From Candidatus Melainabacteria bacterium (GTDB lineage: Bacteria > Cyanobacteriota > Vampirovibrionia > Obscuribacterales > Obscuribacteraceae): a DNA stretch of 36,151 nucleotides. The stretch is from positions 1 through 36,151 of the forward strand of contig JADZFV010000373.1 of the NCBI GenBank assembly GCA_020854255.1, given 5' to 3'. Numbering within the stretch: position 1 is the first letter of the stretch; every line of letters begins with the position of its first letter. Made by a program: the position numbers and the translations under genes. The notes under the pieces were generated by a model. It was not told where the DNA came from. It searched no databases and saw only the letters and a program-made list of their open reading frames with translations. Positions 1 to 36,151 of the stretch are shown piece after piece.

Positions 1-336
1 ACCACTGTCATCAATCTTGAGGTAGATGACAGCCTTCTCACAGAGCGCATCTGCGGTCGCTGGACTTGCAGCAATAAAGCCTGTGCGGCTGTCTATCACG
101 TCAAATTCGCACCGCCCAAAGTGGAAGGCAAATGTGATCTCTGCGGATCGGATCTCAGCCAGCGTGCAGACGACAAAGAAGAGCTGGTCAAAGCGAGACT
201 GAATACTTACCGCGAGCAGACTCAACCTTTAATTGAGTATTACACTGAGAAAAAACTGCTCAAGACTGTTATGGGAGAAGGCAATCAGGAAACCATCTTC
301 GAGGATATTCTCAAGTCTACGAAAGTGACAGCCTGA
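1..336 (+). CDS. adk: Adenylate kinase, C-terminal part (5' end outside window)
   Basis: Frame 1 is open from the first base to the TGA at 334-336, giving about 111 residues of the C-terminal half of adenylate kinase, which converts ATP + AMP to 2 ADP in the cytoplasm. The fragment begins VINLEVDDSLLTERICGRW, the strand and arginine entering the LID domain. It then shows a Cys4-type zinc LID (C-SNKA-C, then CDLC), the RADD motif and the helix RLNTYREQTQPLIEYY, all characteristic of the long, zinc-binding bacterial form. The first cysteine pair is spaced C-x4-C rather than the usual C-x2-C. Its position directly before map and infA is the classic spc-operon order. The identification is firm; the start lies upstream of the window. 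Confidence 0.95.
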   Translation, partial: TTVINLEVDDSLLTERICGRWTCSNKACAAVYHVKFAPPKVEGKCDLCGSDLSQRADDKEELVKARLNTYREQTQPLIEYYTEKKLLKTVMGEGNQETIFEDILKSTKVTA

Positions 337-341
337 CAAAC

Positions 342-404
342 TTGTAGGGGTGATGCCATGTATTTGCCCTGTGCTGAAGGCGGGAGACGCATGGCGTCGA
401 GCCT
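342..404 (+). repeat. Dispersed palindromic repeat, copy 1
   Basis: This adk-map intergenic stretch starts TGTAGGGG, contains GCCATG and CATGGCGTC segments and ends in GAGCC. The same order of blocks is seen on the opposite strand at 25388-25461. It belongs to the GTAG...GCGC/ATGC palindromic family found in several gaps of this window. Confidence 0.6.
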
Positions 405-442
405 AAATAAGCAAAGCAAGGAGAGATTGGAGCTTCGACCGC

Positions 443-1225
443 ATGATAGTGACCACTGATATCGAGATCGATAATTTCAAGAAAGCCGGCAAGCTGGCCG
501 GACAGGTTTTGGAGGCCACTTCGAAACTGGTCAAACCGGGCATCACGACCTGGGAATTGGATGAATTTGCCGAAAAAATGATACGCGACGCTGGCGCCAT
601 CCCCACTTTCAAAGGCTATCGCAAATTTCCTGCCACCATCTGCGTGTCCATCAATGAAGAAGTTGTGCACGGTATTCCAAACCGCAATCGCGCCCTCAAA
701 GAAGGAGATGTCATAAGTATCGATCTGGGCGCCACATTCAGGGTGGGAGAAAACGGCAAGCATATGGACTATATTGGCGACACCGCTTTGACAGCGCCTG
801 TCGGCGAGATCAATCCACGTTTGCAACAATTGCTTGACGACACTCGAAAGTCTCTCTATGCAGGCATTAAGGTCTGCAAGGTCGGGGCTACTCTCGACGA
901 CATTGGCGGAGCAATCGAAGACATTGCCAAGCAAAGTATGTACGGTATCGTTCGCGACTACGGCGGACACGGTATCGGCCCCAACTATCATGAAGACCCG
1001 CTCATCTTCAACTACCGAACCGGTAGCAAGGTGAAGTTGAAACCTGGTATGGTTATAGCGATTGAACCTATGTTCAATCAGGGCGGCGACCGCGTCCGTC
1101 TCAAACAAGATGGCTGGACAGTTGTTACGCAAGATTACAAGCCATCTGCGCATTTTGAACATTCGATCCTGGTGACAGAAGGCGAGCCCTATGTGCTCAC
1201 ACAACGTCCCGGTGAGGTAATTTGA
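443..1225 (+). CDS. map: Type I methionine aminopeptidase
   Basis: This 260-residue enzyme removes the N-terminal methionine from new proteins in the cytoplasm using a two-metal centre. The conserved HGIP segment, the metal ligands in DLGA and YIGDTA, the histidine in [13 protein letters not shown], the glutamate in IAIEPM and the final glutamate in HFEHSI are all present. The length is that of the short type Ia form, without an N-terminal SH3 or zinc extension. ATG 443 is chosen because the family's N-terminal helix follows at once and a GGAG lies at 429-432. Its TGA overlaps the ATG of infA, so the two are translationally coupled. It sits in the standard adk-map-infA order. Confidence 0.97.
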
Positions 1226-1446
1226 TGACGAAACAAGGTGTAATCGAATTCGAAGGCATAATCCGGGAATCCCTTCCCAATGCCATGTTTCGGGTCGAAT
1301 TGGACAACGGTCATAAGGTCTTGGCCCACATCTCTGGCAAGATTCGCAAAAATTTTATTAAGATACTTCCAGGCGATCGAGTGCGTGTAGAGCTCACTCC
1401 ATACGACTTAACGCGCGGAAGAATCACGTACAGAATCAAAGATTGA
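1225..1446 (+). CDS. infA: Translation initiation factor IF-1
   Basis: This 73-residue S1/OB-fold protein binds the A site of the 30S subunit during initiation. The N-terminus [11 protein letters not shown] and the segments [19 protein letters not shown] and [23 protein letters not shown] are diagnostic. The start is the ATG at 1225, not the TTG just before it: IF-1 proteins begin M(S/T)KQ, and this ATG forms an ATGA overlap with the stop of map, with a GGTGAGG purine stretch upstream. It is followed by an unusually long, structured gap before rpmJ. Confidence 0.96.
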
Positions 1447-1483
1447 TGTACAATCTGACGTTTGTATCCGTAGCTCTCGCGGT

Positions 1484-1512
1484 TTGACGCAACTCGCTTT
1501 CGGGTTTATCAA
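1484..1512 (+). promoter_or_regulatory. Possible sigma70-type promoter upstream of rpmJ
   Basis: TTGACG (1484-1489) and TATCAA (1507-1512) are spaced by 17 bases in the 160-base infA-rpmJ gap. It would give rpmJ-rpsM-rpsK-rpoA an internal promoter. The match is moderate and not tested. Confidence 0.4.
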
Positions 1513-1526
1513 CCGTTGCTCGGAAA

Positions 1527-1570
1527 CTAGAATCTATGCTCGACCTGAGTTGTCCAGGCATAGAGGCTAG
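1527..1570 (+). promoter_or_regulatory. Hairpin in the rpmJ leader
   Basis: CTAG-AA-TCTATGC at 1527-1539 can pair with GCATAGA-GG-CTAG at 1558-1570, forming an 11-bp stem with one 2x2 internal loop. It lies between the candidate promoter and the rpmJ start. It has no T-tract, so it is not a standard terminator; a leader structure or protein-binding site is possible. Confidence 0.4.
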
Positions 1571-1606
1571 TCGGTCATCACTTCGTTAAAGCAAAGCGAG
1601 ACTCTT

Positions 1607-1720
1607 ATGAAAGTTAGAGCTTCTGTCAAAAAAATCTGTGACAAATGCAAGGTCATCCGCCGCAAAGGCAGAGTGGCTGTCATTTGCGAAAACCCCAAGC
1701 ACAAGCAGCGCCAGGGTTAA
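1607..1720 (+). CDS. rpmJ: 50S ribosomal protein L36
   Basis: This 37-codon gene encodes [20 protein letters not shown] followed by a basic tail ending KHKQRQG, the universal L36 pattern. The zinc-ribbon residues Cys11, Cys14, Cys27 and His32 are all present, so this is the zinc-binding (C+) form. L36 is the smallest protein of the large ribosomal subunit. It lies between infA and rpsM, as in most bacteria. A GCGAG purine stretch precedes the ATG. Confidence 0.97.
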
Positions 1721-1756
1721 GCCCAGGTACTAAAGAGATTTGATTCTGGAGGACAA

Positions 1757-2143
1757 ATGGCCCGCATCGCCGGTATAGATCTGCCGAAAGGCAAGAGAAC
1801 ACACATCGCGCTTACTTACATCTATGGCATCGGTCACACGACTGCCCATAAGCTCACGACCAAAGTAGGCATTCCCGACGATCGCCGGGTTAACGACCTG
1901 ACTGAAGACGAAGTCAGCCGCCTTCGTGAAGAGATTGAAAAGGGTGGATTGCAAGTCGAAGGCGACCTGAGACGAGTGGAAGGTCTCAACGTCAAGCGTT
2001 TGATCGAAATCAACTGCTATCGCGGCCAGCGCCACAGAAGAGGTCTGCCGACCCGTGGTCAGCGCACCAAGACCAATGCTCGTACTCGCCGCGGTCGCAA
2101 GCGCGTCACCGTCGCCGGCAAGAAGCAAGCCGCCGCCAAGTAA
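1757..2143 (+). CDS. rpsM: 30S ribosomal protein S13
   Basis: This 128-residue protein sits in the head of the small subunit, contacting tRNA and the intersubunit bridge. It begins [14 protein letters not shown], contains [10 protein letters not shown] (the helix-hairpin-helix region) and ends with the highly basic tail [20 protein letters not shown]. These features and the length match S13. GGAGG lies at 1748-1752, just before the ATG. It is 36 bases after rpmJ and leads the alpha-operon portion (rpsM-rpsK-rpoA-rplQ); no rpsD intervenes, as in Cyanobacteria and Bacillus. Confidence 0.97.
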
Positions 2144-2153
2144 ATAAAAAATT

Positions 2154-2176
2154 GTAGTGGCGCATTGCATGCGCCT
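2154..2176 (+). repeat. Dispersed palindromic repeat, copy 2
   Basis: GTAGTGG followed by the near-palindrome GGCGCATTGCATGCGCC. The 23 bases are identical to those at 27746-27768. It sits in the rpsM-rpsK gap and would form a hairpin in the mRNA. Confidence 0.75.
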
Positions 2177-2237
2177 AACTCAAGACTCATAACTAACGAC
2201 TAATAATCGATATTCGACAAAAGAGAGAAAAGAAGCC

Positions 2238-2630
2238 ATGGCAAAGTCGCCCAAAGCAAGGACAAAGAAAAAAGAGAGACGGTACGTGTTGCAGGGTGTC
2301 GTGCACATCCAGAGCACATTCAACAACACGATCATCTGCTCTACCGATCCGCAAGGCCAGGTAATTGCCTGGGCATCGGCCGGTACCGTTGGTTTTAAAG
2401 GCGCCAAGAAAGGCACTCCATTTGCAGCTCAACAAGCAGCAGAGTCAGTGGCTAAGCGCTCGATGGACCAGGGCATGAGACAAGTGGAAGTATTGGTCAA
2501 AGGACCGGGCGCCGGTCGCGAAACGGCCATCCGCGCACTGCAAGCTTCCGGCTTGGAAATAACGCTCATCAAAGACGTTACTCCAATTCCTCATAACGGC
2601 TGCAGACCGCCCAAACGCCGCCGCGTCTAA
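2238..2630 (+). CDS. rpsK: 30S ribosomal protein S11
   Basis: This 130-residue protein belongs to the platform of the small subunit, near the Shine-Dalgarno helix. Diagnostic segments are [21 protein letters not shown], split around the conserved NNT, then [35 protein letters not shown] and the C-terminal [18 protein letters not shown]. The length is typical. An AAGAAG stretch precedes the ATG. It is 94 bases from rpsM, and that gap holds a palindromic repeat. Confidence 0.97.
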
Positions 2631-2744
2631 TATTTTTCGTTCGGGGCGCCCAATACCCGGTGTTTATCAAGCGTGTAAACATCAGCGCGTGAGGGAAACC
2701 GCCCAAAAATGGTTCGAGCCTACGCTTCTTAAAGGCAGTGTGAA

Positions 2745-3704
2745 ATGGAGAAATTAATGGAACCGCTCAAGATCAAGTGTCTCGAAAACAAAACGGGCGC
2801 TGACGGATCTATCTACGGTAAATTCGTTATCGAGCCCCTGGAAAGAGGTTATGGAACCACTCTCGGCAACTCGCTTCGCCGGGTTTTGCTTTCGTCACTG
2901 GACGGCTCGGCGGTCAGCGCGGTCAGAATCGAAGGAATCACTCATGAGTTCACCACCATCCCTGGTGTTGTTGAAGACGTTATCGACGTCATGCTCAATC
3001 TCAAAGGCCTCGTAGTTAAGACTTTCAGCAACGATCCTCAGTATCTTCATCTCGATGTCGAGCGCACCGGTGCTGTCACCGGCCGCGATATCATCTGCCC
3101 GGCTGATGCCACCATAATCAACCCTGATTGGCAGCTCTGCACGCTGGCAGAAGGCGGCAGAATCCGCGCTGAAGTCACTGTCGAGCGCGGCCGTGGTTAT
3201 GTGCCTGCCGATTCGCACAGTCACTACAAACAAGCTATCGACGTGCTGCCGATCGACGCCGTATTCATGCCGGTGAGAAAAGTCAGCTACCTTGTTGAAC
3301 CTACACGCGTCGGCGAGTCGACAGACTTCGACAAACTGACGATGGAAATCTGGTCCAACGGTTCTATCGACGCTACAGAGGCCATTTCTCAAGCTGCCCG
3401 TCAAATCATCGAACACCTGGTGCCGATTGCAGAACTGTCGGGCAAGCCCATGGTTCCCGCAGCGACCCAGCCCACACAGCAGGACGGTAAGCACAGCTCC
3501 ATCTCTATCGAAGAGCTCGAGTTGTCCGTCCGCGCTTACAACTGCCTCAAGCGGGCTAACATCAACTCCCTGGGCGAGCTCCTCAAGCTGACCTACGACG
3601 ATCTGATGAACATCAAGAACTTCGGTAAGAAGTCTGCCGATGAAGTCATCGAGCGCCTGCGCCAGTTTGGACTCACCCTTGCCGATACTCCCAAAGACAA
3701 ATAA
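2745..3704 (+). CDS. rpoA: DNA-directed RNA polymerase subunit alpha
   Basis: This 319-residue protein dimerises to nucleate assembly of core RNA polymerase. The N-terminal domain shows FVIEPLERGYGTTLGNSLRR and the assembly motifs that follow. The C-terminal domain from about residue 250 shows ELELSVRAYNCLKRANI and NFGKKSADEVIERL, the helix-hairpin-helix region that binds UP elements and activators. Two in-frame ATGs are possible: 2745 and 2757. The second has a GGAG seven bases upstream (2747-2750) and would begin MEPLKIKC, so the shorter form may be the real one. It lies in the usual rpsK-rpoA-rplQ order. Confidence 0.96.
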   Translation: MEKLMEPLKIKCLENKTGADGSIYGKFVIEPLERGYGTTLGNSLRRVLLSSLDGSAVSAVRIEGITHEFTTIPGVVEDVIDVMLNLKGLVVKTFSNDPQYLHLDVERTGAVTGRDIICPADATIINPDWQLCTLAEGGRIRAEVTVERGRGYVPADSHSHYKQAIDVLPIDAVFMPVRKVSYLVEPTRVGESTDFDKLTMEIWSNGSIDATEAISQAARQIIEHLVPIAELSGKPMVPAATQPTQQDGKHSSISIEELELSVRAYNCLKRANINSLGELLKLTYDDLMNIKNFGKKSADEVIERLRQFGLTLADTPKDK

Positions 3705-3748
3705 TCTTTCGGATCAAACAGGAAATTCATAAATAAGGACTTGGAACT

Positions 3749-4174
3749 ATGCGTCACCGTCTACCTGGAAATCGTCTAGGCCGCCCAGCCGATCAAAGAA
3801 AGGCAATCTTGCGCTCTCTGGCGACCGAACTTTTGCGCCATGACGAGATCATTACAACTCTTGCCAAAGCGAAGGCGGTGCGTCCGGAAGTCGAAAAACT
3901 GATCACCAAAGGCAAGAAGGGCGTCATTGCCGATCACAAAACTCTGTCTGAAAAGGCAAAGAAAGGTGATGCAGCAGCCGCTAAAGAGATTGCGCGTGCA
4001 GTTCACCTGCGCCGCCAAGTTGCTTCATTCATCTATGATGGTGAAGTCGTGAAGCGCGTCTTCGAAGAAGTCGCACCGCGCTACGCGACGCGTCAGGGCG
4101 GTTATACACGCATTCTCAAAGCCGGCATTCGCCGCGGAGACGCAACTCCAATGGCGATCATTCAGCTTGTGTAA
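3749..4174 (+). CDS. rplQ: 50S ribosomal protein L17
   Basis: This 141-residue protein begins MRHRLPGNRLGRPADQRKA, followed by LRSLATELLRHDEIITTLAKAK, the L17 signature. It ends with GGYTRILKAGIRRGDATPMAIIQL. It lies near the peptide exit tunnel of the 50S subunit. It is slightly longer than the E. coli protein (127 residues); the difference is an internal, lysine- and alanine-rich stretch (KAKKGDAAAAKEI). AAGGA precedes the ATG. It follows rpoA by 44 bases. Confidence 0.97.
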   Translation: MRHRLPGNRLGRPADQRKAILRSLATELLRHDEIITTLAKAKAVRPEVEKLITKGKKGVIADHKTLSEKAKKGDAAAAKEIARAVHLRRQVASFIYDGEVVKRVFEEVAPRYATRQGGYTRILKAGIRRGDATPMAIIQLV

Positions 4175-4180
4175 TGCAAG

Positions 4181-4242
4181 GGGCGGCGCCATGCGTAGCC
4201 CGGGCGATGCTCTGGAATATGAATGAGATATCGCTCCTACAG
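4181..4242 (-). repeat. Dispersed palindromic repeat, copy 3
   Basis: On the minus strand it reads TGTAGGAGCGATATCTCATT and ends GCGCCGCCCC. The GTAGxxGCGAT(A/T)TCTCATT block is shared with the right end of copy 4 (minus strand). It fills most of the rplQ-truA gap. Confidence 0.6.
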
Positions 4243-4247
4243 TGGAG
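4234..4247 (+). promoter_or_regulatory. Hairpin covering the truA ribosome-binding site
   Basis: CTCC (4234-4237) can pair with GGAG (4244-4247), the only good Shine-Dalgarno candidate for truA. The left arm belongs to the end of a dispersed repeat. Only four base pairs are involved, so the effect is uncertain. Confidence 0.3.
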
Positions 4248-4259
4248 ACGGCAAGCTAA

Positions 4260-5063
4260 TTGACTCGTGTCGCTCTCTTAATCGAGTATTCGGGAAGACT
4301 CTTCCACGGCTCACAATTCCAGGTCGGTGTCCGCACCGTTCAGGAAGAGCTAGAGAAGGGTCTTACTGTTTTGTTGAGGCGTCCCATCAAGGTGATCTTC
4401 TCCGGGCGCACCGACACGGGTGTTCATGCCAGAGGACAGGTCGCGCATTTCGACATGGATGATTTCGACGGCGATTTTTACCGTTTTCTCTGGGCTCTAA
4501 ACGGCATTTTGCCCGATGATTTATCAGCCTATGAAGGCGCTATCGTGCCTGAAGATTTCCACGCCAGATACAGTGCTAAGGAACGTATCTATGTTTACAG
4601 AATTCTAAACCGGCAGCAAAGATCGCCTACACTGGCTCACAATCATTACCTGGTTCGCCAGCCGCTTGATGTGGAGGCGATGGTAAGCGCCGCCGGCTGC
4701 CTCTTAGGGACGCATGACTTTACTTCCTTCCGCGCGTCCAGTCGTAGTATTGACGACGAGACTTCGCCCCTGTGCTCCGTTCAGCGTGTTCAAATGTTGA
4801 AATTAGATGAAGGACAGCTTGAATTCTGGATTGGCGCCAATCACTTCGTGTACAATATGGTGCGCATAATCGTCGGGACGCTAGTGGAAATCGGGCTCGG
4901 CAAGAGAGCGCCTGAGAGCCTCAGCCAGGCTCTGTCCGGACGAGATCGCAATCTGTCCGGGACTACCGCGCCAGCGCATGGCTTGACCATGCAAATGGTC
5001 CGATACCCCGAGAGCCTCAGGCTCTTTGAAGAAAGCGCTGAAAAGTGCAAACTGCCCATTTGA
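4260..5063 (+). CDS. truA: tRNA pseudouridine(38-40) synthase TruA
   Basis: This 267-residue enzyme makes pseudouridine at positions 38-40 of the tRNA anticodon arm. The catalytic block is FSGRTDTGVHARGQVAHFD, with the nucleophile Asp52. The C-terminal half has FWIGANHFVYNMVRIIVGTL, the family's second signature. The first codon is TTG at 4260: the family N-terminus (MTRVALLIEYSGRLFHGSQ) begins right there, no ATG or GTG fits, and GGAG lies 12 bases upstream. It sits between rplQ and rplM, as in Cyanobacteria and Firmicutes. Confidence 0.95.
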   Translation: MTRVALLIEYSGRLFHGSQFQVGVRTVQEELEKGLTVLLRRPIKVIFSGRTDTGVHARGQVAHFDMDDFDGDFYRFLWALNGILPDDLSAYEGAIVPEDFHARYSAKERIYVYRILNRQQRSPTLAHNHYLVRQPLDVEAMVSAAGCLLGTHDFTSFRASSRSIDDETSPLCSVQRVQMLKLDEGQLEFWIGANHFVYNMVRIIVGTLVEIGLGKRAPESLSQALSGRDRNLSGTTAPAHGLTMQMVRYPESLRLFEESAEKCKLPI

Positions 5064-5108
5064 AGGCAGACCCGGAAAAGCCCAAGAAAGAATGTGGAGA
5101 AGCCGCTC

Positions 5109-5543
5109 GTGAAGACATATATCGCCAAAGACGGCGAAGTTGCGGAAAAATGGTTTGTAGTAGACGCTGAAGGCAAAACCCTGGGCCGTCTCGCCACCAG
5201 AGTCGCCGATATTTTGAGAGGCAAAAACAAGCCTCAATTCACGCCCCACGTTGACACCGGTGACTTTGTCATCATAGTCAATGCCGAGAAGATCAAAGTC
5301 TCGGGCAAGAAAGAAACACAAAAGCTTTATTCGAGACATTCAGGCTTCCCGCATGGCTTCAAACAAGAAACCTTGAAGTCCTTGAGAGAAAGACGTCCGA
5401 CGGCAATTGTCGAGCGTGCAGTTAAAGGAATGCTTCCCCATACCAGACTGGGCGCCAGACAATTCACGAAATTGAAAGTCTACGCCGGCATCGAGCATCC
5501 GCATGCCGCACAGCAACCGGAAGCATTGACCTGGAGCGACTAA
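5109..5543 (+). CDS. rplM: 50S ribosomal protein L13
   Basis: This 144-residue early-assembly protein of the 50S subunit shows [36 protein letters not shown] and the C-terminal GMLPHTRLG...LKVYAG block. The start is set at GTG 5109, giving [20 protein letters not shown], which lines up with the E. coli N-terminus MKTFTAK. GGAGA at 5096-5100 sits eight bases upstream of it. An upstream in-frame GTG at 5094 would add five residues but has no good ribosome-binding site. It forms the usual pair with rpsI. Confidence 0.95.
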
Positions 5544-5545
5544 TT

Positions 5546-5619
5546 GTAGGAGCGATGCATGCATCGCCTTCAGAAAAAAAGTCGACGCCCTCAGACATAA
5601 ATGAGAAATCGCCACTACG
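5546..5619 (+). repeat. Dispersed palindromic repeat, copy 4
   Basis: It starts GTAGGAGCGATGCATGCATCGC, whose core GCGATGCATGCATCGC is a perfect 16-base palindrome, and ends ATAAATGAGAAATCGCCACTAC. The two ends are imperfect inverted repeats of each other. It fills half of the rplM-rpsI gap. Confidence 0.7.
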
Positions 5620-5689
5620 AAAAATGTAAACTGAAACCAGTGAAACTCAAGACAGGCACCAGAGACTAATCGGTTAGGAAAAAAAACAG

Positions 5690-6088
5690 ATGACAAGCGT
5701 TATTCAGTACTACGGCACCGGCAGAAGAAAATCAGCCTCGGCAAGAGTTCGTCTTATTCCCGGTACAGGTCAGGTGGCCATTAACGGTCGCACTTTGGAA
5801 GACTATGTAGGTGGTCGTCCCGGTCTGAAAAAAGAGTTTCAATCGCCGATTGTTGCAGCCGATGCAGCCGGACGTTTCGACATGATTGTTACGGTTAGAG
5901 GCGGCGGGATTATCGGTCAAGTCGGCGCGATCCGTCACGGCATCGCCCGGGCGCTAGCCGAAGCCGCTCCGCAGAATCGCCCTGCATTGCGCGTCGAAGG
6001 TCTGCTCACCCGCGACCCACGAGTCAAAGAGCGTAAGAAATACGGACGCAAAAAAGCTCGCAAACGCTTCCAATTCTCGAAGCGCTAA
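5690..6088 (+). CDS. rpsI: 30S ribosomal protein S9
   Basis: This 132-residue protein sits in the head of the 30S subunit, with a C-terminal tail that reaches the P-site tRNA. It shows [36 protein letters not shown] and the C-terminal [20 protein letters not shown] ending FSKR, all signatures of S9. The length is normal. The rplM-rpsI gap is 146 bases and contains a dispersed repeat. It is the last gene of the ribosomal block; a strong terminator follows. Confidence 0.97.
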
Positions 6089-6135
6089 TTGGAGAGGCGC
6101 ATTACCTGCGTTCTTGAAAAATATAGAAAATGTTG

Positions 6136-6163
6136 AAAGGCGGTGCAATGCGCCGCCTTTTCG
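6136..6163 (+). terminator. Rho-independent terminator after rpsI
   Basis: AAAGGCGG (6136-6143) pairs with CCGCCTTT (6153-6160), followed by a short T run. It ends the ribosomal-protein operon. Confidence 0.85.
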
Positions 6164-6168
6164 TATGC

Positions 6169-6270
6169 TCGTGGCGCTTACGCCTCATTTTGAATATCGA
6201 TATTGCCTGTGGCTTTGATGCTTCAAGCAATTCTCTCCAGCGCAAAGGCGCGCGCAATGCGCGACTCTAC
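6169..6270 (-). repeat. Dispersed palindromic repeat, copy 5 (degenerate)
   Basis: On the minus strand it begins GTAGAGTCGCGCATTGCGCG followed by CGCC; the far end reads GGCGTAAGCGCCAC on the same strand. Both ends resemble the GTAGTGGCGCATTGC core of copies 2 and 7. A further partial copy (GGCGCATTACCTGCG) lies at 6096-6110. Confidence 0.5.
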
Positions 6271-6300
6271 TGAAATTTGCAAACGCCAAAACCGGTCAAA

Positions 6301-6329
6301 CCCCGCCCTTAAGGGCGGGGTCTCCTTGT
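6301..6329 (+). terminator. Terminator-like hairpin GTCAAACCCC type, copy 1
   Basis: CCCCGCCCTTAAGGGCGGGG is a perfect 20-base palindrome preceded by GTCAAA and followed by TCTCCTTGT. The same arrangement occurs at 14759-14792. A second hairpin, GGCACC/GGTGCC, follows at 6338-6355. Confidence 0.6.
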
Positions 6330-6355
6330 GACGGAAAGGCACCATTTCTGGTGCC

Positions 6356-6515
6356 CTACCGCTGCCGTGCCGAGCAGATATTCGTAAGAGAGGTGCTCGT
6401 ACCCCAGCCTACAATTCAGCAAAAAACTGAGCAGCAAAGTAGATTGCTGCCGCCCACGCAGATTTGCCTTCGAATCCGTTCTGCCTGGAGAACAGAATTC
6501 AATCAGTTAGAACAA
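6356..6515. other. Non-coding stretch
   Basis: I see no convincing gene here. A 72-codon plus-strand frame starting at 6351 has no ribosome-binding site and a composition unlike protein. Short inverted repeats such as CAGCAAAGTAGATTGCTG are present. Confidence 0.4.
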
Positions 6516-6644
6516 CTATGCTTCTTGATTTTGTTTTGCAGCGCGTTTGTCCTTCAAGTTCTTCCATGATTTTGCAAGAGCGATTATCACTACTGGCATG
6601 ATCAATACAGGAACCAATACCCACGGATTTTGAAATACTTCCAT
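6516..6644 (-). CDS. Small single-span membrane peptide (42 aa)
   Basis: A 42-residue frame starts at ATG 6644 (minus) with GAGG nine bases upstream and ends at TAG 6516-6518. The peptide starts MEVFQNPWVLVPVLIMPVVI, continues into a hydrophobic helix to about residue 24, and has a charged, lysine-rich tail SWKNLKDKRAAKQNQEA. This is the plan of a small bacterial inner-membrane peptide with its tail in the cytoplasm. I do not recognise a family. The ribosome-binding site, hydrophobic/positive layout and isolation between non-coding stretches support it; length is the main doubt. Confidence 0.55.
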   Translation of the reverse strand: MEVFQNPWVLVPVLIMPVVIIALAKSWKNLKDKRAAKQNQEA

Positions 6645-6968
6645 TTTTAATATCCTCGCCTTTGCTTACAATCCTAATAGTAATTTGCCCAGTATTTGAA
6701 AAATAGCAAGCCCGAGGCCAAATCGCAACTTGCGATCGACACGTCAAATCTCAGGGGACACATTCAGTTTAGTCTAAATGGTACTTGTCAAGCATGGCAA
6801 AAGCGTATACAAACGTACTGGTAATTACATAATTTTTGCTGAATGAAAAATACTCAATTCCAGTGTTTTACTGGTTTTCAGGGCATTTTGTCGAAATTGT
6901 TATTACGAAAATAACGCTTTGCGACAAATTGTTTTCAAACTGAAAGACTTTGCTGATTTTTTGCTGGG
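6645..6968. other. Non-coding stretch with several inverted repeats
   Basis: No gene is seen. The region holds the palindrome ATCGCAACTTGCGAT (6722-6736), a CCAGT/ACTGG hairpin followed by TTTT (6860-6878), and a nested inverted repeat TTGTCG...GTTATT/AATAAC...CGACAA (6888-6927). It is locally AT-rich. These could be a terminator for the gene at 6969-7340 and operator-like sites ahead of the small membrane peptide. Confidence 0.4.
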
Positions 6969-7340
6969 TCAGCGCGCAGAGGTGACTGCTTTTTCAGCCT
7001 CTCTATCCTCCGGCACTGCATCGACCTGCCCGCGCTCGAGGTTTTGCTCCTTTTCGGCATCAACCAGGATATCTTCCGGGTGGGCTGCTTCTTCCCGTCC
7101 AACCATTCCCTTTACGCGGTAGTTATTTTGAAAGCGAATCAGGGCCACAAAGGCACTGATAATAATCGTGAAAGCCACCGCCAGAAAAGCATAGCCGGGG
7201 CTTTTGTCATCGGTGTAGAGGACCATATACATGCCGCCGGCTGAGATAACGCAGGCGACAAACAGAGAAAGCGGTATATAGAGCGCTTTGACCGCCTGTA
7301 TGAGGGCTGCCCGCTCGGCTTTGATCAACTCTTGACTCAC
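6969..7340 (-). CDS. Hypothetical two-helix membrane protein
   Basis: A 123-residue protein starts at GTG 7340 (minus) with AAAGGCGG a few bases upstream. The N-terminus MSQELIKAERAALIQAVKAL is amphipathic, followed by two hydrophobic helices at about residues 20-42 (YIPLSLFVACVISAGGMYMV) and 50-70 (AFLAVAFTIIISAFVALI). The C-terminal 50 residues are acidic and charged (EEAAHPEDILVDAEKEQ). Both termini are probably cytoplasmic. I do not recognise a family. It stands alone between two non-coding regions, so no function can be inferred. Confidence 0.65.
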   Translation of the reverse strand: MSQELIKAERAALIQAVKALYIPLSLFVACVISAGGMYMVLYTDDKSPGYAFLAVAFTIIISAFVALIRFQNNYRVKGMVGREEAAHPEDILVDAEKEQNLERGQVDAVPEDREAEKAVTSAR

Positions 7341-7395
7341 ACTAAACCGCCTTTTACGCAGACGTCCAATTTTATCACTCTATCTGTTTTGAGCC

Positions 7396-7435
7396 TTGCC
7401 ATTTGCTTTTTAGCATTGCCATTTGCTTTTTAGCA
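7396..7435 (+). repeat. Perfect 20-bp tandem duplication
   Basis: TTGCCATTTGCTTTTTAGCA occurs twice head to tail (7396-7415 and 7416-7435). It lies in the divergent intergenic region before the gene at 7662. Confidence 0.95.
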
Positions 7436-7661
7436 TTGCAGCAATCCATTTTGAGCCTGTGGCTTATTCTATGCCCTTGCGTATTTGGGCATACAGGCTA
7501 TAGGGCTTTGTGCGATCAAAATGCATATAACGACACTCTTTGCATCGCGGAAACCGGCACGGCAAGCCGTCTGGCACCCTCAACACCCCTTCATTGCCGG
7601 GTGCTAAACTTGAGCGGACCGCAAATGCAGGGTATCGCGCAAGTCAAGTGGGGTTGGCGAT
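7436..7661 (+). other. Upstream region of the zinc-ribbon/YkgJ/TMTC operon
   Basis: No gene is seen. An extended -10-like TGCTAAACT lies at 7602-7610, about 50 bases before the TTG start at 7662; no clear -35 is present. The inverted repeat GCCTGTGGC...GCATACAGGC lies around 7455-7499. Confidence 0.35.
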
Positions 7662-8675
7662 TTGGTAAAGCCGGCTGCAGCTTATTCCGAAATTGAACAA
7701 TGTGAGATACAAGCGACATTGCTTAGTGACTCATTTGGGGCCGATGCTTTTCCGCCGTTCTCGTCGCCCTCTTCGTCTCAACTGGTTTTGCATTGCCCTG
7801 CATGCGATGCAGAGACGTTTTTGGGCGATCAATTCTGTCAGGAATGCGGAAGTATGCAGCCGGCTTTCGAGAGCAAGCCGAGTTTTTCACCCGAGTCCGT
7901 AAAGCACCTGGTCGCCTTCATTCGCGAGCATCTTATCGGCCTTTGTGCTTCCGCACTTGCACTGCTCGTAATTGCTCTTGTGGTGTCAGTTGTAAGATTG
8001 CCGAACGAGCTCGATAAAACTATTTCCGCCAATCGATTGAATGACGCTGCCGACCTGGCAGAGAAATTGTTCGTTTCACGCTTCGGCGCCTTGAATGGAG
8101 GCGATGCCGAGTCGTATAGCGAAGCGTTCTACAAGAGAGCGCAAGTCTTCGCGAAAAATGGCAATTTCAAACGCGCTCTGGTCGATCTGTCAAAAGTCTT
8201 GCCGAGTTTTTCCAGGAGCAATGAAGTTGCTCAGCTGAAAGCTTCCTACAAGCTTTCTTTGACACAGGCAAATCCTCCTCATGATACAAACGCGGCTGTA
8301 GGAATTGAAACTCGTTCGCCAGCACGTCCAACCAAATCCAAAGACTTCAACGAGCAAAGCATGAGCAGAATGCCGGTCCATAGTAAGACCACACCTGAAG
8401 GTTCCACATCTATAGCCAGTGACGCCGCAATCAATGCGGCGGAAGTTGAGGCACAAGCAACTGATTGCGCCAGCAACGACACAGACGAAGTAAACTCAGA
8501 AGAGGCGGATATGGCGGCGTACAATCGGCATCTGGCTGAGTATTTTTCGCACAGAGAATCCAACCACATAAAGGACGGGAAAAATTCTGCAGATTCCAAA
8601 GACTTGAAAGTTTTAAAGGTGAAGGATCCACCGTCTTTCAGCGAATGGGTTCAAACTGGCAAAGCTGACTTTTAG
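7662..8675 (+). CDS. Zinc-ribbon membrane protein, function unknown
   Basis: A protein of about 337 residues. A zinc ribbon CPACDAETFLGDQFCQECG uses Cys45, Cys48, Cys59 and Cys62, a double-zinc-ribbon-like pattern common at the start of bacterial membrane proteins. A single transmembrane helix follows at about residues 91-111. Next is a helical segment (residues 120-200) with TPR-like pattern AESYSEAFYKRAQVFAKNGN, then a low-complexity, acidic tail. The zinc ribbon would be cytoplasmic. The start is uncertain: TTG 7662 has only a weak purine stretch upstream, and TTG 7719 is an alternative. It is 10 bases from the YkgJ-like gene, so the two are probably co-transcribed. Confidence 0.75.
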   Translation: MVKPAAAYSEIEQCEIQATLLSDSFGADAFPPFSSPSSSQLVLHCPACDAETFLGDQFCQECGSMQPAFESKPSFSPESVKHLVAFIREHLIGLCASALALLVIALVVSVVRLPNELDKTISANRLNDAADLAEKLFVSRFGALNGGDAESYSEAFYKRAQVFAKNGNFKRALVDLSKVLPSFSRSNEVAQLKASYKLSLTQANPPHDTNAAVGIETRSPARPTKSKDFNEQSMSRMPVHSKTTPEGSTSIASDAAINAAEVEAQATDCASNDTDEVNSEEADMAAYNRHLAEYFSHRESNHIKDGKNSADSKDLKVLKVKDPPSFSEWVQTGKADF

Positions 8676-8685
8676 TGGTGGTGCA

Positions 8686-10083
8686 ATGACTTTTGGAAAC
8701 ACAATTCAAGGTGAGAGCAAAGGCAACGAGAACGAATTGCCGCTCATTATTCCTGAGGGTATTCGATACAACTGTCAGGGTTGCGGTCGCTGCTGCTCCG
8801 GTTGGGCAGTCGGTCTGACGGATGAAGACTATGACCGGGTCAAAGATGTGAATTGGGGCGAGCTTAAAGAGGAGCTCAAAGGGCAGGAGCTATTCGTCGA
8901 CCGGCGCAAGGAATTTGAAGCCGGCTATTCCATGTATCCTTACTTCACCAAGCCGCGCCCGGACGGCACTTGCCCATTTCTCTTCGACAATCTCTGTTTT
9001 ATCCACGCCGCACGGGGCGAAGATCAGAAACCGGAGATGTGCAAACTGTTTCCTTATACATTCGTGCCTACTCCCTCGGGAATTTTCGTCAGCGTCGTAG
9101 CAAACAGCATGGCGTCAGTGCGCAATCTTGGAGAGCTTTTGACGAATCAGCGCAAGATGCTGGCAGAGATCTGGCAGCAAACAGTAGATCATGAGCGTGC
9201 TCAGGGACGAAGCACTCAGCAGATTTCTGATGTAGCTTCGACAATTTCGGCGGAAACCCTGAAAGGTGTAAAGTACGACGTCAATCTGGTGCCTGGTGTA
9301 GCGCTGACCTGGGATGAGTACATGCACATCGATACTCGTTTGATTGAACTGATTAATTCGCAAGAGCACAAGAATATTTTTGATACTTTAATAGCGGCGG
9401 CAGAGCTGCTTCTGGAAGCATTGAAAATTAAAAACAAAGGCGAGAATCTGGCGCAATTGTCCGAGCGCGCTGTCAGTCCGGAAACGGTCGACAGGTACAA
9501 ACAAGAACCGCCGACAACATTTGAAAATTTGCTCTTCAATCTTCAATGTTTCCGCAGTTTTGAATGGCCTCTTTTGCGCAAGCAGTATGCGGCCAATTGG
9601 GCAGCTGCTAACAAAAGTCCGCTCATGGAGCCGAAAGTACTCAAAGCAGGCATACGCTCTGTAATGGGAGGAAAGATTGAATTCCCCTACACGGGCGTGG
9701 TCAGCATTCCTGCCGTGCGCAAATATAAGGTCGAGCCCTTTTCACCTGAGATCAATGAGTTTCTTCGCCGCTATCTTTATATGAAAGTCTTCAGCAAGGG
9801 CTTTTGCGGTCCTTCAATGAGCGGGCTTTCGGTTGTTGCCGGCTACAACAATATTGTCGCCAATTTCTTGACGGCGGTAATCTATGTGAAGGCGCGGGCT
9901 ATGACGGGCAAAGAGACAGAAGTTAAAATCGCGGATTTTTACGAAGCTTATTTCCTTCTCGATAAGGAAGTTGTGCAAGTCAGTCAGTTGCCCAAAGACA
10001 AGGCGCAGTTTTTTGATTCCGGATTTGCGTCGCCGCGGCTATTCAGCCGCTTGCTCGGGCGGATGGCAAGGGAGATTGGATAA
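8686..10083 (+). CDS. YkgJ/FliB-like cysteine-cluster protein
   Basis: A 465-residue protein whose N-terminal domain has the CxxCxxCC motif CQGCGRCC (Cys30, Cys33, Cys36, Cys37), then Cys96 and Cys104 (CPFLFDNLCFIH) and Cys119 (MCKLFPYTF). This is the YkgJ-type putative zinc- or iron-binding cluster shared with flagellin lysine N-methylase FliB. The remaining 340 residues are mainly helical and unlike anything I know. No flagellar gene is in view, so the name FliB is not justified. GTGGTG precedes the ATG. The stop is four bases before the next ATG, indicating an operon with the TMTC-like glycosyltransferase. Confidence 0.85.
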   Translation: MTFGNTIQGESKGNENELPLIIPEGIRYNCQGCGRCCSGWAVGLTDEDYDRVKDVNWGELKEELKGQELFVDRRKEFEAGYSMYPYFTKPRPDGTCPFLFDNLCFIHAARGEDQKPEMCKLFPYTFVPTPSGIFVSVVANSMASVRNLGELLTNQRKMLAEIWQQTVDHERAQGRSTQQISDVASTISAETLKGVKYDVNLVPGVALTWDEYMHIDTRLIELINSQEHKNIFDTLIAAAELLLEALKIKNKGENLAQLSERAVSPETVDRYKQEPPTTFENLLFNLQCFRSFEWPLLRKQYAANWAAANKSPLMEPKVLKAGIRSVMGGKIEFPYTGVVSIPAVRKYKVEPFSPEINEFLRRYLYMKVFSKGFCGPSMSGLSVVAGYNNIVANFLTAVIYVKARAMTGKETEVKIADFYEAYFLLDKEVVQVSQLPKDKAQFFDSGFASPRLFSRLLGRMAREIG

Positions 10084-10087
10084 AACA

Positions 10088-12478
10088 ATGAGTAAAGGAA
10101 AAAACAAGAAGCAGAAGCCGGCGCAGGAAAAACCGCTGAAAAATGCCAATGAGACCGCGGATGAAACCGCAGCAGAGGCTTTCTCTGGGGCTGCAGAAGA
10201 AAATAAACGCGAGAGCAAGACCGAGAATATGTTCCGCATGTGGAATGCGCGTCCGACGCAAGTTCCCAGCGTACCTAAAGCAAAAGGTGCCGCCGATCCA
10301 CTCAGTGGTTTGCCGAAACATCCAATCGATTGGAAGGCTGTTTCGATCGCTGCGACCATGGTTTGCGTGCTGGCGATTTTTTCGCACATCATGGGTTTGT
10401 TCGGTCAATTCGTTTTAAACGACCAGTTGATTTTGACCCCGCTTAAGATCGGTGGCGACAGCGATATTTTCTGGTCAACACTGGTGGCCCGTGGTCTCGC
10501 CACGCCGCTTTCAGGGCTCTGGACCAATATCAGCCTGGTGATGGATTTGAAGTCGGGAAGCCTTATCTGGTTTCACCTCGTCAATTTGTCCCTGCATGCA
10601 ATCGCGTCCGTCTATCTGTTTTTCCTCCTTTTCCAGCTCGGGCGCTACTGGCTGCTTGAAAAGCGTACGGATGTTCGACCCGAGCATTTTGCATTCGCAG
10701 CTGCAGGATTGTTTGCCTGCCATCCCCTGGTTTCTGAAGTAATCTCCTACATTCCCGGCCGTGAAATGGCACTGGTCGGTGCGAATTATTTTCTGGCGAT
10801 GTACTTGTTTTTTTCAGCATTCGTAGCGCGTCGTCCAGTGACAATGGTTTTGTTGTACGCGGCGATGTTTGTCTGCGTAGTCATGTCCGCTCTCTCCGGA
10901 CCGGCATCTGTGACCATCCCCCTGGCGCTTCTCTGTGTGGCCGCACTGGCAAAGCCGCCTGAAATGGAATGGAGAGAGTTTGCACAGTTGCGCTGGACGG
11001 ACCTGACAATTATTGTCATGCTGGCAGCCGCGTTCATCTACCTAATTACTATGGGTATCCCGACAGCTTTGAACAATGGTGTCGGTCTTAACACTCTGCC
11101 CTTCGATCAGTATCTCGCCTCTGAATTCAAGGCGTTTGCCACTTACTTCCTGCGCTGTTTCCTGGTGCCCGGGGGGCTCTCCATCGAGCCGCCTCTGATA
11201 GTGGCAAAAGGATTTACCGATCCTCTGGCGCTTTTGGGTGTCGCCGCTGTCGGCGCAATTGCCTATCTCGCCTACCTGCACCGCACGATTCCGCACGTGG
11301 TTTTTGGCCTGATTCTCACCTTGATCGGGCTGCTTCCTGATTTCGTCCTTCCTCAATCGGAAATCGTTTCTGATGCACGTTTCTATATTTCGATCGCCGG
11401 ACTGGCGATTGTTTTTGGTTGGGGCGTTGCGAAAATGTCAGCGCTCAATTTCAAACAGATCGCTGCAGCAGTTGCAATTTTGTTTGTCGGCTTTGCGGGT
11501 CTGTCCAACTGGCGCGCGCTTGCCTGGTCTACTGATGAAAATGTCTGGCGCGAGATTTTGAGAACCAATCCTGAAAGTGCTCGTGCACATGCCAAGCTCG
11601 GTTTTCTTGCTTTGATCGCCAACAAGATGCCCGACGCCCAGAAGGAAGCCGATGCGGCTCTTAGGCTAGACGCCCGGCTGCCGCTTGCTCACCTTCTTTT
11701 GGGTCGAATTCGGCAATCCGAGCACAATAGCGCAGAGGCCTACAAAGAATTCGAAACCGCGCTCAAACTTGCAAAAGACAACAATGCCTCCTCGATTATC
11801 GTCGCCCAGTGCCAAGCACAATTAGCCGATGCCCTTGTGCGTCAGGGCGACTATGCGCGGGTGAAAGACCTTGTCAAGGAAGCGAAGGTGATTCTCGGGC
11901 AGAGTGCACAACTTCATTATTTGACTGGAATGCTGGCGCTTAATGACAAGCAATTTGTGAATGCAATCGTCGAGTTGCAGCAAGGATTCATTCAGGATCC
12001 GAAAAACGAGCAATATGTCGAGCCGCTTGTCACTGCATACTTGGGCAGTCGTATGCCGACGCTGATTCCTCAAGCTTATAAGTTGATAGATAGAGCAATT
12101 GCGACGTTCCCGACAAGAGATGCGTTCTTGCTTCAAGCAAGAGCCGCTATTGAACTGAACATGATCACAGAGGCCAAGGAAGCGATCGACAACGCGGTCA
12201 AGATGGGTGAAGAAGATGCTCAAACTTTCTATCTCAGAAGCTTCGTTGCCAGAGCAGAAAAAAATGATGCGCAAGCTTCCGCCTTCAAGGCAAAGGCGCT
12301 GGCGCTCGATCCGAAGATTGAATCAAACGTGCCGGTGATCGCGCCTGATCAGATGAAGAAATATCTGGATAAAGAAACAGGAAATCCGCAGACACCGCAG
12401 GCTCCGACCACTATTCCGGCTCCCGCGTCGCCTCAGGGCGCCGCAGCTCCGGCGGCTCCGCAGGCAACAAGATTTTGA
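10088..12478 (+). CDS. Membrane glycosyltransferase-like protein with TPRs (TMTC-like)
   Basis: A 796-residue protein. A lysine-rich cytoplasmic N-terminus (MSKGKNKKQKPAQEK) is followed by about ten transmembrane helices from residue 80 to about 480, then TPR repeats from about 490 to 750 (for example NPESARAHAKLGFLALIANK) and a Pro/Ala tail. The first external loop FVLNDQLIL and the later FACHPLVSEVISYIPGREMA resemble the D-D and HP...Y..GR segments of TMTC/GT-C glycosyltransferases that use lipid-linked sugars. The start is ATG 10088, just after the stop of the YkgJ-like gene, with AGGGAG upstream; an in-frame start further 5' would overlap that gene by over 100 bases. The donor and target are unknown. 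Confidence 0.85.
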   Translation: MSKGKNKKQKPAQEKPLKNANETADETAAEAFSGAAEENKRESKTENMFRMWNARPTQVPSVPKAKGAADPLSGLPKHPIDWKAVSIAATMVCVLAIFSHIMGLFGQFVLNDQLILTPLKIGGDSDIFWSTLVARGLATPLSGLWTNISLVMDLKSGSLIWFHLVNLSLHAIASVYLFFLLFQLGRYWLLEKRTDVRPEHFAFAAAGLFACHPLVSEVISYIPGREMALVGANYFLAMYLFFSAFVARRPVTMVLLYAAMFVCVVMSALSGPASVTIPLALLCVAALAKPPEMEWREFAQLRWTDLTIIVMLAAAFIYLITMGIPTALNNGVGLNTLPFDQYLASEFKAFATYFLRCFLVPGGLSIEPPLIVAKGFTDPLALLGVAAVGAIAYLAYLHRTIPHVVFGLILTLIGLLPDFVLPQSEIVSDARFYISIAGLAIVFGWGVAKMSALNFKQIAAAVAILFVGFAGLSNWRALAWSTDENVWREILRTNPESARAHAKLGFLALIANKMPDAQKEADAALRLDARLPLAHLLLGRIRQSEHNSAEAYKEFETALKLAKDNNASSIIVAQCQAQLADALVRQGDYARVKDLVKEAKVILGQSAQLHYLTGMLALNDKQFVNAIVELQQGFIQDPKNEQYVEPLVTAYLGSRMPTLIPQAYKLIDRAIATFPTRDAFLLQARAAIELNMITEAKEAIDNAVKMGEEDAQTFYLRSFVARAEKNDAQASAFKAKALALDPKIESNVPVIAPDQMKKYLDKETGNPQTPQAPTTIPAPASPQGAAAPAAPQATRF

Positions 12479-12695
12479 TTTTAACAAAAACACCAGGCAT
12501 AAAAAGTTAGCAGCACCGTATTCGGTGCGAGCCACGAATGTGGCAAACGTTTTTCTTTCAATATCATGGGACGAATTGGAAGGCATCTACCCGACAGACT
12601 TCAATATCGCAAATGTGCCGGAGCGCCTGGCACAAGTCGGCGACCGCTGGCAAAACATATTGAACGAGAAAACCGCCGGCACAAGATTTTGCTGA
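12471..12695 (+). pseudogene. Remnant of a LigD-type polymerase (PrimPol) domain, C-terminal part
   Basis: The frame 12471-12695 reads DFDFNKNTRHKKLAAPYSVR, then a variable stretch, then SWDELEGIYPTDFNIANVPE and RLAQVGDRWQNIL before TGA. This matches the end of the LigD polymerase domain: a D(F/Y)LxNxRGxTxxAPYSVR segment, then WDEL, DFT(I/L)xxVPxRL and GDxW. Only about 75 residues remain, with no start codon or ribosome-binding site; the frame runs directly out of the 3' end of the preceding gene. LigD Pol domains act in non-homologous end joining. It is best seen as a decayed fragment. ACAAGATTTTG is present at both edges (12467-12477 and 12681-12691). Confidence 0.7.
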
Positions 12696-12714
12696 AGTAA
12701 GTGTGCTTTGTAGT

Positions 12715-12734
12715 ATCGGCAGTTCATAGCCGAT
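12715..12734 (+). terminator. Weak terminator-like hairpin
   Basis: ATCGGC pairs with GCCGAT over an 8-base loop, followed by only two or three T's. It lies after the LigD remnant and before the promoter of the hydrolase gene. A second hairpin GCACCG/CGGTGC occurs at 12513-12528. Confidence 0.35.
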
Positions 12735-12764
12735 TTGATGCAGAGCGTTTTATTGAGCCTTTGG

Positions 12765-12772
12765 TGTAAACT
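12765..12772 (+). promoter_or_regulatory. Possible -10 element of the hydrolase fusion gene
   Basis: TGTAAACT lies 36 bases before the ATG at 12809, similar to the TGCTAAACT ahead of the gene at 7662. It lies inside a GAGCC/GGCTC inverted repeat (12755-12778). No good -35 is seen. Confidence 0.3.
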
Positions 12773-12808
12773 AGGCTCTCATCCGAGTGCCCCTTGTCGA
12801 GCTTATTT

Positions 12809-14746
12809 ATGAACAGACAATCCAGCAAATTTGTGTTGTGCGGAATCAGTGCTTTCTCAATCCTGGTGGGTGTTTGTCAGGCGCCGTCGGTGGCTCAAGT
12901 CAAGCAGACGTCGGCGCCACAGCAGGCTCCATCGTTCTTGAAACAGGCCGGGCAGATGATACTGGATAACGCTCAGAAGGGCGTTTTGAAAAATGTTAAT
13001 CAAACATTGCAGGCGCCGGCTCAGCAGCCTCAAACCCAGACACCGCCTGGCTATTCAGGTGATCCGACCTCATTGCTGTACAACACGCAGCCGGCCGCAG
13101 TCGTACCAAAGCAACAACAAGCCGCTCCCTGCCGTTCTTGGGTTAACCCTGCTGAAAAACCGGTGGCAATCTTACTTTGCATTCACGGTCTGGGGTTGCA
13201 GAGCAACTCTTACGAGTTTTTCGGCACGGAGCAGTCAAAGAGAGGATTGGCAGTCTACGCAATCGATGTGCGCGGATTTGGATCGTGGATGAAGGCGGGC
13301 GGCAAGACCCAAGTGAATTTCAATGACTGTCTGGCGGACATCAAGCAAGCTGCTGAATCGATTCGCGCTGCCAATCCGGGAATTCCACTTTATATTTTGG
13401 GCGAATCCATGGGTGGTGCCATTGCGCTGAGAGCGGCGTCCATGTATCCCGATCTCATTGATGGATTGATTTCGTCAGTCCCGGCGGGAGAACGTTTTAA
13501 TCAGGGCAAGACGAGCGCCAAGGTTTTTCTCAATCTTCTCAGTGGGTTTAACCTGGCAAACGTCGGCGGCGACCTGGTTAATCAAGCCACGCAAAATGCA
13601 AAACTCAAATACAAGTGGCAACAAGATCCGCTTGCACGTCTGAATTTGACTCCGCAGGAATTGATTCAGTTTCAAGATTTCATGAATAGCAATCATGATG
13701 CGGCAAGGAAGTTGACAGATATGCCGGTGCTTTTTGTGCAAGGAAATGGGGATCAGCTCGTCAAGCCGGAAGGCACGTGGGAATTGTTCAACAGTGTGGC
13801 AGTAAAAGACAAGTCATTTTTTGCGGTGCCTGGCGAACATTTGATTTTCGAAGAGGCACAAACACAAGATGCAGCTGTTCGTGATCAAAACTTCCGGGTG
13901 ATTTCTTCCTGGTTGACTACAAAGGTTGGCAGGCGTCCAGGGCGCCGGCAAATGGCTGGCGGAGCGCCTTACGGTTCGGGACAATATGGTGGACCGAGTG
14001 CAGGGCCGTATCCGGGCCCGGGACAATATCCCGGTCAAGTTGGAGGGCAGTTTGGCGGACGAGGGTATGGCGGCAGAATGCCTTTCAGCACTGCAGGACT
14101 TGAGCCGCAAGTCCAACTGATTGATAGCCAGCAGTACGCGCAGGCAATCTCGCAACTAGAGCAAATGAGATTGCAGAGGCCTGATGACGCCAATGTGGCT
14201 GCGCTTTTGGGGCGTGCGTACCAGCAAAGCAGCCAGCCGGAAAGGGCTGGGATGATGTACAGGCGTGCGATGCGCCTCAGTCGTGGTCGCGCTGATCAGG
14301 CTCAAGCATTTAATAGCTATTTGCTCGGACTCAGCAACATTGCGCCAGCCGGCGCTCTACAAAGCCAGCCGGTGCCGTATGCGGGTGGAGGCAGCGGGCT
14401 CGGTCAGATTGTCAGCGGACTGGGTGGAAACTGGTTCGGTGGCGGCACTCCGTCCTTCACGCCGGCTGTAAAAGGTCGTGTTTATGCTTTTTATGCCAAC
14501 TGGGCCGACCAGTGCAAGAGCATGAACGAGGCTCTGACTCGACTCTTCATTACATACGGAGATCGAGTCGACTTTCAGCGAATCGACATTGACAGCGCGA
14601 CAGCTGACTCTTTAGTGGAGCAATTCAAAGTCGGTCCGATACCGACCGTGATTTTTGTTGCACCCAATGGACAAGTGTCGAGCACCATTATCGGCGAATC
14701 CACACCCGGCAATTATGAGGCAGCAATAAAAGCGATATCTCGCTAA
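12809..14746 (+). CDS. Secreted alpha/beta-hydrolase fused to TPR and thioredoxin-like domains
   Basis: A 645-residue protein. The signal peptide starts MNRQSSKFVLCGISAFSILV and ends near VAQ. An alpha/beta-hydrolase of the monoacylglycerol lipase/serine aminopeptidase type follows: CIHGLGLQSNSYEF (oxyanion loop), GESMGG with nucleophile Ser200, acid Asp315 (QGNGDQLV) and His344 (PGEHLIF). Then a Gly/Pro/Tyr-rich linker (about residues 375-430), a TPR pair (AALLGRAYQQSSQPERAGMM) and a C-terminal thioredoxin fold. The thioredoxin motif is WADQC, keeping only the second cysteine (Cys569), while cis-Pro is present (GPIPTVIFV). ATG 12809 is preferred over TTG 12794 because it gives a normal signal peptide. 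Substrate unknown. It stands alone, convergent with a YyaL gene. Confidence 0.88.
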   Translation: MNRQSSKFVLCGISAFSILVGVCQAPSVAQVKQTSAPQQAPSFLKQAGQMILDNAQKGVLKNVNQTLQAPAQQPQTQTPPGYSGDPTSLLYNTQPAAVVPKQQQAAPCRSWVNPAEKPVAILLCIHGLGLQSNSYEFFGTEQSKRGLAVYAIDVRGFGSWMKAGGKTQVNFNDCLADIKQAAESIRAANPGIPLYILGESMGGAIALRAASMYPDLIDGLISSVPAGERFNQGKTSAKVFLNLLSGFNLANVGGDLVNQATQNAKLKYKWQQDPLARLNLTPQELIQFQDFMNSNHDAARKLTDMPVLFVQGNGDQLVKPEGTWELFNSVAVKDKSFFAVPGEHLIFEEAQTQDAAVRDQNFRVISSWLTTKVGRRPGRRQMAGGAPYGSGQYGGPSAGPYPGPGQYPGQVGGQFGGRGYGGRMPFSTAGLEPQVQLIDSQQYAQAISQLEQMRLQRPDDANVAALLGRAYQQSSQPERAGMMYRRAMRLSRGRADQAQAFNSYLLGLSNIAPAGALQSQPVPYAGGGSGLGQIVSGLGGNWFGGGTPSFTPAVKGRVYAFYANWADQCKSMNEALTRLFITYGDRVDFQRIDIDSATADSLVEQFKVGPIPTVIFVAPNGQVSSTIIGESTPGNYEAAIKAISR

Positions 14747-14764
14747 ATTAGTTCGTTTGTCAAA

Positions 14765-14792
14765 CCCCGGCATTAATGCCGGGGCCTCCTTT
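14765..14792 (+). terminator. Terminator-like hairpin GTCAAACCCC type, copy 2
   Basis: CCCCGGCATTAATGCCGGGG is a perfect 20-base palindrome, preceded by GTCAAA and followed by CCTCCTTTT. A second hairpin, AGGGGCGCTT/AAGTGCCCT, follows at 14809-14830. They lie between convergent genes and could end both transcripts. Confidence 0.75.
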
Positions 14793-14832
14793 TGAGGATG
14801 AATTTACAGGGGCGCTTATAAAAGTGCCCTGT

Positions 14833-17318
<2,486 letters not shown>

Positions 17319-17322
<4 letters not shown>

Positions 17323-18515
17323 TTTCTGTCTCCTATTGCCAGACCGTAGGCCACAAGCGTCGATTCTACTGCCTTTTCCCATGTGATTTCCTTAGCGGTT
17401 GTCATTGCTGCTGAAGAAAGGCGTGACGCCAGTTCACGATCGTTCATCAAACGCCCTATCAGTGTTGCCAGCTCCTTGTGGTCGAGATGGTCCTTCAAGA
17501 TGAGGGCGTCCTCGTTGTCGGTCAATATCTCCGAGACTCCGGACACAGCGCTCACGATCGGTACCAGCCCGCGCATCATCCCTTGAATGGGCGACATACC
17601 GAAGGGCTCGATTCGTGACGGCAGTACGATCGCTTCAGCCTGACGATAAATGTTCTCCATGTCGTGGCGGAAGCCCAGATACACTACTTCTTTGTTCAAT
17701 CCCAGGCGTGCCAATCGGAAGGCATCGGCCGGTTTTTTGGACAAACCTGCAATCAGAAGACGGCAGTCCTTCTTATCAGACTTCAATTCTTTCATCGCCT
17801 CAAGAAGCACATCAAGCCCTTTCTTCCTGAATCCTTTGCCGACGAAGAGCAAGGTGAAAGGCTCGCCGTCTTTTCGTGTCGGTTTTGATTCCGGCTCAGT
17901 GGCAGGCGAATCAGCCAGACTGGCGCCCGGGTACGAAATCACGGACGGTTTTGTGCCAAGAAAGAAGGTCTTGTAGAAATCATCGCGGCAGGTCTTGGAT
18001 GTGAAATTGAGACATTTTGCCGCTCTGGCAAGTTGTCTATCGACATCATTTCTTGCCTGATAGGCGGGGGTGAATGCGACTTTTCCACTATTGAGCAGGC
18101 GTTCCCAGACCTTGCCGACCTCAGACAGGCGAAAGACCGTGTGATTGTGGAAGGTGGCAACGTCGACCGGGCTTACTGGGTGATGTTGTGTGTGCACGAT
18201 ATCGAACGGCCCGGCAGCTTTTACCGCGGCAGAAGTTAGCTCCAGATACAGCTTCAGACGCTCAGATTTGGACAACTTCCTTTTCGGCAGGGCAAAGAGT
18301 TGAAATTTGAGATGCGGATGCGTCAGCTTCGACTGATTCTGCTCGCAAACAACCGTGACTTGAGCGCCGCGTTCGAGCAGACCTTCCACGATCTTATGGC
18401 AATATAGCTCGAGCCCGCCGGAAGGTGAAAATAAGCGAGATACCATGCAGACACGCAAGCCCGCCGGGTCAATGGCATTGGCGCTGCTGGATTTAGCTAC
18501 GTCTGTTATTTGCAC
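17319..18515 (-). CDS. GT4-family glycosyltransferase
   Basis: A 398-residue GT-B-fold enzyme expected to transfer a sugar from a nucleotide-sugar at the cytoplasmic face. The N-terminal domain begins [20 protein letters not shown], with the Gly-rich acceptor-side loop. The donor-binding half has [40 protein letters not shown] and [10 protein letters not shown]. In the last, the usual EX7E motif reads E-x7-Q. The general pattern resembles WaaG-like LPS glucosyltransferases, but the acceptor cannot be told. GTG 18515 is the start given; no clear ribosome-binding site is seen, so it may be shifted a few codons. The stop overlaps the GTG of the YyaL gene by four bases. Confidence 0.88.
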
Positions 18516-18560
18516 AGGTAAAGAACCAGCCCGAAGACTTCCAGAAGAGCTCAGGAAGGC

Positions 18561-18692
18561 TCATGATGGTTTGATGCTGTCGTCCGCTAAGTAGTCACTG
18601 CGGCTGACTTTGTCATTGAACCAGGTCGTTATGCAGGTGGTTGCGACTATTACGAGCAGGCTGGTCAATACAGACATCGTTGCTTTTCCCAT
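18561..18692 (-). CDS. Small single-span membrane peptide (43 aa)
   Basis: A 43-codon frame begins at ATG 18692 (minus) with AAAAAGG five bases upstream and a TACAAT -10 element further up. It reads MGKATMSVLTSLLVIVATTC, then ITTWFNDKVSRSDYLADDSI before the last residues KPS. One hydrophobic helix (residues 6-24) and a charged tail make it a plausible membrane peptide. It ends 45 bases before the glycosyltransferase start on the same strand, so it may be the first gene of that operon. Family unknown. Confidence 0.55.
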   Translation of the reverse strand: MGKATMSVLTSLLVIVATTCITTWFNDKVSRSDYLADDSIKPS

Positions 18693-18716
18693 GGGAGCCT
18701 TTTTACGAGTTAGAAA

Positions 18717-18722
18717 ATTGTA
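18717..18722 (-). promoter_or_regulatory. -10 element for the small peptide/GT4/YyaL unit
   Basis: TACAAT on the minus strand, 24 bases before the small-peptide ATG. No convincing -35 is seen at 16-18 bases. Confidence 0.4.
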
Positions 18723-19184
18723 TCTGTGTCAGGCGGCATACGCATCGGGGTGAAAACTTATATCAATGAAATATAGTTAGCTTTCGGTCGCATTTCTCCA
18801 GATTTTCGGCGACCTGAATGTCCGCTTTTCAGTGATTGAGATCGGCGTGTTCAATCGCTATTTCATGAAAATGCCTATTGCCGAGTTAAAACGCTGGGTC
18901 TCGTTGAAAAAGCTCTCAATATGCGCACTTCAGAGAATGACTTTAATGAACCTTGCTGGAGCTTTCTGAAGAAAGTCAGCTCTCATCAGGGTTTCCTGAG
19001 GGATTTTCTTTGCGAGATTTTCCGAAAACCCCCACAAAAACGGTGGTAACAGCTAGAATAGAAACAGGTACAGCCTATCGAGTGTATTTAGGGTACATCC
19101 AGTCAGGTCGCCGATTCATTCAATCGGTCATATCTTGCGCATTTAGCTGTCAGCGTCTCTCCTTGTCACCATCGGAATCCATCA
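18723..19184. other. Long non-coding divergent region with hairpins
   Basis: No gene is supported. A 113-codon plus-strand frame at 18953 has no ribosome-binding site and overlaps the next gene. Inverted repeats are seen: GGTCGC/GCGACC (18786-18814), GATTGA/TCAATC (18834-18856) and GAGCTTTC-tgaa-GAAAGTCAGCTC (18959-18982). A possible -10, TAGAAT (19054-19059), lies before the SRPBCC gene. A structured transcript is possible but no clear terminator is present. Confidence 0.35.
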
Positions 19185-19790
19185 TTGCCACTTACAAAAT
19201 CCAGGTTTCCGCGTCTCATGGTACTTTTCACATCCCTAATCGGCTTCGTTGCACTATTTCTTTTTTCGATTTCGAGTCCGGCTGCTTTCGCTAAGTGCTC
19301 AGACAGAGAAGGCGCGCGCGGACAAATTGAGATCAAAGCCCCGGCCCGCATCGTCTGGGAAGCTGTACACAAGGAAAGAGCTGAAGATCCCGATCTCAGC
19401 TACAGCAAAGTAGTTGAAAAACTAGGCGACAAAATCATGCTGGAACAGAAATTCAACGGCATGCCGATTATTGGCGAAGCCGTTTGTTTGCTGGAACAAA
19501 CCGAAACTTTGAACCAAAGAATCGACTACAAGTTGGTTCGCTCCGACAAATTTAAATCCTTGCGCGGCAGCTGGACTTTGACAGATTTGCCCGACGGCAT
19601 AACGAGATTGGAACTGCATTCGGTGCTAAACACCGGCTTGCCTTTCTCCCAAACCATTGTCAATCATGTACTGAAAGGGCGCATAAACAAACGGCTAGAA
19701 AGAGTAAAAGCTTCGGCAGAAAGAATTCTGGAAGCTGAGTCTCTCAACGTCAACCCTGCTCTGGCCGGCAAACAAAACGGTCTGGACTAG
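19185..19790 (+). CDS. Secreted SRPBCC/polyketide-cyclase-like protein
   Basis: A 201-residue protein with a signal peptide: MPLTKSRFPR, a hydrophobic core VLFTSLIGFVALFLFSI and a cleavage site near AFA-KC. The mature part has the START/SRPBCC pattern: GQIEIKAPARIVWEAVHKER at the first strand, RGSWTLTDLPDGITRLEL in the sheet, and a long C-terminal helix LKGRINKRLERVKASAERIL. Such proteins bind hydrophobic ligands; the ligand is unknown. The first codon is TTG 19185 with a GGA nine bases upstream. The internal ATG at 19218 would remove the positive n-region and has no ribosome-binding site. It stands alone, convergent with the minus-strand gene at 19938. Confidence 0.75.
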   Translation: MPLTKSRFPRLMVLFTSLIGFVALFLFSISSPAAFAKCSDREGARGQIEIKAPARIVWEAVHKERAEDPDLSYSKVVEKLGDKIMLEQKFNGMPIIGEAVCLLEQTETLNQRIDYKLVRSDKFKSLRGSWTLTDLPDGITRLELHSVLNTGLPFSQTIVNHVLKGRINKRLERVKASAERILEAESLNVNPALAGKQNGLD

Positions 19791-19937
19791 CCGTCTGAGT
19801 ACTGGGTGGCTTGTTTGCCACAGGCTTGATCGTCAGGCGCTGCTGTTTAGCGTTACGACCGGCCGGTATAACTGGTTTGGCAGTCTTCACAGGACAACTT
19901 GGAGATTTGTTTTCACAAAGGTTGATTGGCTGGGAGT

Positions 19938-20687
19938 TTAGCCGCCGGCGGCGGCGAGAAGTCCGTCATAAAGCAGGATGTTGGCGTCCAGGACTCCTTG
20001 CAAGCCATCCAGCACTGATTCGACACCATTTTCTCTGTCAGCAAAGAACACGGCCAGCGCTACAGACTCGTCTGAATGTTCTACTTCTACTGTCACGTGG
20101 TCGAACCATATATGTTGATCGAGACCGAGAAATGCGAATGATTTTTGCATGTGGCGAAATTCTTCAATGGCCAAAATTTCAGTGGCGGTGATGGCGCCTG
20201 CCGAAATTGCCGGAAACAAGAGATAAGCTTCCAGTCCGGTATTTTCCGGAAAGTAGAATTGCGGCACTTGTTGCATGTACTTTTTGACGCCGGCTGTAAG
20301 CGGAGCTTCACGCAGTTCTTCGGCAGTAACCCCGGACTGAAATGCCAGATCGTGCAGTTGTAATTGATGGCGATGATCGGGATTGCCGTTGCCGTATTCG
20401 TTGCGCACATTCTCGAGGATATAGCCCACAGCCTCCTCCGGCATTATTGTCGCGGCTTTGAGCAATAACCGGCGCAAAAGTGACGCGTGCGCGTCATAGT
20501 TGGCGAGAAAACCGCATAGCTGTTGATGATTGAGTTTTGTCCGATCGAGATAGTCGAATAACGGATGACTTGAGCAAGGATGCTCCGCAGCGATTGCTCT
20601 TGCAGTCGCTGCCATTTTTTCTTTGGTGATGGAAGATGGCACGCGCCCGGCTTTCAGGAGCGCCGCGCTTCCCGTAAGCTCAACCAT
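19938..20687 (-). CDS. Heme-oxygenase-like diiron (iron-containing redox) protein
   Basis: A 249-residue all-helical protein of the TenA/PqqC/heme-oxygenase-like fold. The segment ENVRNEYGNGNPDHRHQLQL has the E...G.G.....H pattern of iron-containing redox enzymes (HDO family). The later EEFRHMQ and WFDHVTVEVEHSDE supply a second set of Glu/His ligands, so a diiron site is likely. HDO proteins carry out varied oxidations or cleavages; the substrate here is unknown. It starts seven bases after the trxB stop, so it is co-transcribed with thioredoxin reductase. The ribosome-binding site at ATG 20687 is weak; Met25 is a possible alternative start. Confidence 0.72.
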   Translation of the reverse strand: MVELTGSAALLKAGRVPSSITKEKMAATARAIAAEHPCSSHPLFDYLDRTKLNHQQLCGFLANYDAHASLLRRLLLKAATIMPEEAVGYILENVRNEYGNGNPDHRHQLQLHDLAFQSGVTAEELREAPLTAGVKKYMQQVPQFYFPENTGLEAYLLFPAISAGAITATEILAIEEFRHMQKSFAFLGLDQHIWFDHVTVEVEHSDESVALAVFFADRENGVESVLDGLQGVLDANILLYDGLLAAAGG

Positions 20688-20694
20688 GAAAATT

Positions 20695-21711
20695 TCAGGC
20701 TCCCGCTTTGGCAGCGGGTTCGCGCACGGAGGAAGCGGCTCCGGCGTTTGCTTCTTCAGGCTTTCCCAACTCGCCTTCAGCCTCTTCTTTCTCGAGCAGC
20801 CACTGCGCTTCCAGGGCTGCCTGGCAGCCGGTGCCGGCTGCAGTCACTGCTTGTCTGTAGACTGAATCCATCACGTCGCCGGCAGCGAAGACGCCGACCA
20901 CGTTGGTCTGCACTGAGCCGTTCTTGGTTATGATATAGCCATTTTCATCGAGCGGCAAATGACCTTTGAACAAATCGGTGTTCGGCTGGTGACCGATGGC
21001 GATGAAAACACCGTCGGCAGGCAGTTCTTGCACTTCATTCGTTTTGATATTGCGCACTTTCACGCCTGTTACTTCGCCTTTTGAAACATCAGTGATGTCT
21101 TCCAAAACAGAATTGAGAAGATAGTTGACTTTGGTATTGCGCTTGGCGCGCTCAACCATAATCGCCGACGCTCTGAAGGCTTCACGCCTGTGAATGAGCG
21201 TCACGGACGTAGCGAATCTGGTCAAGAACATTGCTTCTTCAAGGGCGGTGTCGCCGCCTCCGACCACGAAGACTTTCTTCTCTTTGAAGAAGAAGCCGTC
21301 ACAAGTCGCACAGGCAGACACGCCATGACCCATCAATTTGGATTCTGCTTCCAGCCCGAGCAATTTGGCTGAGGCTCCGGTGCAGATGATCAGCACATCG
21401 GTGATGATTTCTTCGCTCGAGGTTTTGATAGTGAATGGGCGTTTTGACAGGTCGATGGACTCTGCGTTGTCGTAGATGTACTGAGTACCGAAGCGTTCTG
21501 CTTGAGCAATCATTTGCTCCATCAGCTCCGGACCTTGAATGCCTTTCGGGAAGCCGGGGAAATTTTCGACATCGGTGGTAATGGTCAGCTGACCGCCGGT
21601 TTGCAGCCCTTGAATGACCAAAGGCTCAAGATTGGCTCGGGCTGCGTAGATTGCTGCGGTCAGACCGGCAGCTCCAGACCCAAGGATTGTCACTTTCTTT
21701 CTGATAGACAT
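20695..21711 (-). CDS. trxB: Thioredoxin-disulfide reductase
   Basis: A 338-residue flavoprotein that reduces thioredoxin with NADPH. It shows the FAD-binding GSGAAGLTAAIYAARA, the redox-active disulfide CATC (Cys134, Cys137) followed by DGFF, the NADPH-binding GGGDTALEEA and HRREAFRAS, and the C-terminal FAD motif GVFAAGDVMDSVYRQAVTAA. It is full length with an extra 30-residue Ala/Glu-rich tail. A TACAAT -10 lies about 30 bases upstream. It is followed after seven bases by the diiron-type gene. Confidence 0.96.
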   Translation of the reverse strand: MSIRKKVTILGSGAAGLTAAIYAARANLEPLVIQGLQTGGQLTITTDVENFPGFPKGIQGPELMEQMIAQAERFGTQYIYDNAESIDLSKRPFTIKTSSEEIITDVLIICTGASAKLLGLEAESKLMGHGVSACATCDGFFFKEKKVFVVGGGDTALEEAMFLTRFATSVTLIHRREAFRASAIMVERAKRNTKVNYLLNSVLEDITDVSKGEVTGVKVRNIKTNEVQELPADGVFIAIGHQPNTDLFKGHLPLDENGYIITKNGSVQTNVVGVFAAGDVMDSVYRQAVTAAGTGCQAALEAQWLLEKEEAEGELGKPEEANAGAASSVREPAAKAGA

Positions 21712-21739
21712 CGGCTCGTTACCCCGGACTCGTCATTAG

Positions 21740-21768
21740 ATTGTAGGACCGGAAAGGGCTTATATTCA
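21740..21768 (-). promoter_or_regulatory. Promoter of trxB
   Basis: On the minus strand a -10 TACAAT (21740-21745) is preceded at 17 bases by TGAATA (21763-21768). The -10 is good and the -35 weak. Placement 29 bases before ATG is suitable. Confidence 0.5.
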
Positions 21769-21863
21769 GGAGATTCACGATAACTTATCAATTGGCATCC
21801 CCCTTGAGCGAACCAATGCGCAGCTATCAAGGGCTCTGAACATCAGGCAACAAGGCTTTCTCT

Positions 21864-21884
21864 GGAAAACCCCGGCTTTGGGTT
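21864..21884 (-). terminator. Terminator after the CHAD gene
   Basis: Minus strand: AACCC pairs with GGGTT over the loop AAAGCCG, followed by TTCC. It lies 23-43 bases after the CHAD stop. Confidence 0.45.
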
Positions 21885-21906
21885 GCAAAGGAGTTTTTCA
21901 ATTTAA

Positions 21907-22845
21907 TCAGCCGTCGGCCGAATCCAGGCTGGTGACACTGGGCCTCAGCCCAAACGGCAAATTGATGCGCAATGAGTCGAAATCGGACAACAGCTTGAGC
22001 TTTTGCTCCTGCAATTTGATCATAGCTCTGGTTGCACCGGCATCCTGAGCGGCAACAGCTCCAACAAGCTGGCTCAACCGCTCGAGGTCGTTGAGCTTTC
22101 CGAGCAATTGCTGAGCGCGCACCAGCTCTAAATTGGTCAGACCGAAAAAGTCGGCAAGCAGATAGCGCCAGGCTTTCACAACCAGACGCAATTCGTGCAA
22201 TTCGGCAGGAGTGTGGGCATGCGCTTCCAGAGCGCGGGCTGTATCTTCCTGTTCGGCAAGCAAGGGCTCCAGATGGCTGTAGGCGGACTGAAACAGCCTG
22301 GATGATCCTGCATGTTTGACGGCAATTTGTTGAGGGCGCTTTAAGAGAAACTTCAAAAGGTCTTTTGAAAGACGTTTTACTTTCACCCGCTCCAGCCGTT
22401 TTGCAACTTTCGCGCCGGCCCTGGCACGTTCTTTCTTGAATACTTTATTCACCGAAGCAGGCAGTGTGTATTCTTCGGCAAGTTCAATGTTTACGTCCCA
22501 ATCTCGCGCCTGGCCCAGAAGTTTGTGCAGTTTTCTGAGCGGATTGCCGGTGCGCTTCCAGAATTTTTTCTCGTTCCAGCCGTCGCGCTCCAGAACGCTC
22601 CAAATAGATTCCCAGCGCCTGAGCACGACGCGGGTTTCATGCACGAGTTTTGGCGCCGGCTCTTTGCCAAGCTTCGCCTTGGCCAATTTTTTCAGCACTT
22701 TCTCAACGTCTTCGTATATGCCTAATGCGGTTTTCTGCTCGAGTTCCAGCCAGGCCTGCTCGCGCAAATGAGGCGGTGCCGTTTCCGGTGCCTCGCGTAT
22801 GCCTTGCAGTCGACTGAGCCGATTTTCCAGAGGAATCAAAACCAT
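21907..22845 (-). CDS. CHAD domain protein
   Basis: A 312-residue helical protein with the two conserved-histidine repeats of the CHAD domain: KLVHETRVVLRRWESIW and, in the second half, LHELRLVVKAWRYLLADFF. It is rich in Lys/Arg, as CHAD proteins are. CHAD domains bind inorganic polyphosphate and often sit on polyphosphate granules; that the function holds here is inference. No CYTH (triphosphatase) domain is attached. The ATG lies three bases after the stop of the glycosyltransferase gene, so the two are coupled. Confidence 0.87.
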   Translation of the reverse strand: MVLIPLENRLSRLQGIREAPETAPPHLREQAWLELEQKTALGIYEDVEKVLKKLAKAKLGKEPAPKLVHETRVVLRRWESIWSVLERDGWNEKKFWKRTGNPLRKLHKLLGQARDWDVNIELAEEYTLPASVNKVFKKERARAGAKVAKRLERVKVKRLSKDLLKFLLKRPQQIAVKHAGSSRLFQSAYSHLEPLLAEQEDTARALEAHAHTPAELHELRLVVKAWRYLLADFFGLTNLELVRAQQLLGKLNDLERLSQLVGAVAAQDAGATRAMIKLQEQKLKLLSDFDSLRINLPFGLRPSVTSLDSADG

Positions 22846-22848
22846 AAA

Positions 22849-24213
22849 CTATTTTATCCAGTCCTCAATAATCTGTTTTGAACGTTTGACCACCAGGTCT
22901 TTTCCGCCTCTTGCATAAACAGCCTGCGCCCGTTCGACAAAAGAAGGCATGGTCACTTTTCTATATTCCGGCAAGTGATGAGGCTGCCTGAGAAATTGGC
23001 GCAGCGGCTCTGCCGCGTTGGACCAGACAAAATTTTCCGCCAGCGCTCGTGATCCCTGGCGACATTGTTCTGCCCGTTTTGGATCGTTCAATAACTCCCC
23101 TATCGCGCGTACCCAACCGTCGACATCGCCATAATCGAGAGCACGTCCGGCGTTATGCGATTCGATTAATTCGGCCAGCTGATCGCCGCCAGTAGTCAGC
23201 ACAGGCAAATTCGCCCAAAAATAGTCCAGCAGCCTGGTGCGAAATGAAAAACGTGTCTCCGGCAAATCGAAGTGCGCCGAAACTCCGATGTCGGCATCGA
23301 GCAAGAAATTGACGCGATCATCATAAGGCGTCCACTCTTCGTGGAAGAAAACTATGCGATTTAATACTTTCAATTCTTTGGCCAGCTCTTTGGCTTTCAC
23401 TGCCATGTCCATCAAGGGCACCTGCGGATTTGGTGATTTCATGCCCATGAAAAACAAACGCAAATTGGCAATCGACTCAGAGGCGCGTGCAGCTGCACGA
23501 ATGACTGTGAGCGGATCGAACCAATCCCAGATGCCGCCGCCCCAGAGTAGAAGTTTGTCTTCAACGCCTATGCCTTCGATGTTTCCTTTGGCTCCTTTGC
23601 CACGTCTGAGCGGCTTGCCCTCCTGCAGCCCAAAAGGAATTACGTCGATCAATTTGCGCATAGACGGATCGAATGAATACATATCGGGATTGATTCTTCC
23701 AAGCGCGCAATAGCGCCCCAGCCAGTAGTCGCGCTGGCGCTCGGAGGCGCAAACGGAAAAATCGCATGCCACCATATGCTGTTCCAGAACTTTATGCATC
23801 AGTCTGTAACTGGCATTGGCCGCCACATCCGAATTTTGATACTGAACCAGGATTGAAAACAGATAAGGGTCGTAGAGATCCACAGTCAAATACTTGCCCA
23901 TGGCCGCCAATCCAGGATATGGCTTCAATACATTTGCCTGGATGAATATTGCATCATGCTCGCCGGCAAGTTTGTATAATGCCGATTTGCTCAACCCGCC
24001 CTTGAGCTGAAAGGTGTCCGGCAGATTTCGCCTTTCTTTCAATTCCCGGAGCACATCGTCAGGAATTTTGTGCGGTGTAAAGACTGTGACAGAAACTTCA
24101 TCGGACAGAGCCAGCCCCAGCTCGAAAGCCCGGATTGCCGGACCGGCCATCTGCCTGGCGATCGGCTCTAGAGTGACAAAAATTATGCTTTTGCAGGAAT
24201 CCACAGTTCTCAT
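22849..24213 (-). CDS. GT4-like glycosyltransferase
   Basis: A 454-residue GT-B-type protein. The N-terminal half has IIFVTLEPIARQMAGPAIRA, the acceptor-side loop, and YLTVDLYDPYLFSILVQYQN. The donor half starts with LLLWGGGIWDWFDPLTVIRA, followed by RIVFFHEEWTPYDDRVNFLL and SAHFDLPETRFSFRTRLLDY, which takes the place of the usual EPFG...E loop. This form is known among cell-surface polysaccharide loci; the sugar is not predictable. It is preceded by a 13-codon ORF whose stop overlaps its ATG and followed three bases later by the CHAD gene. Confidence 0.85.
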   Translation of the reverse strand: MRTVDSCKSIIFVTLEPIARQMAGPAIRAFELGLALSDEVSVTVFTPHKIPDDVLRELKERRNLPDTFQLKGGLSKSALYKLAGEHDAIFIQANVLKPYPGLAAMGKYLTVDLYDPYLFSILVQYQNSDVAANASYRLMHKVLEQHMVACDFSVCASERQRDYWLGRYCALGRINPDMYSFDPSMRKLIDVIPFGLQEGKPLRRGKGAKGNIEGIGVEDKLLLWGGGIWDWFDPLTVIRAAARASESIANLRLFFMGMKSPNPQVPLMDMAVKAKELAKELKVLNRIVFFHEEWTPYDDRVNFLLDADIGVSAHFDLPETRFSFRTRLLDYFWANLPVLTTGGDQLAELIESHNAGRALDYGDVDGWVRAIGELLNDPKRAEQCRQGSRALAENFVWSNAAEPLRQFLRQPHHLPEYRKVTMPSFVERAQAVYARGGKDLVVKRSKQIIEDWIK

Positions 24214-24251
24214 AAAAACGGCAAAATTAGAGCATTTTCCCAGCGCGCCAT
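24210..24251 (-). CDS. 13-codon upstream ORF coupled to the glycosyltransferase
   Basis: ATG at 24251 (minus) follows AAGGAG with a 5-base spacer, the best Shine-Dalgarno in this neighbourhood. It encodes MARWENALILPFL and stops at TGA 24210-24212, which overlaps the glycosyltransferase ATG (ATGA). The downstream gene has no Shine-Dalgarno of its own, so translation may depend on this ORF. TATAAT just ahead of the ATG could also be a -10 sequence, in which case this ORF would be chance. Confidence 0.5.
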   Translation of the reverse strand: MARWENALILPFL

Positions 24252-24342
24252 TATATCTCCTTCAGTAAAGCTAAGGTGGCTTTCAAGAGATTATGTACAA
24301 TATGTGATTCGAACTGAAAGAAGTTCAGGCGGCATAAAGAAA

Positions 24343-25359
24343 ATGGCAAACCCACTAATTAGCGTTGTAATACCCAACTGGAACGGGAAGAAATTCCTGG
24401 CTGGTTGCCTGGATTCGCTCTTGGCGCAGACCTACGAGCCGATTGAGGTAGTAATTGTCGACAATGGTTCGAAAGACGGGTCTGTAGAGTATCTCAAGGA
24501 AAATTACCCGCACGTAAAGCTCGTAACATTTCCGGTCAATACCGGCTTCAGCCCGGCTGTAAATGCAGGCATCAAAGCATCGACCGGTCAAATGGTGGCG
24601 CTTTTAAACAATGACACGGTAGTAGAGCCTACCTGGATGTCCGAGCTGATCAAAGCTATGGACGAGCATCCCGAAGCTGGCAGCGCCGGTTGCAAGATGC
24701 TGGCCTATGACGATCATGCATTGCTCGATGGCGCCGGTGATGGATACAGGCGCGGCGGCTTGCCAGGACGGATCGGACATAAAGAACGCGACACCGGTCG
24801 CTTCAATCGCAAACGCTATTTACTTGGCGCCTGCGGAGGCGCGGCTCTTTATCGCCGCGAATTGTTTGCCGATATCGGATATTTCGACGAAGACTATTTC
24901 GCTTATCTGGAAGATGTCGATCTCGGACTGCGCGCGCAAGCTGCTGGTTATAAATGCATCTATGTGCCGAGTTCTATTGTCTATCATCTGGGCTGCGGCA
25001 CCACCGGTAGTGGCTATAGCCCGCTTGTTGTTCGCCTCTCCGCGCGCAATAATTGGAACACCATCGTCAAAAATATTCCCACACCGCTGCTTTGGAAATT
25101 TCTTCCGCATATTTGCTTCTGGCAGTTCTACTACCTGGCAGTCGTAACCATACGGGGCGGTCAGCTTTTGCCCTGGCTGAAAGGCACGTATGAGGCTCTG
25201 AAGCTCTTGCCCAAGATGCTTGAAAAACGCCGCGAGATCAATCGCCTGAGAAGAACCTCTGTGGAATATTTAGAACAATTGATCGTTGAAAGCGAAAGAG
25301 ATTTAGGCGACTCCAAGACGCGCCTGTACAAACAGCACCTGGCCAGTATCAGCCGCTAG
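24343..25359 (+). CDS. GT2-family glycosyltransferase (rhamnosyltransferase-like)
   Basis: A 338-residue GT-A-fold enzyme. ISVVIPNWNGKKFLAGCLDS starts the nucleotide-binding domain, VVIVDNGSKDGS follows, and NNDT (in ALLNNDTVVEP) supplies the metal-binding acid. The catalytic ED is in YLEDVDLGLRAQAAG. This is the WbbL-like subgroup, which builds surface polysaccharides at the membrane; the actual sugar is unknown. The C-terminal 80 residues contain hydrophobic, aromatic helices (HICFWQFYYLAVVTI), suggesting membrane attachment. ATG 24343 is chosen over GTG 24304 because it starts directly at the fold. A TACAAT sits at 24296-24301. It is divergent from the GT4/CHAD pair. Confidence 0.9.
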   Translation: MANPLISVVIPNWNGKKFLAGCLDSLLAQTYEPIEVVIVDNGSKDGSVEYLKENYPHVKLVTFPVNTGFSPAVNAGIKASTGQMVALLNNDTVVEPTWMSELIKAMDEHPEAGSAGCKMLAYDDHALLDGAGDGYRRGGLPGRIGHKERDTGRFNRKRYLLGACGGAALYRRELFADIGYFDEDYFAYLEDVDLGLRAQAAGYKCIYVPSSIVYHLGCGTTGSGYSPLVVRLSARNNWNTIVKNIPTPLLWKFLPHICFWQFYYLAVVTIRGGQLLPWLKGTYEALKLLPKMLEKRREINRLRRTSVEYLEQLIVESERDLGDSKTRLYKQHLASISR

Positions 25360-25372
25360 AGCCGGGAGTTTC

Positions 25373-25388
25373 CCCTCCTTGTGGAGGG
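25373..25388 (+). terminator. GC hairpin after the GT2 gene
   Basis: CCCTCC-TTGT-GGAGGG, 14 bases after the stop. It has no T run, so termination is uncertain. Confidence 0.4.
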
Positions 25389-25461
25389 CAGACGCCATGG
25401 CTCCACCTGGTTTAAAACAGAACCCACTCAGGCAGGGCGATGCATGGCGCAGCCCCTACAG
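25388..25461 (-). repeat. Dispersed palindromic repeat, copy 6
   Basis: On the minus strand it begins TGTAGGGGCTGCGCCATGCA, continues TCGCCCTG and ends GCCATGGCGTCTGCC. The blocks TGTAGGGG, GCCATG, GCCCTG and CATGGCGTC are in the same order as in copy 1 (342-404). It lies between the convergent GT2 and Fur-like genes. Confidence 0.6.
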
Positions 25462-25463
25462 CT

Positions 25464-26270
25464 CTACGTGTTTTCTTCCTGCGATCTGGGCAGCACTGCA
25501 AGCGCTTGCTGGCACAGTTTTACGGCTTCGCTCAAACGCATAACGGTGTTTTCCATTTGCTGGTGAGCTTTCGATGATTTGCGCGAATCGATCGAATCAA
25601 TCGTCTGTCGCAGCGACGCAAGTGAATCTTCAAGCAACGACTCGGAGTTCAAAATCAGCTCCACCACTTGCTTAAGGCGATAGGTTTCGTCCTTTGCGCG
25701 GCAGTCGCCGCAATATCCGAGAATGTCAAAACGGCTGGAGCGGTGCTCGAAGCCTTTGCGTTGCGCTACTGACTTTCCAAAACCTCTAATCAAGTCGTCG
25801 ATGAACTCAATAGTTAACCCGCAGCCCAGGCAAATCAAATGATCGTGATCCGGACCTTCCTCTGAGGGTTCGTATCGCATTCCGCGGTCGCCGGAAACTG
25901 TATTGACATTGCCGTCCGCTTTCAATCGATGAAGATTGCGGTAAACAGTGGAGAGACTGAGCTCATAACCCATTTCGATTGCGCGCTCGTAAACTTCAGC
26001 GGCTGTGACGTGGGTGCCTTTCGGGAATGACTTGACAATGGTGGAGATAGATTCTTGCGCCTGGCCGTGCCGTCCCATTTTTTTGCCGGCTCTGCTGAAA
26101 CTTTCTTGGTCTTCACTTCCTTCTCGATCTTTTATATGTTGATCGCAGTCCATCTCTTCGGAATCAGAATCTAACTGTTCAAAACCGGAGTCTGTTTGTT
26201 CGACCTTGAAATCGCCGGCCTTTATGTTCGGCGATTTATTTTCAAGATTATCGCCAGGTTTGTTTGTCAT
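25464..26270 (-). CDS. Fur-family regulator with extended termini
   Basis: A 268-residue protein whose central part (about 65-192) is a complete Fur/Zur/PerR module: a winged helix (VTAAEVYERAIEMGYELSLS, TVYRNLHRL), the metal-binding HDHLICLGC (His142, His144, Cys147, Cys150) and the second pair YCGDC (Cys187, Cys190). The two CxxC pairs make the structural zinc site. Unusually, an acidic 65-residue N-terminal extension and a 75-residue helical C-terminal extension flank it; normal Fur proteins have 130-160 residues. Which metal or signal it senses cannot be told. A good TTGACA-18-TATCAT promoter lies upstream. The ATG 26270 lacks a clear ribosome-binding site; Met40 or Met65 might be used instead. 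Confidence 0.87.
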   Translation of the reverse strand: MTNKPGDNLENKSPNIKAGDFKVEQTDSGFEQLDSDSEEMDCDQHIKDREGSEDQESFSRAGKKMGRHGQAQESISTIVKSFPKGTHVTAAEVYERAIEMGYELSLSTVYRNLHRLKADGNVNTVSGDRGMRYEPSEEGPDHDHLICLGCGLTIEFIDDLIRGFGKSVAQRKGFEHRSSRFDILGYCGDCRAKDETYRLKQVVELILNSESLLEDSLASLRQTIDSIDSRKSSKAHQQMENTVMRLSEAVKLCQQALAVLPRSQEENT

Positions 26271-26313
26271 CGCTTTGAAAATACTATTGAGAAAATTGTC
26301 AGCTCGTAAGTGG

Positions 26314-26343
26314 ATGATATGGCCTCCGCATCTGTGCTGTCAA
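26314..26343 (-). promoter_or_regulatory. Promoter of the Fur-like gene
   Basis: Minus strand: TTGACA (26338-26343), 18-base spacer, TATCAT (26314-26319). It is the best sigma70-type match in the window. Confidence 0.65.
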
Positions 26344-26486
26344 ATTGCTGAGAGGCTGCCATTTAGCGGTCGTTACGTTGGCATAAACTTTGATTGTAAA
26401 TAAACAGCCCTTTTCGTTTTTGCCTGCTCTCTTGACAATTGGTCTTGAAGCGCAGCTGGTCTGTAAATTTCAATATGATGTACGTC

Positions 26487-26516
26487 TTGACAGTAGTATG
26501 GTGAGTTTTTGTTAAT
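26487..26516 (+). promoter_or_regulatory. Possible promoter of the structured RNA or gntR leader
   Basis: TTGACA (26487-26492), 18-base spacer, GTTAAT (26511-26516). Further TTGACA hexamers occur at 26432-26437 and 26516-26521. A start near 26523 would put hairpin GCAAATC/GATTTGC at the very 5' end of the transcript. Confidence 0.4.
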
Positions 26517-26522
26517 TGACAG

Positions 26523-26753
26523 AGCAAATCGCAAATAGTAACGTTCTAACAGTCTCGGTAGTGAGAATGATTTGCAAAATTTGGCAAACTCCTTGCGGTC
26601 ATTAGCATTGTCGTTGCTCTCGTAAGAATTCCCCGGTCAATTCGCATCTGTGTTTTTAGAATGCTCTTGTAATTTGATTGAGGAACCCCAAAAAATCGGA
26701 AAGTCGGCGCCGCCGGAGTACGCTCTCAAACTCCAAGCCAGTGCCGACTTTTT
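26523..26753 (+). ncRNA. Candidate structured non-coding RNA or attenuated gntR leader
   Basis: About 230 bases with no ORF, bounded by a promoter-like TTGACA...GTTAAT and a strong terminator. At the start GCAAATC (26524-26530) pairs with GATTTGC (26569-26575). AGCA/TGCT and GCAA/TTGC small hairpins follow. It ends with a terminator that itself has an inner stem. It could be an independent small RNA or a leader controlling the gntR-type gene at 26818. I do not recognise it as a known RNA family. Confidence 0.35.
26700..26753 (+). terminator. Rho-independent terminator upstream of the gntR-type gene
   Basis: AAAGTCGGC (26700-26708) pairs with GCCGACTTT (26743-26751), followed by two further T's (a five-T run, 26749-26753). 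An inner stem GGAGT/ACTCC (26715-26719 and 26730-26734) is nested. There is no ORF upstream on this strand for it to terminate. Confidence 0.7.
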
Positions 26754-26817
26754 GCTTGGGCGGAACTAGATAGTGTGCGATGCTATTGCATGGAATTGAT
26801 GCAAATCAGGTCAAGAA

Positions 26818-27732
26818 GTGAAAGTCACCATCAATAAAGAGAGCGCGGTGCCGATACGCGACCAGCTGATCGAGCAAATTGCTTTGCAAATTGCATCAGG
26901 CGCTCTCAAGAGTCAGGAAAAACTTCCCAGCATCCGCGCTCTTGCTCAGCGATTGGGCATTCATTACAGCACAATCACGGCTGCATACAATCATTTGGCG
27001 GGAGTCGGACTTCTCGATATCCGCCAGGGCTCAGGTGTTCGCGTCGCCGGAAAAGTAAAGGCGGAGGTCAAGCACACAGACCTCAATAAGATGTGCCAGG
27101 ACTTTCTCGCCACTGTCAGCGAAAACGGTTTTTCACGCGAACAAGTGAAACCACTTTTGCAAAACATGCTTGAGAAGAAGCCTGTGAAGCGCCTGATCGT
27201 GGTCGACCGCAACAAAGATTTTCATGCCGTTCAGCTTGCGGAATTAAAGCCGGAATTTAAGCAGGACATCGTTGCGATGACCACGGAGGAAATGACCGAA
27301 CACACCGATTGGCTTCCTGACTCGCTTGTCGTCACCAGCTTGTATCACGTTTTTGCATTCGAGAATTTGATTTCGGATCGCACCCGTTTGATCGTTTGCG
27401 ATATCGAGCCGGCGCGGCAAGAACTGGATCACGTGCAGGCGCTCAAGGACGGTAGTCTGGTATTGCTGGTTTCATACAGCCAGACTCTTCTCAACATGGC
27501 GACGAAACTTCTGGCTGCGCAACGAGGAGAACAAATTGCAGTCAGATCCGTTTTGACCACTGATGAAACAGAACTTAAGTACATGATGAAGTATGCCACC
27601 ATCGTCATCTGCGACCTGGCCAGCGAACCCGTGGTCGCCCAAGTGTCCGGAAAGACCCCATTTATGGTGTTTCGCCTCTATTCAAAGCACACAATCGAGC
27701 GCATTAAAGAGCGCCTGAAAAACTGGGGTTAG
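26818..27732 (+). CDS. GntR-type transcriptional regulator with unfamiliar C-terminal domain
   Basis: A 304-residue protein. The first 75 residues are a GntR winged helix: PIRDQLIEQIALQIASGALK, LPSIRALAQRLGIHYSTITA and HLAGVGLLDIRQGSGVRVAG. This matches the YtrA/MocR-type head. The rest (80-304) is not the aminotransferase fold of MocR, nor a recognisable FCD or UTRA domain; it looks alpha/beta with repeated strand patterns (LIVVDRNKDF, LIVCDIEPAR, IVICDLASEP), possibly a two-lobed ligand-binding or receiver-like fold. The start is GTG 26818, with AGG nine bases upstream. It stands downstream of a terminator and alone. Targets unknown. Confidence 0.82.
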   Translation: MKVTINKESAVPIRDQLIEQIALQIASGALKSQEKLPSIRALAQRLGIHYSTITAAYNHLAGVGLLDIRQGSGVRVAGKVKAEVKHTDLNKMCQDFLATVSENGFSREQVKPLLQNMLEKKPVKRLIVVDRNKDFHAVQLAELKPEFKQDIVAMTTEEMTEHTDWLPDSLVVTSLYHVFAFENLISDRTRLIVCDIEPARQELDHVQALKDGSLVLLVSYSQTLLNMATKLLAAQRGEQIAVRSVLTTDETELKYMMKYATIVICDLASEPVVAQVSGKTPFMVFRLYSKHTIERIKERLKNWG

Positions 27733-27745
27733 CCTGAAAACATTC

Positions 27746-27815
27746 GTAGTGGCGCATTGCATGCGCCTGATCAATATAAATGAGAGAACCATATACAGTG
27801 GCAGATATGCGGCCC
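27746..27815 (+). repeat. Dispersed palindromic repeat, copy 7
   Basis: It begins with the same 23 bases as copy 2 (core GGCGCATTGCATGCGCC), then ATATAAATGAGA as in copy 4, and ends CAGTGGCAGATATGC. It lies between the convergent gntR-type and dgcA genes. Confidence 0.75.
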
Positions 27816-27817
27816 CT

Positions 27818-27889
27818 GGGAGCGCCGGCGGCTTGCCGGCTTCGAACGCTGCCAAAATCAGCAAATGCCGCCAGGCTGGCAGCGCTCCC
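27818..27889. repeat. Complex inverted repeat with GGGAGCGC ends
   Basis: GGGAGCGC (27818-27825) is the inverse of GCGCTCCC (27882-27889). Inside are GCCGGCGGCTTGCCGGC and GCTGCC/GGCAGC (27848-27853 and 27878-27883), giving a possible two-armed structure. It directly follows copy 7 and may also act as a bidirectional terminator. Confidence 0.7.
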
Positions 27890-27925
27890 GGGTTTTCCTT
27901 ACCGCTTGAGTGAACAACATTACAG

Positions 27926-28975
27926 CTAGCGCGGAATAACCCCCAGTCCCGGCCGATCCGATAGTTTTAAATAGCCATCTTCATAAACTGCGCCTAGATA
28001 CGGATCGTCGGAAAGCAGCAATGCACCGTCCAGATCCAGGTGATCGGCAAGCGATGCCAGGTGCACTGCAGCGGTGACGCCCACTGAAGATTCAATCATG
28101 CAGCCGAACATAATCTGCATTGAAAATGCGCGAGCGGTGTGGATAACCTTGAGTGCTTCCAGCAAGCCACCGGTTTTAGCCAGTTTGACGACGACACCGT
28201 CTATGGCACCAGCCAGGCGGGCAACATCATTCGCGCGGCAAATGCTTTCGTCTGCATAAATCGGAATGGGTGAGCCTTCTTTCACCATCTTCCAATCATC
28301 ATAGAGAGCATTTTTCGGCAAAGGTTGTTCGATAAATTGCACTCCGTTGTCGTGCAGGAATTTGGACATTTCAATGGCGCGTTTTGGAGTCCAGCCGCCA
28401 TTGGCGTCTACGCGCAGGGGGAGATCCGGCGCGGCTTTGCGTACTCGTTTGATAATCTCGTGATCGAATGTGGTGCCTTGTTTTACTTTGAGAACTTTGT
28501 ACCCCTGTTTAACCGCTTCTCTGGTTTTCTTTTCGATCATGTCCGGATCGGCGATGCCGATTGTGAAGTCGGTTATTGGCGCTTTAAGATTGGCCAGTCC
28601 AAGCATCTTATAAGTTGGACAGCTCAAGACTTTTCCGCACAGATCGTGCAAGGCCATTTCGACAGCCGCCTTTGCCGAAGCATTTCCGGCGATGGATTTA
28701 TCCATGCGACCGGAGACCTCGGCGATGGCAAACGGATCGTCCCCCAATATGTCCTCTCTGGCAAATGTGCCGAGAACCGCTTTAACTGTCGCCTGACTTT
28801 CATTGTGGTATTCGGCTGGTGCAGCTTCTCCCAGACCGGTCAATCCCTGGTACTCGAGTTTGACCAGCACGTTGTGTGTTTTTTCCGATGTTCCATACGA
28901 GATGCCGAACGGATGCGTCGTGGTCATCTCCAGTGGCTCGAAAGTCAAACTGATAGCGCGCGTAGTTGTCTTCAC
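27926..28975 (-). CDS. dgcA: Enolase-superfamily epimerase/racemase, probably DgcA-type
   Basis: A 349-residue muconate-lactonising-type enolase-superfamily enzyme. Catalytic residues are in place: the KVK motif (Lys163, Lys165), metal ligands Asp190 (RVDANGGW), Glu216 (FIEQPLP) and Asp242 (YADES), and the opposite lysine Lys264 (VVVKLAKTGG). The sequence would usually be labelled L-Ala-D/L-Glu epimerase. Because it overlaps a DUF1611 gene by four bases, it fits better with DgcA, the N-acetyl-D-glutamate racemase of the DgcN-DgcA D-glutamate pathway. Cell-wall peptide recycling (dipeptide epimerase) remains the main alternative. GTG 28975 with AGGAG upstream is the start. Confidence 0.8.
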   Translation of the reverse strand: MKTTTRAISLTFEPLEMTTTHPFGISYGTSEKTHNVLVKLEYQGLTGLGEAAPAEYHNESQATVKAVLGTFAREDILGDDPFAIAEVSGRMDKSIAGNASAKAAVEMALHDLCGKVLSCPTYKMLGLANLKAPITDFTIGIADPDMIEKKTREAVKQGYKVLKVKQGTTFDHEIIKRVRKAAPDLPLRVDANGGWTPKRAIEMSKFLHDNGVQFIEQPLPKNALYDDWKMVKEGSPIPIYADESICRANDVARLAGAIDGVVVKLAKTGGLLEALKVIHTARAFSMQIMFGCMIESSVGVTAAVHLASLADHLDLDGALLLSDDPYLGAVYEDGYLKLSDRPGLGVIPR

Positions 28976-30045
28976 TTGGTATTCTCCTGATTGGCGATGA
29001 CCGCGTCGAAAAGCTCTTTTACTCCATCACGCACGGGATCCTGGCAGGGCAGCCCGGTTTCCTCGCGGGCTTGGGCGATGGCACGGTCGCCATCTTCCTT
29101 GCTCATGCCCCATGTATTCATGGCAATTCCCACAACTTTTGAAGGTCTCAAAAGTGATGCCATGTGCTCGTTTGCTTTGATTGAGGCAGTCAATGACGGC
29201 AAGGGAAGCGGTAAATCGCAAATATTGGTCTTGGTGGCTTTGCTTACGAGAATCATGCTTCTTGGTGCGGCACCATGAATCAATGCCAGACTCACGCCTG
29301 AAAAGCCTGGATGTGACAGAGATCCCTGCCCCTCGACAAAAATGTAGTCGTGGTCTTTAGCTGCGTCGATGACCATTTGTTGTGTAGCACCAGCCATGAA
29401 ATCACCGATTACACGGTCGATTGCGATGCCTTCGCCGCAAATCATGATGCCGGTTTGCCCTGTAGCAACAAATTTGCCGCATTTGCCGCGGCGCCTGGCC
29501 TCTACGGCAAGCTCCAAAGAGGCAGTCATTTTGCCGACCGAACAGTCCGTGCCAACGGTCAGTACGACATGCTGTTTCAAATCCTTTGCAAGCCCGGCGC
29601 CCACAGGCAGTGGCATAGGCGGTTTGCGAACGTCGAAGAGCCGCCTTCCGTGACGCTTTGCAATTGAGGCGATTTCTTCGTCGTTTTCCAAAAAATCATG
29701 TAAACCATTGACTACATCCATCCCGGATTCGAGCGCATGAATGATGTCTTTTCGCCAGTGAGCCGGCAATTGCCCGCCTGTCCAGGCTGTTCCCAGAAGA
29801 AGCGCTGTCGGTGAGTATTTCAATGCGTCGCTGACAGAAGCAACAATCGGCGCGTCACAGTTCAAACCCACTGCCTGGCGAACGGTAGTACCAGATTTTT
29901 CGCTGTCAATGACCGCCGCCACCGGGTTTTGCCCGTATCTTATGACGCCTTCAGCCGTTTTAGCGTGTTTTTTTCCAAATTCGCCTTCTGCATAGATTGC
30001 CAGACGCGCCTGGGGTTCGAGGTAGGTTGCCACAGCCCGCTCCAT
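28972..30045 (-). CDS. dgcN: DUF1611 protein, probably DgcN-type D-glutamate N-acetyltransferase
   Basis: A 357-residue DUF1611 protein. It has an N-terminal Rossmann-like part (ALLLGTAWTGGQLPAHWRKD, LESGMDVVNGLHDFL) and a C-terminal P-loop-like domain with GTDCSVGKMT (residues 165-174), followed by FVEGQGSLSHPGFSGVSLAL and SKATKTNICDLPLPLP. Members of this family paired with an enolase-superfamily gene are known as DgcN, which acetylates D-glutamate. The last four bases overlap the dgcA-like gene. A TTGCTA-17-TATATG promoter lies upstream. The family assignment is firm; the exact reaction is inferred from the pair. Confidence 0.8.
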   Translation of the reverse strand: MERAVATYLEPQARLAIYAEGEFGKKHAKTAEGVIRYGQNPVAAVIDSEKSGTTVRQAVGLNCDAPIVASVSDALKYSPTALLLGTAWTGGQLPAHWRKDIIHALESGMDVVNGLHDFLENDEEIASIAKRHGRRLFDVRKPPMPLPVGAGLAKDLKQHVVLTVGTDCSVGKMTASLELAVEARRRGKCGKFVATGQTGIMICGEGIAIDRVIGDFMAGATQQMVIDAAKDHDYIFVEGQGSLSHPGFSGVSLALIHGAAPRSMILVSKATKTNICDLPLPLPSLTASIKANEHMASLLRPSKVVGIAMNTWGMSKEDGDRAIAQAREETGLPCQDPVRDGVKELFDAVIANQENTK

Positions 30046-30085
30046 ATAACCGGTGAGATTTCAAGAAAGCAGCCAATTGTGGCTA

Positions 30086-30114
30086 CATATATTGTTAAAT
30101 GACAAATCTAGCAA
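30086..30114 (-). promoter_or_regulatory. Promoter of the dgcN-dgcA pair
   Basis: Minus strand: TTGCTA (30109-30114), 17-base spacer, TATATG (30086-30091), 41 bases before the ATG. Confidence 0.45.
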
Positions 30115-30156
30115 GAATAGGTCATCAATACCCTAGAATTATAAGAGGAGTCTTCT

Positions 30157-30246
30157 GTGGGGGATTCTTTCATCCAGCGCCGGACGGGCACCGCCCAGGA
30201 GCGCGCGGATGCTCGGGACACTTCTGAACGAGAGCCCGGCTCTTGA
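30157..30246 (+). CDS. Small ORF (29 aa) upstream of grpE
   Basis: GTG 30157 follows AGAGGAG with a six-base spacer. It encodes a hydrophilic 29-residue peptide starting MGDSFIQRRTGTAQERADAR, and stops at TGA 30244-30246, 84 bases before grpE. TAGAATTATAAG lies just upstream (30134-30145) and may be a -10. The strong ribosome-binding site is the only real support; the peptide has no recognisable features. It could be a leader peptide of the chaperone operon. Confidence 0.35.
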   Translation: MGDSFIQRRTGTAQERADARDTSEREPGS

Positions 30247-30330
30247 TTGTGTTTCGAATGTTGAGAATTTAGTTTAGCTTCGGATCATTTATCCGAGCGC
30301 ATGTCAAGATCAGTCTGGGAGACCGGTTGA

Positions 30331-31512
30331 ATGTCCACGGAAGAAGAAGACAAAATTTCCAAGCCCGACTCTGAGGGGCCGGAGGCACAGGCGCCGACTA
30401 ATGGTGCTAGTGAGCCTTCCCGGGAATTAGAGGCGCCCAAGAAGGAAGAAGAGAAGGGCGGCTCGCGCATGAATGCTGCCAAGGCTTTCTACCGTGCCAT
30501 GTATGCCGGAGAAGACGCGGCTCCTGAAGATTTCGGCATGGATATGGGCAGACCGGCCGGGCAAGGGCAGTCTTCGGCGGCCGACACTCAACGCATTCGG
30601 GACCTCGAGCAGCAAGTCACCGAGCTGGAAGCAAAGAATACCGAGACCGACACTCACCTGAAGCGCATGGCCGCTGACTTCGAGAATTACCGCCGCCGCA
30701 CCGAGAAAGAGCGCGAAGAATTCGCATCCAATGGTGCATTGCGTGCTATTGAAGCAATCTTGCCTGCGCTTGACGATCTGGACAGAGCGCAGCAGACGCT
30801 CAATGCCAATATGGACGCCAAAGCCATTCTTGATGCTTTCAAGCTATGCGCTAATTCTTTCACCCGCTGCCTGGAGCAAATCGGCGCCAAGCCTCTGACC
30901 GTAATCGGAGAGCCGTTTGACCCCCGCCTGCACGAACCGGTGCAGGAAATCCGCACCAACGAATATCCGGATTCGACAGTTATTCACGAACTTCGGCGCG
31001 GATTCATGTTCAAAGATCGAGTATTGCGCCCGGCGCTGGTCAACGTGACAGCTTCACTGTCTGAAGAAGAAGCCGCTGAGCAAGAAGCCGCCAAAGCAGA
31101 AGCGGTTGCCGCAGCGCCTCCTCAGCCGGCTGCAACGCCGGATTGGGTGGAAGAAGTGGCGGCAGCAGAAGCGGCACCGGCTCAGAATCAGGCTTTAGAA
31201 ACGGCTGAGCCGGCCCCGGCTGTGGCAGAGGCTGAAGCAGCGCCTGAAGCTGCAGTGGCAGCACCGGCACCAAGTGCCGATCAAGCCTTGCAAAAACTGG
31301 TGAAAACGGATGACAGACGATCGGGTACGGAAACAGTAGACATAAACCTTCCGCCCATAAATGTATTGCCGGACATGGAATTAACCGCTCCGCAAGCTGC
31401 CGATGTCGATGGAGACGAGACGGTGCAAGTCTACGAAATTTCGGAAGAAGACGCCAACGCTCCCAGCGAAGACCTGGCGGAAGCACAACCAGCAAAGGTT
31501 TCTGATGACTAG
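30331..31512 (+). CDS. grpE: Nucleotide exchange factor GrpE with long tails
   Basis: A 393-residue protein, about twice the usual GrpE length. The core is at about residues 85-242: a long coiled coil ([39 protein letters not shown]) and the beta-domain ending ([34 protein letters not shown]). GrpE releases ADP from DnaK. The N-terminal 85 residues are acidic and disordered; the C-terminal 150 residues are an Ala/Pro/Glu-rich stretch ending in acidic residues, which I have not seen as a GrpE norm. A GGGAG precedes the ATG. Its last eight bases overlap dnaK. No HrcA/CIRCE inverted repeat is seen upstream. Confidence 0.92.
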
Positions 31513-33628
31513 TGACCGGATCATCGGCATAGATCTCGGCACCACCTTCTCGTGCGTAGCCATTATGGAAGGTGGTAGTCCGAATATCGTGCAGAATTCC
31601 GAAGGCGCGCGCACTACACCGTCTGTGGTGGCGTTTACAAAGTCGGGCGAAAGGCTGGTGGGAGAACTCGGCAAACGTCAGGCTGTGACTAATCATCAAC
31701 GCACCGTTCAGTCGATAAAGCGCGAGATGGGCACAAACTATCGGGTCAATATCGACGGTGTCGACAACAGTCCCGAACAAATCTCGGCGATGATTTTGCA
31801 GAAGTTGAAAGCTGATGCCGAAGCCTATCTTGGCGAGGCAATCAGTCGCGCAGTAATTACGGTTCCGGCATACTTCAACGACCTGCAAAGGCAGGCTACA
31901 CGAGATGCCGGTCAAATAGCCGGTCTTGATGTAATGCGCATCATCAATGAGCCGACAGCCTCGGCTCTGGCCTATGGTCTCAATCGTCTATCCGAGCACG
32001 CCACCATTTTGGTTTTTGACCTCGGGGGCGGTACCTTCGATGTTTCGATTTTGGAAATCACCGACGGTGTTTTCGAAGTCAAGGCGACCAGCGGCAACAA
32101 TCGCCTGGGTGGAGATGATTTCGACCAGACCATCATCGATTGGCTGGTTGAGGAATTCCAAAGCTCGACTGGCCTTGACATCTCCGGCGATTTGATGGCC
32201 AGGCAGCGTTTGAAAGAAACAGCAGAAAAGGCGAAAATCGAGCTGTCTACGGCTATCTCCACCGAAGTGAATCTGCCTTTCCTGACCGCCGATGCGTCCG
32301 GTCCGCGACATTTGCAAGCTACGCTCACGCGCAGCAAGTTCAATGAATTGAGCCACCATCTGGTCGAGCAGACGCTTGGCCCGTTGCATCAGGCGCTGGA
32401 AGATGCAGGACTTTCGCCGGACAGTATCGAGCAGATCATTTTGGTGGGCGGCTCCACGCGCATACCTGCCGTCCAGGACAATATCCGCCGTTTCTTCGGC
32501 AAAGACCCGTCTAAGTCGGTGAATCCCGACGAAGCTGTAGCACTGGGCGCCGCCATCCAGGCGTCCATTCTGGCCGGCGAAGTGCAAGATGTTCTGCTTC
32601 TCGATGTTACGCCCCTGTCTCTCGGAATTGAGACGGCCGGCGGATTGTTTACGCGCATCATCGAACGCAACACGACGATTCCCACCAGCCGCACGATGAC
32701 TTTCACGACCACAGAAGATGGCCAAACGTCAGTTGAAGTCCATGTTTTGCAGGGCGAGCGAGAAGTGGCCAACGCCAATATGTCGCTTGCCAAATTCCAT
32801 CTGGATGGCATTCCGCCTGCACCCAGATCGGTGCCGAAGATTGAAGTGACTTTCGACATCGACGCCGACGGAATTTTGCATTGCTCGGCGCGTGACCACG
32901 GCTCGGGCATTAAGCACTCTATTACTGTACAGCGCAGCACCGGCTTGACTCCGGAAGAAGTGGAAAGTTTGCAAAAAGAAGCGGAGCAGTACGCCGATCA
33001 AGATCGCCAGACAAAAGAGAAAGTGTCGACGACTGTTCAGGCAGAAGCCCTTTACGCCGAAGCTGAGCGCACCATTGAAAAGTACGGAGACCGTGTTGAT
33101 AAGGCAGTGGTAGAAAAAGTAAAACGCTCAATGCTGTCGGTGCGCGAAGCACTGTCCAGAGAAAACCTCGAAGAATTGAAGTCGCTCAAAGCCGGCCTCG
33201 ATGTTTCACTTCTGGAGTTGGGGCGCGCAATTCACACAACCGGCAGACAGAGTGTTCAACCCAGCGCCAAAAAGAGAAATTCGCTTTTAGAGTCCGGACC
33301 CATTGAGTTGGGCGAACCCGGGCAATTAAAGCCCGAACTTTTGATACAGGCGGAAGCCATGATCAAAGAAGCCGAAAATTTCATCGAACAGAATTCCACT
33401 CTTGATGCAGTGCTCATCGATCGACTGGCCAGAGCCGGAGCGGTCATGAAAAAGGCACTGGAGGCTGGTAATTCGGAAACAGTGAGAGCTGAGATCAGTA
33501 TGCTCAACTCGATGCTACAAGAGTGCAGACGCTCTCTTGCCACCGGTGCCGACAATAACAAGAAGGCGCCCGGCGGCGAATCGCTTGATGCGGGTCGCCA
33601 AATAACTTTTAGTGGGGGAGATTCCTGA
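31505..33628 (+). CDS. dnaK: Chaperone DnaK (Hsp70) with apparent lid duplication
   Basis: A 707-residue Hsp70. The ATPase domain shows [58 protein letters not shown] and [12 protein letters not shown]. The substrate-binding domain shows [14 protein letters not shown] and the beta sandwich through [11 protein letters not shown] 31505 is chosen: it begins the family N-terminus, AAAGG lies six bases upstream, and it overlaps grpE by eight bases; the frame open further 5' is only the shadow of grpE. After the normal lid helices (about residues 511-578) comes a second, similar helical block (about 612-678). The acidic end typical of DnaK is replaced by ITFSGGDS. Confidence 0.95.
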
Positions 33629-33688
33629 TTGAAAGCCGTATTCTGAATTGATATGCGCTTCTGCCAGGAAAACTAAACAGGTATCACG

Positions 33689-35038
33689 ATGGCTACTATG
33701 GCAAACCAGAATAAAAAGGATTACTACGAAACTTTAGGTGTATCCAAAAGCGCCAGCCCGGAGGAGATCAAAAAGTCCTTTCGCAACAAAGCGCGCCATT
33801 TGCACCCGGACAACAAAGACTCGGGCGACGAGCAAGCCTTCAAAGAGCTTGCCGAAGCATACGAAGTCCTGTCCGACGCGCAGAAGCGCTCCACTTATGA
33901 CCGCTACGGGCATGAGGGCGTGAAGGGCGCCGGACAAGGTTTTGACAATTTCGATTTCAGCAATTTCTCCGGATTCGGCATGGATGATATCGTCGATATG
34001 CTCGATTCATTCTTCGGCGGCGGCGGCGGCTCATTTAGAGGCGGCGGCAGGCGCGGTGGCCCGGAGCAAGGCGCTCATCTGAAATACGATCTGGAAATTG
34101 AGTTTTTGGAAGCCGTATTCGGCGCGGAGAAAACCATCAACATACGCCGTCTGGAAGAATGCGAATCATGCAGCGGCACCGGTGCCGCTCCCGGCAGCAG
34201 TCCTGTTCCGTGCGTGACCTGCGCCGGTGTCGGACAAGTACAGCAGGTGATCAACACCTTCTTCGGTCAAGCTTTAAGAGTGATTGCTTGCCCCTCCTGC
34301 CAGGGCTCCGGAACCAAAATCGACAAGCCTTGCAAAGACTGCAAAGGAGAAGCTCTGGTCCGCAAACAGAAAGAGTTTCAACTGAAAGTGCCGGCCGGAA
34401 TTGACGCCGGCACACGCCTGCGCGTACAAAGCGGTGGCGATAAAGGGCGCAAGAGTGGACCATACGGTGACCTCTTTGTCGTATTGCATATAAAGGAACA
34501 CGAGACTTTTGTGCGCGACGGCGAGACCATTCATATCCGCCAGCCGATTAGCTATTCGCTGGCTGCCCTCGGCGGAGAAATACTCGTACCGACAGTCGAA
34601 GGCGCCAAGCCGCTCAAAATCAATGCCGGAACTCAAACAGGCACCACAACTCAAATGAGAGGAATGGGTGTGCCTCGCTTCACGGGGCAACAGAAAAAGG
34701 AAACTAGGAGAGGCGATCAAATTGTCCATCTGGTTGTAGAGACTCCCACCAGATTGTCCGGCGAAGAGAAAAAACTTTTGGAAAAATTGGCCGAACTGCG
34801 CGGTGAAAAATTGATCGTATCTAAGAGCGATTTGGCAAAGGCCGAACAGTCCATTAAGGAAAAACAGACCGGAGAAAACCTCGAAAAGGGTGAAAGCGAG
34901 CCAGCTGAAGAGCTGAAAAAAGAAACAAGCAAGAATGCAAAGAGCAAGGATAAAAAGGAAGACCCTTCCAAAGATGAATCATTTTTGGACAAGATCGTGG
35001 ACGCCTTCCGGCCGAAAAATGGCGAGACGCAAAAGTAA
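33689..35038 (+). CDS. dnaJ: Co-chaperone DnaJ (Hsp40)
   Basis: A 449-residue type I DnaJ. The J domain ([20 protein letters not shown]) has the HPD motif at residues 39-41. A Gly/Phe-rich stretch ([15 protein letters not shown]) follows, then the zinc domain with four CxxC pairs ([32 protein letters not shown]), the last lacking its final Gly, and the substrate-binding C-terminal domains. An additional lysine- and glutamate-rich tail of about 60 residues ends the protein. It is 60 bases after dnaK, so grpE-dnaK-dnaJ form one unit. ATG 33689 has an AGG upstream; ATG 33698 would be nearly as good. Confidence 0.95.
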
Positions 35039-36151
35039 AGAAAAGATTTTTGGCGCTGCCGTGCTTGCTGTAGTTTCGGCGATTGGTCTTTGTGCGCCAT
35101 ATGCGTCGGCAACCAGACTGCCTGCCGATCTGAAGAGTCAGATCGGAGTCCACTTGCCTGCGGTCAAACTTTTTCGTCTGGATGGCTCGCTGCAGACCGG
35201 AAGCGGTGATTTGTATTTGCCGCTTATGCCGCCTCAGGGATTTCAACCGGCAAGAAATCCTGGCGTTGACGCTGTTTTACCGTCGGCTGAAAATCCTGAT
35301 TTGATAGTCTTTTCGAGTGGCTGGACTTTCTTGCGTGTAGTCAAAGAAGGACCGCATCGCACACTGAAATTACCTCAGTCCCTGCCTGAAAAAATGCGAA
35401 AGCATATTCTTGCATCGAAGTTTCCCTTCGATCTGCTTGTGCCGGATGGATTTATATTGCCGCTATCTCTAAAGTCAATTCGCGGCGATGTGTCTGTTTC
35501 GATCATCGATGATTTGTCAATTGCCAGGCAAGCAAATGTAGGCGAAATGCCTGCATTGAGCGGCTCTGGAGTGGTGATCGCCACCTCTCCAGGTTGTGGA
35601 AAGTTAGCGCTTATCGACGATAAGACTTTCAAAAAGATCGACGAATTTCCAACCGAAGGCACTCCATGCGGTATCACTTACTTTGGTGGCATTGTATATG
35701 TGGCAGATCAAACCAAGCATCGAATTCTGCAGTTTGATCCGACCAAGCGCGCATTTCTCGGTCAAATCGACCTGCCCACAAAGTGCGCACCCAAAGGTGT
35801 AGCTGCCCTCATACCAGGCAAACTGCTCTATGTTTCCGAAAGTGCTACCAATCACATTGCTGTATTAGAACTTCCTTCCGGTCGTCTGCTTCTACGCACG
35901 AAAGTTCCTGCCGGACCGGGACGTATGGCCATAACGCCAAGTGGAACCTATCTTCTCGTTCTCAATGCCACCGCTGGTGCGCTCACTATGCTCACCACTG
36001 CCAACCAGAAAATGGTGGCATCGATTCCAATTGGGCCGGCTCCGGGCTTTATGACGGTAAGCAAAGACAGTCAGTTTGCTTACGTCGCCAGTAAGGGAGC
36101 CAACACGGTCAGTATCGTCGAGCTGGGCAGCAAGAGAGCTGTGGTGCATAA
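35019..36151 (+). CDS. Secreted beta-propeller (YncE/NHL-like) protein, 3' end outside window
   Basis: The frame is open from ATG 35019 to the end of the window (377 codons). The N-terminus [20 protein letters not shown] followed by [11 protein letters not shown] is a signal peptide with probable cleavage after ASA. After about 170 residues of unassigned sequence, repeats typical of beta-propellers appear: [80 protein letters not shown] and [20 protein letters not shown]. Such domains bind partners or ligands outside the cell; no enzyme residue is evident. It overlaps the end of dnaJ by 20 bases and has a poor ribosome-binding site, so it probably depends on dnaJ translation. Confidence 0.85.

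Follow-up and report, generated by a model that had tools for sequence, protein, structure and literature searches.

A fused hydrolase, TPR and one-cysteine thioredoxin-fold protein and its two-gene counterpart in Obscuribacterales

Why should a lipase-like hydrolase carry, on the same polypeptide, a TPR domain and a thioredoxin fold that retains only one of the two motif cysteines? The question is raised by an open reading frame at 12809–14746 (+) of the window, by which we mean the whole 36,151-nucleotide stretch of DNA analysed here, from a 6.2-Mb metagenome-assembled genome of Obscuribacterales (Melainabacteria). The ORF is single and intact, specifying 645 amino acids without an internal stop, and its ATG at 12809 agrees with the aligned starts of orthologues (MNRLSNKF.. 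and MTRLSNKF..). The original prediction, made from the DNA alone, was of a hydrolase, TPRs and a thioredoxin fold fused in this order, and all of these parts were located. A frameshift joining separate genes, or a chimeric assembly, is ruled out by the presence of the same fused ORF in separate genomes, among them eight full-length orthologues (L031, L032, L033 and L035 to L039) and one cut by the end of its contig (L034). With one more orthologue (L137), the fused gene was found in 10 further genomes, and 40 fused members of the wider family were recovered, so the architecture is not peculiar to the window.

Along the ORF, Pfam revealed Hydrolase_4 at residues 117–349 (3.5e-36), TPR_19 at 437–480 (1.7e-5) and Thioredoxin at 559–637 (1.1e-8). 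Structure prediction, which had been proposed as a check, gave an AlphaFold2 model with three confident modules (105–373, 432–510 and 556–644) joined by disordered linkers (377–422 and 514–552). Submitted whole to Foldseek, the chain ranked human and archaeal monoglyceride lipases first. The suspicion that no named family has this order was borne out: Pfam, NCBIfam and the PDB yielded nothing that matches the combination at full length, no NCBIfam or PDB entry spans the whole chain, and literature searches returned no relevant account of a hydrolase-TPR-thioredoxin fusion. The folds are known; their order, the neighbour-gene counterpart and the redox-dead branch described below were not found in the libraries and papers searched.

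The N-terminus (residues 1–29; 12809–12895, +) reads MNRQSSK-FVLCGISAFSILVGV-CQAPSVA and was judged by inspection to be a putative Sec-type signal peptide, as had been claimed; its pattern is shared by the orthologues and cleavage probably occurs after A29. Anchoring as a lipoprotein through C23 was considered and rejected, since this residue varies in the alignment of orthologues and the protein consequently has no lipobox. It is followed by a predicted amphipathic helix at residues 43–67 (PSFLKQAGQMILDNAQKGVLKNVNQTLQ; 12935–13009, +), which is helical in the AlphaFold2 model, has a hydrophobic moment of about 0.46 and is conserved across the clade sharing the WADQC motif.

Residues 105–373 (13121–13927, +) comprise an alpha/beta hydrolase with a cap, resembling monoglyceride lipase (MGL) by Pfam, phmmer and Foldseek. 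The domain scored 125 bits against PF12146 (Hydrolase_4; cut-off 27) and matched human MGL with both phmmer (1.6e-18) and Foldseek (8ptq; 1.9e-14); among solved structures, the human, yeast and archaeal monoglyceride lipases are closest to it in both sequence and fold. The predicted catalytic triad is intact, with Ser200 in GESMG (13406–13408, +), Asp315 in GNGDQ (13751–13753, +) and His344 in GEHLIF (13838–13840, +); all three residues are invariant, and in the sequence order Ser-Asp-His of MGL-like serine hydrolases, in 70 of 70 family units, fused or split. Membership of the serine esterases of the monoglyceride lipase/lysophospholipase kind is well supported by sequence and by the model, from which we infer esterase activity and the substrate class. 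With the enzymes of this family (human MGL 3jw8, archaeal 6qe2, M. tuberculosis Rv0183 6eic; PF12146) the window hydrolase shares the capped fold, the HG-x-G and G-x-S-x-G motifs and the triad, its nucleophile elbow being GESMG where human MGL has GHSMG. Those enzymes are single-domain proteins, whereas the window protein adds a signal peptide, the amphipathic helix, linkers and a TPR-thioredoxin arm. Of the three cysteines common to the hydrolases (108, 124 and 174), one is missing in 17 units and a pair in none, a pattern which speaks against a conserved disulfide inside this domain and makes it unlikely that the arm reduces a disulfide of its own hydrolase.

The linker at 374–429 (13928–14095, +) is rich in Gly, Pro and Tyr, as anticipated (18, 8 and 5, respectively, among 52 residues), and disordered by prediction (pLDDT below 50 for 377–422). 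The TPR domain which follows (430–510; 14096–14338, +) was also correctly recognized, and its TPR_19 match and models describe a small part, with five helices and about two repeats. After a second disordered linker (511–554; 14339–14470, +; pLDDT below 50 for 514–552) comes the thioredoxin-fold domain (555–645; 14471–14743, +), on which the Pfam match and the structure model agree. With the arm as query, Foldseek placed thioredoxins at the top, with a TM-score by target of about 0.75. In common with thioredoxin (TIGR01068, PF00085) the domain has the fold, the Trp before the motif and the cis-Pro loop, Pro612 of GPIPT (14642–14644, +) occupying the cis-Pro position of the groove, which holds Pro in 70/70 units. 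Unlike thioredoxin, it has no CxxC, and its model lacks the classical N-terminal strand and helix (beta1-alpha1); the window protein scored 36 bits against TIGR01068, for which the cut-off is 96.8. The motif is WADQC (W565–C569; 14501–14515, +), in which the first cysteine is replaced by Ala, in 11 of 11 orthologues including the one in the window. That only the second cysteine is kept was rightly read from the start: C569 is the sole cysteine of the thioredoxin region, and an alternative thiol of the CnoX type is therefore absent.

The family sample comprises 70 hydrolase/TPR-thioredoxin units, 40 of them fused and 30 present as adjacent genes on the same strand. In the latter, a stand-alone TPR-thioredoxin gene of about 250 codons, usually with its own signal-peptide-like start, directly adjoins the hydrolase gene. 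Among the 30 best stand-alone loci (L086–L115, where L112 and L016 denote one locus) the hydrolase is adjacent in 29; the exception, L110 (G051), has no hydrolase in its flank, but its contig does carry a family hydrolase, on the same strand and about 5 kb upstream. That the same two parts occur either as neighbours or fused points to a working partnership between them. On an unrooted tree built from hydrolase and thioredoxin columns, the motif columns being omitted, the split units group together (support 100/99), and a single change between fused and split suffices. Rooting with stand-alone hydrolases was attempted; the forks which decide the direction had SH-aLRT values of just 81–92, and no direction was assigned. 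L041 and L009, both related to the WADQC clade, encode only the hydrolase and show no remnant of an arm downstream, and the arm is thus dispensable in some lineages.

The family is lineage-expanded, with 18 and 28 query matches in two fully read genomes. In each of four genomes (G002, G003, G006 and G007) a WADQC fusion is found together with both a WCEPC fusion and a split WCQPC pair, and the window's own genome holds two fusions, WADQC and WCEPC. Other paralogues pair the hydrolase with other partners, such as DUF4384 in L043 and TPR-like repeats at the N-terminus in L065. L043 (730–2640, –), L044, L062 and L064 are family hydrolases with a different C-terminal part, DUF4384 having been demonstrated in L043, and hydrolases of this type stand in tandem in G000:C520 and G006:C15. 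The window's genome also contains a TPR-thioredoxin-like gene without a hydrolase neighbour (L057:1327–2142, +), the motif region of which did not align. Two further ORFs of about 690 codons from the same bacterial family (L123:513–2576, + and L133:655–2739, +) show by Pfam a fusion of PilM, PilN and a C-terminal thioredoxin, PilM and PilN being type IV pilus proteins; in nine others (L124, L126–L130, L135, L138 and L141) a similar length and a C-terminal thioredoxin were seen.

Within the genomes sampled, the hydrolase/TPR-thioredoxin combination appears to be restricted to one bacterial family. With the stand-alone TPR-thioredoxin query (E≤1e-15), matches came from 46 of 53 genomes in the order, all of them within the window's family, and from none of three genomes of the sister family. 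In a phylum sample of 292 genomes, matches were confined to the genome of the window itself and to a plain thioredoxin (a 110-aa frame); across 194 genomes of the class, the hydrolase at E≤1e-40 was found exclusively in Obscuribacterales. A scan for close relatives, with one genome per species, gave eleven loci, all of the Obscuribacterales lineage except one in a bin labelled Proteobacteria; a genome search places this contig (G014:C527) in the window's own family. Those relatives of the gene which carry a name are listed as bins of Candidatus Obscuribacterales, Melainabacteria or Cyanobacteria. Plasmid-borne relatives of the fusion were sought and discounted: 33 records matched, none over more than 80% of the query, and the matches listed cover the hydrolase part alone.

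The surrounding genes are not counted as part of the unit. Only a DUF255 gene recurs downstream, at four loci of the same genus (L031, L032, L034 and L036), where a stretch of about 3.4–4.1 kb separates it from the fusion gene; in L032 this stretch (7819–11420) holds a glycosyltransferase-like ORF and an ORF of 741 amino acids. Only 86 bp (14747–14832) lie between the corresponding genes in the window, the neighbour (14833–17382, –) being a DUF255/DsbH-type protein on the opposite strand, and hence a second thioredoxin-fold protein adjoining the fusion. Further upstream, an ORF at 8686–10083 (+), the end of which overlaps the next listed TPR ORF, specifies a CxxCxxCC protein resembling the flagellin lysine-N-methylase FliB (48 bits, below the curated cut-off of 85).

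Has the one-cysteine domain decayed, or has it been kept for another purpose? The motif Trp is present in 70/70 units. The second cysteine is kept in 66 (36/40 fused, 30/30 split), with at least three changes on the tree, and the first in 44 (19/40 fused, 25/30 split), with at least nine changes. Between close relatives, pN ranges over 0.01–0.09 for the hydrolase, 0.02–0.14 for the thioredoxin domain, 0.03–0.25 for the TPR and 0.17–0.54 for the linkers (0.17–0.49 for linker 374–429); pS is mostly 0.6–0.9, so synonymous sites are near saturation and ratios are indicative only. Since its pN is close to that of the hydrolase while the linkers diverge rapidly, the one-cysteine thioredoxin domain, judged from these substitutions, is under purifying selection rather than decaying, and hence functional. 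This bears directly upon the idea that the C-terminal arm is a functionless remnant on a self-sufficient hydrolase. The armless L041 and L009 are in its favour, as are fused members with neither motif cysteine (for example L131, WSEPG), yet a remnant would hardly be about as conserved as the catalytic domain or keep WADQC invariant in 11 of 11 orthologues, and we regard this explanation as very improbable.

We propose, with a probability of roughly 55%, that the window protein is an exported MGL-type serine hydrolase whose TPR-thioredoxin arm has become a non-redox binding module, or pseudo-thioredoxin. The likely starting state would be a hydrolase and a CxxC TPR-thioredoxin as separate exported partners, in the two-gene unit still seen in many relatives. 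In the window's clade the two parts lie in one chain, with the arm tethered by the flexible linker; the cysteine which attacks disulfides is gone from the thioredoxin, which retains its motif Trp, its second cysteine and the groove with the cis-proline. The protein would be periplasmic or on the cell surface, its arm holding, protecting or placing the hydrolase on a partner in the envelope. Because the attacking cysteine is gone and the groove kept, binding without redox chemistry is most likely the function of the WADQC arm, by analogy with the thioredoxin mechanism and the precedent of CnoX (PMC6282202, PMC8129009). In CxxC members, by comparison, the arm could perform thiol chemistry, and redox-capable paralogues in the same genomes would retain a thiol role.

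The closest parallel is the chaperedoxin CnoX/YbbN, in which a thioredoxin fold and TPRs are likewise found in one chain, some lineages having lost the first cysteine (SXXC) and others retaining it (WCGPC) (PMC6282202, PMC8129009). Perhaps, then, the arm is a holdase of this style, keeping the hydrolase, or further proteins of the envelope, from aggregating. The two folds side by side, a first-cysteine loss like that of E. coli CnoX, and several such events in fused and split forms would agree with this. The domain order, however, is reversed (thioredoxin-TPR in CnoX/YbbN, TPR-thioredoxin here), the TPR is much shorter, and the extra reactive cysteine which E. coli CnoX has away from its motif is absent; the 50 best structural hits which Foldseek gave for the arm do not include CnoX. 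CnoX/YbbN as described has a long TPR and no hydrolase, and acts with DnaK and GroEL (PMC6282202, PMC8129009), to which an exported protein would have no access for delivery. On balance such a role seems rather unlikely.

In thioredoxin the second motif cysteine is buried. Its retention in 66/70 units while the first was lost repeatedly could mean that it does chemistry rather than packing the core. Cys569 might then form mixed disulfides, or sulfenic or persulfide intermediates, with envelope proteins, coupling hydrolysis to redox repair or regulation, and DsbD-type transporters found in G000 and G006 could import reductant to recycle periplasmic thiols. Against this, the nucleophile of thioredoxin is the first cysteine, not the second; no DsbB or VKOR match was found in either of these two genomes; and CnoX with SXXC showed no oxidoreductase activity (PMC6282202, PMC8129009). 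DsbD without DsbB or VKOR would fit a periplasm which imports reducing power for the CxxC paralogues. Since first-cysteine loss is recurrent and the domain is under purifying selection, a non-redox role is likelier than disulfide exchange by Cys569, and we consider a one-cysteine thiol enzyme unlikely.

If the arm is a non-redox module, redox-active and redox-dead hydrolase/TPR-thioredoxin units would coexist in one cell, and it is conceivable, though doubtful, that the dead version serves the lipase as an active regulator or by docking it, much as pseudokinases stand beside kinases. The occurrence of the same parts as neighbours and as fusions over tens of genomes connects a presumably exported lipase-like enzyme with a partner of the thioredoxin-TPR kind. 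Repeated loss of the catalytic cysteine in a domain under strong purifying selection offers a natural series (WCQPC, WCEPC, WAQPC, WADQC, WSEPG) for the role of a thioredoxin fold after its chemistry has gone, and the whole offers an initial way into a large enzyme family of Obscuribacterales, a sister group of the cyanobacteria about which little is known.
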